Part shown: piece after piece, positions 1 to 64,000 of the stretch
How positions within the stretch are numbered: position 1 is the first letter of the stretch
How the letters are laid out: every line of letters begins with the position of its first letter
Assembly (NCBI RefSeq): GCF_000023885.1
Contig: NC_013165.1
Coordinates: 2,666,001-2,730,000, forward strand
Source of the DNA: Slackia heliotrinireducens DSM 20476
GTDB taxonomy: Bacteria; Actinomycetota; Coriobacteriia; Coriobacteriales; Eggerthellaceae
Length of the DNA: 64,000 nt
Direction: 5' to 3'
The notes under the pieces: generated by a model
Told to the model about the DNA's origin: nothing
Databases searched by the model: none
What the model saw: only the letters and a program-made list of their open reading frames with translations
Made by a program: the position numbers and the translations under genes

Positions 1-725
1 CGGCGATGCTCGCCATGATGGGAGCCATCTTCGCATGCGGCAGCTACGCCGCCCTTGGAGTATGCGCCCTGTTCATAGCGGCGGCCTTCGCACTCTCGCA
101 CGTGCCGGCGGGCCAAGCCCTGCATTCCATCGCGCCGCTCATGTTCATCGTAGTCATCACGGCCATCATCAACATCTTCTTCGAGCATGACGGCGCCGTG
201 CTGCTGCAGCTCGGACCTATTGTCATCAACCAGGGCGGCGTGCACCTGGCCGTGTTCATGGGCATCCGACTCACCCTGCTGCTGCTTGTCGCCAGCCTGC
301 TGACACTGACGACCACCACCATCGATTTGACCGACGGCATGGAGGCCCTGCTCAAGCCCTTTGCGAAAATCGGGTTTCCCGCCCATGAGTTCGCCATGAT
401 CCTCGGTATCGCCCTGCGGTTCCTTCCCCAGTTCATGACGGAATTGAATGTCATCCGCGCCGCTCAGGCATCCCGCGGCGCACATTTTTCAGCCAACGTG
501 TTCAAGGACGGCCTCAAGGGCATATCGAGTCTGATGGTACCTCTGTTCACGAGCGCGTTCCGTCATGCCGAAACCCTTTCCGGCGCCATGGAGGCGCGCT
601 GCTACCACGGTGGGACGGGCCGCACAAAGCTCAATCCCTTCAAGCTGCGCGCGGCAGACGGCTTGGCCATGCTTCTGGTCTGCGCTTGCATCGCCTGCGT
701 AGTGGCGCTCAATATCCTTCTGTAA
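1..725 (+). CDS. ecfT: ECF transporter transmembrane (T) component, 5' end outside the window
   Basis: This is the membrane-coupling subunit of an energy-coupling-factor vitamin or metal importer; it links the substrate-binding S protein to the two EcfA ATPases. The visible 239 residues from the first ATG (position 6) form several hydrophobic segments. They also carry the two cytoplasmic coupling motifs expected of EcfT: an Ala-Ser-Arg-Gly element in RAAQASRGAHF and a second Ala-Arg element in SGAMEARCY. EcfT proteins are usually about 260 residues and the reading frame is open to the window edge, so the true start is probably upstream. The EcfA genes probably lie upstream as well. The substrate cannot be told from this subunit. 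Confidence 0.85.
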   Translation, partial: AMLAMMGAIFACGSYAALGVCALFIAAAFALSHVPAGQALHSIAPLMFIVVITAIINIFFEHDGAVLLQLGPIVINQGGVHLAVFMGIRLTLLLLVASLLTLTTTTIDLTDGMEALLKPFAKIGFPAHEFAMILGIALRFLPQFMTELNVIRAAQASRGAHFSANVFKDGLKGISSLMVPLFTSAFRHAETLSGAMEARCYHGGTGRTKLNPFKLRAADGLAMLLVCACIACVVALNILL

Positions 726-778
726 GAAAGCTGGGGCATCGGACGTCTGAAATGCGGTGGGAAGACGCACTCCCCCTT

Positions 779-1408
779 TTACGCATGCATCTCCCCACCA
801 TGATTGCCGCTGTCCAAAAGCGCCAGCAAGCCGTGCTGGAACACCGTCTGGACATCGCGCATCTTCGAATACACCTCTTCACGCGGGCAATCGCTCACCA
901 CGATTTGGGCCAGCATCGAGTAGTACGAGCCCATAACCATACCGAATACGTCCGGATCGATGCACCCTTCCAGATGTGCCCGCTCCAGGACTTCCCCAAT
1001 GCGCGCGATGTTCCGCCCGCTGAAATCCTGCAGGAAGTTCTCATACCGCGTGCCTTCGGATCTAGTCAGGATAAGACGCATGTCGTCACGGTGTTCGAAG
1101 AAGAAATCGACCAGTTCAGGCAGGTGATCGAGATAGGCTTCAGGCAACTGGCCCACGCGTTCCTCGTCGGGATAGCTCTGCCATTGCGCCGTCATCGACC
1201 CCAGGATACGGCTCATGCCCTCGAAGGTGTCGCTGACCAGCGCATGGAACAGCTCCTCCTTGCTGGCGTAATACCCGTAGAACGCGCCTTTGGTGAAGCC
1301 CGCATCCTTTACAATCTGGTTGAGAGAGGCCCCGCGGAAGCCCTTTTCCGAAAAATGGCGCCGTGCACTGTCTAGAATGGCCTGCTGTGTTGCGGTTGTT
1401 TCAGTCAT
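779..1408 (-). CDS. TetR/AcrR family transcriptional regulator
   Basis: This 209-residue protein has a typical N-terminal TetR helix-turn-helix (about residues 8-55) containing FSEKGFRGASLNQIVKDAG, followed by KGAFYGYYASKEELF. The rest is an all-helical ligand-binding and dimerisation domain. The start ATG follows an AAGAGG ribosome-binding site. It is convergent with the upstream ECF gene and divergent from the isomerase gene, so a neighbour target is not obvious. The ligand is unknown. No strong inverted repeat was found directly upstream. Confidence 0.85.
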   Translation of the reverse strand: MTETTATQQAILDSARRHFSEKGFRGASLNQIVKDAGFTKGAFYGYYASKEELFHALVSDTFEGMSRILGSMTAQWQSYPDEERVGQLPEAYLDHLPELVDFFFEHRDDMRLILTRSEGTRYENFLQDFSGRNIARIGEVLERAHLEGCIDPDVFGMVMGSYYSMLAQIVVSDCPREEVYSKMRDVQTVFQHGLLALLDSGNHGGEMHA

Positions 1409-1772
1409 GGTTCCTCTTATACCACCGGTACATGCTGAAGAAATATTACCCCCAGCAAACTTTTATCGCAAGTAGCCTTCGTGCACAGCTCCAGACGCCC
1501 GCCTCGACATGGGTCGCATGGCCCGTAGCGTACACCGAGGACACTGATTGAACCGGATTCGGGTTCGTGTTGGCGAAAACCCTGTTTTTTGCACCAGATT
1601 CAATGTTGTGCTTTCCTCGGCGGGCTTCAAACCTCCGCAGCACGTCAGGCTCGCGCGTGCGCTTAACGAATCGTCAGGCGTTTTCCTCCGCGGTTCGCGC
1701 CGCACGGTGCTTGCGCTAGAATGAATCTCTGGTTAAAACCCGATGCCGCCCGTCCGAGAAAGGGATGCAACC
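1409..1772. other. Intergenic region between divergent tetR and idi genes
   Basis: This 364-base stretch has no convincing gene. A weak promoter candidate for the downstream isomerase gene is TTCGCG at 1694-1699, then 17 bases, then TAGAAT at 1717-1722. I see no terminator, riboswitch or repeat. Confidence 0.4.
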
Positions 1773-2366
1773 ATGAATGTCGAACATGTCGTCGAATGCA
1801 ACCGGCAGCCTGATCCGATGGCTAGCGATCCGGCCAAAAGCGACGAACTCATCCTCGTGGACGTGTTCGACAACCCTGTGGGCACGGCTTCCAAAGAGCG
1901 CGTCCATCGGGAAAGCCTGCTTCATCGGGCATTCTCGGTCGTCTTGGTGCGCGACGGCGCATCCGGGCCGGAGGTGCTGGTCACCCGCCGCGCGCCGTGC
2001 AAGTACCACTCCGCGGGGCTTTGGACCAATTCGTGCTGCTCGCACCCGCGAGTCGGAGAAAGCACCGTCGACGCAGCCTATCGCCGCGTTGCCCAGGAGT
2101 TGGGCGTGCAGGCCCGTGACCTGCGGGAAATCGGTTCATTCATCTATAGGGCGTCGTTTCCTTCAGGCATTGCCGAATACGAATACGATCACGTGTTCGT
2201 CGGAGGATGCGAAGGCGAGCTTCGCCCCGACCCCTCCGAAACCGACGGGGTGCGGTGGATGCCCCTTGCCGACCTGGCGGACGAGCTAATCATGCAGCCC
2301 GCCGCCTTCGCCCCCTGGTCTTTAACCGTGTTCCCCATGGTCTTGGTCTTCCTGGCCGACCGATAA
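1773..2366 (+). CDS. idi: Isopentenyl-diphosphate delta-isomerase (type 1, Nudix fold)
   Basis: The enzyme interconverts isopentenyl and dimethylallyl diphosphate in isoprenoid synthesis. The 197-residue product has the family landmarks: HRAFSVVL near the Nudix strand, the active-site cysteine region NSCCSHPR, a Nudix-like helix with AAYRRVAQELG, and an acidic YEYDHVF segment where the catalytic Glu lies. I chose the ATG at 1773 because GAAAGG sits about nine bases upstream. An in-frame ATG at 1743 would add ten residues but has no ribosome-binding site. The gene is alone on this strand. Bacteria using the MEP pathway often carry this isomerase as an optional enzyme. Confidence 0.88.
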   Translation: MNVEHVVECNRQPDPMASDPAKSDELILVDVFDNPVGTASKERVHRESLLHRAFSVVLVRDGASGPEVLVTRRAPCKYHSAGLWTNSCCSHPRVGESTVDAAYRRVAQELGVQARDLREIGSFIYRASFPSGIAEYEYDHVFVGGCEGELRPDPSETDGVRWMPLADLADELIMQPAAFAPWSLTVFPMVLVFLADR

Positions 2367-2382
2367 TGCCGACCCGGCCCGG

Positions 2383-4038
2383 CTACTTCAGGGTGCGGGC
2401 GGAATAGGTGGCCAGATGCTTACCCACGTGGGAGATGACGATTTTGCCGCTCACCTGGTCATACCCGAAATACATCCGCATGAAACGGTCGTCGGACTCC
2501 TTGATGCCGCTTTTGAGATGCATCTGCGCCTCCAAGGAGCGGCCTTCGTATTCGTCAACGTAGTCTTCCATAAGCTTGGCGTTCTTGCGGGTCATCATCC
2601 CAGCACCGCGGGCGTATTCGAACCTGGATCGGTCGTTGAACTCCCGTGCCGGATCGACGCCGCCCTGGCTGCGAAGCAGGCCGTGAGCGATGGTGCACAG
2701 GTCGTACAGGGCGTTCCACACCGTTTCGGAATTGGTGGAGCATTCGTCCAGCGAACGGAAACCGCGACCCGTGAAGGCGATGCGGTCGGGATACACCCGC
2801 AGGAACAACTCGGCCACCTCACGGGGCGACATGGGCCAACTGTTCAGTTCGACCCGCTGAGCCTCGGCGGCGTCCGCGCCGCCCTTCAGACGATATTCGA
2901 GCATCTCGTTTTTGGCAGCAAGCAGGTGGCGTTCGTTCTCCACCTCGGCCAGAGCCTTTGTCAGACGGTCGTTTTCGCGCTGGACCTCCAGCAGGCCTTC
3001 CTCGATGTCGCTGGCGATGCTGATGGCTTCCTCCTCGACCGCTTCAATCCGGCGCTGGGCGCGCTTTTCCAGACTGGCGCGGCGCACCTTGGTGCGAACG
3101 TCGTCGATGCGCACCATCTGCTCGTAGAAGTTCACATCCTGGGCGTACACCTGGCGGAACAGGTCCAACAGGACTTCGGCACCCATGTCCTGCACGTCGG
3201 ACGCGGTGAAGAAGCGGTGGCGCACGGCGTCCTCAGGGTCGTCGAAATTCGGCCGCAGCGTGTACGCCCGCACCATGCCGTTGCTGCATCGCAGACCATG
3301 ACTGGGAATGCCGTATTCCATCTCTTCGCAGAAATCGGGGTCGCAGGTGTAATACACCAAGGCGCTCGTCCCCAGAACACGCGCCACAGCCTGCGGATCG
3401 ACGGCGAATTCGGGCCGCCCGTCGACGAACCTCGGGCTTACGTAGATCACCGGCACGCTGCGGTCGGCATTCGAGATGACCTCCCAGAACTTCGGGAAAT
3501 CCCCCACGTGCAGCGCCTGCGCCCCGAAAACCAAGGGCCGCCCGTCGATGGAACAGGCAAGGTTGATGTTGCCGTTCAGAATGCGCACGATGCGCGGGAT
3601 GGACTCTTCGGGAATCTGCTGGCGGGGCCCCAAGAAACCTGGCTGGTCGCCGTACGACAGCACCAGCGACACCGTGCCGGCGCATTCGCCCGTCTTCGTG
3701 AAACCGATTTCGGTGGTCCACTGGCGATGGGCGTAGCCGGGATCGGCGATCGTTTCGGTAATCGCGCAGGTCCACTGGGTACCGACGGGTTCGTCCCAGA
3801 ACACGGCGGATTCGAAGCGCACGGTTTTCGCCTCGTCAAGGGAGGTGAACACCGCGCCGGATTTGAAGGCGCCCCATTGGCGCTTCGACTCGGGGACGAC
3901 CTCCCCCTCTCGGTTCCACTTGCCTACCATCCAATAACGGATGCTCATCATGAGCTGCCACAGCACGTCGGTGCCTGGCTTGACGGATTCGATATCGAAA
4001 GACGTCTTGTAGAAAAGGGTTCGGTTAAGGTCATGCAT
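2383..4038 (-). CDS. Uncharacterised protein with central coiled coil
   Basis: I do not recognise a named family for this 551-residue soluble protein. Residues 1 to about 300 look globular with several Trp/Tyr-rich strands. About residues 310-390 form a charged heptad-like coiled coil rich in Glu, Arg and Leu. The last 150 residues form a separate domain ending in KIVISHVGKHLATYSARTLK, a hydrophobic-G-H-x-G-x-H-L pattern that I associate with uncharacterised C-terminal modules. No signal peptide or membrane segment is seen. The ATG at 4038 follows AAAGGA by six bases; a TTG six codons upstream is less likely. It is convergent with idi and stands alone. Confidence 0.7.
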   Translation of the reverse strand: MHDLNRTLFYKTSFDIESVKPGTDVLWQLMMSIRYWMVGKWNREGEVVPESKRQWGAFKSGAVFTSLDEAKTVRFESAVFWDEPVGTQWTCAITETIADPGYAHRQWTTEIGFTKTGECAGTVSLVLSYGDQPGFLGPRQQIPEESIPRIVRILNGNINLACSIDGRPLVFGAQALHVGDFPKFWEVISNADRSVPVIYVSPRFVDGRPEFAVDPQAVARVLGTSALVYYTCDPDFCEEMEYGIPSHGLRCSNGMVRAYTLRPNFDDPEDAVRHRFFTASDVQDMGAEVLLDLFRQVYAQDVNFYEQMVRIDDVRTKVRRASLEKRAQRRIEAVEEEAISIASDIEEGLLEVQRENDRLTKALAEVENERHLLAAKNEMLEYRLKGGADAAEAQRVELNSWPMSPREVAELFLRVYPDRIAFTGRGFRSLDECSTNSETVWNALYDLCTIAHGLLRSQGGVDPAREFNDRSRFEYARGAGMMTRKNAKLMEDYVDEYEGRSLEAQMHLKSGIKESDDRFMRMYFGYDQVSGKIVISHVGKHLATYSARTLK

Positions 4039-4303
4039 CGGGGATCCTTTACTCAACTGCTACGCTTTTACGGGACATGCCGTCCCTTTCGATACGCGGA
4101 TTATCTCCCCGGACCCCGTCGGAAAGTTGCGCAATTACAAGTAGGAGAAACGGCCGCGGCACCGTGCGTGACAAACAACCGAAAAGAGCCGCCGGATGCC
4201 CGACGGCAGCGCTCTTGTTTGCGCGTCGTTGTATCAAATAAGTTTGTTCGGCGCGACCGACAATCTGCGGCAAGTTGCAGGCTCGGGCAAAACAGTCGGA
4301 TCG

Positions 4304-4873
4304 CTAATCGGTTATCACCACGTCGACGGCGATATCCCCCTCGCGACGAGGCAGCGGAACGTCGCTCATCTGACAGGCACGGCACAAACCGATCGACACG
4401 CCATGGAAGTTCGGCAGGAACTCGTCGTAGAACCCGCCGCCATAGCCTAGTCGGAACCGGTCAGGGTCGAAGGAGAACGCGGGCACCAGCGCAACGGCCT
4501 GGATGCCTTCCGCAGGCAAGGCCACCAACCGATCCGGGTTTGCCGGCGGTTCCTCGATTCCGAAGGAGCTGGCCTCAAGCCCTTCGAAGTCGTCGATACG
4601 ATACCAATCCATGAGCGAAGTATTCGGCACGCATCGGGGCACCGCCACCATTTTATCCTTCGACCAGGCATCCCGAATGATGGCACGGGTATCCACTTCC
4701 GCACCTACCGACAGGTAGGCGTACACGGCATCAGCCTGCTGATAGGCGGGGTGTTCACACACGTTCGTCGCCACAACCGCATCGATGGCGACGCGGTTGT
4801 CTTCGCCCAGGTCGTTTCTCAGTGCCCTGAGCTTTCGGCGCAGTTCGTTCTTTTTCGAAGCAATGTCGTCCAT
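4304..4873 (-). CDS. 5-formyltetrahydrofolate cyclo-ligase
   Basis: This enzyme uses ATP to convert 5-formyl-THF to 5,10-methenyl-THF and so recycles a folate storage form. The product is about 189 residues, normal for the family. It has the N-terminal KNELRRKLRALR helix, a basic VAVPRC segment, and the signature FRLGYGGGFYDEFL that binds the phosphates and folate. Two adjacent ATGs exist (4876 and 4873); the second sits six bases from GAGGAG and is preferred. The gene has an unusual structured leader at 4916-4979. The upstream MFS gene on the same strand ends in its own terminator, so this is probably a separate transcript. Confidence 0.9.
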   Translation of the reverse strand: MDDIASKKNELRRKLRALRNDLGEDNRVAIDAVVATNVCEHPAYQQADAVYAYLSVGAEVDTRAIIRDAWSKDKMVAVPRCVPNTSLMDWYRIDDFEGLEASSFGIEEPPANPDRLVALPAEGIQAVALVPAFSFDPDRFRLGYGGGFYDEFLPNFHGVSIGLCRACQMSDVPLPRREGDIAVDVVITD

Positions 4874-4915
4874 CATCGACTCCTCGCATGCGGTGGTTTC
4901 GAATGCCTAGCATAC

Positions 4916-4979
4916 CATTGATGTTTCCCCTCTATATATAAGATAAGGGGCCGAAACATCAATGCTTCGGCCCCTTATC
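4916..4979 (-). promoter_or_regulatory. Overlapping hairpins and possible promoter upstream of the cyclo-ligase gene
   Basis: Two perfect inverted repeats overlap. One is a 14-bp stem, GATAAGGGGCCGAA (4942-4955) with TTCGGCCCCTTATC (4966-4979). The other is a 12-bp stem, CATTGATGTTTC (4916-4927) with GAAACATCAATG (4953-4964). They share bases, so in RNA they would exclude each other. On the minus strand TTGATG (4962-4957) and TATATA (within 4940-4933) also give a plausible -35/-10 pair 16-18 bases apart. It may be an attenuator-like leader, or a promoter inside a terminator remnant. Confidence 0.55.
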
Positions 4980-5024
4980 GACAGCGAATCTTGTGATGAC
5001 TGAATCCGCCGGAAGGGATAGGAT

Positions 5025-5068
5025 TAAAAAACGATCGATGGGAGCGGAACCGTCAACCACTCCCATCG
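5025..5068 (-). terminator. Rho-independent terminator of the MFS transporter gene
   Basis: On the minus strand a 9-bp stem CGATGGGAG/CTCCCATCG (5036-5044 with 5060-5068) is followed a few bases later by a run of six T residues (complement of AAAAAA near 5027-5031). It lies 25 bases past the stop codon of the carrier gene. Confidence 0.8.
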
Positions 5069-5092
5069 ACTTGTTGCCTCCGTTCCCGCAGG

Positions 5093-6403
5093 CTATGCGG
5101 GCTGTTGAACGCTTTCGTCGACTGCGTTAAACAGACCATCCGGTATTTCTATTTGAGCTTGCTGCTTGGGTCGCCTAATGGCGATGGAGGACACTGCGGT
5201 GACCACTGCCAGAGCGAAGAACGCCCAGAATGCAGGGCCGTAGCTGCCCGAACCGGACTGAGTTGCCGCAAGCAGCGTCGGTCCGATGATGGCTGCAGGA
5301 ATCATCTGGCAGCACATCAGGGCGTAGTTGATGCCGAAATGCTTCGTCCCGAAGAACGTGCCGCATACGGCAGAGGTAGCGGACATGGTACCGCCGAACG
5401 TGAGGCCGAGCAGGACGAAGCCGACCACGAGCAGCGGGAAGCTAGCAGCCTTCACGGCGAGGGCGCAGCATACCATGCCGGCCATGAAAGCGAGGGAAAT
5501 CCACGTGAAGGATGCGCGGTAGCCGAGCTTGTCCCACACGAAACCGTTGATGAGACGACCCAGGCCGTTGCACAGCGAGACGCTGCCCATGGCTGCCGTG
5601 GCGGTTGCCAGCACAGCCGCGCCAGTGCCGGCGCCGGCGGATTCAAGCACCTCCATGGCGGCGGGAACCGCCTGGCTGATCAGGGCAAGTCCGCCGCTGG
5701 TGCTCAGGGTCAGCCAGATGAAGCAGATCCAGAAAGCGGGGGTCTTGATCATCTGGACGGGAGTGTAGTCAACAGAGGATACGATGTTGTTTTCGCGGGC
5801 CCGAGCGAGCAGGGGTGCCACCTGTTCAGGCGAAGGATTGCGGAGCAGAATCGCGCCAAGGATGACCAGGACGCCGAACAGAACGCCCAGCACGCCGAAG
5901 GTCATGCGCCAGTCGAGAACGCCGAGCAGCATGGTGACCAGGGGGCTCAGGATCATGGCGCCTCCACCGTAACCCATGAGCAATGCGCCGGAAACGATGC
6001 CCTGCTTATCGGGGAACCAGTTGAGCGTGGTGTTGATGGCGCAGTTGAAGCCGATGCCCACACCCGTGCCGACCAGCACACCGTAATAGATGAAAATCTC
6101 AATGAGGGAATTGCAGAAGGCCGATGCGATGAAACCGATGGAAATCATGATGGCGGATACGGCCATGACCAAGCGGTAGTTGAACTTGCTGGTAAGCACG
6201 CCGGACACCACCATGCCGAGGCATACCGTCACGCACGAAATGGTGAAAATGGCGGACGTCTGCGAGCGCTGCCATCCGAAATTGGACTCCAGAGGCTCGA
6301 TGAACAGCGACCATGCGTAAATCAGGCCGAAGAAGCACAGCAGGACGAAAGTGATAACGAGCAGAAGCCAGCGCTTCGATACTCCATTCGCGGTTTGTGA
6401 CAT
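5093..6403 (-). CDS. MFS transporter, oxalate/formate antiporter (OFA) type
   Basis: This 436-residue inner-membrane carrier has about 12 hydrophobic segments. It shows OFA-subfamily features: the opening RWLLLVITFVLLCFFGLIYAWS and, later, GVGIGFNCAINTTLNWFPDKQG and GYGGGAMILSP. The family exchanges small carboxylates; the actual substrate is not readable here. I start it at ATG 6403, six bases after GAGGGG, rather than at an upstream in-frame ATG at 6484. It is transcribed alone and ends at a terminator at 5025-5068. A TATAAT-like box on the minus strand near 6561-6556 could belong to its promoter, but no matching -35 was found. Confidence 0.85.
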   Translation of the reverse strand: MSQTANGVSKRWLLLVITFVLLCFFGLIYAWSLFIEPLESNFGWQRSQTSAIFTISCVTVCLGMVVSGVLTSKFNYRLVMAVSAIMISIGFIASAFCNSLIEIFIYYGVLVGTGVGIGFNCAINTTLNWFPDKQGIVSGALLMGYGGGAMILSPLVTMLLGVLDWRMTFGVLGVLFGVLVILGAILLRNPSPEQVAPLLARARENNIVSSVDYTPVQMIKTPAFWICFIWLTLSTSGGLALISQAVPAAMEVLESAGAGTGAAVLATATAAMGSVSLCNGLGRLINGFVWDKLGYRASFTWISLAFMAGMVCCALAVKAASFPLLVVGFVLLGLTFGGTMSATSAVCGTFFGTKHFGINYALMCCQMIPAAIIGPTLLAATQSGSGSYGPAFWAFFALAVVTAVSSIAIRRPKQQAQIEIPDGLFNAVDESVQQPA

Positions 6404-6777
6404 TTGAATCCCCTCAATCGATAGGCGTCGTGACTTAGAAAACCGTGTTTTCATCGGAACGCACGATAAAGGACAATGCGACATAGGCTCAAGGGACTAA
6501 ATTATCGGGTTAGTGTTATAAGCCACTTGTTCTTTAAGTTTGGGACAATATCGCAATTATATGCCACGCTTGTAGCATTATTGACGCTTCAAACCAGGGC
6601 GAAAGCGGCGCACGGTACGAATGTGCCGTACACCGCCCCGCATGCGCGGCGTATAGGCTCGTTCCGGCCTAGATGGCAATACCGGATCGAGCCCCGCCAT
6701 CCTACGACGACCGCCGCTAGGCACAAAAGAGCCCCGCTGACACTGATAAACAGCGGGGCGATAGGAGGGTCTAAAAA
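6404..6777. other. Intergenic region upstream of the MFS carrier
   Basis: These 374 bases lie between two minus-strand genes. The distal part holds the terminator of the small Cys-rich protein (6723-6759). The AT-rich stretch 6480-6600 presumably contains the carrier promoter. No gene is supported. Confidence 0.5.
6723..6759 (-). terminator. Rho-independent terminator after the small Cys-rich protein
   Basis: GCCCCGCTG (6731-6739) pairs with CAGCGGGGC (6751-6759). On the minus strand it is followed by TCTTTTGT. It sits 18 bases past the stop codon of the gene at 6778. Confidence 0.8.
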
Positions 6778-6981
6778 CTAGAGGGCGTAGCTGGCGGCAC
6801 CCTGCTCGGCAGGAACGGTCTCCATGGACACATTGTCCTTACGGGAGAAGAGACGCTTCACAGCGGAAACCATGTTGTCGATACCAGTCGGTTCGCCGGG
6901 CTCGTGGCTCAGGGAGACAGCTGCAGCACCGCAGCAGATGTAAGGACCGCATTCGCTCTTGCGCTTGTAAGAAGTTGCCAT
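6778..6981 (-). CDS. Small Cys-rich protein of unknown function (67 residues)
   Basis: I do not recognise this protein. It begins MATSYKRKSECGPYICCGAA and has three Cys in the first 20 residues, followed by an acidic, Pro/Gly-containing middle and an amphipathic stretch MVSAVKRLFSRKD. It has no clear signal peptide. A GGAG ribosome-binding site lies five bases before the ATG at 6981, and a good terminator follows at 6723-6759, so it is very likely a real, separately transcribed gene. An in-frame ATG at 7071 is unsupported. Its role, perhaps metal binding or a precursor peptide, is open. Confidence 0.65.
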   Translation of the reverse strand: MATSYKRKSECGPYICCGAAAVSLSHEPGEPTGIDNMVSAVKRLFSRKDNVSMETVPAEQGAASYAL

Positions 6982-7110
6982 TGCTACTCCAATCATTCGT
7001 TTCCGCCAATTACGTGGGCGGCTTGTTCGTTGCTGTTGCAATACGAAAGATAGACCCCTTGAAAACGTCACTCAATGGGCGAAAAAATGCAAAACGGGAC
7101 TTTTTTCACC

Positions 7111-7155
7111 CAAAAGAAACGTCCGTGGCATATCGTAAAAGATATGCCACGGACG
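7111..7155 (-). terminator. Terminator displaced from the tetR gene by IS insertion
   Basis: A perfect 15-bp stem is formed by 7120-7134 and 7141-7155 with loop GTAAAA. On the minus strand it is followed by TTTCTTTT. It faces the TetR gene at 8381-8965, but the 1,179-bp IS element now lies between them. Confidence 0.75.
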
Positions 7156-7198
7156 GGACAGAACTGTAGCTTTTGGGTCGAAACTTTTTTCCCTACAG

Positions 7199-8197
7199 TC
7201 AACCAACGTAGGCGTGACCGCGCTTGCGCGAGCTGCGGAAAGTGGCGTCGGCCATGAACAAATGGCGGAGCACCCTTTCCACTTTGGGCCATTTCTCCTC
7301 GGCCCGCTTGACCCTGAACAGGTACGCGTACCAGTTCAGATATGACTGCAGGTTCTTGACGTCCATGCCGACGTAGCCGTGCAGGTAGCGCCTGATCCAG
7401 GAGCACAGGTTGTTCACCATCGCCATCTTCTCGAGGTACTCCGGGTCCTTCGTGTCGGCCTTGTAGGGCCGGTCGACGCCCTTCACGGCCTTCACCAGCG
7501 ACTTGTGGGACTTCTCCATGTCGTGGAAGATCTCGGAGCCCTCGGCGATGCTGGCCTGCAGCGCGTCCTTGATGCGCCTGGCCGAGGGCTTGCCGTGGCC
7601 GCAGCGCACGGCGACCACGTTCTTGTGGACGTCGATCGCGACCGCTATGCAGACCTTGTCCTTGCTCAGGCCCCTCTTCGGCCTCCAGCCCGGGCCTCCC
7701 TTCAGGTCGGAGTCCGTGACGTACATCTCGTCTATCCAGACCTTGTCCCGCAGGACGATGCGGTCCTGGTAGCCGTCTATCGTGCTCATGACCCGGTGGC
7801 GCCACTCCCAGGCCGTCTGGTGCGACATCCCGCAGAGCTCCGCCGCAGCGTCGAGCTGCACGTTGTAGCACATGAGGCGGATGAAGAGGACCCATGCGGA
7901 CAGGGGCTTCTTCGAGGATTCGAATATCGTGCCGGCCAACGACGTGTACTTGCGACCGCAGTCGCGGCATTCCCAGAACCTGCGGCCGGCACCCGTGCGG
8001 CCTCGGCCGACGGTCTCGCCGGAACCGCATCTCGGGCACGGGGGCCGGGGCCTCCACTCGTCGGCAGCCTCGTCGTAATCTCCGACGCCGACGGACTCGC
8101 GGCACCTTCTCGTCTCGACGGCCTCTTGCAAGAGCGCGAAATCGCCCTCATCGAGGGCGTTGACCCGCTTCGCGAACGGGTTCGTACGGGTGGACAT
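7199..8197 (-). CDS. IS1595 family transposase, copy 1
   Basis: This 332-residue transposase has an N-terminal zinc ribbon (PCPRCGSGE then WECRDCGRKY), followed by a helix-turn-helix-like segment. The DDE-type catalytic core includes VWIDEMYV, IAVAIDVHKN and FHDMEKSHKSL, and a late Asn region SYLNWYAYLF, as in IS1595-type DDE/N enzymes. I chose ATG 8197 (MSTRTNPF) over a GTG at 8266, because the upstream stretch lies in a long inverted repeat and has no ribosome-binding site. The stop codon lies inside the left terminal repeat. The translation is identical to copy 2. Confidence 0.9.
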   Translation of the reverse strand: MSTRTNPFAKRVNALDEGDFALLQEAVETRRCRESVGVGDYDEAADEWRPRPPCPRCGSGETVGRGRTGAGRRFWECRDCGRKYTSLAGTIFESSKKPLSAWVLFIRLMCYNVQLDAAAELCGMSHQTAWEWRHRVMSTIDGYQDRIVLRDKVWIDEMYVTDSDLKGGPGWRPKRGLSKDKVCIAVAIDVHKNVVAVRCGHGKPSARRIKDALQASIAEGSEIFHDMEKSHKSLVKAVKGVDRPYKADTKDPEYLEKMAMVNNLCSWIRRYLHGYVGMDVKNLQSYLNWYAYLFRVKRAEEKWPKVERVLRHLFMADATFRSSRKRGHAYVG

Positions 8198-8212
8198 GGC
8201 GGTATCCCATCC

Positions 8213-8287
8213 GCCCAGGCGCCCATCCGATCGGGATCGTCGCCAAACAATGGACCGGATGGGCACCTGGGCTGATCATTGTTTGGC
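8213..8287 (-). repeat. Long inverted repeats in the transposase leader (copy 1)
   Basis: GCCCAGGCGCCCATCCG (8213-8229) and CGGATGGGCACCTGGGC (8256-8272) pair with a single mismatch. A second pair, GCCAAACAATG (8242-8252) with CATTGTTTGGC (8277-8287), is perfect and interleaves with the first. Both lie just upstream of the transposase ATG at 8197 and are repeated in copy 2. Confidence 0.7.
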
Positions 8288-8380
8288 TCCGCCATTATAG
8301 CCTTTTGCACAGCACGGCGGCCGACTGCTCGGGAGTGCCTAGCATGCCTACGTTGGTTGACTGTAGGAAAACTTTTTTAT

Positions 8381-8965
8381 TTAGGACGTATGCTTCAGTC
8401 CTCTTTCGAGATATGCGCCGCCGCAAATGAGACGCACACCCAGGGCGACCATGCGGTTCACCGGCACCTTACGGCCGTCTTGCACCCACTGCCTGTACAC
8501 TCTGACCTGGGATGATGTGACATGGGCAATATAAATGGACCATTCGTTGTCGTCCCAACCGGCAGGATGGTTCTGGATGCCGTAACGCTCTGCACCCATT
8601 TCATTCAAAACCTTGGTCAGGATGTCGTCATGCATGCCGCTCGAGATAACGGCATCGTAAAGCGGGCCCTGCTTAGCGCTGTACATCAGGAATTCCCGCG
8701 TAATCGCATCCACATCGTCGGGGTAGCGCAATCCGGCAGTCAGCTGTGCGAAGGGTTCAGCGAATTCGCGCTGGATTTCCTGCAGCAGATCATCCAGTAC
8801 GGCGTAATGACGGTAGAACGTCTTCTTATTAATGTACGCCCGCTTGCTGAGCTCCGTAACCGTGATCTTCTCGTAAGGCATCTCCAGAAGCATTTCCGCG
8901 AACGCTCTGCGGATGGATTCTTCGGTCCTCCGAACGCGCAAGTCCTGTTTGTACTCTGAGTTCAT
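8381..8965 (-). CDS. TetR/AcrR family regulator (TetR_C_8-like)
   Basis: A 194-residue regulator. An N-terminal helix-turn-helix (about residues 10-60) contains ITVTELSKRAYINKKTFYRHY. The all-helical C-terminal half resembles the DhaS/TetR_C_8 group. ATG 8965 follows AAGGGGCG; an upstream in-frame ATG at 8989 is less likely. The coding sequence is intact: the IS element ends 11 bases beyond the stop codon and now separates the gene from its terminator (7111-7155). A perfect 18-bp palindrome at 9018-9035 overlaps a TATAAT box upstream, so autoregulation is likely. Confidence 0.85.
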   Translation of the reverse strand: MNSEYKQDLRVRRTEESIRRAFAEMLLEMPYEKITVTELSKRAYINKKTFYRHYAVLDDLLQEIQREFAEPFAQLTAGLRYPDDVDAITREFLMYSAKQGPLYDAVISSGMHDDILTKVLNEMGAERYGIQNHPAGWDDNEWSIYIAHVTSSQVRVYRQWVQDGRKVPVNRMVALGVRLICGGAYLERGLKHTS

Positions 8966-9017
8966 GAGCGCCCCTTCGCCGATGTCCAAATGTGGTACTT
9001 AACGTTAATTGCGTATT

Positions 9018-9035
9018 ATATTATCGCGATAATAT
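9018..9035. promoter_or_regulatory. 18-bp perfect palindrome, candidate TetR operator
   Basis: ATATTATCGCGATAATAT reads the same on both strands. It lies 53 bases upstream of the TetR start at 8965 and overlaps a minus-strand TATAAT-like -10 box. This is the expected position for an autorepression site. Confidence 0.65.
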
Positions 9036-9105
9036 TATTTAAAGAGCGGGAGTGGTTTTTCTTGAGATTAACCTGTCGCGGAAACCGTTCGGTTGCATCG
9101 CTCCA

Positions 9106-9145
9106 AAAGAAAACGGGGTACAGGAAAATTCCCGTACCCCGTTTT
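9106..9145 (-). terminator. Rho-independent terminator after the flavin-fold protein
   Basis: AAAACGGGGTAC (9110-9121) pairs with GTACCCCGTTTT (9134-9145), a 12-bp stem. On the minus strand it is followed by CTTTTGG. It lies 20 bases after the stop codon of the gene at 9165. Confidence 0.8.
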
Positions 9146-9164
9146 GGATTGTCTAATTGGATTG

Positions 9165-9575
9165 TTAGAACGTCTCGACGCGCGCAGGAACCATCAGGTT
9201 CTCGTAGAAGGTGGCCGTCGCGTCCTCGAAATGCAGGATTCCCATGGTCCAGCCGTTGGCCTCGTACATGGGCTTCAGCTGCGGCATGACCTCGAAGGCC
9301 GCATCCACCAGCGCGGGGTCGTTGTCGCAGACGGCGGTACCGCTCAGACGCAGCCAGCTCGATCCGTCGGGCTTGGTGGCAGCCAGAGAGATCTTGGGGT
9401 TCGCCACGAGCTGCTTGTACACATCCTTATGGGTGCCGATGCCCAGGTACAGCTGGCCGTTTCGAGCCATCTGGAACCCCAGCGGGCGAACCGATGCGCC
9501 GTCACCGTCGACGGTCGCGAAATAGAACACGCCGCATTCGCCGAGATAGGCACTGATTTCTTCTTGAACAGTCAT
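9165..9575 (-). CDS. Pyridoxamine 5'-phosphate oxidase-like flavin-binding protein
   Basis: This 136-residue protein has the split-barrel FMN-binding pattern: GVFYFATVDGDGASVRPLGF, then LYLGIGTHKDVYKQL and NPKISLAA. Single-domain members of this group bind FMN or F420 and are mostly of unknown substrate; many act as small oxidoreductases. ATG 9575 (MTVQEEI) follows AAAGGA by seven bases, so the upstream in-frame ATG at 9611 is rejected. It is monocistronic with a terminator at 9106-9145. It lacks the residues that would mark it as true PdxH. Confidence 0.8.
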   Translation of the reverse strand: MTVQEEISAYLGECGVFYFATVDGDGASVRPLGFQMARNGQLYLGIGTHKDVYKQLVANPKISLAATKPDGSSWLRLSGTAVCDNDPALVDAAFEVMPQLKPMYEANGWTMGILHFEDATATFYENLMVPARVETF

Positions 9576-9746
9576 GACAAGGTCCTTTCGCTTTATCCTT
9601 AACCTATGCAACGCATTATATACTCCTTAGGCAGGTGGACACACGGCGCAAGGCTTCGTAACCATCCCGTAGGGAGCCTGCGTTTCCCCTTTGCCATTCG
9701 CAGCGGTTGCACGATAATGGTTCCATCATTCGAAACGAGGTGAACG

Positions 9747-11162
9747 ATGAGCTGGACTGAACAGGACATTCAGAAATTGGTGTCATCGCAGCGGCGGTTT
9801 TTTGCCAGCGGGCAGACGCTGGATGTGGGCTGGCGCATCCGGCAGCTCAAGACCCTGAAGCAGGCCGTCCTCCGCTGGCGCCCCCGTCTTGAGAAGGCCC
9901 TGCACCAGGACCTGGGTCGGGCGCCGGCCGAAGCATACTTCTGCGACATCGGAAGCTCTGTGGCCGAAATCAACGAGTGCATCCGCGGGCTGCGGCGATG
10001 GGCCCGGCCAGAGACGCACTTCAGCGGCTTGACCTGTTTTCCCAGTCTGATCACACATGTTTACAAGATGCCGTATGGGACGACGCTTATCATAAGCCCC
10101 TTCAACTTCCCCATCCTGCTGTCGTTGGGTGCGTTGGCCGCCGCCATCTCGGGCGGCAACACGGCCGTCATAAAGGCCAGTTCGAAATCGCCCCATTGCA
10201 CCGAAGCCCTCCGGCAGATGCTCGCCGAGGCATTCCCGAACGATTACATTGCCGTCGTGGACGGGGGGCACGACGTGGCCGACCTATGCCTTGCCCAGCG
10301 GTTCGATAAGATTTTCTACACCGGCTCTCCCCAGGTCGGACGTCATGTGCTGTCCAGCGCTGCGGAGAACCTGACCCCTGTGGGTTTGGAACTGGGAGGC
10401 GAGACCGGCAACTGGTGCATAGTCCGTGCCGACGCAGACCTGAAGGACGCCGCCCGCAAGATCGCCTTCTTCAAGCTATGCAACGCAGGCCAGATCTGCA
10501 TCGACATCAATCAGGTCGCCGTGGCCGAAGAAGTAGCGGACGCCTTCCTCCAAGAGCTGAAAGCTGCCTTCACCGCGCAGATCGGACCCAACGCCACGGA
10601 GAACGACGAATACCCCCGAATGGTTTCGAAGGCGGCGTGGGACCGTTGCCGCGACTGGGCCAGGCATTATTTCAACCGTATCGTCTACGGCGGGCAGGCG
10701 GATTCCACGACGCTGAAGTTCGCGCCCACCGTCATATATCCCGTAGGCGCCGACGATGAGATCGTCAAGCACGAGCTTTTCGGCCCGCTCCTGCCGGTGG
10801 TCCCCTATCCCGACCGCGAAATCGACGCGCTGCTGGACACCATCGCCGGACGCGAACACGGGCTGGCGCTGTACCTGTTCACGCGCGACGTCCCTTGGGC
10901 CAAGCGGGTCATGGCCACCCAGCAGTACGGAGGCGGATGCATCAACGAGGTGTGCCTGCATATCATGGTGAAGGGCGTCCCGTTCAACGGCGTGGGCCAT
11001 TCCGGCATGGGGGCCTACCACGGCGAATGGGGCTTTAGGGAGTTCACCCACCCATCCACGGTGCTGATCGGCTCGCGGCATTTCAACATGCCGCTGCGCG
11101 AGCACCCCTACGGAGACGCCGGCGGCTGGAAGATGCGTCTGCTGGAGCTGTTCGAGCGATAG
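9747..11162 (+). CDS. Aldehyde dehydrogenase family protein (class 3-like)
   Basis: A 471-residue NAD(P)-dependent aldehyde dehydrogenase, compact like class 3 and coniferyl-aldehyde types. It has the cofactor segment ISPFNFPILLSLGALAAAISGGNTAVIK, with the FYTGSPQVGRHV loop following. The catalytic Glu lies in LELGGE and the catalytic Cys in NAGQIC. The usual LELGGK is LELGGE here, so the conserved Lys is replaced. The gene follows a GAGG ribosome-binding site and ends 121 bases before the NSS transporter gene. The aldehyde substrate is unknown. Confidence 0.88.
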   Translation: MSWTEQDIQKLVSSQRRFFASGQTLDVGWRIRQLKTLKQAVLRWRPRLEKALHQDLGRAPAEAYFCDIGSSVAEINECIRGLRRWARPETHFSGLTCFPSLITHVYKMPYGTTLIISPFNFPILLSLGALAAAISGGNTAVIKASSKSPHCTEALRQMLAEAFPNDYIAVVDGGHDVADLCLAQRFDKIFYTGSPQVGRHVLSSAAENLTPVGLELGGETGNWCIVRADADLKDAARKIAFFKLCNAGQICIDINQVAVAEEVADAFLQELKAAFTAQIGPNATENDEYPRMVSKAAWDRCRDWARHYFNRIVYGGQADSTTLKFAPTVIYPVGADDEIVKHELFGPLLPVVPYPDREIDALLDTIAGREHGLALYLFTRDVPWAKRVMATQQYGGGCINEVCLHIMVKGVPFNGVGHSGMGAYHGEWGFREFTHPSTVLIGSRHFNMPLREHPYGDAGGWKMRLLELFER

Positions 11163-11283
11163 GGGCTCTAGGCGGCCTTCGCATCCGCAGATTGTGCGCC
11201 CTTGTCAGGTTATCGGTTGGCACGGCAAAACCCTTCGGATATGATGCTTCAGCACTATCGGCACACACCAGAAGAGGTTCGCA

Positions 11284-12690
11284 TTGGCACAAGAGGCACG
11301 GGAGCACTTCGGCTCGCGAATCGGGTTCATTTTCGTAGCGGCAGGCTGCGCCATCGGATTGGGCAACGTCTGGCGGTTCCCCTATATCGTAGGAGAATAC
11401 GGCGGAGCGGCGTTTATCGCCCTCTACCTGGTATTCCTTGTCATATTAGGCCTTCCCGTCATGGTGATGGAGTTCGCTGTGGGTCGCGCCAGTCAGCAAT
11501 CCACTGCACGCGCCTTCGATGTGCTGCCGTCCAAGAAGAACTTCCGCTGGTTCGGCTGGTGGGGCTACGTCGGCTCCATGCTGCTGCTCATGTTCTACAC
11601 CTCCATCTGCGGATGGATGCTTTCCTACATCCCTAAGATGGCTTCGAACATGTTCGACGGAGCCGATGCGGCACTTACCGAAACCGCCTTCAACGCGATG
11701 GTGGCGAACCCTTCAGAAATCATGGCCTGGATGCTCGTATCAGTGGCCATCGGCGTCATCGTTTGTGCGCTCGGCATCGAGAAAGGCGTCGAGCGGGTCT
11801 CCAAATTCATGATGTCGTCCCTGCTCATCCTTATGGTCGTGCTCTGCATCCGTGCCATCACCCTGCCGAACGCCGCCGACGGGCTCAAATTCTACCTACT
11901 GCCTGATTTCGGCCACCTGTTCGCTGGAGACACATTGCCCCAGAAGATGGGATCGCTCGGCAATGCGGTGTACGCCGCCATGGGCCAGGCGTTCTTCTCG
12001 CTTTCGGTCGGCATGGGCGGCCAGGCGATTTTCGGCTCCCGCATCGGCCGCGAGCGCAGCCTGACTGGCGAGGCGCTTTCCACCGTAGGCATGGACACCG
12101 CCGTGGCCATCATGGCGGGACTCATCATCTTCCCCGCGTGCTTCGCTTACGGCATCAACCCCGATTCCGGCCCGTCCCTCGTTTTCCAGACCCTGCCTGT
12201 GGTGTTCGGCCAGATGCCGCTTGGCAACGTATGGGGCTGCCTGTTCTTCGTGTTCATGGGCTTCGCGGCCCTTTCCACCGTCATTGGCGTGTTCGAGCTG
12301 CTGGTCACCTGGACCATGGACCGCTGGGGATGGACCCGTCGGCAGGCCGTCATCCGCAACGGCACCATGCTCGCCGTGCTCAGCATCCCCTGCGTGCTGG
12401 GATTCAACGTGTGGAGCGGGCTCGAAATTCCCGGCATCGGCAACATCCAGGGCATCGAGGACTTCATCGTGTCCAGCAACATCCTGCCGCTGGGCGGCCT
12501 CGTCTTCACGGTGTTCTGCTGCAGCTCATGGGGCTGGGGCTGGGACAATTTCATTGCCGAGGTCGACGCCGGAGAGGGCATCCGCTTCCCCAAGTTCCTC
12601 AAGGGCTGGTGCACATACGGCATCCCCGTGCTGGGCATCATCATCTTCGTCATGGGGTACGCGCCGCTGGTTCATACTTGGATCGGCTAG
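11284..12690 (+). CDS. Sodium-dependent transporter, NSS/SNF family
   Basis: A 468-residue inner-membrane symporter with the LeuT fold, probably importing an amino acid or related amine with sodium. The first helix carries the sodium- and substrate-binding segment GFIFVAAGCAIGLGNVWRFPY. About 11-12 hydrophobic segments follow, including SLSVGMGGQAIFGSR in the helix-6 region. The start is TTG at 11284, supported by GAAGAGG seven bases upstream and by the family's usual N-terminus. It shares a terminator region with the convergent hydrolase gene. Confidence 0.88.
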   Translation: MAQEAREHFGSRIGFIFVAAGCAIGLGNVWRFPYIVGEYGGAAFIALYLVFLVILGLPVMVMEFAVGRASQQSTARAFDVLPSKKNFRWFGWWGYVGSMLLLMFYTSICGWMLSYIPKMASNMFDGADAALTETAFNAMVANPSEIMAWMLVSVAIGVIVCALGIEKGVERVSKFMMSSLLILMVVLCIRAITLPNAADGLKFYLLPDFGHLFAGDTLPQKMGSLGNAVYAAMGQAFFSLSVGMGGQAIFGSRIGRERSLTGEALSTVGMDTAVAIMAGLIIFPACFAYGINPDSGPSLVFQTLPVVFGQMPLGNVWGCLFFVFMGFAALSTVIGVFELLVTWTMDRWGWTRRQAVIRNGTMLAVLSIPCVLGFNVWSGLEIPGIGNIQGIEDFIVSSNILPLGGLVFTVFCCSSWGWGWDNFIAEVDAGEGIRFPKFLKGWCTYGIPVLGIIIFVMGYAPLVHTWIG

Positions 12691-12716
12691 CCGAGCCTCC
12701 AAGTGGCACGCGCCAT

Positions 12717-12748
12717 TAAAAAGGGCGGCCCGAGATCGGGTCGCCCTT
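12717..12748 (-). terminator. Terminator between convergent NSS and hydrolase genes
   Basis: AAGGGCGGCCCGA (12721-12733) pairs with TCGGGTCGCCCTT (12736-12748) with one mismatch. On the minus strand it continues into a T5 run. It serves the hydrolase gene and may also stop plus-strand transcripts. Confidence 0.75.
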
Positions 12749-12767
12749 GAACGTGCGCCGAAGCAGC

Positions 12768-13718
12768 TTATTCGAAGCGGGAGATGAAGTTCTCGACAGC
12801 CTCGCAGCTCTCGTCGGGATGTGTGACGGAGCAGATGTGCGGAGCGCCCGGGATCAGGGTCCACTCGCAGTTCGGAATCAGGTCCACGCCCATCTTGACG
12901 ACAGCGGGGCTGCCCTCGTCGTCGCCGCCGGACAGGGCCATGCAGGGGACCTTGATGTTCTTGACGCCCTCGCGGATGTCCCAGTCACGCATCTTGCCCG
13001 TGACCACGAATTCGCTGGCGCCCTGCATGATCATGTAGCACTCGCCCACATGGCTGAACGCATAGGCGATGTGCTCCGGGTAGTCCTTCTCGTAGAAGCC
13101 GGTGACGTGGCGCTTGTAATACTCGTCGAAGGCGGCGCGAGCCTGGACGGTATCGTAGTTGCCGGTGGCCTCGGCCTCTGCCAGGGCGTTCTGCATCTCA
13201 AGCGGCAGGAATTTGATCAGGTTGTTGGCGGCGTCGAGCCATGCCTGGATAAGAACCGGAGAAGAGTTGATGACGAAGGAGTTCACGCCCGAGTCGTCCT
13301 TCATCATGCAGAGCATGCCGAGCATGCCGCCCCAGGAGTTGCCGAACAGATGGAAGTCGTCCAGACCCAGGGCTTCCTTAACCGCGTAGTACTCGTTGAC
13401 CCAAAGGTCGTAATTGTAGAAATCCTCGCCCATGCCTTCGCACCAGGATTTGCCGCAGCCGATCTGGTCGTAGAAGATGACCTGACGCTGATACTTATCG
13501 GCGATAAGGGCCAGGTCGTACAGATAAGCGTGGGTGTCGCCGGGGCCGCCGTGCAGAACCAGGAGAGGCTTCTTGCCGGGGGCGCTTTCGCCGACGATTT
13601 TCACATAGGTGCCCTTGTAGTCCTGGGCAGCCAGCTTCTCCTCGTATCCCTCGGGGATATAGTTGACATACAGTTCTTTGACCTCGGATTTGATTTCGAG
13701 CTTCTTGGGTTCTGCCAT
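12768..13718 (-). CDS. Proline iminopeptidase-family alpha/beta hydrolase
   Basis: A 316-residue cytoplasmic hydrolase of peptidase family S33, which removes N-terminal Pro or acts on related small amides. It shows the oxyanion-hole motif LHGGPGD, the family element YDQIGCGKS, and the nucleophile elbow GNSWGGML. A catalytic Asp is likely in SGGDDEGSP, and the His is in APHICSVTHPDES. It lacks a signal peptide. The start ATG 13718 follows AGAAAGGATTCGCC. It is transcribed alone and ends at a strong terminator. Confidence 0.85.
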   Translation of the reverse strand: MAEPKKLEIKSEVKELYVNYIPEGYEEKLAAQDYKGTYVKIVGESAPGKKPLLVLHGGPGDTHAYLYDLALIADKYQRQVIFYDQIGCGKSWCEGMGEDFYNYDLWVNEYYAVKEALGLDDFHLFGNSWGGMLGMLCMMKDDSGVNSFVINSSPVLIQAWLDAANNLIKFLPLEMQNALAEAEATGNYDTVQARAAFDEYYKRHVTGFYEKDYPEHIAYAFSHVGECYMIMQGASEFVVTGKMRDWDIREGVKNIKVPCMALSGGDDEGSPAVVKMGVDLIPNCEWTLIPGAPHICSVTHPDESCEAVENFISRFE

Positions 13719-14101
13719 GGCGAATCCTTTCTCTGTTCGTCAATTCCACACTTCCGTCCGTATGGCACGAGACTCGCGTACAGTTTACCGCAATCGATTG
13801 CCCCCATATGGCTCCAACCCGTTATTACTGCCCCTGAAACGCAAGGCGATTCGCCACACGGCCGCCAATCCAGCTCCTTCGCAAGCCGTCCGCGTGTGCT
13901 TTTTCTTGTGCATCCTAAGATTCACTCTGGTTATGAATGAATGGGGTATTATTTCCCCTGTCCTGAAACGGCTGCTATCCGGATGCCGGCGTGCCCTCAG
14001 GCTGCCCCTGCGGCCTGTGCAGAATACCAGCTCATACAGATGACTCTGCGCCGCCTATCCGACAATTGCACCAGACAACCACCGCGAGGGGATGTACATC
14101 C
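13719..14101. other. Intergenic region between divergent hydrolase and pntA genes
   Basis: A 383-base stretch with no supported gene. It must contain divergent promoters. A TATTAT box at 13948-13953 is a possible -10 for pntAB, but I found no convincing -35 and no operator-like repeat. Confidence 0.35.
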
Positions 14102-15637
14102 ATGCTGATTGGCATACCTAAAGAACCTGCCCCAAGGCAAACGCTTGTCGCGGGCACACCCGACACCGTCGGCAAGCTCGTCAAGCTGGGCTACGACGTC
14201 TGCATCGAAACGGGCGCAGGCGTATCCGCCGACTACGCGGACGAGGCCTACGAAGAGGCCGGGGCGCGCATTGTGACGACCGAAGAGGCGTGGGGCGCAG
14301 ACATCGTCACCTGCCTGTCAAGACCGCCTGAAGACAAGGTGGCCCTCATAAAGCGCGGCGCAACCCTGATCTCCCGCCTCAACCCGCACGGCGACGACGA
14401 GTTCTTCCCGAAACTGGCCGACGCCCACATCACGGCTCTGGCCCTGGACATGGTGCCCCGCCTGTCCCGAGCGCAGGCGCTGGACGTTCGCTCATCCATG
14501 ATGAACGTTGCGGGCAACCGCGCCGTCATCGAGGCTGCGAACACCTTCAACCGCATGTTCGCAGGTCAGGTCACCGCAGCAGGCAAGATTCCGCCTGCCA
14601 AGGTCTACGTCATCGGCGTGGGCGTGGCGGGCTTGGCGGCCATCGGCACCGCTGTGGCCATGGGTGCGCAGGTGTCCGCCACCGACGTGCGCCCCGAAGT
14701 CGCCGACCAGGTGGAATCGCTGGGCGGCACCTTCGTCGAGATTCCCGTCAAGCAGGAAAGCGCGGACGGATACGCCAAGGCCCTGGACGAAGAACAGCAG
14801 AAACTCACGCTGGCCGTCTACACCGAACAGTGCGCGGAAAACGATATCGTCATCACCACCGCCCATGTGCCTGGCCGCAAGGCGCCGCTGCTGATCACCG
14901 CCGAAGCCGTGGCGAAGATGAAGCCCGGTTCCATCATCGTCGACATGGGTGCTTCCAGGCACGGCGGCAACTGCGAACTGTCCGTGGCCGACCAGGTGGT
15001 CAAAACCGACAACGGCGTCACCATCATCGGCTACACCGACCTGCCGGCTCGCCTGCCGGGCCAGGCATCACAGCTTTTCGGCCAGAACATCGTGAACCTG
15101 TTCAAGCTCGCCACGAAGGAGAAGAACGGCATTCCCACATGGGACATGGACGACGAGGTCATCCGCGGCATGACCGTGGCCCTCGAAGGACAGATCATGT
15201 GGCCCCCGCCCCCGGTGAACGTCAGCGTGGCACCCGCCGCCACGGCGCAAGCGCCCGCCGAGCCCGAACCCGAACCCGAGAAATCCGCATTGCAGAAACA
15301 CTGGTGGAAAGCCCTGCTGGCCGCCATCGGCGTCGCGCTCACCTTGGGGGCGCCGCCTGAAATGGCCGGTCACTTCACGGTGTTCATGCTGGCAGTGGTC
15401 GTCGGCTTCTACGTCATTACCAACGTGACGCACTCGCTGCACACGCCCCTCATGTCGGAGACGAACGCGATTTCAGGCATCATCATCGTGGGTGCGCTGT
15501 TGCAGATCGTGCACTTCGACAATCCCCTCGTGGTGGTGCTGGCGGTCATCGCCATGGCCATCGCATCGATCAACATCTCCGGCGGCTTCTTGGTCACCCA
15601 TCGCATGCTTAAGATGTTCGAAAAGAGCTCTGAGTAA
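14102..15637 (+). CDS. pntA: NAD(P) transhydrogenase subunit alpha
   Basis: This is the NAD(H)-binding domain I plus the first membrane segments of proton-translocating transhydrogenase, which couples hydride transfer between NADH and NADP to the proton gradient. The 511 residues match full-length PntA. The N-terminus MLIGIPKE, the alanine dehydrogenase-like nucleotide fold [17 protein letters not shown], and three to four C-terminal helices after a Pro/Glu-rich linker ([11 protein letters not shown]) are all visible. ATG 14102 follows GAGGGG. The next gene, pntB, starts two bases after the stop, so the two are co-transcribed. Confidence 0.95.
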
Positions 15638-15639
15638 CC

Positions 15640-17067
15640 ATGACCGAGATGCTTTCCCAATTCGAAACCGTCGCATGCATCGTTGCGGCGCTTCTGTTCA
15701 TCCTGGCGTTGGCAGGCCTCTCCCAGCAGAAAACCGCCAACCGCGGCAACCTCATGGGCATGTGCGGCATGGCGTTGGCGCTGGTCGCCGTCATCGTTGT
15801 GGCCGTGGCGAACGCCTCCGATGCGGCTTGGCAGGCATTAGGTCTGATCATCGCGGCAATCGCCGTGGGCGGTGCCTTCGGCGCCTGGCGGGCCGTCAAG
15901 GTTCAGATGACCCAGATGCCCGAGCTTGTGGCCATGCTGCACTCCTTCGTCGGCGCGGCCGCCGTCTTGGTCGGGTTCAACTCGTTCCTCACCGAGCCCG
16001 GCGGATACTTCGAAGGCAGCATGAACGCCTACCATCTGGGCGAAGTCGGCTTGGCCGTGTTCATCGGCGCCGTGACGCTCACTGGATCCATCGTCGCGTT
16101 CCTGAAGCTTTCGGCACGCATCTCGGGCAAGCCGCTCACGCTGCCCGGACGCAACATCATCAATCTGGTCATGCTGGCGGCCGTTATCGTGCTCATCGGC
16201 GTGCTCATCAACACCACCGGCGTGCAGGCGGGCCTGGTTCCGCTGTGCATCATCACGGTGATTTCGCTGGTACTGGGAGCCCACCTGGTGCTCGCCATCG
16301 GCGGCGGCGACATGCCCGTGGTCGTGTCCATGTTGAACTCCTACTCAGGCTGGGCTGCGGCCATGGCCGGCTTCACCCTGGGCAACGACCTGCTTATCAT
16401 CACGGGCTCGCTGGTGGGCTCGTCGGGCGCGTACCTGTCCTACATCATGTGCCAGGGCATGAACCGCTCGTTCATCTCGGTCATCCTCGGCGGCTTCGGC
16501 GCAGATGCTCCCGCATCGACCGGCCAAGCTAAGGACTACGGCACCCATACCGAAACCACCCCCGCCGAAGTGGCGCAGCTGCTTAAGGACGCCAAGCGCG
16601 TGGTCATCACGCCCGGCTACGGCATGGCGGTCGCCCAGGCCCAGTTCCTGGTCGCCGACATGACCCGTAGGCTTATCGCCTCCGGCGTGGACGTCAAGTT
16701 CGGCATTCACCCCGTTGCAGGTCGCATGCCTGGCCATATGAACGTGCTGCTGGCCGAGGCGAAGGTGCCCTACGACAACGTGTACGAGATGGATGAGATC
16801 AACGACGACTTCGGCGATGTGGACGTGGTGCTGGTCATCGGCGCCAACGACACGGTGAACCCCGCCGCCGAAACCGAACCCGACTCCCCCATCGCCGGCA
16901 TGCCCGTGCTGCGCGTGTGGGAGGCCGAAAAGGTCATCGTGTTCAAGCGCTCCATGGGCAACGCTGGCTATTCCGGCGTGCAGAACCCGCTGTTCTTCAA
17001 CGAGAACACCGACATGCTGCTGGGCGACGCCAAGGAGTCCATGGCCGGCATCGTTGAGGCCCTGTAA
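15640..17067 (+). CDS. pntB: NAD(P) transhydrogenase subunit beta
   Basis: The beta subunit carries most of the membrane proton channel and the NADP(H)-binding domain III. This 475-residue protein has about eight to nine N-terminal helices with [23 protein letters not shown], a conserved PntB element. The soluble domain contains [13 protein letters not shown], the [14 protein letters not shown] loop, [14 protein letters not shown] and [16 protein letters not shown]. It starts two bases after pntA and ends at a terminator, so the operon is pntAB only. It likely balances NADPH for biosynthesis. Confidence 0.95.
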
Positions 17068-17072
17068 CCGCG

Positions 17073-17098
17073 GAAGGAGACGGATTCCCGTCTCCTTC
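17073..17098 (+). terminator. Hairpin terminator after pntAB
   Basis: GAAGGAGACGG (17073-17083) pairs with CCGTCTCCTTC (17088-17098) just six bases past the pntB stop. The T-run after it is weak. Confidence 0.6.
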
Positions 17099-17139
17099 AT
17101 CTATATACGTACATTAGGACGGGTTCGGCCCGTCCCTTT

Positions 17140-17892
17140 TCATGCCAGAACGAAGGCTCCGCCCTCGCCCCATTCCCAGGCGCCGGGCATGCCGTGGGCA
17201 GCGGCGGACAGTTCGAAATGGAGCTTCGCGATGCCTAAGTCGACATAGCTCACCAAACGTCCCTTGTCCGCAATAATCGCCCGAACAGGAGCATCGGCGG
17301 ATTCCTGCGTAAACGCGATGGGCTGACGGTTGACGGCGGACGGCCCCAGCTGCACGTCGCGAATCGCAATGCGGATCCATTCGGGAGCTTCGCCAAGGGC
17401 TACGGGACCCTGGTACAGCGTCTCGAGCTTCTTGTCCCGGGCGCGTATGTTGGCGCGGATCTTCTGCTGCACCTCGGGCATCTCCGCCGGCGCATACCCG
17501 ATGGGGATCACGTCCAGAAGATCCTCGTCTTCGGCAAGTTCGGCGCGGGCGGTGTCGCGGTTGAAGGTGCTTCGAACCCAGCACGTGCCCAGCCCAAGCG
17601 CGGTAGCCAGCAGAACCAGCCGCTCGCCGTAGTAGCCCGCCTTCTCCATGGCGTCCAGCGTGCTAAGGCCTACCACTGCAGCGTACATCGGAATGTCGCC
17701 CGCGAACATGTCCTGGTTCATCTCTATGACGAAGCCGTCCTCACGAGGACCGTACAGCTGAATGTGCAGGCCCGATTCGGCATTGATCCGACTGACCTCC
17801 TCCTGGAGGACCGCCACCTTTTCCGGCTCCACCGGACGGCCGTCATAGGCCCGGCATGAAATACGCGTCGCAATCGCTTCGTACAAATCCAT
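17140..17892 (-). CDS. Nitroreductase family protein (TM1586-like)
   Basis: A 250-residue FMN-dependent oxidoreductase with two half-domains of nitroreductase type, the arrangement of the TM1586_NiRdase group. Visible are MDLYEAIATRISCRAYDGRPV at the N-terminus, GYYGERLVLLATALGLGTCWV in the centre, and GPSAVNRQPIAF and YVDLGIAKLHFELSA in the second half. The start ATG 17892 follows GGGAAGG; an upstream in-frame ATG at 17973 is less likely. It is monocistronic. The natural electron acceptor is unknown. Confidence 0.82.
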   Translation of the reverse strand: MDLYEAIATRISCRAYDGRPVEPEKVAVLQEEVSRINAESGLHIQLYGPREDGFVIEMNQDMFAGDIPMYAAVVGLSTLDAMEKAGYYGERLVLLATALGLGTCWVRSTFNRDTARAELAEDEDLLDVIPIGYAPAEMPEVQQKIRANIRARDKKLETLYQGPVALGEAPEWIRIAIRDVQLGPSAVNRQPIAFTQESADAPVRAIIADKGRLVSYVDLGIAKLHFELSAAAHGMPGAWEWGEGGAFVLA

Positions 17893-18087
17893 GGCGCCTT
17901 CCCTTTCCGCCGCACATGCCAACGCTTCGTCAAACCGTCCGACACGCGGCCTTGCTGGTGGTTTTGGGTTCATTCTACCTGTCCATAAACAGCGCCGTGA
18001 GCTCGCAAAGGTAACGGATGCGCTTCCCTCTGCCGGGCGCGCTCGGGATTATCACCCGTTGGAAATGCGTGCATGCTCGGCACATCA

Positions 18088-18114
18088 CAAAAAAAGCCCC
18101 TCCGCAGAGGGGCT
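18088..18114 (-). terminator. Terminator of the PIN toxin-antitoxin operon
   Basis: AGCCCCTC/GAGGGGCT (18095-18102 with 18107-18114) has loop CGCA. On the minus strand it is followed by TTTTTT. It lies 24 bases past the toxin stop codon. Confidence 0.85.
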
Positions 18115-18137
18115 CTCCCAATGCTGAAAACCGACCG

Positions 18138-18575
18138 TTATGCCGGCAGCTCGTAGGTCAGCTTATGCTTTGTGGCCATCAGGTCGATGTATTCCGCAGG
18201 GGTCAACGCGGGCGTTCCCAGGCTCGCGTACGCCTCGGGCTTGCGGGTAATCAGGTAATCCGCACCGGTGTTTTCGCAACACACGGCCGTCATGGACTCG
18301 TCCATGCTCGGATACTCGATGGCTTTCTCCACCTCGACATGACCCAATGCGCACACGTTGACATGACGCAGGCTTGCCGCAATCGAGCGCTGCACCAGCG
18401 TACGGTCGTTGACGTTGCGCATGAGGTAGAACACGTCCAGGTAGGCCTGAGGCGTGGCCCACAGCTCAACATCGCCGACGATTTGCATCATGATGAGCCT
18501 CTTCATCTCGTCGGTATAGGGCTTGCGCTGGGCGAACAGGTCGAACAGTACGTCCGTATCAATGAGAATTCGCAT
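18138..18575 (-). CDS. PIN-domain protein, probable VapC-like toxin
   Basis: A 145-residue PIN-fold RNase. The N-terminal MRILIDTDVLFDLF carries the first metal-binding Asp. A mid-domain Glu/Asp pair lies in HVEVEKAIEY and SMDESM, and GADYLITRKPEAY near the end holds the last conserved acidic region, although the usual final Asp in TRD is Lys here (TRKPE). It starts one base after the antitoxin stop codon. As a pair they form a type II toxin-antitoxin module. The RNA target is unknown. Confidence 0.8.
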   Translation of the reverse strand: MRILIDTDVLFDLFAQRKPYTDEMKRLIMMQIVGDVELWATPQAYLDVFYLMRNVNDRTLVQRSIAASLRHVNVCALGHVEVEKAIEYPSMDESMTAVCCENTGADYLITRKPEAYASLGTPALTPAEYIDLMATKHKLTYELPA

Positions 18576-18576
18576 G

Positions 18577-18870
18577 TTATGACCTCATTCCGGGATCGAA
18601 CAGCTCGTCGAAGGTGACGCCGTCCCATTCGGAAGGCACTTCGACGCGCACCCTTTTCATGAAGCTGAGCAGCTCCGCGGCCTGCGCCTCGGTCAGCGTG
18701 CGGGCGCCGGCATCCGGCAAGTCGACGGCTTTGGGCAGGCGACGTTCTCTGATGACGTAGTCGTAGGCGGCGTTGATGAGCTCCGAGGGGGACGAGCCGA
18801 TCTCCTTCAACACGGCATTGCCGCGATCGCGCACGGCCTCTGGCACCCTGCCCGTTACAACCGGATCCAT
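18577..18870 (-). CDS. Antitoxin of the PIN toxin, RelB/DinJ-like
   Basis: This 97-residue protein is the first gene of the toxin-antitoxin operon. Its N-terminus VTGRVPEAVRDRGNAVLKEIG followed by SPSELINAAYDYVIRE is a ribbon-helix-helix pattern as in RelB/DinJ antitoxins. The acidic C-terminus (VPSEWDGVTFDELFDP) probably wraps the toxin. ATG 18870 follows AAGGAG by six bases. Two near-identical palindromic boxes at 18894-18906 and 18931-18942 lie just upstream and are likely operator sites for autoregulation. Confidence 0.75.
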   Translation of the reverse strand: MDPVVTGRVPEAVRDRGNAVLKEIGSSPSELINAAYDYVIRERRLPKAVDLPDAGARTLTEAQAAELLSFMKRVRVEVPSEWDGVTFDELFDPGMRS

Positions 18871-18893
18871 CTGGACTCCTTCCGTTTTGTATT

Positions 18894-18942
18894 GCCGTAA
18901 TACGGCTTCCTTACGGCTATAACTGTAACACGGTAATACGGC
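18894..18942. promoter_or_regulatory. Repeated palindromic boxes upstream of the antitoxin gene
   Basis: GCCGTAATACGGC (18894-18906) is a palindrome around a central base. CGGTAATACGGC (18931-18942) repeats it with one changed position. A half-like TTACGGC lies between them at 18911-18917. Their position right before the antitoxin gene fits autorepression by the ribbon-helix-helix protein. Confidence 0.55.
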
Positions 18943-19091
18943 TGCCACAATCAACGGTGCCGTGGCATCGGTTGCAGATCGGCAACGCCACTGTGCCGAA
19001 ACGGCCGAAGCCCGCCAAGCCCCACCTGACGCGGCCCGTTCCCACCCGTGGTACCATGTCGAATGCACCGAATCGCATTCCAGGAGGCACC

Positions 19092-20018
19092 GTGGACAAC
19101 GTCATCGATTTCGAACATGAACGCACAGCCGCAGGCGACTACATCGTCCGCGGCGTAGCCGGCGACGGACAAATCCGCGCCTTCGCCATTACGGCGCGCG
19201 AAAGCGTGCAGGAGGCAAGCACCCGCCACCACACGAGCCCCGTGGCCACGGCCGCGCTGGGGCGCCTGCTCATGGCGGGCCAGATGATGGGATGGATGTT
19301 CAAAAACCCTGATGAGCTCATCACGCTTACGCTGGAAGGCGACGGTCCGCTGTGCCCGGTCACCGTCACGGCCGACAGCACGGGCCGCGCCAAGGGCTAC
19401 GTGGCGCACCCCAATGTTTGGCTGGACCTGAACAGCAAGCGCAAGCTCGACGTGGGCGGGGCCGTGGGATCCGGCATGCTGCTGGTGGTGCGCGACCAGC
19501 CGGGCATCGAACCCTATTCCAGCCGCGTCGAACTGGTCAGCGGCGAAATCGGCGACGACTTGGTGCATTACTTCGTCACAAGCGACCAGGTGCCCACCAC
19601 CGTAGGCCTGGGCGTGCTGGTCGACCGCGATCTAAGCGTGCGGCAGGCCGGCGGATTCATCATCCAGCTCATGCCCCACTACGATGACGAGCTGGTGGAT
19701 CGCCTCGAACAGAACCTGGCGGGCGTGAGCAGCGTAACCGATATGCTTGAGCAGGGCATGACCCCCGAAACCATGCTCGAGCGGCTGCTCGCCGGGCTGG
19801 ATCCCATCATGTTAGAAACCACTCCTGCATCGTTTTATTGCGGGTGCAATGCAAAACGGGCGCAGCGTGCCGTGCTTGCCCTGGGAGCTTCGGAAATCAA
19901 AGACATGATCGAAAAGAACGAACCTGCTGAGGTGTACTGCCATTTCTGCGGAGACCGATACGAGTTCACCCCCGATGAGCTTTCCGCCATGCTCGGTTTC
20001 GACCAGCAACTAAGCTAA
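19092..20018 (+). CDS. hslO: Redox-regulated molecular chaperone Hsp33
   Basis: Hsp33 is a cytoplasmic holdase activated by oxidation of a zinc-binding Cys cluster. The 308-residue product has the expected order: DNVIDFEHERTAAGD-type N-terminal barrel, GRLLMAGQMMGW helix, YFVTSDQVPTTVGLGVL segment, and a C-terminal zinc site. The site is formed by CGC near residue 256 and CHFC near residue 290, giving the CxC...CxxC pattern. The start is GTG at 19092, five bases after AGGAGG, which matches the family N-terminus better than upstream ATGs. It is monocistronic. Confidence 0.92.
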   Translation: MDNVIDFEHERTAAGDYIVRGVAGDGQIRAFAITARESVQEASTRHHTSPVATAALGRLLMAGQMMGWMFKNPDELITLTLEGDGPLCPVTVTADSTGRAKGYVAHPNVWLDLNSKRKLDVGGAVGSGMLLVVRDQPGIEPYSSRVELVSGEIGDDLVHYFVTSDQVPTTVGLGVLVDRDLSVRQAGGFIIQLMPHYDDELVDRLEQNLAGVSSVTDMLEQGMTPETMLERLLAGLDPIMLETTPASFYCGCNAKRAQRAVLALGASEIKDMIEKNEPAEVYCHFCGDRYEFTPDELSAMLGFDQQLS

Positions 20019-20092
20019 GCGGACGAATCCAACGTGACCATCCATATCCCGACCACTGAACCGTCAGGCCTATAGAAGTGTCTTTACACAGG

Positions 20093-20122
20093 TTGCGTTT
20101 TCTTTATTTCTGTTCTTATATA
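20093..20122 (+). promoter_or_regulatory. Candidate sigma-70-type promoter of the diguanylate cyclase gene
   Basis: TTGCGT (20093-20098), an 18-base spacer and TATATA (20117-20122) lie 75 bases before the start codon at 20198. The region is locally AT-rich against a GC-rich background. Confidence 0.4.
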
Positions 20123-20197
20123 TGTCGATACCAACCTATCTTTCTGATACAATACTGAATCATCCTCAATTACATGGTTCAGGAAGGCGATGCCGCT

Positions 20198-21076
20198 ATG
20201 TCTCTCGATGGCAAGGTAATTCCCGGCGCTCATCATTTTACTTCCGAGCAGCTTGAGATTATTCTGAAGGCAGTTCCGGCCAATGTATTCTTCAAGGACC
20301 TGGATTGCCGATATCAGTATGTGAGCCACATCTGCGACATGCTCAACACCGGCGGAAAGGGCACCATCATCGGAAAGACCGACCCGGAAATTCAACCAGA
20401 TCCCGAACTCGGTCGGAAGTTCTACGAAGAGGACAAGGAAATCATCCGCACGGGTGAGTCCATGAAGTACCTCCAGGAAATGACGTTCGGCCCCGACACG
20501 TACTATTACGAGATATCCAAAATGCCCGTCATCGATTCGGATGGCGAAATCATGGGCGTCATCGGCATGGTCTCCGACATGACCGAGCAGATTCTCACGC
20601 AGCGTAAACTGGAAGCCTACAGCCAAATCGACTCCATGACGGGCGTGTTCAACCGCACGTTTTTCAACAAGTTCCTGGACGACGCCAAAGACGTGAATCA
20701 GCCCATGGCCGTCATCATGGCGGACTGCAACTATCTGAAAACGTTCAACGACAACTACGGGCATTCCATGGGCGACCAGCTCATCAAGTCCACGGTTGAG
20801 AACATCCAGCAAGTCATCGGCGAACAGGGCAAGGTGGTGCGCTGGGGCGGCGACGAATTCCTGCTCATCATCCCGAACTGCGACGAAGCCGCCTGCGAGC
20901 AGATCGTCAATCGTCTGCAGGAGACAGAATCCAACGTCATCGTGTGCGGAAACCCCCTCAGCACCTCCTACGGATACGCCATCGTCACGCAGGATGTGCC
21001 GCTTGAGCAGGCCATTGACATTGCCGACAAACGCATGTACGCCGCAAAGCAGGCCCTCAAGAACGCCATCGCGTAA
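20198..21076 (+). CDS. Diguanylate cyclase, PAS-GGDEF
   Basis: It makes the second messenger cyclic-di-GMP. The 292 residues split into an N-terminal PAS domain (about 10-130), ending with the PAS-associated GVIGMVSDMTEQ, and a GGDEF domain (about 140-290). The domain has DSMTGVFNRTFF and the intact active-site motif RWGGDEF at about 215-221. No RxxD inhibitory site precedes the motif. There is no membrane segment, so sensing is cytoplasmic. ATG 20198 follows AGGAAGG; an in-frame ATG at 20174 lacks a ribosome-binding site. A strong terminator follows. It is convergent with the EAL protein gene. Confidence 0.88.
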   Translation: MSLDGKVIPGAHHFTSEQLEIILKAVPANVFFKDLDCRYQYVSHICDMLNTGGKGTIIGKTDPEIQPDPELGRKFYEEDKEIIRTGESMKYLQEMTFGPDTYYYEISKMPVIDSDGEIMGVIGMVSDMTEQILTQRKLEAYSQIDSMTGVFNRTFFNKFLDDAKDVNQPMAVIMADCNYLKTFNDNYGHSMGDQLIKSTVENIQQVIGEQGKVVRWGGDEFLLIIPNCDEAACEQIVNRLQETESNVIVCGNPLSTSYGYAIVTQDVPLEQAIDIADKRMYAAKQALKNAIA

Positions 21077-21095
21077 CACTTCGCCAAATACACCG

Positions 21096-21131
21096 AAGGG
21101 CTCGGTCCGCATGAACCGAGCCCTTCTTTTT
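21096..21131 (+). terminator. Rho-independent terminator after the diguanylate cyclase
   Basis: AAGGGCTCGGT (21096-21106) pairs with ACCGAGCCCTT (21115-21125), followed by CTTTTT. Confidence 0.88.
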
Positions 21132-21155
21132 GTCGCACGAAAGCCTGAGGCGGAC

Positions 21156-23816
21156 CTAGCTGTTGACGGTGGACAGATACAGCCGGCGCTTTTCGAACGT
21201 ATACAGAAGGAAAATCCGCCCTTCCAGTTTAATCGTGTTTCCGTCGGACCGATGGAAACGGGCTTTCACCGGCCTTCCCTCCAGGGAATGGTCTGCTTCG
21301 CGGAACGCTTTGCGCAGCACAGCCGCATCACCTTGGCAGTACAGACGGATGAACTTCTCCATGGCCTTTCGGTCGTCGGCGTCGATACCGGTCAGGTCGG
21401 AAAACGCTTTGTTCATCTGCACGATGGAGATGACGTCGCCTTCTTCCCTGTACACCGCCGCAGCGCCGACGATGCTGTCCAGCACCGTGTCGTTGAGGAT
21501 TCCTTCGTACACCATGTCCCTAAAATGCAGCTTGCACCTGAACAGAGGTTTCTTCGCATGCAGCGGCACGCCCAGCTTGGTCGGGTCGCACAGCAGCCGC
21601 TCGTACGCTTCGGCGGGCATGGGCTCGTAGAAATAGTTGCCTTGCGCATACGTGTCGCCCATGCTCAAAAGCGTGTCGCGCTGGACCTGCCGCTCCACAC
21701 CTTCGGCTACGACCACCAAACCGATCATGTGCGCCATGCTGATGACCGATTCGACAATGCTCGATGCGCGGTCGTCCTGCCCCATTTGATTCAAGAAATG
21801 GATGTCTGTCTTGATGCCGTCGATATCAAGCGCATGCAGCATGCTCAAAGACGACGACCCGCTGCCGAAGTCATCAAGAAAGACGAAGAATCCGTGTTCG
21901 CGCAGGCGGACGATGACATCGCGAAGGTCGTCCAGATTCTCGGACAAGGCCGTTTCGGTAATCTCCACGTTGATGAGCGACGGGTCGATGCCATATTTCT
22001 CCACCAAACCGATGAGCTCCTGGGCAACATCTGCAAAATAGAAATCGACGCGCGATACGTTTACCGATACGGGCAGAGGAGCAATCCCCCGATCGATAAG
22101 GTTGCGCTGCCATTTGCACACTTCTTCCCAAATGAAGCGGTCGAGCGAATACACCAGGCCGCTATGCTCCATTTCTCCAATGAAAACGTCTGGCCCGACA
22201 ATCCGCCCATTCCGGTTCCAACGAGCCAGCGCTTCTGCACCCACGATGAGTCCGGTGCCCTCGTTCACCTTCGGTTGCAGGTAGAACAGGAACTCGCCGT
22301 TTTGGAGGCCATGCTTTGCTTCCACCTGGAGCATTTTCGCTTCCTTTATGCCCTGGAAACGCTCTGCATCGTAGAATCCGCACCGCTTGGCATAGCTGCC
22401 CTTGATTTGGGCCATGGCCGCGGCTGCATGGTCGTACATCGCGATGGCGCTCGAGCAGAAACCCGTCGGTCGGCAGACTCCGAAGATATGTGCGAATCCA
22501 TCCGGGCAATCGAATGCGTCGACCACCTGATCGACAATCTGGACCAAAGCGGCGTCCGAACCGATGGGAACCGGAAGCAGCAAGCAGAAATCGTCGTTGC
22601 CCACATAGCCGCCAACGCCCTGGAATCGCCGAGCCACCTCGTCCACCGTCGCTGCTGTTTTTTCGAGAAGGTCGTTGCCGCTTTGCCACCCGAAGATGTC
22701 GTTATACAGGCGGAAGAAGTTGATGTCGACGGCAATCGCCGCCACATCGTGATCGAAGATGGTCGAAATCCACTGCTCAGCCCCTCGGAAGAAGTCCTCC
22801 CCCTGGGGCAAGAGGATGGTTGCCCTATGGTCTTGGGTCCTGCCTTCGTCGTCGGAGCCGTCATCGTGAATGCGCCCCTGCTGGAGCATGCGTTCTTTCT
22901 CCTGTCGCATATCCCGAACTGCCGCATCGATCAGCTCGTTAAGGGACTCTCCGCATTCCTCGGCGAACCTGCTGCCGAAAGCCGCATCGATGCCGCGTTC
23001 TTGCATAAGTCGGATTGCGAAGTCGAGTTCCGCCCCGAACGCCGTGCGGTCATCGTCCGTATCCAACACCAGGAAATCCGTCGAATCGATACGAAACACC
23101 GCATCGTTGCCGAACACGCTTTGCAGGACGGATTCGGCATGAATGAGCGTTTGCTCCATGTGGACGCGATGGCCCGTATCGTCCATGCCGCACACCCCGC
23201 AGCACACAAACCCGACGCTTCCGCTCCTGTCCATCCTCTCAATCCGATGGCGCAGGCCCATCTTGTTGCCGGCACCGCTGACCTCATCGGTGTATCCCTG
23301 CTGATCAAGCTGCCGACGCATGTCGTTTCCGCAGATGAGCGATGCAATGACGAAACGGATGCCAGCCAGAACGAGGTCGTCTTCGAACAGGTTCAGGTTC
23401 TGAGGATCGGCTATGATCACGAATCCGAAGTTCGCCCCCATGAAATCCAAGGTGAAGCCGACCACGGATTGCACGCCCGCCTGCTTCAACACGTGGTAGA
23501 CGGCGGGGTCTTCGTCGGCAATCGAATCCACATCGTCTGTCACGAACACGCCTTTGGTCTCCAGGAATTGCTGCCAGATGTCCAGACCATGCTTGCTGGC
23601 CTCGGCGTATGACGTAACGGCATTAACGCCTTCGTCGTGGTTCCAGTACAGGCCGTAGCGGTACCGGCCCGCATCGTCATCGCAGGACACGGCGATGCTC
23701 CGACAATGCAGGAATTCGCCCAGCTCTGAGAGAAAACCTTCTATCATTCTTTCATCTCGGGTGCGCGTCAAAGCCTTGGCGGCTTGCGAGATGAGCATTT
23801 CCAGGGCATTTCTCAT
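21156..23816 (-). CDS. GAF / degenerate GGDEF / EAL / PAS signalling protein, probable c-di-GMP phosphodiesterase
   Basis: An 886-residue cytoplasmic protein. Residues about 20-170 look like a GAF sensor. Two GGDEF-like regions follow (about 175-310 and 335-485); in the second the motif is GNDDF, so cyclase activity is unlikely. The EAL domain (about 490-750) looks intact: GAEALARW, SVNVSRVDF, EITETAL, DDFGSGSSSL, IKTDIHF, AEGVER and QGNYF provide the metal and catalytic residues. A PAS-like C-terminus (770-886) ends the protein. ATG 23816 follows AGGAGG. It is probably co-transcribed with the BTAD regulator 67 bases upstream and may oppose the cyclase at 20198. Confidence 0.85.
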   Translation of the reverse strand: MRNALEMLISQAAKALTRTRDERMIEGFLSELGEFLHCRSIAVSCDDDAGRYRYGLYWNHDEGVNAVTSYAEASKHGLDIWQQFLETKGVFVTDDVDSIADEDPAVYHVLKQAGVQSVVGFTLDFMGANFGFVIIADPQNLNLFEDDLVLAGIRFVIASLICGNDMRRQLDQQGYTDEVSGAGNKMGLRHRIERMDRSGSVGFVCCGVCGMDDTGHRVHMEQTLIHAESVLQSVFGNDAVFRIDSTDFLVLDTDDDRTAFGAELDFAIRLMQERGIDAAFGSRFAEECGESLNELIDAAVRDMRQEKERMLQQGRIHDDGSDDEGRTQDHRATILLPQGEDFFRGAEQWISTIFDHDVAAIAVDINFFRLYNDIFGWQSGNDLLEKTAATVDEVARRFQGVGGYVGNDDFCLLLPVPIGSDAALVQIVDQVVDAFDCPDGFAHIFGVCRPTGFCSSAIAMYDHAAAAMAQIKGSYAKRCGFYDAERFQGIKEAKMLQVEAKHGLQNGEFLFYLQPKVNEGTGLIVGAEALARWNRNGRIVGPDVFIGEMEHSGLVYSLDRFIWEEVCKWQRNLIDRGIAPLPVSVNVSRVDFYFADVAQELIGLVEKYGIDPSLINVEITETALSENLDDLRDVIVRLREHGFFVFLDDFGSGSSSLSMLHALDIDGIKTDIHFLNQMGQDDRASSIVESVISMAHMIGLVVVAEGVERQVQRDTLLSMGDTYAQGNYFYEPMPAEAYERLLCDPTKLGVPLHAKKPLFRCKLHFRDMVYEGILNDTVLDSIVGAAAVYREEGDVISIVQMNKAFSDLTGIDADDRKAMEKFIRLYCQGDAAVLRKAFREADHSLEGRPVKARFHRSDGNTIKLEGRIFLLYTFEKRRLYLSTVNS

Positions 23817-23883
23817 AGATGGTCCTCCTGCGATCGGCACGCTGCCGCCCACATTGCCGCAGCGATTGTTTCGAACAATTCTG

Positions 23884-25062
23884 CTACTCGACACTACGGG
23901 CGCTGTAGGTCACGCGGTACGGCACGGCCCCCTGCGTGTAATAGGCTTGCAAAACCCGCTTCATCACGATGTCCACGTTTTCGACGGAGCATCCAGCGAG
24001 CAGAATCAGGTATTGGCTTCCGCTGAACCGGGTAACCGCATCCCCCCGTCGCAAGCTGGAAAGGATCGCCTGTTCCAAACGGTCCACCGCCTCGCCGGAA
24101 CGCGCAAGGTCGGCGGCCTTGGTGTCAAGGGTGACCAGTACTATCGAAGACGGGGCTTCGTTCCTGTCTTTCAACCTGCGGTTCAACGCGTAGATATTCC
24201 GGAACACGCCGTATTCGCAGAGCATCGCGCGCTGGACCTCTTCGCAATGATCGAGCTCGAAGGCAATGCGGTCCAGATCGTTTTCAGGCTGGCTGATTCG
24301 ACTGAGCATGGCTTCATACAGCTGCGTCATGGGCATGCTTGGTACGCCGCCCGTGTATTGCATGATGACGCCCGTCGCCTCAAGGTAGTATCGCTCGGCA
24401 TCCAGAATCCTGTTCATTCCCGCATATGCCCGAAGCACGGCACAATGCAGGTCTTCGTCGGATGGATCCAGAGCAAGCGCGGCGCGGGCCAGGCTTTCTT
24501 CATCTTCGAATTCGCCGTTGCGATCGTATATGTCCGCCAGATTCTTGACGGCACCCAGAAACAGATTGTGATAGTACGACTGCCGAGGCAGCAGGTCGTA
24601 TTCATCCGGAAATTCCTCCAAGAACCGACCGCGATAGCAGCTTACAGCCTGCATGAGCGACTCTCGGCGCTCCGTTTCTTCCGCTGCGTCACGTGAACGC
24701 GCAACAGCATCCTGCATAGTCTGGAAATCGGTAACCAAAGGAACGTCGGGGCTCCAATAGTAGATGCCCTTGCCGGAAACAATGAGGTCTTCGCCGGGCC
24801 AAAACCTGTCCAGCAATTTACGAAGGCGATATACGAGATTGGCAAGCGCATGGGCGGGGTCGTCCGTAGAACCCGGCCAGAGGATATCCATCAGGTGCTC
24901 GTTGCGTCCAGGCATGCTGTTGTTGTAAATCAAAGCGGAAAGCAGCCTCATGAGCTGCTTTGACCTGGCCGTAGACTGACTGAGCGTCACATCGCCTTTC
25001 GTAAGGCTGAATGGCCCGAAAAACGATGCACGAAACGTGTTCTCGTCTGCCACATCAACCAT
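23884..25062 (-). CDS. BTAD/SARP-type transcriptional regulator with a C-terminal GGDEF-like tail
   Basis: A 392-residue regulator. Residues about 8-100 form an OmpR-like winged helix with RSKQLMRLLSALIYNN and ANLVYRLRKLLDRFW. Residues 110-255 form a bacterial transcriptional activation domain of TPR helices (CYRGRFLEEFPDEYDLL, RAALALDPSDEDLHCAVLRAYA). The last 130 residues resemble a degenerate cyclase fold (RRGDAVTRFSGSQYLILLAG), where SGSQY stands in for GGDEF. It lies 66 bases past the minor pilin gene on the same strand, between the pilus operon and the EAL protein, and is a good candidate regulator of both. Confidence 0.82.
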   Translation of the reverse strand: MVDVADENTFRASFFGPFSLTKGDVTLSQSTARSKQLMRLLSALIYNNSMPGRNEHLMDILWPGSTDDPAHALANLVYRLRKLLDRFWPGEDLIVSGKGIYYWSPDVPLVTDFQTMQDAVARSRDAAEETERRESLMQAVSCYRGRFLEEFPDEYDLLPRQSYYHNLFLGAVKNLADIYDRNGEFEDEESLARAALALDPSDEDLHCAVLRAYAGMNRILDAERYYLEATGVIMQYTGGVPSMPMTQLYEAMLSRISQPENDLDRIAFELDHCEEVQRAMLCEYGVFRNIYALNRRLKDRNEAPSSIVLVTLDTKAADLARSGEAVDRLEQAILSSLRRGDAVTRFSGSQYLILLAGCSVENVDIVMKRVLQAYYTQGAVPYRVTYSARSVE

Positions 25063-25128
25063 ACAAACCCGCCTTTCGATGTGCCTGGCCCTGCAAAGAA
25101 CACCAGGAGCCGAAGACCATGGATTGTA

Positions 25129-26217
25129 TCACTCCGAACGCTTCGCGCGACGCTTGGACCTCGCTACGGTTGCCAAAGCCAATACGCAGAAGGAAACACC
25201 GGCGGCTGCGACCAACATGCCGAGCTCAAGCCCGTCGCCCGTCTGCGGAAGGTGCCCAGCCCATCCCGAGGAACCCTTGCCAGACTTCTGCGATGGCGTG
25301 TTGTTGCCGCCCTTCTTGCCCGGCTTGCCATCCCCTTCGTCAGGCGGATTCTGCTCTTCATCGGGCTGCACGGTATTGGTAAGGATGAACGTGTTGTTTT
25401 CGCGCGTCACCTTTGCAGTGTAGCCCTTGGGAACGTTCACCTCTTGCACGGACCATTCTTGGTCAGAAGCAAGCCCGCTCCAGGTATAGCACCAGTTCAT
25501 GGATGCATCCAAGGTCACCATATCGTAGGCTTCGCCATTGCAGAGCAAAGCGACCTGGATGGAATTCGGACGCAGTCCCGCTTGGTTGTTGGAATCGATC
25601 CAATGCTTTTCCACGGAAACGTCCATGGAGTCTTCGCCCAGGACATGGACTTCGATTTTCGGATCGCAATCGTAGTCGAAAAGAAGCTCGCCCTCTTCGT
25701 TCATCATGGGTTCTTCGATCAGGAAGGGCATGACCTCGACGTCGTAGTGCTTTCCGTTAGAATCGCCATCCTTGTTCTGCTGGCAGACCAGGTAGACGCC
25801 ATCTTCCAGATGGTCGAACACCACATCGCCGTTCGCATCGCTCTCGACGACGGCCAAGGGCTCAACCGGATGATCCCTCTTGACCCAGACTTCCAGGTCG
25901 GCTGCGGTTTCGGGGCTATGTGCGGCAACGTCGTCCACATTGTGGTGGGTAGCGGACTCCGGGAAGTCGCTCAGCAGATGGAGCTCCCCTTCGTACCACG
26001 AACCTGAAGCGACTTCGTACAGCTCAAGACGGATATGGGAGGGATGCACCACGTTGTCGCTGTCGTGCAGATGGATGTGGACCACGTCCTCGCCGTTGAG
26101 CGCCGCATCCTCTTGCGCATAAGCCGCCTGCGGCAGCAGAGCCGCCATACACGTCAGAAGCAACGCAGCCAACGCCAGTACCATCAGGCTACGCATCCTG
26201 GTCATGGTCGCAATCAT
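25129..26217 (-). CDS. LPXTG-anchored minor or basal pilin with a CnaB-type domain
   Basis: A 362-residue exported surface protein. It has a Sec signal peptide (about residues 1-40, ending near AYAQE), an acidic His-rich N-terminal region, and a CnaB-like domain (SVEKHWIDSNNQ to FILTNTV). A Pro/Gly/Lys-rich stalk leads to the sorting signal LPQTGDG, a membrane helix and a basic tail RSKRRAKRSE. ATG 26217 follows GGAAGGAGG by eight bases and overlaps the sortase gene by 29 bases, so the two are translationally linked. Last gene of the pilus operon, it may be the subunit that anchors the fibre. Confidence 0.85.
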   Translation of the reverse strand: MIATMTRMRSLMVLALAALLLTCMAALLPQAAYAQEDAALNGEDVVHIHLHDSDNVVHPSHIRLELYEVASGSWYEGELHLLSDFPESATHHNVDDVAAHSPETAADLEVWVKRDHPVEPLAVVESDANGDVVFDHLEDGVYLVCQQNKDGDSNGKHYDVEVMPFLIEEPMMNEEGELLFDYDCDPKIEVHVLGEDSMDVSVEKHWIDSNNQAGLRPNSIQVALLCNGEAYDMVTLDASMNWCYTWSGLASDQEWSVQEVNVPKGYTAKVTRENNTFILTNTVQPDEEQNPPDEGDGKPGKKGGNNTPSQKSGKGSSGWAGHLPQTGDGLELGMLVAAAGVSFCVLALATVARSKRRAKRSE

Positions 26218-27247
26218 CCGTCTCGCCTCCTTCCGTTGCTTCAAGTTCCTCGGACTGTTCCGAATCCGCCGTTTCTTCCAACACCTCTTCATTCGGAGGT
26301 TCCTCAGAAGCAGCGGCGGCTTCCTGCGGATTCTGCTCTTGCGAATCGTCCGTTTTCGCAGACGCCTCCAGGGCTTCCGGATCCGCCGCAGAATCGACTT
26401 CCGCCTTTGCGGCAGCGTCCTTCCGCCGGTCGCGCCATACTTTCGCGATCATCAGCAGGATGATGATCGCACCGACGCTCAGGATGGAGATCCACAGCGT
26501 CCAGTTGGGTCCGGCCAGGGAGCCGAGCCCCTTCTCCTGTACGGAGAAGTCCCAGTCGATGCGGTGCCCGCGCACCAGCAGTCGATGGTCGTTGATGCCG
26601 AAGGGCGTGCAGGTTACCAGCGTGACCAGGTCCTGGTCTTTCTGGATCATCAGCTCTTCGGTCTCGTGCGGCAGCACGACGACGATCTGGTCGACCTCGT
26701 ACGCGAAGTGCTGGTTGAGCACATGCACGAAGAAGACCTGCCCGATCTCGAGCTTGTCCAAATCGGTGAACAACGCTCGGGATGCCATGCCTGTGTGGCC
26801 GGAAATGACCGCGTGGGTGCCGGGTCCTCCGACCGGGAGCGAGGTGTTTTCCACCAGACCCAGGCCTTTGCTCAGAACCTCCTCCGACGTTCCGTAGTAC
26901 ATCGACTGATACACATGGATGTCGGGGATTTCCAAATAGCCGATCATGGCACCGGGTTGAACCAGTTCGAAATCTTCGAATTCCGTACCTTCGAAGTCTT
27001 GCAGGTTGTTTCCCGAAAACGGATCGGCGGGAAAGCTCAGGGGCAGGTCCTGGTTGTATGCCTGGGCCAATGCGATCTGGCGATCCAGCTCGGATTGGTC
27101 CATGGCTTCCACGTCTGCCGTGTATTCGGACACCTCGCGGAAAGCGAAGTAGTCGTTCACGGCAGACGCAAGGACCGGGTAGCTGAACAGCAGGACTCCT
27201 GCCGTCACTATGAGAATGGCCACCAGGCCCCTGCCCCTGCTTTTCAC
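26189..27247 (-). CDS. Class C sortase (pilin polymerase) with long acidic tail
   Basis: This membrane-bound cysteine transpeptidase joins pilin subunits. The 352 residues comprise an N-terminal membrane anchor, a lid carrying ADPFSG (the DPF lid typical of class C), and the sortase barrel with catalytic His in ISGHTGM, Cys in TLVTCTPFG and Arg in HRLLVRGHR. A second membrane helix follows (about 265-287). Beyond it is an unusual 65-residue acidic tail rich in Glu, Ala and Asp, predicted to be cytoplasmic. The start is GTG at 27247, 13 bases after the backbone pilin stop, so expression is coupled. Confidence 0.9.
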   Translation of the reverse strand: MKSRGRGLVAILIVTAGVLLFSYPVLASAVNDYFAFREVSEYTADVEAMDQSELDRQIALAQAYNQDLPLSFPADPFSGNNLQDFEGTEFEDFELVQPGAMIGYLEIPDIHVYQSMYYGTSEEVLSKGLGLVENTSLPVGGPGTHAVISGHTGMASRALFTDLDKLEIGQVFFVHVLNQHFAYEVDQIVVVLPHETEELMIQKDQDLVTLVTCTPFGINDHRLLVRGHRIDWDFSVQEKGLGSLAGPNWTLWISILSVGAIIILLMIAKVWRDRRKDAAAKAEVDSAADPEALEASAKTDDSQEQNPQEAAAASEEPPNEEVLEETADSEQSEELEATEGGETDDCDHDQDA

Positions 27248-27260
27248 GATAACCTACGTG

Positions 27261-28862
27261 TTAGCGGTTGCTCTTCGACGCGCGCCTGGACACCAGGTAG
27301 TACGCAGCGCCTGCCACGACCAGCAGCATGCCGCCGACCATGCAGTACAGAGCCGTCATCGCGCCGGTCTCGGGAAGAGAGATGCCCTTGGCATTCTCGA
27401 CGTACACGTTGATGTTGATGGTGCTGCCGTCGCTCTCAACGGAACCGGTCTCGTTGCCGTCCCCGTCGACGACCTTCGTGCCGCCTTCGCCCTTGGCGTT
27501 GCCGGCACCGCCAGCGGTCAGAACAGCCACGCCGGTGTTGTCGCCGTTGGCATCCTTCTTGTCAGCGATGGTAACGGTCACGGGCTCGGAAAGCTTGGTG
27601 TACTCGTCAGGAGCCTGAGTCTCAGTGAGCGTATAGGTGCCCTCGTCCAGACCCTTCACAGTTGCCAGGCCCTCGCCGCCGACAGACACGATCTCGGTAA
27701 CGGTGCCGTTGGGGTTAACGGTGTAGGTGTCGGTTGCCTTGTCGTAGTCGAACTTGACGACGTTGCCGTCTTTGTCCTTCAGCTCGAACTTGGCATCGGC
27801 CAGACCCGTGCTAGGAGCAACCTTGTCGACCTTATGGACGTTGAAGCCATAGGTGAAGGTCTTGGTCTCGTCGTTCAGGGTCTTGTGGCTTTCCTCTTCG
27901 TTGGTGTTGTTGGTGTACTCAAGCTTGACGGTGTTGGGGTTGCCTTCGGTGCTGTCGACCTTGGCCTTGTCGTTGAGCTTGGCGGAGTAGGTGGCCTTCA
28001 CGGCTTCGCCCTGGTGGGCGGCGATGGCGGCAGGGGTGAATTCGATGGTCAGGACCTGGCCGTCAAGGGTTGCCGTGTAGTCGGTGTCCTTGGTGAAACC
28101 TTCGATTGCGATGTCGTCGTTGTAGGTCAGACCCTCGGAGAAGGTATCGGTCAGCTTGAACATGAGCTTCGTCGTGTCGACGTTCGCCTCGTAGGTCGGG
28201 ATCTTGGTGTTGATCTGGTAGTCGACGTCGTCGCCGATGTTCACGTTGTTGGTGTCGACCAGCTTGCCGCCTTCGACGATCTTCTTCTCCAGCGTGGTGG
28301 TGTCGTCCTTAAGGGTGATTTCGGCAGCAGCGCCGGTCAGGTTCACCAGGATGGGTTTGGTGGCGATTTCCTTGGCTGCAGAGTCGTCGGTGCTGTCCTC
28401 GGTAGAGACGGTTTCGGCCACAACGTAGAAGCCCTCGGGCAGAGCTGCCGCGGCGGAGCTCACGGCAGTACCCTTGATGCCCTTGGCAACGGCATACTTC
28501 TCAAGAGCGGAAGCCAGGGCAGCGGCGTCGGTGGCGTTGGTGTTCGTCCAACGATCGTCACCTGCGACAACCTTGCCATCCTTCAGGATCTGGTTCTGGT
28601 CGTCCAGCGTGTAGCCGTTGGCGCCGTCCTTGAAGAAGCCTGCGAAATCATCAGACACGGTGTAGGCATACAGCGCCTTGCCGTCGTTGTCGGTACCCAC
28701 CTGCTCGGCGGTCATGACTTGGAATGCCTTATAGGTGCTCCCATCCTTGGCATTCGTGATGGACATGTCCTGGGTCGTCGCGGCGAATGCCGTGGCGGCC
28801 AGGCACAGAGCCATGGTCAGCGCGACCACGACGCCTGCGATCATTTTCTTTGTCATCTGCAT
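27261..28862 (-). CDS. Major (backbone) pilin, LPXTG-anchored
   Basis: A 533-residue exported subunit with a signal peptide ending about AFAATTQ, isopeptide-forming Ig-like domains and a C-terminal LPETG sorting signal, membrane helix and RRASKSNR tail. The E-box YTLTETQAPDEY of a CnaB domain is clear near residue 430. The usual YPK pilin motif is not evident; KK in TTTLEKKIVEG is a candidate for the linking lysine. ATG 28862 follows AAAGGAG. It is immediately upstream of the sortase. The IS element at 28945-30123 ends 82 bases before its start and separates it from the tip gene. Confidence 0.9.
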   Translation of the reverse strand: MQMTKKMIAGVVVALTMALCLAATAFAATTQDMSITNAKDGSTYKAFQVMTAEQVGTDNDGKALYAYTVSDDFAGFFKDGANGYTLDDQNQILKDGKVVAGDDRWTNTNATDAAALASALEKYAVAKGIKGTAVSSAAAALPEGFYVVAETVSTEDSTDDSAAKEIATKPILVNLTGAAAEITLKDDTTTLEKKIVEGGKLVDTNNVNIGDDVDYQINTKIPTYEANVDTTKLMFKLTDTFSEGLTYNDDIAIEGFTKDTDYTATLDGQVLTIEFTPAAIAAHQGEAVKATYSAKLNDKAKVDSTEGNPNTVKLEYTNNTNEEESHKTLNDETKTFTYGFNVHKVDKVAPSTGLADAKFELKDKDGNVVKFDYDKATDTYTVNPNGTVTEIVSVGGEGLATVKGLDEGTYTLTETQAPDEYTKLSEPVTVTIADKKDANGDNTGVAVLTAGGAGNAKGEGGTKVVDGDGNETGSVESDGSTININVYVENAKGISLPETGAMTALYCMVGGMLLVVAGAAYYLVSRRASKSNR

Positions 28863-28944
28863 GTTCTCTCCTTTTGAAAACCAATTCATCTATCTCATCG
28901 AGGCAGGCTATCACCCATAGCCTGACGCTCGGCGTTTCCTAGAT

Positions 28945-30123
28945 CCCTACAGTCAACCAACGTAGGCGTGACCGCGCTTGCGCGAGCTGCGGAAAGTGGC
29001 GTCGGCCATGAACAAATGGCGGAGCACCCTTTCCACTTTGGGCCATTTCTCCTCGGCCCGCTTGACCCTGAACAGGTACGCGTACCAGTTCAGATATGAC
29101 TGCAGGTTCTTGACGTCCATGCCGACGTAGCCGTGCAGGTAGCGCCTGATCCAGGAGCACAGGTTGTTCACCATCGCCATCTTCTCGAGGTACTCCGGGT
29201 CCTTCGTGTCGGCCTTGTAGGGCCGGTCGACGCCCTTCACGGCCTTCACCAGCGACTTGTGGGACTTCTCCATGTCGTGGAAGATCTCGGAGCCCTCGGC
29301 GATGCTGGCCTGCAGCGCGTCCTTGATGCGCCTGGCCGAGGGCTTGCCGTGGCCGCAGCGCACGGCGACCACGTTCTTGTGGACGTCGATCGCGACCGCT
29401 ATGCAGACCTTGTCCTTGCTCAGGCCCCTCTTCGGCCTCCAGCCCGGGCCTCCCTTCAGGTCGGAGTCCGTGACGTACATCTCGTCTATCCAGACCTTGT
29501 CCCGCAGGACGATGCGGTCCTGGTAGCCGTCTATCGTGCTCATGACCCGGTGGCGCCACTCCCAGGCCGTCTGGTGCGACATCCCGCAGAGCTCCGCCGC
29601 AGCGTCGAGCTGCACGTTGTAGCACATGAGGCGGATGAAGAGGACCCATGCGGACAGGGGCTTCTTCGAGGATTCGAATATCGTGCCGGCCAACGACGTG
29701 TACTTGCGACCGCAGTCGCGGCATTCCCAGAACCTGCGGCCGGCACCCGTGCGGCCTCGGCCGACGGTCTCGCCGGAACCGCATCTCGGGCACGGGGGCC
29801 GGGGCCTCCACTCGTCGGCAGCCTCGTCGTAATCTCCGACGCCGACGGACTCGCGGCACCTTCTCGTCTCGACGGCCTCTTGCAAGAGCGCGAAATCGCC
29901 CTCATCGAGGGCGTTGACCCGCTTCGCGAACGGGTTCGTACGGGTGGACATGGCGGTATCCCATCCGCCCAGGCGCCCATCCGATCGGGATCGTCGCCAA
30001 ACAATGGACCGGATGGGCACCTGGGCTGATCATTGTTTGGCTCCGCCATTATAGCCTTTTGCACAGCACGGCGGCCGACTGCTCGGGAGTGCCTAGCATG
30101 CCTACGTTGGTTGACTGTAGGAA
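28945..30123 (-). mobile_element. IS1595-type insertion sequence, copy 2
   Basis: A 1,179-bp copy of the element at 7191-8369 with the same 22-bp terminal inverted repeats. It is flanked by the 9-bp direct repeat TTCCTAGAT at 28936-28944 and 30124-30132. The right-hand repeat covers the TAG stop codon of the tip pilin gene (30127-30129). It lies in the pilus operon with its transposase in the same direction as the pilin genes. Confidence 0.92.
28953..29951 (-). CDS. IS1595 family transposase, copy 2
   Basis: The 332-residue translation is the same as that of copy 1 (7199-8197): zinc ribbon CPRCGSGE/CRDCGRKY, then a DDE/N core with WIDEMYV, AIDVHKN and the SYLNWYAY region. The leader carries the same interleaved inverted repeats (29967-30041). 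Identity between the two copies argues for recent transposition and a functional gene. Confidence 0.9.
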   Translation of the reverse strand: MSTRTNPFAKRVNALDEGDFALLQEAVETRRCRESVGVGDYDEAADEWRPRPPCPRCGSGETVGRGRTGAGRRFWECRDCGRKYTSLAGTIFESSKKPLSAWVLFIRLMCYNVQLDAAAELCGMSHQTAWEWRHRVMSTIDGYQDRIVLRDKVWIDEMYVTDSDLKGGPGWRPKRGLSKDKVCIAVAIDVHKNVVAVRCGHGKPSARRIKDALQASIAEGSEIFHDMEKSHKSLVKAVKGVDRPYKADTKDPEYLEKMAMVNNLCSWIRRYLHGYVGMDVKNLQSYLNWYAYLFRVKRAEEKWPKVERVLRHLFMADATFRSSRKRGHAYVG

Positions 30124-30126
30124 TTC

Positions 30127-32664
30127 CTAGATCCCATCGCATCCCCCCTTCGGGCTGGAGCCGCGCGCTCGTCGACGGGTCGTTGCATACAGGCAAGCTC
30201 CGACGAGCATCGCGATGGCTCCCAGGGTTTGGAATACCAACCGATTCGAAAGGCCCGTTTCGGGCATGACGATGTAAGGATAGTTGCGGACCATCAAAAC
30301 CTTGCCAGGCGCGGCCTGCGCCGTGCTGTCCGCATTGACGGCGTCCACCAGCGAAACCACGTTCTCCTGAGCGGATGTCAACTCGATGGCACCCTCCGAG
30401 GTCACGGTCACCACAATCGGCTCTTCAAGCTTGATGTAGCTGTCGGGAGCGTCGGTTTCCGTAATCGTGTACGTTCCGGGCTTCAGATTCGAGAATTTCA
30501 CGATGCCCTGCGCATCGGGATGGATGCCGCTTTGAACCACTTCGGTGGCACCTTCAGGCGACGTGTAAGAAACATCGAAGGCAACCAGAGCGTTCAGATC
30601 AGAGGGGAACGGGCGGTCTGTTCCATCGACTTTATGCAGTTCCAAGCTCTGGACCTGCACGTTCACGAAGACCGGGGCACCGTCGCTGTTTGCGTCACCC
30701 ACTGCAACCGGGTTGCCCGAAGCGTCCTTATAGGTAACGTTCGCCTCGAGGCCGTTTTCACCCTTGGCCACGTCGACCACAGCGGTGTACACGTTCGCGT
30801 CGTACGCCATGCCTCCGCAATCAGCCGCGTCGGTGAAGGATCCATCGACTTCCGAAATCGTATAGGTCCACGTGCCCGGCTCGTCAAAAGTCATGGGCGA
30901 GAACTGCACGAAACCTTGCGCGTCGTTCTTCACGGTTTCGACTTCTTCGCCGGCTTGGTCCTTCAGCACGAACTGGAAGTCGTCGCCCTTCAGCTGGCCG
31001 CCCTTGAGCGTCTTATGCGCCTGCAGATTTGCTGTGACCGGGTTGAATTCGTCGGTCATGGTGACGGTTTTGTCTGCAACCTGAACGCCGTCAACGGTTA
31101 TGACGCCTTTGTCACTCACTTCGAACGCGATGTCTTCTGCCTTCTGGTAGCCGGCAGGCACGTCTTTTTCGCGAAGCGTGTACGTGCCGGGAAGAACCTT
31201 CAACCCGTAGGGCTCGTCGGTCGTGACGAAGGAATCCACCACTTCGCCGTTCTTGTCGACAATCTCCAGCGTGGCACCGGCAAGCGGCGTTTCCTGGGAG
31301 TCTGCCTTGCTTATCCATACAGGCTGTAGCGCAGGACCGGGATAGTCGCCATGGAACCGACGGACATGGCCCTGGCCGCTCAGCTTCGCGCTCTTGCAAA
31401 TAATCGTACCGTTGTAGTTGCCGCCATTGATTTCGACGTAGGCATTAGGGGCTATGATATGCCCCTGCTCGGGAGTCTGGTCGCCTATGACGACCTTGGT
31501 GGCATTGGGGAAGTTGAGGATGATGGGCATATCCTCCCCATCCTCTGCGGTGCTGAGCTGCCTGCCATTGTATGAAATGACCTGCGGAGCGTACACGGTT
31601 CCGCTGTCGAGGATATTGATGACAGTGAACTTCTTGCTCGATCCCTTAACGTTCACTTTGACATGCTTGGCGCCTGTGTTTTCGAACGTGACGCTTGTGC
31701 CGGCATCGATCGGCACTTCGCTCCAGTCCTGAAACTCGTTGAGCGTAACGGAGCTCACGTCTTTCAGCTGCCTGGACAGCGAGGTCGCGGCCTTCTCCAT
31801 CTTGGCCCAATCCACGTAGCCGTCGTTGACGACGACTTGGCCGTGGTAGTTGTAACCCTCTCCGGAAACGCTATTGCCGACTCCGTTCAGCATCTTCCCG
31901 TCGGGGCTGACCGTATTCCGAGAGCTGACGTACAGCGGCTGCACGGGATTCTGCCTCGACCGGGCGTTGAACACACCGGTATCAATCGGGCGGGCATATC
32001 CTTCTATATATGACGGGGCGGCGACGTACTGGCTGTCGGCAATGCCCGGAGCGCTCGTCGTTTGCGTCATATCGCCGCCGATCAGCAGGCCGCCCATGGT
32101 GTGCTGATCGATGGTCGCGTTTTCGAAGCAGACCAGCGAGTAGCCTCGATTGGCCAGGTATTCCAGCGTATAGCCCTCTTCCGGCATGCGGGCGTTGGAC
32201 GTCGGTGCCCTGGCAGGGGCTTTTGCAGGGGCTGCACGCAGAACCGGCGTCTCGTCGATTGCCGCCTGAGCCTCTTCCTCTTCAGGAGCTGCCTCTTCAA
32301 CAGCAGCTTCTTCGTCGACGGCTTCTTCGGATTCCAGCGTGGTTCCTTCGTCATCCGCTGCCGTCTCGTCGTCTACGATCTCGGATTCTTCCGATGCAGC
32401 GTCTTCTTCGCTGTCTTCGTATTCAGATTCGAGTTCGGATTCAGATTCGGATGCGACCGAATCTTCAGACGGAACCGTCAACGTGTCAGTGGCTTCGGCC
32501 AGCGCGTACACGGACTCCTCGTCAGATTCGATTTCGACCGTGGATCCTTCGACAATTTCCGCCTCGTCGTAAGCGTACGCCTGGAAAGCAGGTTCCAATC
32601 CGATAAGGCAGAGCGAAAATGCGCATACGCAGGCGATGAGTTTGTAAGTCCTCCCCCTGAACAT
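30127..32664 (-). CDS. Pilus tip adhesin with choice-of-anchor A, pilin-linkage and CnaB domains
   Basis: An 845-residue surface protein and first gene of the pilus operon. A signal peptide (about 1-32) is followed by a long Glu/Ser/Asp-rich stretch to about residue 150. Next comes a choice-of-anchor A-type domain (about 165-430: MGGLLIGGDMTQ, GQVVVNDGYVDW, IINGGNYNGTIIC-like strands). A CnaB domain (YTLREKDVPAGY), a streptococcal pilin-linkage domain (HKTLKGGQLKGDDFQF to YDANVYTAVVDV) and another CnaB (YTITETDAPDSY) follow. The sorting signal is MPETG, not LPETG. ATG 32664 follows AAGGGAG. The IS target duplication includes its stop codon without changing the protein. Confidence 0.87.
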   Translation of the reverse strand: MFRGRTYKLIACVCAFSLCLIGLEPAFQAYAYDEAEIVEGSTVEIESDEESVYALAEATDTLTVPSEDSVASESESELESEYEDSEEDAASEESEIVDDETAADDEGTTLESEEAVDEEAAVEEAAPEEEEAQAAIDETPVLRAAPAKAPARAPTSNARMPEEGYTLEYLANRGYSLVCFENATIDQHTMGGLLIGGDMTQTTSAPGIADSQYVAAPSYIEGYARPIDTGVFNARSRQNPVQPLYVSSRNTVSPDGKMLNGVGNSVSGEGYNYHGQVVVNDGYVDWAKMEKAATSLSRQLKDVSSVTLNEFQDWSEVPIDAGTSVTFENTGAKHVKVNVKGSSKKFTVINILDSGTVYAPQVISYNGRQLSTAEDGEDMPIILNFPNATKVVIGDQTPEQGHIIAPNAYVEINGGNYNGTIICKSAKLSGQGHVRRFHGDYPGPALQPVWISKADSQETPLAGATLEIVDKNGEVVDSFVTTDEPYGLKVLPGTYTLREKDVPAGYQKAEDIAFEVSDKGVITVDGVQVADKTVTMTDEFNPVTANLQAHKTLKGGQLKGDDFQFVLKDQAGEEVETVKNDAQGFVQFSPMTFDEPGTWTYTISEVDGSFTDAADCGGMAYDANVYTAVVDVAKGENGLEANVTYKDASGNPVAVGDANSDGAPVFVNVQVQSLELHKVDGTDRPFPSDLNALVAFDVSYTSPEGATEVVQSGIHPDAQGIVKFSNLKPGTYTITETDAPDSYIKLEEPIVVTVTSEGAIELTSAQENVVSLVDAVNADSTAQAAPGKVLMVRNYPYIVMPETGLSNRLVFQTLGAIAMLVGACLYATTRRRARGSSPKGGCDGI

Positions 32665-32736
32665 GTGCGACACTCCCTTTTTGATTGGTTCTGAATCCAG
32701 CTTATGCCGACAATCTAGCTCTACCCCATCACGCCA

Positions 32737-32765
32737 GAATCACACGGCACCATCTTTTGTGATTC
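32737..32765. promoter_or_regulatory. Inverted repeat between the pilus operon and glycerate kinase gene
   Basis: GAATCACA (32737-32744) and TGTGATTC (32758-32765) form perfect 8-bp arms around 13 bases. It lies in the 242-base gap between the divergent pilus and glycerate kinase genes, 73 bases upstream of the tip pilin start, and may be an operator. Confidence 0.45.
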
Positions 32766-32906
32766 CTTCGAATACGCTTGTGGTCGAGGTACGCCAGGCG
32801 ATGCAAAACTGCGCTTCGACCTGCCCGGTTGACGTACAATGCAAATGTGTGCAACTTGCATTCGGCACCACATCTTGTTCAAATACCCAGACGGAAGGTC
32901 CGCATA

Positions 32907-34037
32907 GTGAAGCTCGTTTTCGCATCCGATTCATTCAAAGGCAGCCTTTCCAGCGCCCGAACGGCCGAGCTTCTGACGCAGGCTGCGGGATTTGTGTTCG
33001 GCGATTGCGAATGCGTAAGCGCGCCCATGGCGGACGGTGGCGAAGGGACCGTCGATGCCGTGCTTGCGGCATTAGGCGGAAAGCGCATCACCGTTACCGT
33101 ATTCGACCCCCTCATGCGCTCGACCTGCGCCTCGTACGGAATCTTGCCCGATGGCCATGCTGTGATCGAGATGGCGGCCGCATCAGGGCTCACCTTGGTG
33201 GAGCCGGACTTGCGCAATCCGCTGATGACCAGCACGTTCGGAACTGGACAGCTCATTTTGGCCGCCCTTGACCAAGGATGTCGGAACATCACCGTGGGGC
33301 TGGGCGGTTCGGCCACCAACGACGGCGGCATGGGATGCATCCGTGCGCTGGGCGGCCGGTTCGTGGATGCAAGGGGACATGAGCTTCGCGGCTGCGGGCG
33401 CGACCTCGGCGAGGTTTCCGAAATAGACATGCGCGGCTTGGATCCCCGCCTGGGCGAAACGAGCATCGCCATCATGTCGGATGTCACCAACCCCCTATGC
33501 GGACCCGAAGGCGCAACCTATATATACGGCAGGCAAAAAGGCGCCACCTCCGAAATGTTGGAGCAGTTGGAGCGGGGCATGCAGTCCTATTCAGAGGTTG
33601 TTCGGGAACAGTTTCATATCGATTGCAACAACACGCCTGGCGCCGGTGCCGCCGGAGGCCTGGGGGCGGCGTTGATGGTCTTTCTGGGAGGACGCCTGCA
33701 ATCGGGCATCGAGTGTCTGCTCGACCTGATTGGGTTCGATTCGATGCTCGAAGGCGCCGACCTGGTGGTCACGGGCGAAGGCAAGGCCGACGCGCAGAGC
33801 AGCCATGGCAAAACCATGCAGGGCGTGGCACGACGCGCAACGACGAAGGGCATTCCCGTGTATGCCTTGGTGGGTTCGATTGGCGAAGGTGCCGAGGCGC
33901 TTCTCGATGACGGCATCCTGTCGTTTTTCGCGCTCCAGGAAGATGACATGCCTCTGGATTACGCCATGGCCCATGCGGAGGAGCTGTATGCCGATACCGC
34001 CGTGCGCCTGTTCCGCTCGTTTCGCGATGCACGATAG
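32907..34037 (+). CDS. Glycerate kinase (GlxK/GarK family)
   Basis: A 376-residue kinase that phosphorylates D-glycerate, feeding it to glycolysis. It has the family start VKLVFASDSFKGSLSS, GDCECVSAPMADGGEGTVDA, the glycine-rich VGLGGSATNDGGMG phosphate-binding segment, NTPGAGAAGGLGAAL, and VVTGEGKADAQSSHGK near the end. The start is GTG at 32907, eight bases after GGAAGG. It is alone on the plus strand, divergent from the pilus operon. No glycerate or glyoxylate genes are nearby. Confidence 0.92.
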   Translation: MKLVFASDSFKGSLSSARTAELLTQAAGFVFGDCECVSAPMADGGEGTVDAVLAALGGKRITVTVFDPLMRSTCASYGILPDGHAVIEMAAASGLTLVEPDLRNPLMTSTFGTGQLILAALDQGCRNITVGLGGSATNDGGMGCIRALGGRFVDARGHELRGCGRDLGEVSEIDMRGLDPRLGETSIAIMSDVTNPLCGPEGATYIYGRQKGATSEMLEQLERGMQSYSEVVREQFHIDCNNTPGAGAAGGLGAALMVFLGGRLQSGIECLLDLIGFDSMLEGADLVVTGEGKADAQSSHGKTMQGVARRATTKGIPVYALVGSIGEGAEALLDDGILSFFALQEDDMPLDYAMAHAEELYADTAVRLFRSFRDAR

Positions 34038-34141
34038 CCCTTGCGCACGGCTTTGACGCGCGATTCCAAGCAGTCATTTGACGGAAACCGATGCTGCGTC
34101 AAGGCTGGCTCCTGGGTTGACGTTTTCGGGCCTTGTGTACA

Positions 34142-34170
34142 TTGACAGGGCGTCAACCGCTTTCTATTAT
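34142..34170 (+). promoter_or_regulatory. Strong promoter of the tetR gene at 34213, with TTGACG boxes
   Basis: TTGACA (34142-34147), 17 bases and TATTAT (34165-34170) form a near-consensus promoter. CGTCAAC (34151-34157) lies in the spacer and pairs with GTTGACG at 34116-34122. Further TTGACG boxes lie at 34053, 34078 and, inverted, 34097. Confidence 0.7.
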
Positions 34171-34212
34171 GTGGACATCGTATGAACGTCGCAGGTAGAA
34201 TGGGTGGTGTAA

Positions 34213-34848
34213 ATGGAGCTGAATATTTTCAACACCGATAAAACCCCCTCCCGACGTGACGAGATTGTTGCTGCAGCCCGCGAGCTTTACGAGACCCGCG
34301 GCTTGGAGGAGACCACCATCAAAGACATTTCCGACAAGCTGGGCGTTGCGCGCAGTCTCTTCTATCACTACTTCAAGAACAAAGACGCCGTCACCGACGC
34401 CGTCATCGATGACTATGTGAACGACTTCCTGCAGATGGTCTATTACTGGAACGAAGACCGCACCCAGGGAGACGTCCTCGGCGCGTTGGAAAGCTGCATC
34501 CAGATGCTGCGCCGCGGAATCTTCGATAAGGACCAGTTCCGCAACGACCTCGCCACCAACGAAAACGCGCGTCTGTATTTGATGTTCCTGCAGCGTTCGG
34601 CTGAAGGGCTCGCGAAATATGTGACCGAAACCACCGTAGCCGATTACGAACGATTGCACGACATACGCATCAATCACGTGTACGAAACGTTCTATGTGCT
34701 CATCATCGGCATGATCGGCTTCATGCGACGGTATCCCGATGCACCCGACGAGCTTCTGAAAGACCTGATAGCGCAGACGTTGCGCCTGGACATGGACGAG
34801 GATTACATTCGTCAGAAAGAGGAAGCCGACTCGGGCTTGAAGCCTTAA
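34213..34848 (+). CDS. TetR/AcrR family regulator, probable regulator of the reductase module
   Basis: A 211-residue regulator with the N-terminal helix-turn-helix RDEIVAAARELYETRG, TTIKDISDKLGVARSLFYHYFKNK. The C-terminal domain is all-helical. It is the first gene before, and on the same strand as, the DUF5692/FMN/flavoprotein genes, 129 bases upstream. Its own near-consensus promoter contains inverted TTGACG boxes. A perfect 21-base inverted repeat at 34920-34940, ahead of the reductase operon, is a likely binding site. The ligand may be the reductase substrate; this is inference. Confidence 0.85.
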   Translation: MELNIFNTDKTPSRRDEIVAAARELYETRGLEETTIKDISDKLGVARSLFYHYFKNKDAVTDAVIDDYVNDFLQMVYYWNEDRTQGDVLGALESCIQMLRRGIFDKDQFRNDLATNENARLYLMFLQRSAEGLAKYVTETTVADYERLHDIRINHVYETFYVLIIGMIGFMRRYPDAPDELLKDLIAQTLRLDMDEDYIRQKEEADSGLKP

Positions 34849-34919
34849 AAGCATAACCCGCGTAGGCAAATAAACGCGGTGGCCAATAGGTAAGCGCAGG
34901 TCAATCGCATATTTGAAAG

Positions 34920-34940
34920 CTAAGGGAATCATTCCCTTAG
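34920..34940. promoter_or_regulatory. Perfect inverted repeat before the reductase operon
   Basis: CTAAGGGAA (34920-34928) and TTCCCTTAG (34932-34940) are separated by TCA. The site lies 37 bases before the first gene (34978). No T-run follows, so an operator for the adjacent TetR protein is more likely than a terminator, though a weak terminator for tetR is possible. Confidence 0.55.
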
Positions 34941-34977
34941 ATGTGTGCGCCCTGCGAAAGGAAGAAAGGAAAGCTCC

Positions 34978-36081
34978 ATGTTGTTCGAAGTCTACGGAGA
35001 AAACGCGGTATTCCAGTGGGTTGGATGGCTTCTTGTGTTCGTTGGTCTCATCGGCCTGAACGAATTCGCCCGCCGCAGCAAGATAGGCGGCATCATCATG
35101 TTTGTGGCCCTGCCTATTTGCATGACTATCTACTGCATCGCCGTAACGGCGGGTGCCGCCAGCGGTGCCACCTGGGCCGTCGACAACCCCACCGTACTGT
35201 TCCAAAACGGCTGGTTCCACTATGCCAAGGTGTATGCCGCACTCACCGGTTGCATCGGCTTCATGATCATCAAGTACCACTGGGGCAAGCTGGGCAAGGC
35301 CGAATGGTTTAAGGCGTTCCCCTTCGTAATCGTGGCTATCAATATCCTCATCGCTGTCATCTCCGACTTCGAAAGCTTCGCCCACTTCGTATCCGGCGAT
35401 TACTTCCTGCTCGACAACGGCAGCGCCGCTTGGATTACCAGCGAACACGCCACTCAGCTTACGGGCTGGCACAATCTGATTAACGGCATCGCCGGCATCA
35501 TCAACATCTTCTGCATGACCGGCTGGTGGGCCGTCTACAGCTCCAAGAAGAAGCAGCAAGACATGATTTGGGCTGATATGACCTGGGTCTTCATCATTGC
35601 TTACGACCTGTGGAACTTCTGCTACACCTACAACTGCCTGCCCAACCATGCATGGTACTGCGGCCTGGCCCTTCTGCTTGCCCCGACGGTTGCTAACGCG
35701 CTGTGGAACAAGGGCGGCTGGATTCAGAACCGTGCCAACACCCTGGCCATCTGGTGCATGTTCGCACAGGTATTCCCGCAGTTCCAGGACAGCTTCCCAG
35801 AGTACGGCCTGAACAGCCCCTTCGCTGTGAACAGCGTCCTTTCCACCCAGGCGAACACCATCGTGAGCGTCATCGCCCTGCTGGCGAACATCGCCGCCAT
35901 CGCCTACATCTTCTACCGCGCCAAGAAGCTCGGCGTGAACCCCTACAAGAAGGAAGTCTTCGTAGGCACCAAGGATTACGAGGCTGCCCGCGCCCGCATC
36001 GCCGACGGCGAATGCCCGGAGCATGAGATCGCCGATTACGAAGCCGCCCACAAGATTCTTGACGGCAACAAGGCCGCGTAG
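34978..36081 (+). CDS. DUF5692-family membrane protein
   Basis: A 367-residue integral membrane protein with about nine to ten hydrophobic segments and many Trp and Tyr residues at helix ends (WVGWLLVFVGLIGLNEFARRSK, WAVYSSKKKQQDMIWADMTWVFIIAYDLWNF). I recognise the pattern as the DUF5692 group, frequent in Eggerthellaceae and of unknown function. ATG 34978 follows AAAGGAAAG. It starts an operon with an FMN-binding lipoprotein, a Tat flavoprotein and a membrane protein, so it may transport substrate or pass electrons to them. The transport idea is inference. Confidence 0.75.
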   Translation: MLFEVYGENAVFQWVGWLLVFVGLIGLNEFARRSKIGGIIMFVALPICMTIYCIAVTAGAASGATWAVDNPTVLFQNGWFHYAKVYAALTGCIGFMIIKYHWGKLGKAEWFKAFPFVIVAINILIAVISDFESFAHFVSGDYFLLDNGSAAWITSEHATQLTGWHNLINGIAGIINIFCMTGWWAVYSSKKKQQDMIWADMTWVFIIAYDLWNFCYTYNCLPNHAWYCGLALLLAPTVANALWNKGGWIQNRANTLAIWCMFAQVFPQFQDSFPEYGLNSPFAVNSVLSTQANTIVSVIALLANIAAIAYIFYRAKKLGVNPYKKEVFVGTKDYEAARARIADGECPEHEIADYEAAHKILDGNKAA

Positions 36082-36101
36082 CCCGAACTTTCAACCCAAC
36101 A

Positions 36102-36129
36102 CCGCCCGGGCGTCGAACCGTCCGGGCGG
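36102..36129 (+). terminator. GC-rich hairpin between DUF5692 and FMN-binding genes
   Basis: CCGCCCGG (36102-36109) pairs with CCGGGCGG (36122-36129). No T-run follows, so it is more likely to tune relative expression in the operon than to end transcription fully. Confidence 0.45.
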
Positions 36130-36240
36130 GCACCTTCCCCATTCAGGACAGAATTAACGCCGGCAACGCAGGCCGCCTGCATCTGGCAACGCATGCCCAA
36201 AGCCATCGTTCGTCCGGCGTTCAAAGGAGATAGGAGAGCC

Positions 36241-36774
36241 ATGAACAAGACTTTGATTCGGTGGATGGCCGCTGCTGTATCGACAAGCCTCGTGCTTGCA
36301 GTGGGCCTCTGCGGTTGCGAAAACGGCTACGAAGGCACTGGCAGCAAGGACGCGGCCAGCGCTGAACAACTGGCAATGCACACCGACGATCCTTGGGATG
36401 CCCCAATCGAAAAGACCGCCGACCGCACAGAAAACGACCTGGTCGACGGCGTGTACATTGGCGTGGGCCATGGCGTGGACGGACTTGTCACCGTCACCAT
36501 CCAGGTGGAAGACAACGTCATCACCGTTCTGGAAACCGCCCAGGAGGGCGAAACCCAAAGCGTTGGCGGCTGGGAGGCCATCCGCAACGGCACATATGCC
36601 GAGATGATTGAAGCGGCCCAAGGCAGTGGCTTCGACTCGATTTCCGGCGCCACCTTCACATCGGCCGCCATTCGCGAGGCCGTCGACGATGCGCTGGCGC
36701 AGGCCGAAACCGGTGTTGTCGATCCGTCCAAAACGAGCATTCATGAAGCCGCTCAGGCAGATACGGAGGAATAG
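36241..36774 (+). CDS. FMN-binding lipoprotein
   Basis: A 177-residue exported protein. The N-terminal hydrophobic segment ends in LCGC, a plausible lipobox that would anchor it outside the membrane. The FMN_bind domain (about 60-155) contains DGVYIGVGHGVDGLVTVTIQVEDN and SISGATFTSAAIREAV. The SGATFT Thr is the site where FMN is covalently attached in this family. It ends two bases before the flavoprotein gene. It is the probable electron donor to that reductase, replacing the c-type haem domain of other fumarate-reductase-like enzymes. ATG 36241 follows AAAGGAGATAGGAG. Confidence 0.88.
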   Translation: MNKTLIRWMAAAVSTSLVLAVGLCGCENGYEGTGSKDAASAEQLAMHTDDPWDAPIEKTADRTENDLVDGVYIGVGHGVDGLVTVTIQVEDNVITVLETAQEGETQSVGGWEAIRNGTYAEMIEAAQGSGFDSISGATFTSAAIREAVDDALAQAETGVVDPSKTSIHEAAQADTEE

Positions 36775-36776
36775 CC

Positions 36777-38621
36777 ATGAGCCATGACATCGAAACAACC
36801 CACGCATCGGGTCTTTCTCGCCGTGGATTTTTGGCAGGTGCAGCCACAGCTGCAGCGGCGGCGGTAGCGGCCGCTGCAGCACCGGGACGCGCCTTCGCCG
36901 TGGAAGACGGCAAGGTCGGCGACTGGAGCGCCGACGGATCCGCCGAGCCCACACTGGCCCCGAGCAATACGGGCAATGCCAGCGGTCTTGACGGCACGTA
37001 CCGCGACCACGAAGCCGCAGGTTTTCCTGCGAACGACGACACGCCCATCCCTCCGCGTCCGGTGCCCGCATCCTGGGATTACGAATGCGACATCGTCGTC
37101 GTAGGCGCAGGCGGAGGTGGCCTGAACGCCGCAGCCCGCTGCGTCGAACTGGGAGCCGAGACCATCTGCGTCGAATCCAGCTCCATCATCGGCGGCAATG
37201 CCCAAAGCGCAGGCATGTGCGCCATTTTGGGCGGAAGCCGCCTGCAAGAAGAGAAGCGATTCGCGTTCCCCAGCTACCCCTTCGACGCCCGTGCGATGAC
37301 CGAATGGGCCATGGACGAGTATCATTTTTCGGCCGACCCCCAGCTCATCTACCGCATAGCGGACGCAGGCGGCAAGTGCATCGACTGGATGGCTGACTGC
37401 GGTGTGAAGTGGCGTTTGGGCGAAGTGCCCGTGTATGTGGCTCCCCTGGACAGCACGCTGGACCATCATGTCCTGAAGATGAAAGACGCCACCGATGCCA
37501 TGTACACCTTCGCCTCCGGACACGGATGCGAATTCAAATTTCAGTGTCCGGCAACCGCCTTGGTGCAGGACGAAGATGGCCGCATCGTCGGCATCACCGC
37601 CAACGAAGATTTCGAAAACGAGGTCTATATCCATGCGCGTCGTGCTGTCATCCTGACCGCAGGTGGATTCTGCAACAACAAGGCTTTGCTGGAAAAATAC
37701 ATCCCCACCGCTGCCATGGGCTGTGCCAGCAGCTACCTGCCCTTGGGCGAAAAGGGCGAATGCTTCCGCATGGGCCTCGGCGTAGGTGCCGACGTGAACG
37801 GATTCAACAGCTCCGCCAGCTTCGACGGCGGCGTTGACTGGGCAGCCGAAGGCGGGCAATGGGCGCGATTCCTCTACGACGGCATGACGCAGCTTTCTCG
37901 CCAGCCGTTCTTCACCATCGACCGCACCGGCCAACGCATCCGCTACATGGACAGCCGTATCGGCGAAGGCGGCGCAGCGGCCATCTACGCCCTCGGTGAT
38001 TTGGCAACCGCCCAGATGGCCGTGCCGGGGCACCGCAGCTACATCGTCTTCGACAGCCATTATGAGGAATACCTGGCCGATTTCGGACAGGAACACTGCC
38101 GCAAACTCATCACACCGGACCTGGAGCAAATCGACAAGGTCCCCGAGCATTACCGCGACTGGCACCACGGTGTCGAGGACGCCATCGAGGCCGACGTCCT
38201 CAAGAAACGCGACAGCTTGGAGGAGCTCGAAGCCGATCTCGGATTCGAACCCGGCATTCTAACCGACGCCGTCGCACATTGGAACGAATGCTGCGAGAAG
38301 GGTGAGGACGATTTCATGTATCCCATGCCACCGAATTGGCTGCACCCCATCCAAGACCCGCCGTTCTATGGATGCCGCATCGGCGGAAACCTGTACGGCA
38401 CCAAGTGCGGCCTGGCCATAAACGATCACATGCAGGTCCTCAGCACCACCGGGCGCGTCATCCCCGGCCTCTATGCAGGTTGGCATACGGCGGGCGGCGC
38501 CGTCGGCGAGAACAGCTACGTGGGCGACGTCATCCTTGGCAGCCTGCTTGGCGACGTAAGCCTGGCGTTCTGCGGCGGCTACCTGTGCGGAACGTTTGCC
38601 AACGACGTTGAAGAATACTAG
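36777..38621 (+). CDS. Tat-exported FAD-dependent reductase, fumarate-reductase-like
   Basis: A 614-residue flavoprotein of the FAD_binding_2 family, which reduces activated C=C bonds of compounds such as fumarate, urocanate or cinnamates. A twin-arginine signal LSRRGFLAG with an Ala-rich core starts it. The FAD fold CDIVVVGAGGGGLNAAARC begins near residue 104, with SSIIGGNAQSAG for the flavin. The C-terminal FAD region GLYAGWHTAGGAVGENSYVGD is intact. It has no CxxCH haem motif. Electrons probably come from the FMN-binding lipoprotein encoded two bases upstream. The substrate cannot be read from sequence. Confidence 0.9.
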   Translation: MSHDIETTHASGLSRRGFLAGAATAAAAAVAAAAAPGRAFAVEDGKVGDWSADGSAEPTLAPSNTGNASGLDGTYRDHEAAGFPANDDTPIPPRPVPASWDYECDIVVVGAGGGGLNAAARCVELGAETICVESSSIIGGNAQSAGMCAILGGSRLQEEKRFAFPSYPFDARAMTEWAMDEYHFSADPQLIYRIADAGGKCIDWMADCGVKWRLGEVPVYVAPLDSTLDHHVLKMKDATDAMYTFASGHGCEFKFQCPATALVQDEDGRIVGITANEDFENEVYIHARRAVILTAGGFCNNKALLEKYIPTAAMGCASSYLPLGEKGECFRMGLGVGADVNGFNSSASFDGGVDWAAEGGQWARFLYDGMTQLSRQPFFTIDRTGQRIRYMDSRIGEGGAAAIYALGDLATAQMAVPGHRSYIVFDSHYEEYLADFGQEHCRKLITPDLEQIDKVPEHYRDWHHGVEDAIEADVLKKRDSLEELEADLGFEPGILTDAVAHWNECCEKGEDDFMYPMPPNWLHPIQDPPFYGCRIGGNLYGTKCGLAINDHMQVLSTTGRVIPGLYAGWHTAGGAVGENSYVGDVILGSLLGDVSLAFCGGYLCGTFANDVEEY

Positions 38622-38645
38622 GCAAGGCGCAGATAGGAGTTAGCA

Positions 38646-39368
38646 ATGGGAACCGAATTGAAGAAGTCTGCGCCGGCGTTTCTGACGCTGTTCGCAAGCG
38701 CGTTGATCATCGCACTGCTGGGCCGCATCGGCTCGAAGGTGCTGGACGTGACGGGGGCATTGGGATACAACTACCGAGCCGCTACCGCGCCGTATCTGAC
38801 AGACGGTCTGACCACGCTGGACAAGCTGCCATTCACGATGACCGGCGGCACGCTTGTGGGATTCATCTTCGCCGGCGGCTTGGCCCTGTGTCTGGCCACC
38901 GCTACCGTGCTGCTTTTCGCCCATCTGTACCCCCAAAAGGGTCAGGGCGGCATTGGGGCAGCGCTGGTCTGGGGTTTTGCCTCTGCTATCGTGGCTTTCG
39001 TATGCCTGTTCATCATAGTGTTGGGGCTGTACTCCGAAGTGTTGCTGTCCCAGATGACCAAGGGCGGCGGCGGATCGCTGGGGCTTACCCTCGGCATGCT
39101 GGTGCTCGCCGTGGGCACTCTTACGGCAGCGGCCAGCCTGGTGTTGCGCGGCGCCCTCGTGAAAGGCGCCGAGTCTTCGCGCCCAACCTTCGTATGGGTT
39201 ATCGCGACGCTGGCAGTTTGCGGTGCCGCGGTATGTGCGCTCGTCTGCATATGCTTCAGCGCCATCAACGCCAATCCCGCCAGCCCTGCCGCCATCGCCG
39301 GCTCCTTGGGCGCGGCGTGCATCTGCAACCTGGTCATGGCTTTCGCGGGAGTGAGGCTTGGCAAGTAG
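38646..39368 (+). CDS. Integral membrane protein of unknown function
   Basis: A 240-residue protein with about five to six hydrophobic segments rich in Ala, Gly and Leu. I recognise no family motif. The short N-terminus MGTELKKSAP is cytoplasmic by the positive-inside rule. It starts 24 bases after the flavoprotein stop, with a TAGGAG ribosome-binding site, and is followed by a strong terminator, so it is the last gene of the reductase operon. It could feed electrons from the quinone pool to the FMN lipoprotein, but no haem ligands stand out. Confidence 0.7.
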   Translation: MGTELKKSAPAFLTLFASALIIALLGRIGSKVLDVTGALGYNYRAATAPYLTDGLTTLDKLPFTMTGGTLVGFIFAGGLALCLATATVLLFAHLYPQKGQGGIGAALVWGFASAIVAFVCLFIIVLGLYSEVLLSQMTKGGGGSLGLTLGMLVLAVGTLTAAASLVLRGALVKGAESSRPTFVWVIATLAVCGAAVCALVCICFSAINANPASPAAIAGSLGAACICNLVMAFAGVRLGK

Positions 39369-39392
39369 CCGCATGGACATTCAATCTGATCG

Positions 39393-39418
39393 ACGGGGGC
39401 CTTCGGGCCCCCGTTTTT
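39393..39418 (+). terminator. Rho-independent terminator of the reductase operon
   Basis: ACGGGGGCC (39393-39401) and GGCCCCCGT (39406-39414) close a TTCG loop and run into TTTTT. Confidence 0.92.
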
Positions 39419-39542
39419 GTCGTGAACATCGTTTTCGATTCGGCTCCCTCGCCCCGCTCCCGCCGTCCGATGAGGTCTTGTATTAGAACTTATGTTCGTA
39501 TATTATAAAGAATGCTTTTCCCTTCTCGTAGAGAGGTCCGTT

Positions 39543-40862
39543 ATGCAGGAAAGCCTGTTTCAAGAAGACATACCCGAACCTTTGGCGGCTAGACTACGCC
39601 CTTTGTCCCTAGATGAATACGCAGGGCAGAAGCATCTTGTGGGCGAAGGCAAGGTGCTTCGCAAGCTCATCGAGGCGGATCAGGTGTCCTCAATGATTTT
39701 CTGGGGGCCTCCCGGCGTCGGGAAAACCACCTTGGCCCAGATCATCGCGCACCAAACAAACGCGAAGTTCGTGAACTTCTCTGCAGTGACCAGCGGCATC
39801 AAGGAAATTCGACAGGTCATGAAACAGGCGGAGAACAACCGTTCCCTTGGCGAGAAAACCATCCTGTTCGTGGACGAAATCCACCGCTTCAACAAGGCAC
39901 AGCAGGATGCGTTCCTCCCCTTTGTCGAAAAAGGCACCATCATCCTTATAGGAGCCACCACGGAAAACCCGTCTTTCGAGGTCAATGGAGCATTGTTGTC
40001 GCGATGCAAGGTGTTCGTGCTCAAAGCGCTGGAAACGGCGGATTTGGCGGAACTGCTCGACCGGGCCATACACGACCCTCGGGGCTTCGGCGACCAGCAG
40101 GTTGATGTTTCCGACGAGCTGCTTGAAGCCATTGCGACCTTCGCAAACGGAGACGCCCGTACGGCGCTTTCCACGTTGGAGATGGTTGTTCTGAACGGCG
40201 ATGTAGATGACGAAGGCGTCATTCACGTTACCGAGGAAACCGTCGAGCAATGTACCGAGCGCAAATCGCTGCTGTACGACAAACACGGCGAAGAGCATTA
40301 CAACATCATTTCCGCACTTCACAAGTCCATGCGCAACTCCGACCCCGATGCAGCGGTGTACTGGCTTGCCCGTATGTTGGAAGCCGGTGAAGACCCGCTG
40401 TACGTTGCCCGTCGAATAACCCGATTCGCAGCCGAAGACATCGGCATGGCCGACACCCACGCATTGGAAATCGCAATCGCAGCCTACCAGGCATGCCATT
40501 TCATCGGCATGCCTGAATGCACGGTGCATCTGACCGAAGCCGTGGTTTACATGTCCATGGCACCGAAATCGAATTCACTATACGTCGCTTATGGACGTGC
40601 GGCGAAAGACGCTCAGAAAGACCTGGCAGAACCAGTGCCTTTGGTCATTCGCAATGCCCCCACCCGCCTCATGAAGGAACTGGGGTTCGGCAAAGGCTAC
40701 GAATACGCGCATGACGCGAAAGACAAGCTTACCACGATGCAATGTCTGCCTGATCGGCTGGTCGGCCGCGAGTACTACTCCCCCACCCAACAGGGAAACG
40801 AGTCGAAATACGCTGCGCGCCTGTCTGAAATCAAAAAATGGAAGGCCGATCACGGGGCATAG
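39543..40862 (+). CDS. rarA: Replication-associated recombination protein A (RarA/MgsA ATPase)
   Basis: A 439-residue AAA+ ATPase acting at stalled replication forks. Walker A is GPPGVGKTT (about residue 60), Walker B is ILFVDEIHRFNKAQQDAFLP, sensor 1 is LIGATTENPSFEVN, and the arginine finger lies in LLSRCKVF. The C-terminal MgsA domain contains HYNIISALHKSMRNSDPDAAVYWLARMLEAGEDP-type sequence and RFAAEDIG. ATG 39543 follows GAGAGG; an upstream in-frame ATG at 39492 lacks support. It is transcribed alone. Confidence 0.95.
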   Translation: MQESLFQEDIPEPLAARLRPLSLDEYAGQKHLVGEGKVLRKLIEADQVSSMIFWGPPGVGKTTLAQIIAHQTNAKFVNFSAVTSGIKEIRQVMKQAENNRSLGEKTILFVDEIHRFNKAQQDAFLPFVEKGTIILIGATTENPSFEVNGALLSRCKVFVLKALETADLAELLDRAIHDPRGFGDQQVDVSDELLEAIATFANGDARTALSTLEMVVLNGDVDDEGVIHVTEETVEQCTERKSLLYDKHGEEHYNIISALHKSMRNSDPDAAVYWLARMLEAGEDPLYVARRITRFAAEDIGMADTHALEIAIAAYQACHFIGMPECTVHLTEAVVYMSMAPKSNSLYVAYGRAAKDAQKDLAEPVPLVIRNAPTRLMKELGFGKGYEYAHDAKDKLTTMQCLPDRLVGREYYSPTQQGNESKYAARLSEIKKWKADHGA

Positions 40863-41114
40863 CGCATTCCTAACCTGAAATACAAACAACATTTCTGCAA
40901 AAAAGGACGAGGAATCCCTCCCGCAGCCCGATCAGACACGCTTCTGGACATCGTTTTGCAACGCCAGTCAGACGTCAAGCAGCAGCACGTCGACAAAACC
41001 TACCATTTTTGTATATTTTAACGTTCTCGAAATATCGTCCTGCTATCATAACGAAATCGTTCTTAGGGATTAGACGCCGCCATGCTGGCACGACTTAAAG
41101 ACAGGAGAGTAGCG

Positions 41115-41726
41115 ATGTATTTAGTATGCCTGGACCTCGAAGGTGTTTTGGTTCCCGAAATCTGGATTGAGTTTTCAAAAGCCTCAGGCATACCCGAGCT
41201 TTCCCGCACCACTCGTGACGAACCCGACTACGACAAACTCATGACTTGGCGCCTCGGCGTCTTGAGGGAGCATGGACTGGGCCTTAAGGAGATTCAGGAG
41301 GTCATCTCAACCATCGACCCCATGCCTGGCGCAAAGGAATTCCTCGATGAGCTGCGTTCGTTTGCCCAGGTTGTCATCATCAGCGACACGTTCCAGCAAT
41401 TCGCCATGCCCCTGATGCGAAAGCTTGGCTACCCCACCATCTTCTGCAATTCCCTGGAGGTCGGCGAAGACGGGGCGATTACGGGCTACCACATGCGCGT
41501 CGGAAACTCCAAGCTGACAACCGTAAACTGCCTCCACGATATGGGCTTCGAGACCATTGCCAGCGGCGATTCCTTCAATGACCTGGCAATGATCAAGAAC
41601 TCGAAGGCTGGCTTCTTGTTCCGTTCAACCGAGTCCATCAAGGCCGATCATCCCGAGGTGCCGGCATACGAGGACTATGATGAGCTGCTGGCCGCCATCA
41701 AGGAGGCTGCTGCTACGCTGGAATAA
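41115..41726 (+). CDS. thrH: Bifunctional phosphoserine phosphatase/homoserine phosphotransferase ThrH
   Basis: A 203-residue HAD-family phosphatase. Motif I is CLDLEGVLVPE, where DLE replaces the usual DxD, a ThrH feature. The remaining motifs are VVIISDTFQQFA (motif II), SKLTTVNCLHDMGF (motif III Lys region) and ASGDSFNDLAMIK (motif IV). ThrH can dephosphorylate phosphoserine and transfer the phosphate to homoserine. ATG 41115 follows AGGAGAG; an in-frame ATG at 41082 is less likely. It ends at a very strong terminator. Confidence 0.92.
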   Translation: MYLVCLDLEGVLVPEIWIEFSKASGIPELSRTTRDEPDYDKLMTWRLGVLREHGLGLKEIQEVISTIDPMPGAKEFLDELRSFAQVVIISDTFQQFAMPLMRKLGYPTIFCNSLEVGEDGAITGYHMRVGNSKLTTVNCLHDMGFETIASGDSFNDLAMIKNSKAGFLFRSTESIKADHPEVPAYEDYDELLAAIKEAAATLE

Positions 41727-41756
41727 GTGCTTGCCGCTTACTTAGCATTCTTCTTT

Positions 41757-41795
41757 AGCCGGGGCCGCAGACAATTCTGCGGCCCCGGCTGTTTT
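41757..41795 (+). terminator. Rho-independent terminator after thrH
   Basis: A perfect 15-bp stem (41757-41771 with 41776-41790) closes a CAAT loop and is followed by GTTTT. Confidence 0.92.
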
Positions 41796-41999
41796 AAAAG
41801 GGCAATCAATCTGAACCATTTAGTTTCAGATTTCTCGTACATTTGTTTGTATTTCATGCTATACTAACGCCATTCAAAGGCTGGGTACACCGCCGACTCA
41901 CCACCGTAGCCGGTTCCCGCATCCCTAATCGGGCGCTTCGTCCCGTGACACCCTCTCATAAAGGAATAGGGCTATTGCCCGCAAGAGATTGGAGTTTGC

Positions 42000-42971
42000 A
42001 TGACGAACCCTAGCAACACTGCGCACGAAAACACCTGTAAGCCCAGAACCGATCGGATTGATCCGCTATTCAATGATGTCTTCATCCGCCTATTCGGTAA
42101 AGAAGAATCTCGAACCGTTACGAAAAGCCTGGTAAATGCGATTCTGCGCGCGGCAGAGATCGAAGAAATCGGCGACATCGACAGCATCTCGGCAGAGCAT
42201 ACCTCTTTCGGCGGGTCAATTAATTGTCGTTCCTCCCGTTTCGACGTACGCATCGTTTCTGAAAACCGACACATCGATTTGGAAGCAGAGCGCCACGAAA
42301 ACGAAGTCGACAATCGCTCGCTTCTATACGCCTCACGCCTGCTTGATGAAGCGATGCCTAAAGGTCGCATCGACTTTATGAAGTTTCCCCAGGTCATTAT
42401 CATTACTTTATACGATGCGGATCCCATTGTGCCCGACGAAGATGCATTCATCAGCGTTTCTCGGCTCAAACGTAAAGTTGGAGAACATGAATACGACGTT
42501 ACAGATCGCATGCTCTTCGTGCTTGTGGAACTTCGTAAATTCCGCGCACGCTATAATCAGCTCACAGACAAAGTGCTCGAAGACGAGCTGCTGTCGTGGC
42601 TATACCTGCTAACAGAAGGCTACCGCGACGAACGCGAGAGCGAGGCCATCATGGAGAAATTCCCTACCATCGAGGAATTTGCAGAACTCTACGGATTCGC
42701 CTTGGGGGATCCAAAACTTAAGCAAGCATACGACGATTACGAATCGGCCTTCATTATGGAAAGTAGCCGTAAGGCTTACCACATCAGAAAAGAACGCGAA
42801 GCGAGAGAAGATGGGTATAAGGCCGGCGTGCAGCAGGGACTTGAGCAGGGCATGCAAAACGCTCTTGTCTCCCTTGTCCGTGATGGGATCATTCCGAATT
42901 CCGAAGCAGCAAAGCGACTAAACATGAGTTTGGATGAATTCAATGCGATTCTAGCCAACGACGAGTCGTAA
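42000..42971 (+). CDS. Rpn family / PD-(D/E)XK nuclease-type protein
   Basis: A 323-residue protein of the transposase-derived Rpn group (PF12784-like). The N-terminus has RIDPLFNDVFIRLFG, a signature of the family. A PD-(D/E)XK-type core follows, with SSRFDVRIVSENRHIDLEAER giving the acidic residues, then RSLLYASRLLDEA. The C-terminus is helical and charged with QQGLEQGMQNA repeats. Such proteins promote recombination or cleave DNA. Base composition is lower in GC than neighbours, suggesting acquisition. Start ATG 42000 follows GGAG. It is monocistronic with a long, possibly structured leader (41877-41999). Confidence 0.8.
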   Translation: MTNPSNTAHENTCKPRTDRIDPLFNDVFIRLFGKEESRTVTKSLVNAILRAAEIEEIGDIDSISAEHTSFGGSINCRSSRFDVRIVSENRHIDLEAERHENEVDNRSLLYASRLLDEAMPKGRIDFMKFPQVIIITLYDADPIVPDEDAFISVSRLKRKVGEHEYDVTDRMLFVLVELRKFRARYNQLTDKVLEDELLSWLYLLTEGYRDERESEAIMEKFPTIEEFAELYGFALGDPKLKQAYDDYESAFIMESSRKAYHIRKEREAREDGYKAGVQQGLEQGMQNALVSLVRDGIIPNSEAAKRLNMSLDEFNAILANDES

Positions 42972-43215
42972 ACACGGACGATTTTTGTCAGCAGCCGCTG
43001 CTTTGAGCAATCCCGCAAAATGTGCAGCTCAAAACCCAATCGGCAAAGCTCCTCATCCCGAATAGCGGTCCTACCGAACGCCGCCATCAGATACGGAATC
43101 CGGCGAAAGAGACGAACCCGTTCGCCTTGATTGGCGGAGGGTTAAGTCGCTGTACCTTGATAACTCAATAGCTTGGCCACCACCGAACATTTAGGACCGC
43201 AATCCTGTTGGTTGG

Positions 43216-43995
43216 CTACTCATCTTCAAGGAGAATCTGCCCAGATATTGGATCATAAACGCCAGGCTTCAGCCCGTAGAGGTCGTCTATGACTTCAGGC
43301 ACAAAAATCTCTTCAGGTGCGCCAGCAGCTACGATGCCGTCGCCCTTCGCGCACAGCACGAAATCGCTTACCTTTCGGGCAAGGGGCAGCTCATGCAGCG
43401 ACATGATTACACCGACCTCTCGTGCTGATACAAGCCGGCGTAAAACGTTGAGCAGATCAATCTGATAGCGAATGTCCAAGTAATTTGTAGGCTCATCCAA
43501 TACGATGGTCTGCGGGCGTTGGCAGATGGCACGCGCCAGCAGAATACGCTGGCGCTGCCCATCGCTGATTTGCATGAAATCCCTGTCGCGAAGATCCCAA
43601 ACATGAACCATTTCCATGGATTCGCGCACGATTCGACGGTCCTCATCGGTTAGGATTCCCAAGCGTCCCGTATAAGGATACCGACCCGTTTCAACAATGT
43701 CGGCACACGTCAGAAGCTCAGTTCTCAACCGTTCGGTCAGCAAAACGGAAAACTGCAGCGACCGTTCATGGGGAGTCAGTTCACTCAGCGGCTTACCGGA
43801 AAGATACACGGCGCCGCCCAAAGGCTCCAAATAGCCCGTTACGGTTTTCAGAATAGTTGACTTTCCGGCGCCGTTCGGACCGATCAGCGTGACAATGCGA
43901 CCAGGCAGAACGTCGATATTTACGTCTTTGATCAGCGGTTTCCCGTCATAACCGACAATCAGGCCTTCTGTACGCAAGCAGGGCATGATGTCCAT
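43216..43995 (-). CDS. ABC transporter ATP-binding protein, BtuD/FecE type
   Basis: A 259-residue ATPase of a type II metal-chelate importer. Walker A is GPNGAGKST, the signature is ISDGQRQRILLARAI (ISDGQ in place of LSGGQ), Walker B is TIVLDEPTNYLD, and the switch His is in MSLHELPLA. Its ATG overlaps the stop codon of the permease gene (TAATG), so translation is coupled. It is the last gene of the riboswitch-linked operon, which points to cobalamin or another corrinoid as the substrate; iron-siderophore import is the main alternative. Confidence 0.88.
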   Translation of the reverse strand: MDIMPCLRTEGLIVGYDGKPLIKDVNIDVLPGRIVTLIGPNGAGKSTILKTVTGYLEPLGGAVYLSGKPLSELTPHERSLQFSVLLTERLRTELLTCADIVETGRYPYTGRLGILTDEDRRIVRESMEMVHVWDLRDRDFMQISDGQRQRILLARAICQRPQTIVLDEPTNYLDIRYQIDLLNVLRRLVSAREVGVIMSLHELPLARKVSDFVLCAKGDGIVAAGAPEEIFVPEVIDDLYGLKPGVYDPISGQILLEDE

Positions 43996-45047
43996 TAATT
44001 CCTCGCCTTCTCTCGACGCAACAGAATGCCAATAACGATTGGCGCACCGAAAATCGCCGTTACGGCTGAGATAGACACCTCAGTCGGAGCGAATATGTTC
44101 CGCGCAATCAAGTCGCAGAACAAGCAGAATATAGCGCCTCCGAGAAACGAGCCTGGGATAACGACAATTGGCTTCGATGTGGAGAGAAGCCTTTTCACCA
44201 CATGGGGTACGGCAATGCCCACAAAGCTGATCGGGCCAGCGAACGCGGTCACGCAAGCCGCCAGCAAACTCGACAGGACTATGAGCGCAACACGGAATAC
44301 CCGAATGTTTACACCCATGCTGCGTGCGTACTGTTCGCCCAGTTGGAAAGCGCCTATCGGTTTCGAGAGGGCGAACACAGCAGCGGACGCCGTCAAAGAG
44401 ACCACGGCAATTATGCCGATATCCCTCCAATTGACGCCTGAGAAGCTTCCGAGCGACCAGTTCTTCAGGTTCACGATGTTAGCATCCGATGCGAACGTGA
44501 TGAGGAAATCGGTTGCCGCTGAACAGATGTACCCCACCATTACGCCTGCCACAATAAGCATGGCCATCGATTCTATTCGCCTCGATACAGACAAGACGAA
44601 CAACATGGCGACCATCGATCCCACGAAAGCTGAAATCACAAGCAACCAAGAGGGCATGGTTCTCGACGAGCCGATGACCACAATCATCATCACCGCAACC
44701 GCGAGCTTTGCACCCGATGAAATACCGAGGATGTACGGCCCGGCAATAGGATTGTTGAAAAATGTCTGCAGCAGAAAGCCCGCCAAAGCCAAAGCGCCGC
44801 CAAGCAAAGCGGCAGCAATAAGCCGAGGCAGGCGAATATCCCAAATCACCTGATATCCGACGCTCTCCGCGTCGTGACCGAAAAGAACTGCAACCAAGTC
44901 ACCAGGGGAAACCTTCAGCGTTCCAATGCAAAGGTTCATCACCGCCAACGCCACCAAAAGTACCCCGAGAAAGGCGAACACCGCGAATGTGCGGCGCCGT
45001 TTCACCGAGCGGCCGAAAGAGTTATCTATGCTGCTTTGACGTTGCAT
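43995..45047 (-). CDS. FecCD/BtuC-type ABC transporter permease
   Basis: A 350-residue membrane permease with about ten helices. The family elements LPRLIAAALLGGALALAGFLLQTFFNNPIAGP, GISSGAKLAV, the NLKNWSLGSFSGV segment and LSTSKPIVVIPGSFLGGAIF are present. It starts directly after the stop codon of the binding-protein gene and overlaps the ATPase gene by one base, so the three form one translational unit. Function: channel for a metal chelate, probably a corrinoid given the upstream cobalamin riboswitch. Confidence 0.9.
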   Translation of the reverse strand: MQRQSSIDNSFGRSVKRRRTFAVFAFLGVLLVALAVMNLCIGTLKVSPGDLVAVLFGHDAESVGYQVIWDIRLPRLIAAALLGGALALAGFLLQTFFNNPIAGPYILGISSGAKLAVAVMMIVVIGSSRTMPSWLLVISAFVGSMVAMLFVLSVSRRIESMAMLIVAGVMVGYICSAATDFLITFASDANIVNLKNWSLGSFSGVNWRDIGIIAVVSLTASAAVFALSKPIGAFQLGEQYARSMGVNIRVFRVALIVLSSLLAACVTAFAGPISFVGIAVPHVVKRLLSTSKPIVVIPGSFLGGAIFCLFCDLIARNIFAPTEVSISAVTAIFGAPIVIGILLRREKARN

Positions 45048-46265
45048 TTATTCCAGCTTCTGTAAATACGTCAGGTCATCATCCGACCCGGTGAACACCG
45101 CATTGAAATCCGAGATAACATCTCCCGTGGCCATCATCTGCTGGTACATGTCCTGGCTGGTCACCCACACGTTGCCGTTCTGAACAGCCGCAAAGTTACC
45201 CAACAGTTCGTTCTTCATGACCAGTTCATCGATGGAGTTCACCCCCGAGTCAATGGTCGCATTGTAAATGATGATGTCAGCGTCCTTCGCTTGGGCGTAA
45301 AAGGTTTCCATCTCCAAAGTGACCGTGGACGTCGCAGAATCGTCGCCCAAATCGCTGAATACATAGTCGCCGCCCGCCAGTGAAATCATCTTCGTTACAT
45401 AGTCGCCCGGCTTGCGCACTACCGCCGCACCATTGCTGTTGATATAGAAGAAAGCTACGGTCTTTCCCGTTTCGGTTCCGATTGCCGATTGGGCCTTTTC
45501 GACCTGCGCGTCGAAAAGCTTTGCCGCGACATCCTCTTTGTCGAACAAGGCGCCGTACAGCTTGATCCATTCAGTGCGGCCCAATGGTTCGCTTTCGTAG
45601 CTCGACTGTTCGGTCAGTACAGGGATTCCCAGTTCGATAAGCTTCTCGCGCACGTCCGGGGTATGGTTGATCATGGTCGACTGGATGGATAGCTCGCATC
45701 CTTGCGCCAACAAGGTGTCGTAATCGGGTGCCGAGTATTTCCCGCCGTAAACGATGGACCCATTCTCCATAGCCTCTATTGCGGCCGGGATATGCCAGTT
45801 TTCCTTCGCTATGCCCGAAACCGCAATAGCGTCCATTTCATCCAACGCGTCAAAAAGGCACATGGTGTCAGAAGCAACCAAATACACGTGGTCGATCGGC
45901 TGCTGAAGCACAACTATATCTGCGTCGATGCCTTCGGGCGCAGACGCGCCTTCGGGCACCGTCAGATAGCGCCCGCCGTCAGAAAGACAGGCCAGCTTAT
46001 ACCCTCCCTCGTAATAATCAACGGTAAATCCCGTGGCGTACTGAAGGTCCAGGCTGTCCACGACTTTCCAGTCATTCCCCAAATCGGCGTTGTGGAATGT
46101 CGGCTCGTCGGCAGCATCCGCGGACGCATCCGTCGCAACACTCGCAGTGTTAGATGCACCCGCGGTCGATGCCGGTTCGGTAGGTTCAGCAGAGCAAGCC
46201 GGCAGGAAGCACAGCAACCCTGCAAGCATCAGACAGCATAGCGTCGCATGCATCGTCTTCGTCAT
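45048..46265 (-). CDS. ABC transporter substrate-binding lipoprotein, BtuF/FecB-like
   Basis: A 405-residue lipoprotein with signal peptide and lipobox LPAC, a Thr/Ala-rich linker, then a type III binding fold. Elements are YKLACLSDGGRYLTVPEGA, VVLQQPIDHVYLVAS, GIPVLTEQSSYESEPLGRTEWIKL, and a late helix DMYQQMMATGDVISD. ATG 46265 is preferred; ATG 46274, three codons upstream, is also possible and neither has a strong ribosome-binding site. It is followed at once by the permease gene. It probably captures a corrinoid. Confidence 0.85.
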   Translation of the reverse strand: MTKTMHATLCCLMLAGLLCFLPACSAEPTEPASTAGASNTASVATDASADAADEPTFHNADLGNDWKVVDSLDLQYATGFTVDYYEGGYKLACLSDGGRYLTVPEGASAPEGIDADIVVLQQPIDHVYLVASDTMCLFDALDEMDAIAVSGIAKENWHIPAAIEAMENGSIVYGGKYSAPDYDTLLAQGCELSIQSTMINHTPDVREKLIELGIPVLTEQSSYESEPLGRTEWIKLYGALFDKEDVAAKLFDAQVEKAQSAIGTETGKTVAFFYINSNGAAVVRKPGDYVTKMISLAGGDYVFSDLGDDSATSTVTLEMETFYAQAKDADIIIYNATIDSGVNSIDELVMKNELLGNFAAVQNGNVWVTSQDMYQQMMATGDVISDFNAVFTGSDDDLTYLQKLE

Positions 46266-46386
46266 GCAAGCCATCTCGTTTCACACCCCTTGTGGCTTAG
46301 CCCGCCAACCAACGCACATGTCGTTTTCGGTCAGCAATGGGCACGCGGAGCGATTGTCCGCGCGCCCATTCTCAAACGTTTGTATT

Positions 46387-46671
46387 TTACGACAGACTAT
46401 CGGAATCAAACCTCAGCGTATAGTCAATTAGATGAGGCTGACTCATGGCTGTCGTTTCGGCTTGAACCGCCAAATCTTCATCGAGCGCAGAGACCGGAAT
46501 TTCGAATACTGAGTTCCCGCTGGTATTCACCGGGTAGTATTCTGTACCGTCAACGATCATCAGGTCGTAGTTCGGAGAGGACCACACGATGGTAGCCGTC
46601 ATGGTTCCGTCTTCGTCGATGTCGATCCATGTCGGGCTCGCGACAGATGCTCTGCCAGTGCCGCCCGACAT
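46387..46671 (-). CDS. Truncated domain fragment downstream of the CbiK-like gene, in the same frame
   Basis: A 94-residue reading frame starting MSGGTGRASVASPTWID and ending in TLRFDSDSLS. It matches a beta-rich domain type I know from exported proteins beside corrinoid and metal uptake genes (TIVWSSPNYD, VFEIPVSALDE). The 48563 gene holds a related domain. It has no signal peptide and no good ribosome-binding site. Homologous-looking sequence (HRIAVS) continues upstream of the ATG to the TGA of the CbiK-like gene, in the same frame. It is therefore probably the C-terminal domain of a once longer protein, cut off by the stop codon. Confidence 0.5.
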   Translation of the reverse strand: MSGGTGRASVASPTWIDIDEDGTMTATIVWSSPNYDLMIVDGTEYYPVNTSGNSVFEIPVSALDEDLAVQAETTAMSQPHLIDYTLRFDSDSLS

Positions 46672-46695
46672 CGAAACGGCGATTCGATGTCCTCT

Positions 46696-47940
46696 TCAGC
46701 CTTCGATGCTCTCAAGCGCAGCTGCGGTATGGGCGACATACAGCTCCTGCACGGCAGGAATCTCGCCCAGGCCCATGACCTGCGTCTCGATGTTCTCAAA
46801 AGAACCGGCATCCGTGAACATGCTGACCCAAGACTCCGGATCCTCCGGATCGGCCATGTCGTTGTTGGCATGGTCACCAGCAACCACCATCATGGGACGC
46901 AGCCACACCGTGGAATATCCGCCCTTCTCAACTTCGCCGATAACGACGCTGCATTCAGTTTCTTCAGGCTCGCCCTCGACGGTACCGATGAACACGTTCT
47001 TGTATCCCAGTTCGTCCATCGTAGTCTGCATCTGGCTATACGTTACGTTCGCCTCGTGAGAGGTTCCATGACCCATAAGAACCAGCGCGGCGCCGTCTGC
47101 ATCCATCTCCTCGACGCTGGCGTATCCAGCCTGGGCGACAGCCTCGGCGACAACCGCTTCAGCCACAGCCTTCTTATCGTCATTGATAACAGTGGCGTCA
47201 GCACCGACTTCGCCCAGCAGCGGTTCGGCGATGACAATGTTCATCTGATCGGCATAGGCCTCAGTAGCCTCAACGAGTTCGTCGTATTCGGCACCATGCA
47301 TGAGATGCGTCGGCTGGATGACCAGATTCTTCACGCCGTTGTCTGCAGCACGCTGCAGCGCTTGGTCGACGTTGTCAATGGCCTCGCCGTCACGAGCCAT
47401 AATGTGGTTCAGGATGATCTGAGCAGTAAAGGCACGGCGAACCGACCAATCAGGGAATGCGGCCTGGATGGCACGTTCGACACCACCGATGTCAGCAACA
47501 CGGCTGTCGTTGAAAGACGTGCCGAAGCTTACGACAAGAATCTCGTTCTCTCCGATTCCGTCCTGATTCAGAGGATCGTCCGCAGAGGCATCGCCGGTAT
47601 CGAGAGCGAAGTAGTCGCCTTCTTCGACCTGAGCCTTCTGATCGTCGGACAGAGCGTCCCAAGCTGCCTTCGCTGCAGCACAGTCGTCAGCGGTGGTTTC
47701 GGTCCATTCCTGAACCTGAATAGCTGCGATGAGCTCGTCGACGTCCTCCGGGGTAACCTCGGTGGTTGCCGCCTCTTCGGTAGTCGCTGCCGGTTCGCTA
47801 GTCGCCGCAGGCGCCTCTTGTTCGCTGGTCGTAGCCGCATCGTCGGTTGCGGGCGTCTCTTCGGACGCACAACCCACGCAGGCCATGGCCAGCAGCGCTG
47901 CAATTGCCGTTGCAGCAAAATATTTTACGAAGCTTTTCAT
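46696..47940 (-). CDS. Exported CbiK-like sirohydrochlorin cobaltochelatase lipoprotein
   Basis: A 414-residue class II chelatase of the CbiK type, which inserts cobalt (or iron) into a tetrapyrrole. A lipobox CVGC ends the signal peptide and an Ala/Thr/Glu-rich linker runs to about residue 65. The catalytic domain has VVSFGTSFNDSR, IQPTHLMHGAEY (first His), LVLMGHGTSHEANV (second His) and LRPMMVVAGDHANNDM (third His). Unlike biosynthetic CbiK it is predicted to sit outside the membrane, like the periplasmic CbiK known from Desulfovibrio. It lies in the cobalamin-riboswitch operon. An in-frame TGA separates it from the fragment at 46387. Confidence 0.87.
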   Translation of the reverse strand: MKSFVKYFAATAIAALLAMACVGCASEETPATDDAATTSEQEAPAATSEPAATTEEAATTEVTPEDVDELIAAIQVQEWTETTADDCAAAKAAWDALSDDQKAQVEEGDYFALDTGDASADDPLNQDGIGENEILVVSFGTSFNDSRVADIGGVERAIQAAFPDWSVRRAFTAQIILNHIMARDGEAIDNVDQALQRAADNGVKNLVIQPTHLMHGAEYDELVEATEAYADQMNIVIAEPLLGEVGADATVINDDKKAVAEAVVAEAVAQAGYASVEEMDADGAALVLMGHGTSHEANVTYSQMQTTMDELGYKNVFIGTVEGEPEETECSVVIGEVEKGGYSTVWLRPMMVVAGDHANNDMADPEDPESWVSMFTDAGSFENIETQVMGLGEIPAVQELYVAHTAAALESIEG

Positions 47941-47987
47941 TGGTTTCTTCCTTTCCTTACCTTGTCAAGCCTTCGTTACCATGGTTG

Positions 47988-48563
47988 CTATTCGGATTCT
48001 GGTGAAGACACTGTCACCGTATGGTCGTACCACACGCCTTTTGCGCCGAGGATGGCCACATCAAACGGCTCATCAAGGGCGGGTACAGGGACATCGAATC
48101 CGAACACTTCCTCTTCCATGCCATCGTCATAAGTGACGACGTCGACCGTAGGTTCGAGTAGATTGCCGGCATCAACCTCCGCCTCCGCAGCAGTGCCGAC
48201 ATACAGGTTGACTATCTTTTTCGAAACAAGGCTGAAGTGCACGACCATGCTGCCGTCTTCGGAAACGGTAAGCACACCCATGCCGTCACAAGCCTCGTTT
48301 ACATGGAACATGGAGCTGTCCGTGTCCACTTCCACCTCGTACTCGCCGGGCTTGAGTTCCGACGGATTGGCGCCGCCCTCACCTTCCGCAACGGATTCGG
48401 CATCAGAAGCGGCCGAGGAATCGGCCTCAGCTGCCTGGATAGGTTCATCAGCATCTACAGTCTCTGCGTCGGGCGCAGCGGTGTCAGCCGCCGCGCATCC
48501 CAAGGCGCAACCCAGCGCCAACGTAGCAACGCAAATCACAACCCTTTTGAAAGCCCTCTTCAT
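47988..48563 (-). CDS. Lipoprotein with a metal-uptake-associated beta domain
   Basis: A 191-residue exported protein, first gene after the cobalamin riboswitch. The signal peptide ends in a lipobox (ALGC), followed by an acidic Ala/Asp/Glu linker. The domain (about 85-190) contains PGEYEVEVDTDSSMFHV, VVHFSLVSKKIVNLYVGTAAEAE, FGFDVPVPALDEPFDV and GVWYDHTVTV. The pattern is close to that of the 46387 fragment. ATG 48563 follows AAAGGGG. It may bind the corrinoid or metal outside the cell; this is inference from context. Confidence 0.75.
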   Translation of the reverse strand: MKRAFKRVVICVATLALGCALGCAAADTAAPDAETVDADEPIQAAEADSSAASDAESVAEGEGGANPSELKPGEYEVEVDTDSSMFHVNEACDGMGVLTVSEDGSMVVHFSLVSKKIVNLYVGTAAEAEVDAGNLLEPTVDVVTYDDGMEEEVFGFDVPVPALDEPFDVAILGAKGVWYDHTVTVSSPESE

Positions 48564-48727
48564 AGGACCCCTTTCCCAAACGCGCAATCGCGCAGGAGTC
48601 TGAACATGCCGCGATAGCATCAGCACGTCAGTATGTATGGGGAAAGGGATAGCAAAGCAAGCGATGCCAAGGCATCACGTTCGCCACATCGAAAAGCTCC
48701 GCCGGGGTTCACAGCGGCCTCAATTCG
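48564..48727. other. Leader between the riboswitch and the first gene
   Basis: No gene is seen. A GC-rich hairpin near 48694-48718 (CCGC with GCGG, then CTTTTC on the minus strand) may be the riboswitch expression platform, but pairing is weak. With the riboswitch and 48846-49031, this forms a 468-base gap without protein-coding genes. Confidence 0.4.
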
Positions 48728-48845
48728 AAAGACAGGTTGGGCATTCTGACTTAGCGACTGCCTTACAGTAATGGCCCTTGCTCGGGATTCTCACCCGATT
48801 TCCCCAACGCGTCCGCATGCGCGGTACGCACACTGTCTCCTGTGC
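48728..48845 (-). ncRNA. Cobalamin riboswitch (AdoCbl type)
   Basis: On the minus strand the core reads CGGGTGAGAATCCCGAGC, then AGGGCCATTACTGTAA, then CAGTCGCTAAGTCAGAATGC and CCAACCTGTC. These match the conserved GGTGAxAATCC, receptor-loop and B12-box parts of the class. A 6-bp P1 (AGACAG with CTGTCT) closes it. It lies about 165 bases before the lipoprotein start at 48563 and should repress the operon 48563-43216 when cobalamin is plentiful. Confidence 0.92.
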
Positions 48846-49031
48846 AAGTATTTACATTAGGGAGCAGTATACCCCTTTCTCGGAAAAGAACCTGCGGATG
48901 CAAGAAATGCCCCGCCTATCCCCTCTTTGACGCTTTTTGACGTGAGGTCAGACACAAAAACCTTGCAAAGAGCCATTTCAACCGATTTAACAATGGCAAA
49001 CGCCGCCTCCATATTGATTTGCATAGAGGCT

Positions 49032-49640
49032 CTACCGGCCACTCCCCCTCTGCCCATCAGGATAAACGCCAAGCAGGCCGCCGTACATGCCCTCGAAATG
49101 CGACACCAGCTCGTCCAAGGGAAGGTCCCCGTACTCCCCCGCCAGCCAGCCGAAATAGGCGTAGGTGACGCCCGATGCGATCATGTCGGCCGTCAGCTCC
49201 AGGCATGTTCCACACAAGCCCGGAACATGCATCAGCTCCTCCTTGAAAATATGGCGGAACGCGTTGCGGAATCGACCTCTGAATAGCTCGAACCCGTCTT
49301 CTTTCGCCACGAGCCTGAAAAATCCGATCTCCTGGCGCATCTGCTCGGTGGCCGCTTCGAACAATCCCGCAACATCGGTTTCGCCTGATTTGGAGCTGTT
49401 TTCCAGAATGGCCGAGGTCATCTCGTCCACGTATTCGCAAAGGATGTCATCGACCGTATCGTAATGCGCATAGAACGTCATGCGGTTCACGTTCGCCCGC
49501 TGAGCTAGCTCCTTCACGGTCACGCTGGACGAACCCTTCTCCTGGACCAGGTCGATATAGGCACGGCGCAACGCGGTACGGTTTTTTACAAAACGCAGGT
49601 CATGAGAGGTTTTATACATAATGTCACCGCTGTTTTTCAT
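49032..49640 (-). CDS. TetR/AcrR family regulator
   Basis: A 202-residue regulator. The helix-turn-helix spans about residues 20-70 (VKNRTALRRAYIDLVQEKG, SVTVKELAQRANVNRMTFYAHY). The C-terminal domain is all-helical, TetR_C-like. ATG 49640 follows GGAAATTG; an in-frame ATG at 49619 is also possible. It is divergent from the membrane protein at 49848, and a perfect inverted repeat (49652-49675) lies right upstream of its start, so it may control both genes. Confidence 0.83.
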   Translation of the reverse strand: MKNSGDIMYKTSHDLRFVKNRTALRRAYIDLVQEKGSSSVTVKELAQRANVNRMTFYAHYDTVDDILCEYVDEMTSAILENSSKSGETDVAGLFEAATEQMRQEIGFFRLVAKEDGFELFRGRFRNAFRHIFKEELMHVPGLCGTCLELTADMIASGVTYAYFGWLAGEYGDLPLDELVSHFEGMYGGLLGVYPDGQRGSGR

Positions 49641-49651
49641 CAATTTCCAAT

Positions 49652-49675
49652 CATATGATGCTTAATTATCATATG
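49652..49675. promoter_or_regulatory. Inverted repeat, candidate TetR operator
   Basis: CATATGAT (49652-49659) and ATCATATG (49668-49675) flank GCTTAATT. It lies 12 bases upstream of the TetR start at 49640, in the shared promoter region. Confidence 0.6.
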
Positions 49676-49847
49676 CCTATTTATTGCTCATTGGAAGGAG
49701 CAGACAGCATCCGTACAATGGACCGAAGCAAGCGGAACACGCAACCGACCGGCCGTCCTGCCTGCGGTTGCGCAAAAAAAACGAAGGCTGCAGGGCTGTT
49801 TGACACCTCGAATTCCACCTGCGGCCGCATAAGACAAGGAGGCTTCC

Positions 49848-50657
49848 ATGGGCTATTTCATCGCAATGTTGGTTGCCGGCTACCCAACCGGCGACTGTCT
49901 TCCGGAAAACTTCATCCAACACCTCACGCCAGGTGCGCCGGATTTCGCATTCACGCTGACCGCCGTGATTCTTGCCGTCGTATTCGGCCTGCTCGTGTAC
50001 ATCATCCCCATCATTTTGACGGAGACCGAGCACATCCAGCCCTATCCGCTGTGGCTCCATTGCTTCTACTGGGCGGCGGACTTCATGGGCATCTGGGTAT
50101 TTCTGCATGCGTTTTTGACCAACGACCACTTCTACATGTTCGGCCTGCTCGCAGTGGGCGAAGCCATCTGGGTGGCCATGGAGACCTACTGCCTGCAGCG
50201 CGCCATGACCTATGAGCGCGACCTCAACTGGAATCCTGATTGGGGCTTCCGCAAGCGCCTGACGAACATCATCCTGCTTATCGTGGCGTTCTTCGTGGCG
50301 CTCAACCTCCTGCGCGTGGAGCTGCACGACCCCACAATGTGGAAGTTCTGGATCTTCACCCAGGTGCTCATTACCATCGTGCCTGGTCTGGAGCTTGAAA
50401 AGCGCGGCTACCGGCTGGGCAACGCCCGTATCCTGAACATCGTGTTCATCTGCGTGGCCCTGGTCTCCTTCAATCCGTGGTGCAACATGTGGATGGCCAT
50501 CGCGCCGGATTACTTCTCGCTTGATGTCAATCCCTGGTACTACATCATGGGCGTCGTCTGCCTCTTATTCTCCATCCGCGGCGCGCTCATGTACGAGAAA
50601 CTGCCCGCCAAGCCTGCAACCGTGCAGGCCACCGGCAAAAAGCCGCTTCTGAAATAA
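49848..50657 (+). CDS. Integral membrane protein of unknown function, seven-helix type
   Basis: A 269-residue protein with about seven hydrophobic segments, many aromatic residues and conserved-looking acidic residues next to helices (TETEHIQPYPLWLHCFYWAADFMG, GEAIWVAMETYC). I do not recognise the family. ATG 49848 follows AAGGAGG. It is divergent from a TetR gene, so a role in transport or conversion of the TetR ligand is possible. The following gene on the other strand is convergent. No terminator is evident. Confidence 0.7.
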   Translation: MGYFIAMLVAGYPTGDCLPENFIQHLTPGAPDFAFTLTAVILAVVFGLLVYIIPIILTETEHIQPYPLWLHCFYWAADFMGIWVFLHAFLTNDHFYMFGLLAVGEAIWVAMETYCLQRAMTYERDLNWNPDWGFRKRLTNIILLIVAFFVALNLLRVELHDPTMWKFWIFTQVLITIVPGLELEKRGYRLGNARILNIVFICVALVSFNPWCNMWMAIAPDYFSLDVNPWYYIMGVVCLLFSIRGALMYEKLPAKPATVQATGKKPLLK

Positions 50658-50683
50658 CGAACCCCTCCGGTAGGCCCGGCGAA

Positions 50684-51238
50684 TCACAGTTCGCTTTGCG
50701 TACGGTACGCCTCCCTCAAGACCTCCGGAATACAGGAGAAGATGCAGACGGCAAGCTGCACCGGCGTAGCTTCGAAATCGCCCCGCAGCCAATCCACCAC
50801 GCTGCCGACGTTGCCATGGGCGAAGTGTCTGGCCTCGAAGGCCATTTCCCGAGAAAGCTTGGGAACCCCCAGGTGACGCCGCAGCGCCGTCTCGTTCGCC
50901 TGAATGCTGAACTCCAGAAGATACCGGTAGATCGAATTCTGGGAATCCTCCTCGAAGGCGCGTCGGTAGAAATCCCGGCGCGCCCACAGGCGCCTGTGGG
51001 ACTCTGTGTAGAACTCCAACGTGTAGGGTTGCGCGTTTTCCGACGCCGCCAGATGGTCCTGCTCGAACACCCACGCCACCAGGTCGTACTTGTCTTTAAA
51101 GTGGTAATAGAACACTCTGCGCTCCACGTGCAGCCGGGCGCACAGGTCCGCCACCCGCACCTTCGACAAGGGCATGCGGGCCATCATGGCCTCCAGCTCG
51201 TCGGCGAACATGCGCTTAGTGTCTCTCGTGGCGACCAT
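50684..51238 (-). CDS. TetR family regulator (DhaS/TetR_C_8-like)
   Basis: A 184-residue regulator. The N-terminal helix-turn-helix reads KRMFADELEAMMARMPLSKVRV, ADLCARLHVERRVFYYHFKDKYDL. The C-terminal half (LEFYTESHRRLWARRDFYRRAF) resembles the DhaS-type regulator domain. ATG 51238 follows AAAGGGG by five bases. It is divergent from the radical SAM gene, and a perfect inverted repeat at 51261-51285 lies between them, suggesting that it represses itself and perhaps the radical SAM gene. Confidence 0.84.
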   Translation of the reverse strand: MVATRDTKRMFADELEAMMARMPLSKVRVADLCARLHVERRVFYYHFKDKYDLVAWVFEQDHLAASENAQPYTLEFYTESHRRLWARRDFYRRAFEEDSQNSIYRYLLEFSIQANETALRRHLGVPKLSREMAFEARHFAHGNVGSVVDWLRGDFEATPVQLAVCIFSCIPEVLREAYRTQSEL

Positions 51239-51260
51239 GGTAACCCCTTTCTCTTCATAA

Positions 51261-51285
51261 CCGTACATATTAGCAGTATGTACGG
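51261..51285. promoter_or_regulatory. Inverted repeat, candidate TetR operator
   Basis: CCGTACATA (51261-51269) and TATGTACGG (51277-51285) are perfect 9-bp arms around TTAGCAG. The site lies 22 bases before the TetR start and 64 bases before the radical SAM gene. Confidence 0.68.
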
Positions 51286-51349
51286 TAAATTACGAGTGCA
51301 TCCACGGTAGGATGATCCCAGAAAAGCAAACGGAGAGAAGGAGTCCACC

Positions 51350-52231
51350 ATGCACTTTACCGAACCTGTATACCGCAACCCCTACTGGCCCACATGGCCG
51401 CTGCTTGAGATCACGGCCGGCTGCACCCACAACAAGTGCAAGTTCTGCACCATGTACAAGGGGGTCCGCTTCGACGTGCGTTCGATTGAGGACATCGAGG
51501 CTGACCTGGCGGAACTGCGCACGATGGTGCCCCACGCCCGCACCATCCAGCTGCTGAGCGGCAACCCTTTGGCCCTGCCCTACAGCCGTCTGAAGCCCAT
51601 CCTGGAGAAAATCAACGAGTATCTGCCCGACATGGAATACGTTTACACGGCCGGACGCGTAACCGACCTGCGCAACAAGACCGTCGAGCAGCTTCGCGAG
51701 CTGAAAGAGCTCGGCCTTCGCGAGGTCTCGCTGGGTGTCGAAAGCGGCGACGACTGGACCTTGGATCGCGTCAACAAGGGCTACCACGCCGAGGACATCA
51801 TCGAGCAGTGCGGCAAACTCACCGAAGCCGGGATCGACTTCTGGATGTCGTTCCTGAACGGCGTGGCCGGCCGTTCGCACAGCCGCGACCACGCTATCCA
51901 TTCGGCTGAAATCTTCAGCCAGTGCAAACCCATGCTCGTGGGCACGGGCGGCCTTACGCTGTTCCCCGGCACGCCGCTTTTGGAAGAAGCGCAGGCTGGC
52001 GAGTTCGACCCGCTGAGCGAGCGCGAGATGCTCGAGGAGCTGTTGCTGTTCGTGGAGAATCTGACCTGCGACTGCAAATTCATCACGCACCACACCATCG
52101 GCGGCGACAACCTTTCGGGTCCGAACTTCCTTGCACGCAAGGACGACATCATCTCGTCTCTGCGCGACGAGATCGACCATGGCGACCTGGAAACCTATGC
52201 CGCCATCAGGAGGAACAAGGTCACGCTGTAA
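51350..52231 (+). CDS. Radical SAM protein with a CX4CX2C cluster motif
   Basis: A 293-residue radical S-adenosylmethionine enzyme. The iron-sulfur motif is ITAGCTHNKCKFC near residue 25, which spaces the Cys as CX4CX2C instead of the usual CX3CX2C. Also visible are IQLLSGNPLALP, REVSLGVESGDDWTLDRVNKG (SAM-binding region) and LTLFPGTPLLEEA, typical of the Elp3/MiaB-like superfamily. There is no B12 or SPASM domain. It is divergent from a TetR gene with an operator-like repeat between. ATG 51350 follows GAAGGAG. The reaction is unknown. Confidence 0.85.
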   Translation: MHFTEPVYRNPYWPTWPLLEITAGCTHNKCKFCTMYKGVRFDVRSIEDIEADLAELRTMVPHARTIQLLSGNPLALPYSRLKPILEKINEYLPDMEYVYTAGRVTDLRNKTVEQLRELKELGLREVSLGVESGDDWTLDRVNKGYHAEDIIEQCGKLTEAGIDFWMSFLNGVAGRSHSRDHAIHSAEIFSQCKPMLVGTGGLTLFPGTPLLEEAQAGEFDPLSEREMLEELLLFVENLTCDCKFITHHTIGGDNLSGPNFLARKDDIISSLRDEIDHGDLETYAAIRRNKVTL

Positions 52232-52246
52232 TGATGCACCGGCCGC

Positions 52247-53857
52247 CTACGACTTAGGGTGGAAACGGTCCGGATCGTTATCGACAAGGGCTGCTGGATC
52301 GAAGGAGCGAATCAAGTCCAGCAGCTCTTGCTTTTTATGCACGTCCACCTTGGCGTAGATGCGTTTGATGTGGGTCCGCACGGTGTTTTCGGAAAGCCCT
52401 AAGGTCGCTGCGACACCTGGAATCGTGTCGCCGCGGGCCATGGCTTCGGCCACTTCGGTCTCGCGGGCCGACAGTTTGTACTGCCTTGCGAGCAGCAGGC
52501 ACTGCTTGGACACGCGGTCGAGGTAAGGCGAGTCGTCGCGCACGCGTTCGGGAGCCTTGTCCACGGCCACGCCGGCGCTAGCGCGGTTGCGGGTGGCCGT
52601 TGCGCCAGAAAGCATGAGCTCGATCTTGTCGGCCTGGATGCGGCTGGGCGAAAGCGCCGCCTTGAAACCGCCTTGTACCACGAAGAACATGAGCGCCAGC
52701 AGGTACATGGCCACAAACGAAATGGTTGTGTAGGGGTCCATTCCGAACAGCTTCACATCGCCTGCGACCATGCCCGCCAGAAACCCTATGTCATGCAGCA
52801 GGTACACGATGCCCGCAACCCAACCGTACACGAACGTCGGGTTGATGCCGCGGTCGTGGGAAGCCTGCGAACACTGTGCCATGACCAGGACGGTTGCGCA
52901 GACATACAGCGCGTACAGGGCGCCTGCAAGCCCCACCAGCAGGCTGTCACCGAACACCGGCAGCAGGAAAAACGCCGTGACGGCGAAAGGGAAGAACACC
53001 CGGAAAAACATCGTGATGCTGATGCGCAGCGGCCGCGATTGCCACACGAACAGGACCGCAGCGGCGCCCAACAGCAGCGCCACCATGGAAACGCTGTTCA
53101 CTACAAGCGCCGCCGATGCCCTCTCAAGCGCCAGCGAACGCGCGATGCCGCAGGAAAACGCCAGCGCACCGATGCTTACGGCGCTTCGCCAATAATCCTT
53201 GAGCAGCTGCTTCGACGCCTCTGGATGGCTGCGGGGGCTGTCGGACAACATCCCCTGGGAATGGTCCACGTCGCGCCAGCTCAACACGATGCACAGCGTG
53301 TATACGGGCATGAACACCAGAGGGATGAGAAACGTCGTGATGGCCACGGGGATCACGAACAATGCAAAATAGATGACGGGCGCGATCAGCGTGCCGATGA
53401 TCAGGTTTCGGTTGCCGATACCCGCCTTCTCGGAGGCGAACACACGCTGCCACGCCACGTTGAAGGCCGCCACGCCGAAGCCGATCAGGCATCCGGCCAA
53501 GCAGCCGAGCAGCATCATGTGCCCCGGAACATAGATGCTGGCGATAAGAAACGTCCACCCCGAAAGGCAGGAGACGACCGCCGATCGAATCGTGTTCGCC
53601 CACACCCGTTCGCTGTTGAAATACACGTCGCACGCACTTGCGAAGAAGCACACCGCGAACGCGAGCGACTGGGCCACGAAGAAAACGGTGACGAAGCCTT
53701 CCACTTGGACGGACTCGGGAAGAAACGGGAACACGCCGCCCCACACGACCGTCGCATTGGTCGCGAGAAACAACGCATAGCCCAAGCACGCGATGACATG
53801 ATGCTTGTTGGCTCGCAAGAACGAAACAGGGTCTTTCAACACCGAAACATCGAGCAC
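52247..53857 (-). CDS. LuxR-type regulator with about 12 membrane segments
   Basis: A 536-residue protein: an N-terminal membrane region with about 12 hydrophobic segments, a charged linker, then a C-terminal LuxR helix-turn-helix (KLSARETEVAEAMARGDTIPG, ATLGLSENTVRTHIKRIYAKV). Membrane-integrated LuxR regulators of this kind are numerous in Eggerthellaceae and often sit beside respiratory reductase genes. The start is GTG at 53857, seven bases after AGGAGG. It is divergent from the DmsA-type operon at 54090, its likely target. It may sense the enzyme's substrate in the membrane. Confidence 0.85.
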   Translation of the reverse strand: MLDVSVLKDPVSFLRANKHHVIACLGYALFLATNATVVWGGVFPFLPESVQVEGFVTVFFVAQSLAFAVCFFASACDVYFNSERVWANTIRSAVVSCLSGWTFLIASIYVPGHMMLLGCLAGCLIGFGVAAFNVAWQRVFASEKAGIGNRNLIIGTLIAPVIYFALFVIPVAITTFLIPLVFMPVYTLCIVLSWRDVDHSQGMLSDSPRSHPEASKQLLKDYWRSAVSIGALAFSCGIARSLALERASAALVVNSVSMVALLLGAAAVLFVWQSRPLRISITMFFRVFFPFAVTAFFLLPVFGDSLLVGLAGALYALYVCATVLVMAQCSQASHDRGINPTFVYGWVAGIVYLLHDIGFLAGMVAGDVKLFGMDPYTTISFVAMYLLALMFFVVQGGFKAALSPSRIQADKIELMLSGATATRNRASAGVAVDKAPERVRDDSPYLDRVSKQCLLLARQYKLSARETEVAEAMARGDTIPGVAATLGLSENTVRTHIKRIYAKVDVHKKQELLDLIRSFDPAALVDNDPDRFHPKS

Positions 53858-54089
53858 CTGCAGCCCTCCTTTTACCGCTTGCGAACCAGCAGCCCTCCTT
53901 GCGAGAATATGATACGTAAAGATTGACACCATCAAGCCGAAAATGAAAGAAATCGCACGTTATCGGCTTAAGTACCCAAAAACGGGTGACAACGGAAACG
54001 GGCGTTCGGCGCTATGGTGTATGTGCTCGTTCACGGGTCTGACAAAGCAGACGGGGGAAATATGGACGATGCAGAAAAAAGGAGGAAAC

Positions 54090-56534
54090 ATGACGAACGA
54101 AAAAGACACCGCCATGTCGCGGAGGACCTTCGTTAAGGGAGGAACCCTCGCAGGGCTCGCTTTCGCAGGCAGCTCCGCACTGTTCGCTTGCTCTCCCAGC
54201 GCGAGCGAACCGGCACAGGACGAGGCCGAAACCGGCGAAGCGCCCGTCGAAGGTGCCGAGGAGACGGTCACCTGGTCCCACTGCCACGTCAATTGCGGCG
54301 GCGCTTGCCCGCTGCGCCTGCATGTGGTCGACGACGAGATCGCCTGGGTCGACAATGACACCAGCGGCAGCCCCGAGTTCGGCGCCTACCAGCTGCGCCC
54401 CTGCCTGCGCGGCCGCTCCATCCGTCGTTGGATCAACGGCGAGGACCGTCTGAACTACCCCATGAAGCGCGTCGAGGGCACCGCCCGCGGCGAGGGCAAG
54501 TACGAGCAGATCAGCTGGGACGAGGCTCTGGACATCATCGCCAGCGAATTCACCCGCGTGAAGGAAACCTACGGCAACGAGGCCATCTTCATCCAGGAGT
54601 GCTCCGGCGTCGAGCAGAACGTCATGATGAACAGCCCGTTCTTCCGTCTGTTCAACCTGTTGGGCGGCGAAACCAAACGTTACGGCAACTACTCCAACGC
54701 CGGCATCAGCTTCGGCGCTTTGCCTTACACCTACGGCGGCGGCTGGGCGGCACGTCCGTTCCACTCCATCGCCGACGGCGAGCTGGTGGTCATGTTCGGC
54801 AACGCCCCTGCAGACACCCGCATGGCGGGCGACGGCGCAGGCTACGACCTGAACGTCATGCGCGAGCAGAAGGGTGCGAAGATCATCGTCATCGACCCGC
54901 GCCGTTCCGACATCGCCGCCAATCAGGATGTCGAATGGATTCCGATCATGCCCGGCACCGATGCCGCGCTGGTCGCAGGCGTCGCCCATGAGCTGATCGC
55001 CGCCGACCTTGTCGACCTGGACTTCCTGCACACCTACTGCGTGGGCTACGACGAGGAGACGCTGCCCGAAGGCGCCCCTGAGAACAGCTCCTACTACGCC
55101 TACATCATGGGCACCGGCTACGACATGGTGGAGAAAACCCCTGCTTGGGCCGCCGCCATCACGAAGGTTCCCGAGGCCCGCATCATCGAGCTGGCTCACC
55201 AGATCGGCGAGGCCAAGCCCTGCTTCATCTGCCAGGGTTGGGGCCCGCAGCGCCGCACCAACGGCGACTCCGCATCCCGCGCCATCATGCTGCTGCCCCA
55301 GCTGGTCGGCCAGGTGGGCAAGCCCAACACCAACAGCGGCGCCCGCGAAGGCAACGGTGGCTTCTGGATCGACACCTTCCCCGAGAGAGACAACCCCGTA
55401 TCCGCCCGCTTCCCCAACTTCCTGTGGCCCGAAGCCATCGACCACGGTCACGAGATGACCGCCACCAACGCCGGCATCATCGACGGCGACGGCCTGAAGA
55501 GCGACATCAAGTTCCTGGTCAACTACGGCAACAACATGATGGCCAACCAGAACGCCGATATCAACACCACCACCGACATCCTGAAGGACGAAAGCAAGTG
55601 CGAGTTCATCCTGCAGTACGACGTGGTGTGGAGTGATTCGTGCAACTGGGCCGACATCGTGCTGCCCGACCTGACCCCGCAGGAAACCTGGACCTGGTCC
55701 GTGCAGGGCGAATGCAACGATTCCCTGGGCGTGTGGTTCGGCCGTCCTTCCACCAGCCAGAAGTTCGAGCGTCGCGAGGTATACGAAGTCTGCGCCGACC
55801 TGGCCGAGCGTCTGGGCGTCTACGACGAGTTCACCGACGGCGGCAAGACCCGCGAGGACTGGTGCCGCGAGCTGTACGAAGCCTGGGCCGCCGACAACCC
55901 GAACGCCCCGCAGACCTTTGACGAGGGCCTGGAAATGGGCATCTACAAGGAAGAGATCGAATGGTCCGACGGCGGCACCGATCCCTTCATCGAGGACCCC
56001 GAAGCGAACCCCCTGGAAACGGCCACCGGCAAGATCCAGGTGTACTCCCCCGAACTGGCGGAAATGGCCGAAACCTGGGAACTTGAAGAGGGCGAGTCCA
56101 TCTGCCCGATTCCCGCATACCTGCCCGGATTCGAGAACGCCGAAGGCGTGACCGACGAGTTCCCGCTGTGCATGGTAGGCTACCACACCAAGGCGCACAC
56201 GCATTCCAGCTACGCGAACAACATGATCATCCAGGACGCCCATCATCACAACGCCTGGATCAACCCGATCGACGCCGAAGCCCGCGGCATTGCCAACGGC
56301 GACGCGGTGCGCGTCAAGAGCGCCCATGGCGAGATCGAGATCGAGGCCCGCGTGACGAACCGCATCATCCCTGGCTGCGTGGCCATTCCGCAGGGCATGT
56401 GGCATAAGGCCGACATGCAGGGCGACCGCATCGACTTCGGCGGCTGCATCAACACGCTTGCCAGCCGTCGCGCAACGCCGGTCGGCAAGGCAGTTGGCGC
56501 ACACAGCGCCGTCATCGAAGTCACGAAGGCGTAA
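54090..56534 (+). CDS. Tat-exported molybdopterin oxidoreductase, DmsA-like catalytic subunit
   Basis: An 814-residue enzyme of the DMSO reductase family. The Tat signal is MSRRTFVKGG. The N-terminal iron-sulfur site is CHVNCGGACPLR with a later Cys in CLRGRS, and this pattern is DmsA-like. YGNYSNAGIS near residue 195 is the probable molybdenum-ligand region. Mo-bisPGD binding segments include MFGNAPADTR, VIDPRRSD and INPIDAEARGIANGD. The complex sits outside the membrane and reduces S- or N-oxides or another acceptor; the substrate is unknown. ATG 54090 follows AAAGGAGG. First gene of a four-gene operon. Confidence 0.9.
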   Translation: MTNEKDTAMSRRTFVKGGTLAGLAFAGSSALFACSPSASEPAQDEAETGEAPVEGAEETVTWSHCHVNCGGACPLRLHVVDDEIAWVDNDTSGSPEFGAYQLRPCLRGRSIRRWINGEDRLNYPMKRVEGTARGEGKYEQISWDEALDIIASEFTRVKETYGNEAIFIQECSGVEQNVMMNSPFFRLFNLLGGETKRYGNYSNAGISFGALPYTYGGGWAARPFHSIADGELVVMFGNAPADTRMAGDGAGYDLNVMREQKGAKIIVIDPRRSDIAANQDVEWIPIMPGTDAALVAGVAHELIAADLVDLDFLHTYCVGYDEETLPEGAPENSSYYAYIMGTGYDMVEKTPAWAAAITKVPEARIIELAHQIGEAKPCFICQGWGPQRRTNGDSASRAIMLLPQLVGQVGKPNTNSGAREGNGGFWIDTFPERDNPVSARFPNFLWPEAIDHGHEMTATNAGIIDGDGLKSDIKFLVNYGNNMMANQNADINTTTDILKDESKCEFILQYDVVWSDSCNWADIVLPDLTPQETWTWSVQGECNDSLGVWFGRPSTSQKFERREVYEVCADLAERLGVYDEFTDGGKTREDWCRELYEAWAADNPNAPQTFDEGLEMGIYKEEIEWSDGGTDPFIEDPEANPLETATGKIQVYSPELAEMAETWELEEGESICPIPAYLPGFENAEGVTDEFPLCMVGYHTKAHTHSSYANNMIIQDAHHHNAWINPIDAEARGIANGDAVRVKSAHGEIEIEARVTNRIIPGCVAIPQGMWHKADMQGDRIDFGGCINTLASRRATPVGKAVGAHSAVIEVTKA

Positions 56535-56545
56535 AGGGGGACATC

Positions 56546-57175
56546 ATGCAATACGGTTTCTATTTCGACGGCACGCGCTGCACAGGCTGCAAAACCTGCG
56601 TCCTGGCGTGCAAGGATAACAAGAATCTCACCTCCGAACAGGCATTCCGCCAGGTGTATGAGTTCGAAGGCGCCGATGGCTTCACGGCGGACGACGCCGG
56701 ATGCTGGACCGTCGGCAGCTTCACCTACTACGTGTCCAGCGCCTGCAACCATTGCGCGACCCCGGCGTGCGTCGAGGCATGCCCCGTGGGCACCATGACG
56801 AAGCACGAGGACACGGGCCTGGTCTACAACGACCCCGAAACCTGCATCGGCTGCGGCAGCTGCGTGAATGCATGCCCCTACGGCGCACCCCAGGTAGACA
56901 CGGAAATCCAGAAGTCCATCAAGTGCGACGGCTGCCACGCGCGCGTCGAAGCCGGCGAAATGCCGATCTGCGTGGCCGCCTGCCCGCAGCGCGCCCTGGA
57001 GTTCGGCGACATCGAGGAGCTTCGCGCCAAGTACGGCGACACTGCGGCCATCGCTCCGCTTCCCGACCCGTCACAGACCACGCCCAGCGTGTGCATCAAC
57101 CCGCCGGTCTGCTTTGTGGACTGGTCCGAGGCCGACAAGGGTACGGTCGTGAACGCCATGGAGCTTCGCGCCTAA
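56546..57175 (+). CDS. 4Fe-4S electron-transfer subunit, DmsB-like (1)
   Basis: A 209-residue protein with four Cys clusters for four [4Fe-4S] centres: CTGCKTCVLAC, CNHCATPACVEACP, CIGCGSCVNACP and CDGCHARVEAGEMPICVAACP. It has no signal peptide and would be exported together with the Tat-bearing DmsA-like partner. It starts 11 bases after the catalytic gene and shuttles electrons from the membrane anchor. A second, similar subunit gene lies at 57308. Confidence 0.92.
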   Translation: MQYGFYFDGTRCTGCKTCVLACKDNKNLTSEQAFRQVYEFEGADGFTADDAGCWTVGSFTYYVSSACNHCATPACVEACPVGTMTKHEDTGLVYNDPETCIGCGSCVNACPYGAPQVDTEIQKSIKCDGCHARVEAGEMPICVAACPQRALEFGDIEELRAKYGDTAAIAPLPDPSQTTPSVCINPPVCFVDWSEADKGTVVNAMELRA

Positions 57176-57191
57176 CTCAACTACAATAGCC

Positions 57192-57225
57192 AATGCGGCA
57201 GCGCCTCCCTCCACGCTGCCGCATT
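57192..57225 (+). other. Hairpin between the two DmsB-like genes
   Basis: AATGCGGCAGCG (57192-57203) pairs with CGCTGCCGCATT (57214-57225), a 12-bp stem 16 bases past the first dmsB-like stop. There is no T-run. It may stabilise the upstream mRNA or attenuate transcription of the downstream genes. Confidence 0.55.
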
Positions 57226-57307
57226 CGGCACTACCGCATGCCGCCGGCATGCACGGCGGCACCGCCCGATCGGCGCCGTTTCGAACTGACCAGGAGACGA
57301 TGAACGT

Positions 57308-57931
57308 ATGCAGGAGTTCGGATTCTATTTCGACGGCACACGCTGCACAGGTTGCAAGACCTGCATGCTCGCCTGCAAAGACTACTATCATCTACCCTCG
57401 GATCTTGCTTTCCGGCAGGTGTACGAATACGAACTGCACGGCTCCTGGACGCAAGACGCGGCCGGCTGCTGGACGGTGGACGGCGGCGTCTACTACGTAT
57501 CAACGTCCTGCCAGCATTGCGGAAACCCCGCCTGCATCAAGGTCTGCCCGACAGGCGCCATGCATAAGGAAGACAACGGCGCCGTGCTCGTGAACACCGA
57601 GCGATGCATCGGCTGCGGCTACTGCCACCTCTCCTGTCCGTACAACGCCCCCAAAGTCGACCGCGAAGCGGGCCATAGCGTCAAATGCACCGGTTGCTTT
57701 GACCGCGTTCGCGCAGGTGAGGCACCCATTTGCGTAGCCGCCTGTCCGCAGCGCGCCCTTGGGTTCGGGGAATTCTCCGAGTTTTCCCGAAGCGAAGGCA
57801 CTGTGCGCGCCATAGCGCCCCTTCCCGACGAAGACGCCACCGATCCGCACCTGGTCATACGGCCGCCTCGCCATGCTGCCGCGCCCGACACCGATGCAGG
57901 CTTCGTGGCCAACCGAGACGAGATAGTGTAG
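57308..57931 (+). CDS. 4Fe-4S electron-transfer subunit, DmsB-like (2)
   Basis: A 207-residue paralogue of the preceding protein with the same four clusters: CTGCKTCMLAC, CQHCGNPACIKVCP, CIGCGYCHLSCP and CTGCFDRVRAGEAPICVAACP. The N-terminus (MQEFGFYFDGTRCTGCKTC) closely resembles that of subunit 1, so the pair arose by duplication. The two have diverged, especially after residue 150. The gap before it is 132 bases and holds a hairpin. It is followed four bases later by the membrane anchor gene. Confidence 0.9.
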   Translation: MQEFGFYFDGTRCTGCKTCMLACKDYYHLPSDLAFRQVYEYELHGSWTQDAAGCWTVDGGVYYVSTSCQHCGNPACIKVCPTGAMHKEDNGAVLVNTERCIGCGYCHLSCPYNAPKVDREAGHSVKCTGCFDRVRAGEAPICVAACPQRALGFGEFSEFSRSEGTVRAIAPLPDEDATDPHLVIRPPRHAAAPDTDAGFVANRDEIV

Positions 57932-57935
57932 CCCC

Positions 57936-58832
57936 ATGGGACTTGGACTTCATACCGCACTGCAAGAGCTGTCGCTCATCCTGTTCACCACCCTCACGCC
58001 TGCGGGGGCCTTCGCCTGCATGCTGCTCGCATTGCTGCAGATGGGAAGCGCGCCCAGCGATGCGCAGCGCACCCGCTTGCGGCACATGATGGGACTTCCC
58101 CTTGTGGTGTCGACGGTGGGCATCATCGCCTCGTCGACGCACCTGGGCACGCCCGCCAACGCGCTCTACGTGATCACGGGAATCGGGCGCTCGCCGCTGT
58201 CCAACGAGGTCGCCTGCGTGCTTGTGTTCCTGGTCGCGACGGGCGCGTTCTGGCTGTATTCCTTCTCCATCAAGCCGAATGCGATCTTGATGAAAGCCCT
58301 GGGGACGGCCGTCGCGGTCTTGGGGCTCGTGTGCGTGGCAGGCATCTCGTTTGCCTACGACCAGGAAACCATCGTCACCTGGACAACTTGGATGACCCCC
58401 GTTGGCACCGCCCTTGGCGGCTTGGCCTGCGGAATTCCTCTGTTCCTGCTGACGGCGCACCTGGCACAGGCCTTCGACGCGATCGAGCGTATGAAAAAGC
58501 CCCTGCTCGGCATCGGTATAACGGCCTTTGCATCCAACACCGCCTGCGCCATTGCGCAGTACGCGGCCGTTTCGGGCATGTCCAACGAATTCCTGAGCGT
58601 TTCCGAGCTGGCGCCTGCCTACCCGGCGTTCATCGCGACATACGTGCTCTGCACTACCTGCGCCTGTTATTTGTGCGGCATGACGCTTCTGACCAAGGGG
58701 GCTGTAGACGAGGTAGCCGCCCGCACGCGCGGCAGGCGGCTGCTGCTTGCGACAATCCTCGCCGCGCTCGGGTTTTTCTCCCTGCGGTTCGTCTTTTACA
58801 TGGTCCACATGACCGTCGGCATCAGCTTGTAG
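57936..58832 (+). CDS. DmsC-type membrane anchor subunit
   Basis: A 298-residue protein with about eight hydrophobic segments that anchors the reductase and oxidises menaquinol. The opening GLHTALQELSLILFTTLTPAGAF is typical of DmsC, as are SSTHLGTPANALYVITGIGRSPLSNE and the later SFAYDQETIVTWTTWMTP. It starts four bases after the second iron-sulfur gene. A bidirectional terminator follows at 58859-58881. It completes the complex. Confidence 0.88.
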   Translation: MGLGLHTALQELSLILFTTLTPAGAFACMLLALLQMGSAPSDAQRTRLRHMMGLPLVVSTVGIIASSTHLGTPANALYVITGIGRSPLSNEVACVLVFLVATGAFWLYSFSIKPNAILMKALGTAVAVLGLVCVAGISFAYDQETIVTWTTWMTPVGTALGGLACGIPLFLLTAHLAQAFDAIERMKKPLLGIGITAFASNTACAIAQYAAVSGMSNEFLSVSELAPAYPAFIATYVLCTTCACYLCGMTLLTKGAVDEVAARTRGRRLLLATILAALGFFSLRFVFYMVHMTVGISL

Positions 58833-58855
58833 CGAAAGCGCCCGAACCTGGCACA

Positions 58856-58889
58856 AAAGGGGTGCGGGACGCCCGCACCCCCGCGTTTT
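58856..58889. terminator. Bidirectional terminator between the dms and moeA gene clusters
   Basis: GGGGTGCGGG (58859-58868) pairs with CCCGCACCCC (58872-58881). On the minus strand it runs into TTTT; on the plus strand GCGTTTTC follows. The genes on both sides are convergent. Confidence 0.85.
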
Positions 58890-58910
58890 CGTGTTGTCCG
58901 TCGGTCGAAC

Positions 58911-60848
58911 CTACTCGAAATGACGACGCACGCGCCCAGGATGGTCCAGACGATAGCCGCCCAGCTCCTCCATGCGCGCACGGAACGCATCGCTTGCCAG
59001 CACCTCAAGCAGCGCCTGCACCATGGGCGTATCCCACGCGTAATCGGGAATGAGCAGGTCATACTGCTCTTCACACACAGGAACGAACCCCAGGCCGTAC
59101 ATCTTGGCCGCCGAGTAGATGCCCATGCCGGCATCGGCCGACCCCGCCTCCACCAGGGCCGCCACCGCCGTATGGGTGAACTCCTCGTGGTCGTAGCCGT
59201 AGATGGCGCCCGTGTCGATGCCGTCGCGCTTGCACACGAAATCGCTCAGGATGCGGGTACCGGAACCCTTCTGACGATTCACGAACCGGCGTCCCTCGCG
59301 GGTCAGGTCTGCCAGGGACTGAATGCCCAGCGGATTGCCCGGCGCCACCATGAGGCCTTGCTGGCGGTAGACGCACTCCACCTGGCGCACGCCGCCTTTG
59401 GGGAAATGTTTCTCCAGGTAGGGCTCGTTGTACGTACCCGTTGCTTCATCCAGCAGGTGGATGCCGCCGCAATGGTTCTCGCCGCGCTTGGCGGCCACGA
59501 TGCCGCCCATGGACCCCACATGCGTGGACGCCACCGACAGTTCGGGATTGGACTTATGGATGAGCTGAGCGATCTCGTCGATCAACGGGTCGTGGCTGCC
59601 GATCACCACCAGCGACCGCTCGATATCCGCCAACGGACGCAGCAACCGCACGTCGACCTGGTCGCCCGCCTCGTACCCTTCGCTGTTCTGGGGAATAGTC
59701 ATGATGCCGTCGGCCTTGACGAAGGACGTCACCACGCCTGCGCCTCGGGACAAAGGCGTCGCCACCAGTTTGTCGCCCACCTTTCCCACACGCACGCGCA
59801 CGAACTCTTCGTACTTAAGCGACGACGTGCACGGGCGCGCCAACGTGGCCTTGACCCGGTCCCCACCGGGCGTTGAGCAGCCCAGCAGCTTCTCGATCAG
59901 CGGCTTGACCATCTGCTCGATCACGATGATGCCGCTCACGGGGTAGCCAGGTACGCCCACGATGGCGGTGTTCGCAGCGCAGCCCAAAATGGCGGGTTTG
60001 CCCGGCTTCATGGCGATGCCGTGGTAGAGCACCTCGCCCACCGCGGCCACGACGCGGGACGAATAGTCGTCACGTCCGGCGGAAGACCCGGCGTTCAACA
60101 GCACGATGTCGCATTCCGACACGGCTTTGACCAGCGCTTTCTGCACCAGGTCGGGCTTGTCGGCCACAATTGGATAGGCCACGGGATCGGCGCCCCACTG
60201 GCGCACCATGCCGGAGAAGATCGTCGAGTTGAATTCCATGACATCGCCGGGTTTGGGGTTGGCGCTGGGTTCGACCACTTCGTCGCCGGTGGGGATGATG
60301 CCCACCCGAGGACGCGCGATGACACCCACCTGCTGCACGCCCGCCGCCAGCATGGCGCCCATGGCGGCCGGCTCGATGCGCACGTTCGACGTCAGCAGCA
60401 TCTCGCCTGCGCAGATGTCTTCGCCGATCTGACGGACGTTGCCCCACGGGGCAATCGACGCATGCAGGATGACCGGGCAGGTCCCCAGCTCGTCGATGCC
60501 ATGGCCCTCTTCGAACACGACGTCTTCGATCATCACCACGGCGTCGCAGCTCTCCGGCAAAGGATCGCCTGTGTCCACCACGATGTAGTCTTCAGGCTGT
60601 ACGGTCACAGGCGTGGTTGCGGTGGCACCGAAGGTCGCTTTTGCCGCCACGGCGATTCCGTCCATGGCACACGCGTGGTAGTGCGGTGCCGAAATGGCCG
60701 CATACAGAGGCTCGGCCGTAACCCGGCCCAAAGCCTCACCCACCGGCACGTATTCCTTCCGCGGGGCGAAACCACGCTCATCCAGAGCCGCCAAAAATCC
60801 CGAAACGGCCTCATCCAATGCGACATTGCTCAAATACTCGAACGCCAT
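58911..60848 (-). CDS. MoeA-type molybdopterin biosynthesis protein fused to a periplasmic-binding-like domain
   Basis: A 645-residue cytoplasmic protein. The first 410 residues are MoeA: APHYHACAMDGIAV, VVDTGDPLPESCDAVVMIED, the MogA-like core PRVGIIPTGDEVV, LLNAGSSAGRDDY, AMKPGKPAILG and VPGYPVSG. The last 230 residues are a PBP-like ligand-binding domain (LVVIGSHDPLIDEIAQLIH, GIHLLDEATGTYNEP, RFVNRQKGSGTRILSDF, GSADAGMGIYSAAKMYGLGFVPV), as seen in other MoeA-PBP fusions. The binding part may sense or deliver molybdate or the cofactor. It is 55 bases downstream of a second moeA gene. Confidence 0.9.
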   Translation of the reverse strand: MAFEYLSNVALDEAVSGFLAALDERGFAPRKEYVPVGEALGRVTAEPLYAAISAPHYHACAMDGIAVAAKATFGATATTPVTVQPEDYIVVDTGDPLPESCDAVVMIEDVVFEEGHGIDELGTCPVILHASIAPWGNVRQIGEDICAGEMLLTSNVRIEPAAMGAMLAAGVQQVGVIARPRVGIIPTGDEVVEPSANPKPGDVMEFNSTIFSGMVRQWGADPVAYPIVADKPDLVQKALVKAVSECDIVLLNAGSSAGRDDYSSRVVAAVGEVLYHGIAMKPGKPAILGCAANTAIVGVPGYPVSGIIVIEQMVKPLIEKLLGCSTPGGDRVKATLARPCTSSLKYEEFVRVRVGKVGDKLVATPLSRGAGVVTSFVKADGIMTIPQNSEGYEAGDQVDVRLLRPLADIERSLVVIGSHDPLIDEIAQLIHKSNPELSVASTHVGSMGGIVAAKRGENHCGGIHLLDEATGTYNEPYLEKHFPKGGVRQVECVYRQQGLMVAPGNPLGIQSLADLTREGRRFVNRQKGSGTRILSDFVCKRDGIDTGAIYGYDHEEFTHTAVAALVEAGSADAGMGIYSAAKMYGLGFVPVCEEQYDLLIPDYAWDTPMVQALLEVLASDAFRARMEELGGYRLDHPGRVRRHFE

Positions 60849-60903
60849 GGTTGGTCATACCTTCTTTCTAAAAGCCCTTATCAAGCCCGTACATTGCATT
60901 GCC

Positions 60904-62109
60904 CTATGAGAACATCCGCACGTCCACTTCGGCGCCGGCGGCCAAACCCTCAAGATTGCGGCCAATGGCGAAAAACCCGTCGGCACGGCTGAGCTGCGAG
61001 ATGAGCCCGGATTTCCCGCGGATCGGCACCGCCGTAACCTGCCCGTCGCGTTGCTCAAGACGCACGGGAACCAGCTCGCTGCGGCCATGATTCGACGGAA
61101 CGCCCGCGGACAGCTTCGCCGCCACGGACAGGGCCTTCCGGTCGCCTGCCAGAAGCGGTCGCACCAGCTCGAGGAACATGAAGTAGGCCGCCACGGGATG
61201 CCCAGGCAGCCCGAACGCAGGCACACCGGCCACATCGGCGCACATGGTAGGTTTGCCTGGTTTGACGGCGATGCCGTGGAACAGCATCTCCCCCAGTTCG
61301 GACAGCACCCGTTCGGTGTTGTCCTTCCGCCCGGCCGACGACCCGCCCGACACAAGCACCATGTCGCAACTCTCCAGGGCCGCACGCACGGTGGCAAGCA
61401 GGACGTCGTACCGATCAGGCACGATGGGAAAACGGGTCACGTGAGCACCGCAAGCCTCTGCCGCCGACGCCAGCACCGGCGCGTTCACATCGCGCATCTG
61501 CGATGCCACGGGCACAGCATCCGTCGGCACAATCTCGTCTCCGGTTGAGATGACGCCTACGTTGACCTGCTCATACACCTCGCAATTGACCATGCCCAGG
61601 CTTGCCAGCGTACCCACGTGGTGCGGCAGCAACGTGGTTCCTGCAGAAATGAGCACCTCGCCAGGCTTCACATCGTCGTTCTCGAACACGATGTTGCCGC
61701 CGGGCGCCACGGGCTTCGCCACGCCCACGGTTCCGTCGCCGTACTCCTCGCAGTATTCCAGCATGACCACGGCATCGGCTCCGTCAGGCACCTGGCCGCC
61801 GGTGGGAATGCGCACGCAGGTCCCCGGCGAGCACGCCATTTCGGGCTTTGCCCCCATGTCCACTTCTCCCACCAACGTCAGCAGCGCAGGCAGGGCGTCC
61901 GAACAGCCGAACGTGTCGGCAGCCACAACCGCATAGCCGTCGACCGTCGAACGGTCGAAAGAGGGAACGCCCTCCTGAGCCACCACATCACGGGCCAGCA
62001 CGCAGCCTGCCGCCGCATCAAGCGGCACCTGCCGCACGCCGCGGCGTAGCGGGAAGAACCGATCGGCCACAGCCGAGCGCGCGTCATCCAGAGACACGAC
62101 TTCCAGCAT
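60904..62109 (-). CDS. moeA: Molybdopterin molybdenumtransferase
   Basis: A 401-residue MoeA that inserts molybdenum into adenylylated molybdopterin. Motifs are VPSFDRSTVDGYAV, IPTGGQVPDGADAVVMLEY, NVGVISTGDEIV, VLVSGGSSAGRKDNTERVL, AVKPGKPTMCADVAGVPAFGLPGHPVA. ATG 62109 follows GAGGAGG. With the fused MoeA gene downstream, it is well placed to serve the DmsA-like enzyme encoded next to it. The RSTVDG variant of the usual SAMDG motif places it in a subgroup distinct from the fused paralogue. Confidence 0.93.
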   Translation of the reverse strand: MLEVVSLDDARSAVADRFFPLRRGVRQVPLDAAAGCVLARDVVAQEGVPSFDRSTVDGYAVVAADTFGCSDALPALLTLVGEVDMGAKPEMACSPGTCVRIPTGGQVPDGADAVVMLEYCEEYGDGTVGVAKPVAPGGNIVFENDDVKPGEVLISAGTTLLPHHVGTLASLGMVNCEVYEQVNVGVISTGDEIVPTDAVPVASQMRDVNAPVLASAAEACGAHVTRFPIVPDRYDVLLATVRAALESCDMVLVSGGSSAGRKDNTERVLSELGEMLFHGIAVKPGKPTMCADVAGVPAFGLPGHPVAAYFMFLELVRPLLAGDRKALSVAAKLSAGVPSNHGRSELVPVRLEQRDGQVTAVPIRGKSGLISQLSRADGFFAIGRNLEGLAAGAEVDVRMFS

Positions 62110-62163
62110 CTAGCACCTCCTCACGCCGAGCGCAAAGACCCGGCAAATCGTTCATACAACCCG

Positions 62164-62700
62164 TCATCCCAGGATCGCCGCGTAGGCGAACAGGGCTGCC
62201 AATATACAAACGGCCACCCGCAAAGGCGTCCTTAAACTCCTGCTCAGGCCGACGTCTTTCAACAGCGATTTCATGCCGACACAGATATGCCAGGCCAGCA
62301 CTGCCGCCAGCACCGCCAAAGCCAGTCTCGGCACGAAGGGACCCGCCGCGAAGGCGCCCGGGTTCCGCATGCATACCACATGCACGGCCACCGCGCCGGC
62401 CAGCAGAACCCCCGTTACCCATTTCAGAACCAGGTGGCGCTTCTTGTTGATGCTGGGCGGAAACTCCGTGTCGGTCAGCTGCTCATAGCTGGTCACGACG
62501 CACAGCATCGCATGCACGGCCACAAGCCCCACGCCGATCCACACCGCCACACGCATGACCTGCGAATACGCCACCGACGGCGCAAAGCTGCCCAACAGCC
62601 CGTGGATCAGAAAGAAGCACACGACGACTGCGGTCACGACGCCGTTGGCGTGCCGCGACTTCGTACGCGGATGGGTCCTCCGTCCGTTCCGTTCGGCCAT
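62164..62700 (-). CDS. Small cytochrome-b-like membrane protein
   Basis: A 178-residue protein with about four hydrophobic helices after a basic N-terminus. Each helix carries a His: FLIHGLLGSF, LVAVHAMLCVV, AVAVHVVCM and LAWHICVGMKSLL. NKKRHLVLKWVTGVLL lies before the third. This resembles the haem-b anchor of succinate or fumarate reductase, but no dehydrogenase subunits are adjacent. It sits between fic and moeA on the same strand. A role in quinone-linked electron transfer is likely but unproven. Confidence 0.6.
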   Translation of the reverse strand: MAERNGRRTHPRTKSRHANGVVTAVVVCFFLIHGLLGSFAPSVAYSQVMRVAVWIGVGLVAVHAMLCVVTSYEQLTDTEFPPSINKKRHLVLKWVTGVLLAGAVAVHVVCMRNPGAFAAGPFVPRLALAVLAAVLAWHICVGMKSLLKDVGLSRSLRTPLRVAVCILAALFAYAAILG

Positions 62701-62718
62701 GCCCGGCGCTCCGACGGG

Positions 62719-63759
62719 TTACAACCAGCGGTAGGCGGTAGACCTGCCCGCGCCCAGCTTCTCCACCTCGCCGGCTTTCACCATCTTGCCCAGCGCGTTT
62801 TCCACGGTGGCTTCGCTGATGTCAGTGTTCGCGTCCAGAATCTGCCGCTTGGTCACAGGGCCTGCCGCCTGCCGGACGAAGGCTCGCACCCGCTCGGACT
62901 TGCCGCTGGGCGCATTGGCCGCCGCGTCCACGGCGTCGAAAAGGCGGCCGTACACCTTATGCAACAGCTCGAGCCAGTAAAGCACATAGGGCGAGTAGTC
63001 GTTTGCACCCCGATCCCAACCTTCCACGCTGCTGTTGAGGGCATCGTAGTAGGCCATGGCCTCGTCTTCGATAGTACGGTCCACGCTCATGTAGCGGGAC
63101 ACGTCGAAACCCGCCTTCCTCATCAACAGGTCGGCTAACAGGCGCGCGATGCGGCCGTTTCCCTCGTCGAAGGGGCGGATGCACATGAAGTCGACGGTGA
63201 ACACGGCGGCCTGCACCAACGGGTTGCCGGCGGAAACGGCGAAGGTATCTGCCAGGCTGTCGCAGGCGCCGCCTAACACCAACGGGGTCTCGAACGCCGT
63301 AATGGGGCTTACCGGCACCGCCTGGGAATGACCGTCCACCTGTACATATATATAGTCTTTCTTACGGTAGCGGCTTTTGCGGCCCAAATTGCGATGGCCG
63401 TACAGCGTCTCGAACAACTTAACCGCCGTCGCCGTGGTCAAGTCGAACGCATCCGGATCGGCGTTTATGAGCGCCAGCGCGTTGCCGTAGCCGATAACCT
63501 GCCGCTCGGTCTCGCCCACAGGATCGGCGCCTTCCATCAACTTGGCTGCACGGGCGGTGTCAATGGGAAACCCCTCGATACGCGTGGATGCAGCAACGCT
63601 GTCCGCCAAGGCAACCGCCTTCAGCGGCTCCAGCAGCTCGGGGTGCATCTGCTCGATCACACCGAGCTTTCCCCTGTCTTCATATACCCTCATATGTGCG
63701 TCGGCGATTTTGCCGCTGTACAGTTTCTGAGGAAGATGACCGTAGTCGAACGTACGCAT
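62719..63759 (-). CDS. Fic-domain protein with the catalytic His replaced by Arg
   Basis: A 346-residue Fic protein. An N-terminal inhibitory motif SVAASTRIEG (S58 to E62, S/T-x3-E-G) identifies the class II layout. The Fic core motif reads CIRPFDEGNGR, whereas active AMP-transferases have HPF; the catalytic His is Arg at residue 195, encoded by CGC. The remainder of the motif is normal. A C-terminal winged helix (KRQILDANTDISEATVENALGKMVKAG) ends the protein. ATG 63759 follows CAGGAGG. Adenylylation activity is probably lost or changed. Confidence 0.88.
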   Translation of the reverse strand: MRTFDYGHLPQKLYSGKIADAHMRVYEDRGKLGVIEQMHPELLEPLKAVALADSVAASTRIEGFPIDTARAAKLMEGADPVGETERQVIGYGNALALINADPDAFDLTTATAVKLFETLYGHRNLGRKSRYRKKDYIYVQVDGHSQAVPVSPITAFETPLVLGGACDSLADTFAVSAGNPLVQAAVFTVDFMCIRPFDEGNGRIARLLADLLMRKAGFDVSRYMSVDRTIEDEAMAYYDALNSSVEGWDRGANDYSPYVLYWLELLHKVYGRLFDAVDAAANAPSGKSERVRAFVRQAAGPVTKRQILDANTDISEATVENALGKMVKAGEVEKLGAGRSTAYRWL

Positions 63760-64000
63760 ACAGACCTCCTGCTTTGCAGTGCAGGCGCCTTATTCGCCAG
63801 GCGTCGTTTTTCCCTTGCTTTCTGCCTAGCATAGCAGACGGGAGGATGCTTTGCCTTATCCATATGTCTCATTTAGGCAAAATCAAACGATTTTTCTGCC
63901 TAATCCAGAAAGACATTTAGGCAATCTGGGGTATGTTGCCCATGGCTAACTCACAAAACCCGTTTTTTCTGCCTATCGTGCGTGCTTTAATACCTTCAAG
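63760..64000. promoter_or_regulatory. Upstream region of fic with five TGCCTA/TAGGCA boxes
   Basis: No gene is supported here. The hexamer TGCCTA occurs at 63823, 63897 and 63970 (spacing 74 and 73 bases), and its complement TAGGCA at 63874 and 63918. Two of the TGCCTA boxes follow a T-run. The region may contain binding sites for a regulator, possibly also of a gene beyond the window. Confidence 0.5.

Follow-up and report, generated by a model that had tools for sequence, protein, structure and literature searches.

A Fic protein with arginine at the catalytic histidine position: a probable regulator of a divergent aldehyde oxidoreductase operon in Slackia heliotrinireducens

Fic proteins are protein-modifying enzymes, and loss of their catalytic histidine is usually treated as loss of function. 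What, then, is the role of a Fic protein that has arginine at this position and keeps the other residues of its motif? Such a protein is encoded in Slackia heliotrinireducens DSM 20476, near the end of the stretch of 64,000 nucleotides analyzed here (the window). The genome comprises 3,165,038 bases in one contig. The gene is a minus-strand open reading frame of 346 codons with an ATG start, and has the following features:

62719–63759, minus strand: fic gene, with a Fic fold and a predicted C-terminal winged helix (open reading frame, Pfam PF02661, model, fold matches)
63571–63588, minus strand: inhibitory-type motif S58-TRI-E62-G63 (sequence; conservation in 42 sequences)
63250–63372, minus strand: flap hairpin (strands 136–141 and 144–149) and the next helix, residues 130–170 (model, conservation)
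63142–63177, minus strand: Fic motif R195-PFDEGNGRIA-R206, which fits the consensus HxFx(D/E)GNGRxxR except at the His position
63175–63177, minus strand: codon of Arg195 (CGC) at the catalytic His position, middle base 63176
62722–62901, minus strand: winged-helix domain, residues 287–346 (secondary structure of the model)
62776–62814, minus strand: helix 316–328, putative DNA recognition helix (model)

The Fic/Fido fold is seen both in the PF02661 match (35.5 bits, cut-off 24) and in the comparison of the model with Fic structures (Z up to 31.2). The motif reads DFMCIRPFDEGNGRIAR (CIRPFDEGNGRIAR), and residue 195 is Arg, where the consensus of Fic AMP transferases has the catalytic His. The nucleotide-binding remainder of the motif (E199, G200, N201, G202, R203, and R206) is present. 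The first-pass annotation had described this replacement exactly: CGC is read at 63175–63177, one base (63176) away from a His codon, and the translation bears out that the remaining motif residues and S58-E62 are intact. S58-E62-G63 corresponds to the N-terminal inhibitory motif of class II. S58 is invariant and E62 is at least 90% conserved in the alignment of 42 sequences, and Ser58-x3-Glu62-Gly63 matches the reported consensus (S/T)XXXE(G/N) (PMC9755527).

The AlphaFold model, built with 42 sequences, has a mean pLDDT of 93.1 and a pTM of 0.79. Its C-terminal part contains helices 287–297, 304–310, and 316–328, followed by strands 332–335 and 342–345. This helix-helix-helix-strand-strand order, at pLDDT of about 75–98, supports a winged helix, as the first-pass annotation had proposed. 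Matches to two DNA-binding domains, PF24034 and PF22168, were found below the Pfam cut-off in a search with the full-length protein and point the same way. The nearest solved structure is 8uqu (Z 31.2, rmsd 2.0 over 250 residues), and other Fic proteins, including SoFic and CbFic2, come next.

Is the replacement old? A recent inactivation or a sequencing error, both named in the first-pass annotation, or a decaying pseudogene could be suspected from the single base that separates the codon from a His codon. Among the 138 genomes of the family, 47 contain a Fic match at E ≤ 1e-25. The clade of the Slackia protein (hereafter the Arg clade) has 21 members with 57–100% identity: the Slackia protein, 19 aligned orthologues, and L006, which was left out of the alignment. 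Arg195 is found in all 20 aligned members, and also in L006, as read from its open reading frame. Arg in every close orthologue read is therefore due neither to chance nor to error, and the comparison gave the opposite of what would have been seen if the orthologues all had His. The Arg codons turn over synonymously. Among 23 tabulated codons, CGC is seen 11 times, CGT five, AGG three, CGG two, and CGA and AGA once each; the clade uses five of these kinds, and all Arg members together use six. Within the clade, dN/dS is 0.06–0.10 in seven pairs, which indicates purifying selection, and it is 0.05–0.12 over nine pairs, some with dS near saturation. The genome of strain RHS 1T is reported as finished, with less than one error per 100,000 bases (PMC3035243). 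With Arg fixed in 21 of 21 members, a pseudogene, a recent loss, and a sequencing error are ruled out, and the probability left to any of these is negligible.

Outside this clade, residue 195 differs with the gene neighborhood. The gene is often found next to an aldehyde:ferredoxin oxidoreductase (AOR) gene, and 28 proteins of this AOR type have a readable motif: the 21 clade members, L058, L059, L060, L068, L125, L126, and L129. Residue 195 is Arg in 24 of them, Lys in one (L058), and His in three (L059, L060, and L126). In contrast, all 15 relatives at 30–37% identity with no AOR nearby have His. A DNA pattern for the motif with Cys-Ile/Val/Met-Arg, which does not cover Ala193 variants, was found in seven genomes out of 396 in the class, each of them a member of the same family. 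In the motif-masked tree, several changes are needed at residue 195 and the Arg members fall into two groups; the AU test does not reject their union in one clade (p 0.124). L126, which is AOR-linked and has His, is placed on the AOR-less side of the midpoint-rooted tree, where long branches are flagged. Two fragments of genome G107 (L072 and L091, 43% identity) lack everything before about residue 215 and resemble the C-terminal halves of ordinary Fic proteins. They were set aside, and L072 was left out of one tree. Outside the class, plasmid records contain only relatives with 27–33% identity, and the two inspected (Acetoanaerobium and Exiguobacterium) have His and no AOR nearby. One of the records, L144 (NZ_CP154629.1), is a 2.6-Mb "plasmid" of Acetoanaerobium noterae with four listed features, and may be a chromosome.

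The operon to which fic is divergent begins just beyond the window. It encodes a 160-aa 4Fe-4S protein, a 603-aa AOR, NuoE-like, NuoF-like, and NuoG-like proteins, and a ThiF-family protein. The domains of the first five are, in order, Fd, AFOR_N/AFOR_C, a 2Fe-2S thioredoxin-like domain, Complex1_51K, and Fer2_4 (Fer2/Fer4, in the NuoG-like protein). This is the gene order worSLCBA of class IV tungsten oxidoreductases, type 1. Type 1 operons are described as worSLCBA with a variable worX, which is thought to serve cofactor processing (PMC13328260), and ThiF may be the counterpart of worX. By analogy with the cited family, the neighbor would be an electron-bifurcating tungsten aldehyde oxidoreductase.

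The linkage of fic with this operon is tight. In all 25 AOR-type loci with complete upstream DNA, fic is divergent to the 4Fe-4S gene and the AOR gene. These are 19 loci of the Arg clade, L058, L059, and L068, and three (L125, L126, and L129) from two other families. In three further genomes, fic is at a contig end (L006, L048, and L060) and AOR begins at the end of another contig. L140 is a cut fic (33% identity) that adjoins a 4Fe-4S gene, with the motif cut off. An AOR (E ≤ 1e-150) is present in 27 of the 138 family genomes, and 25 of the 27 contain AOR-type fic; in the other two (G103 and G122) the contig ends before the expected start of fic. Full-length AOR-type fic (at least 41% identity) was not found in the 111 AOR-less genomes of the family. 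L068, which is AOR-linked at a low identity of 34%, comes from a genome with AOR.

Upstream of AORs of distant families (≤49% and 51–55% identity), no fic was found, several contigs being short there. In f6, another family of the order, six of 33 genomes contain AOR, and the divergent gene is clear in one contig, L128. There, the gene in front of the AOR operon encodes not a Fic protein but a protein with HTH_17 and PBP_like domains (PF12728 and PF12727; 3912–4934). This protein is plausibly a different type of regulator at the corresponding position, and is a candidate for a tungstate/molybdate-type or cofactor-responsive regulator. The upstream open reading frame of L143 has no Pfam match, and the remaining f6 loci are cut.

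Two adjacent MoeA genes (58911–60848 and 60904–62109, minus strand), one of them fused to PBP_like, follow fic with a gene for a 178-aa membrane protein in between. The same cluster is seen in L038, L040, L042, and L047, where it lies some way downstream of fic. Further away, at 53943–58832 on the plus strand, are a molybdopterin oxidoreductase-like gene, two DmsB-like 4Fe-4S genes (56546–57175 and 57308–57931), and a membrane anchor-like gene. We take these names from the translations, and the electron-transfer subunit is presumably duplicated.

The region between fic and the operon contains an inverted repeat and single half-sites:

63760–64000, no strand: fic/4Fe-4S intergenic region; the 4Fe-4S gene starts about 25 bases past the window
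63823–63828, minus strand: half-site TAGGCA, followed by GAAA (converted from L037 3824–3829)
63873–63903, no strand: inverted repeat TTAGGCA-N17-TGCCTAA, with half-sites at 63874–63879 and 63897–63902
63918–63923, plus strand: half-site TAGGCA (converted from L037 3919–3924)
63970–63975, minus strand: half-site TAGGCA, followed by GAAA, nearest to the divergent operon (converted from L037 3971–3976)

Each of the 25 fic/4Fe-4S intergenic regions, 5,615 bases in total, contains TT(A/G)GGCAG, and 57 sites were counted; the regions are related by descent and hence not independent. Dinucleotide shuffles (300 sets) contain 0.56 sites on average and four at maximum. The gene thus has operator-like repeats next to it, as a regulator gene would. 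Over 26 loci (307,880 bases) there are 77 such sites, and the same 57 lie inside the intergenic regions. In the commonest layout, TTAGGCAGAAA-N-TTTCTGCCTAA, TTAGGCA and TGCCTA are 17 bases apart, and a single copy lies nearer the AOR operon. The layout deviates in L049, L050, L058, L059, L068, L126, and others. In L038, L044, and L046, palindromic elements, different in each, are inserted between the operator-like repeat and the start of fic. The inverted repeat of L040 scored as terminator-like; since its half-sites are also found alone, we consider a terminator the less likely reading. No sigma-70-type promoter was recognized by the promoter scan, and therefore repression and activation cannot be distinguished by reading the sequence.

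The repeat is local. The exact TTAGGCA-N17-TGCCTAA has one copy in the 3.17-Mb genome. TTRGGCAGAAA occurs twice, in the operator and inside a long open reading frame, which we take to encode a topoisomerase. A wider regulon was also considered and rejected: with up to two mismatches, the repeat is found at four places in the genome, against six for the reversed control pattern. Over the whole window, TWRGGCAG shows no excess (eight sites, with 5.19 expected by chance).

The sites flank the AOR gene side too, and they might be bound by an unlinked regulator, while the Fic protein has another role tied to AOR, such as acting on an AOR subunit. This is quite improbable. TT(A/G)GGCAG is missing in the upstream DNA (274–500 bases each) of 11 of 11 AOR loci without fic, and a repeat that is unique in the genome is what is expected of a local regulator. 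Moreover, the repeats upstream of fic in AOR-less relatives differ from those of AOR loci and vary with the recognition helix.

These relatives (L061–L077), which have His and no AOR, contain clade-specific inverted repeats 100–200 bases upstream of fic. By score, the repeats in 12 of 15 regions beat the shuffles in all but four or fewer of 60; those of L066, L069, and L073 are unremarkable, with the clade motif present by eye. Also by eye, TGGCTAAGATA is seen upstream in all six AOR-less rows with the helix SQRT(V/I)ER, and TGATGCAGA, on either strand, in all six of L061, L062, L063, L067, L070, and L073. Repeats of the type TTTCTCCCAA are seen upstream in L074 and L076, of which the helix is GSSSVES. 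The AOR-linked rows with TT(A/G)GGCAG have mostly S-x-(A/S)-(T/A)-(V/I)-E-(N/A) in the recognition helix. Site and helix co-vary, which indicates that the Fic protein itself binds the sites, with the reservation that each group is a clade and does not count as an independent trial. The comparison also suggests that Fic proteins of this branch may generally regulate their own genes.

Is the protein still an enzyme? Arg195, together with the intact Glu199, GNGR, and R206, might perform another transfer or hydrolysis, gated by DNA binding, as part of the regulation. In the Arg clade, both the inhibitory motif and the other positions of the Fic motif are indeed intact: Glu199, Asn201, Gly200/202, Arg203, and Arg206 are 100% conserved in its 20 aligned members. 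CbFic2, a Fic-HTH enzyme of Coxiella, is reportedly stimulated by DNA (PMC10628234), and a degenerate Fic2 of Campylobacter is reportedly toxic, although it still required its His (PMC5651007). Against a retained reaction, Glu199 or Asn201 has disappeared in AOR-linked relatives whose gene has the same position and operator. The residues are Lys195/Thr201 in L058, Arg195/Ala199/Cys201 in L068, Arg195/Val199 in L125, Arg195/Thr199 in L129, and His195/Ala199 in L126. Both motif arginines and the glycines are retained in these proteins. A remaining enzymatic function thus appears unlikely. On the other hand, L059 and L060 are of AOR type and have a fully canonical His motif; therefore, loss of activity is no rule for the role.

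In the Arg clade, mean column identity is 0.92 in the flap (130–152), the best conserved block, 0.89 in residues 181–210, 0.86 in the recognition helix, and 0.74 in the whole winged helix. In AOR-less rows the flap reaches only 0.62, and its constraint is therefore specific to the AOR-linked lineage. This suggests that the pocket or a partner surface is still of importance.

Taken together, the regulator proposed in the first-pass annotation gains support from the divergent AOR operon, the conserved operator-like repeats, the co-occurrence, and the further loss of catalytic residues within the lineage. We consider it likely, at roughly 70%, that the Slackia protein is a transcription regulator derived from Fic, which controls its own gene and the AOR operon and probably does not AMPylate, with an old His-to-Arg change and a kept pocket. 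In these gut and rumen bacteria, the Fic protein appears to be dedicated to the neighboring AOR genes, as a DNA-binding switch. From the comparisons above we infer DNA binding by the Fic protein, the direction of control, the loss of catalysis, and the sensing role.

The mechanism could be as follows. A one-component regulator built on the Fic fold would bind TT(A/G)GGCAGAAA half-sites, usually as an inverted repeat, with its C-terminal winged helix. Binding between fic and the divergent worS-worL(AOR)-worC-worB-worA-thiF operon would control both the operon and fic, most likely by repression. At position 195, Arg would have taken the place of the catalytic His at an early stage, and the protein probably ceased to transfer AMP. 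The flap and what was once the active site, both strongly constrained, would most likely form a pocket for a ligand or partner that sets DNA binding. It can be imagined that an already autoregulatory Fic protein with a winged helix came to lie divergent to worSLCBA, and now controls both. AMP transfer would then have been lost in most branches, and the pocket may act as a sensor. Candidate signals are nucleotides, cofactor precursors, tungstate or molybdate, and aldehydes. A more specific and tentative idea is that the lineage consists of Fic pseudoenzymes, in which the Arg/Lys pocket holds a ligand linked to tungsten and aldehydes, and binding at TT(A/G)GGCAGAAA depends on whether the pocket is occupied. 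The ligand might be a nucleotide, a product of AOR, or an adenylylated cofactor precursor.

The His replacement appears to be old, selected, and tied to one metabolic operon. The lineage could thus serve as a natural system for the Fic fold without catalysis, and the Fic protein and its sites are candidates for the regulator and the operator of one class of bifurcating tungsten aldehyde oxidoreductases. A literature search, with most subscription journals outside its reach, found no Fic protein linked to AOR and no Fic-HTH regulator reported to serve one metabolic operon, and in particular no such lineage with Arg/Lys fixed in place of the catalytic His. The words "regulator" and "Fic" are both absent from the main text of the class IV classification paper (PMC13328260).

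Among known systems, the neighboring operon resembles the class IV tungsten oxidoreductase operon in its gene order of 4Fe-4S, AOR, NuoE-like, NuoF-like, and NuoG-like genes. The closest structure, 8uqu, is the N-terminal domain of a Fic family protein of Bordetella bronchiseptica (phmmer 143 bits, 28% identity). Its motif is CIHPFPDGNGR, with His in place of the Arg of Slackia, and the title of the entry names no function. CbFic2 of Coxiella burnetii (8cil) shares the Fic domain and the C-terminal HTH, and matches over residues 1–346 (Z 25.4, rmsd 5.0). DNA binding is reported to affect its function as well, but CbFic2 is described as an active (de)AMPylase with His205 (PMC10628234).

Fic-HTH regulators are already known from CccR of Yersinia pseudotuberculosis, a Fic protein with HTH that was shown experimentally to be an autorepressor acting on an inverted repeat; this regulation is reportedly independent of its toxic activity (PMC9755527). 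CccR and the Slackia protein have in common the Fic domain, the N-terminal SxxxEG, the C-terminal HTH, and the inverted repeat upstream of their own gene (PMC9755527). In contrast to the Slackia protein with its Arg, CccR keeps His192, AMPylates FtsZ, and is reportedly secreted by a T6SS and toxic to neighboring cells (PMC9755527). The spacer of the CccR repeat is reported as 26 bases (PMC9755527), while it is 17 bases (TTAGGCA/TGCCTA) in most regions of the Slackia type. Unlike the CccR repeat, the sites of the Slackia type are located between fic and a divergent AOR operon.
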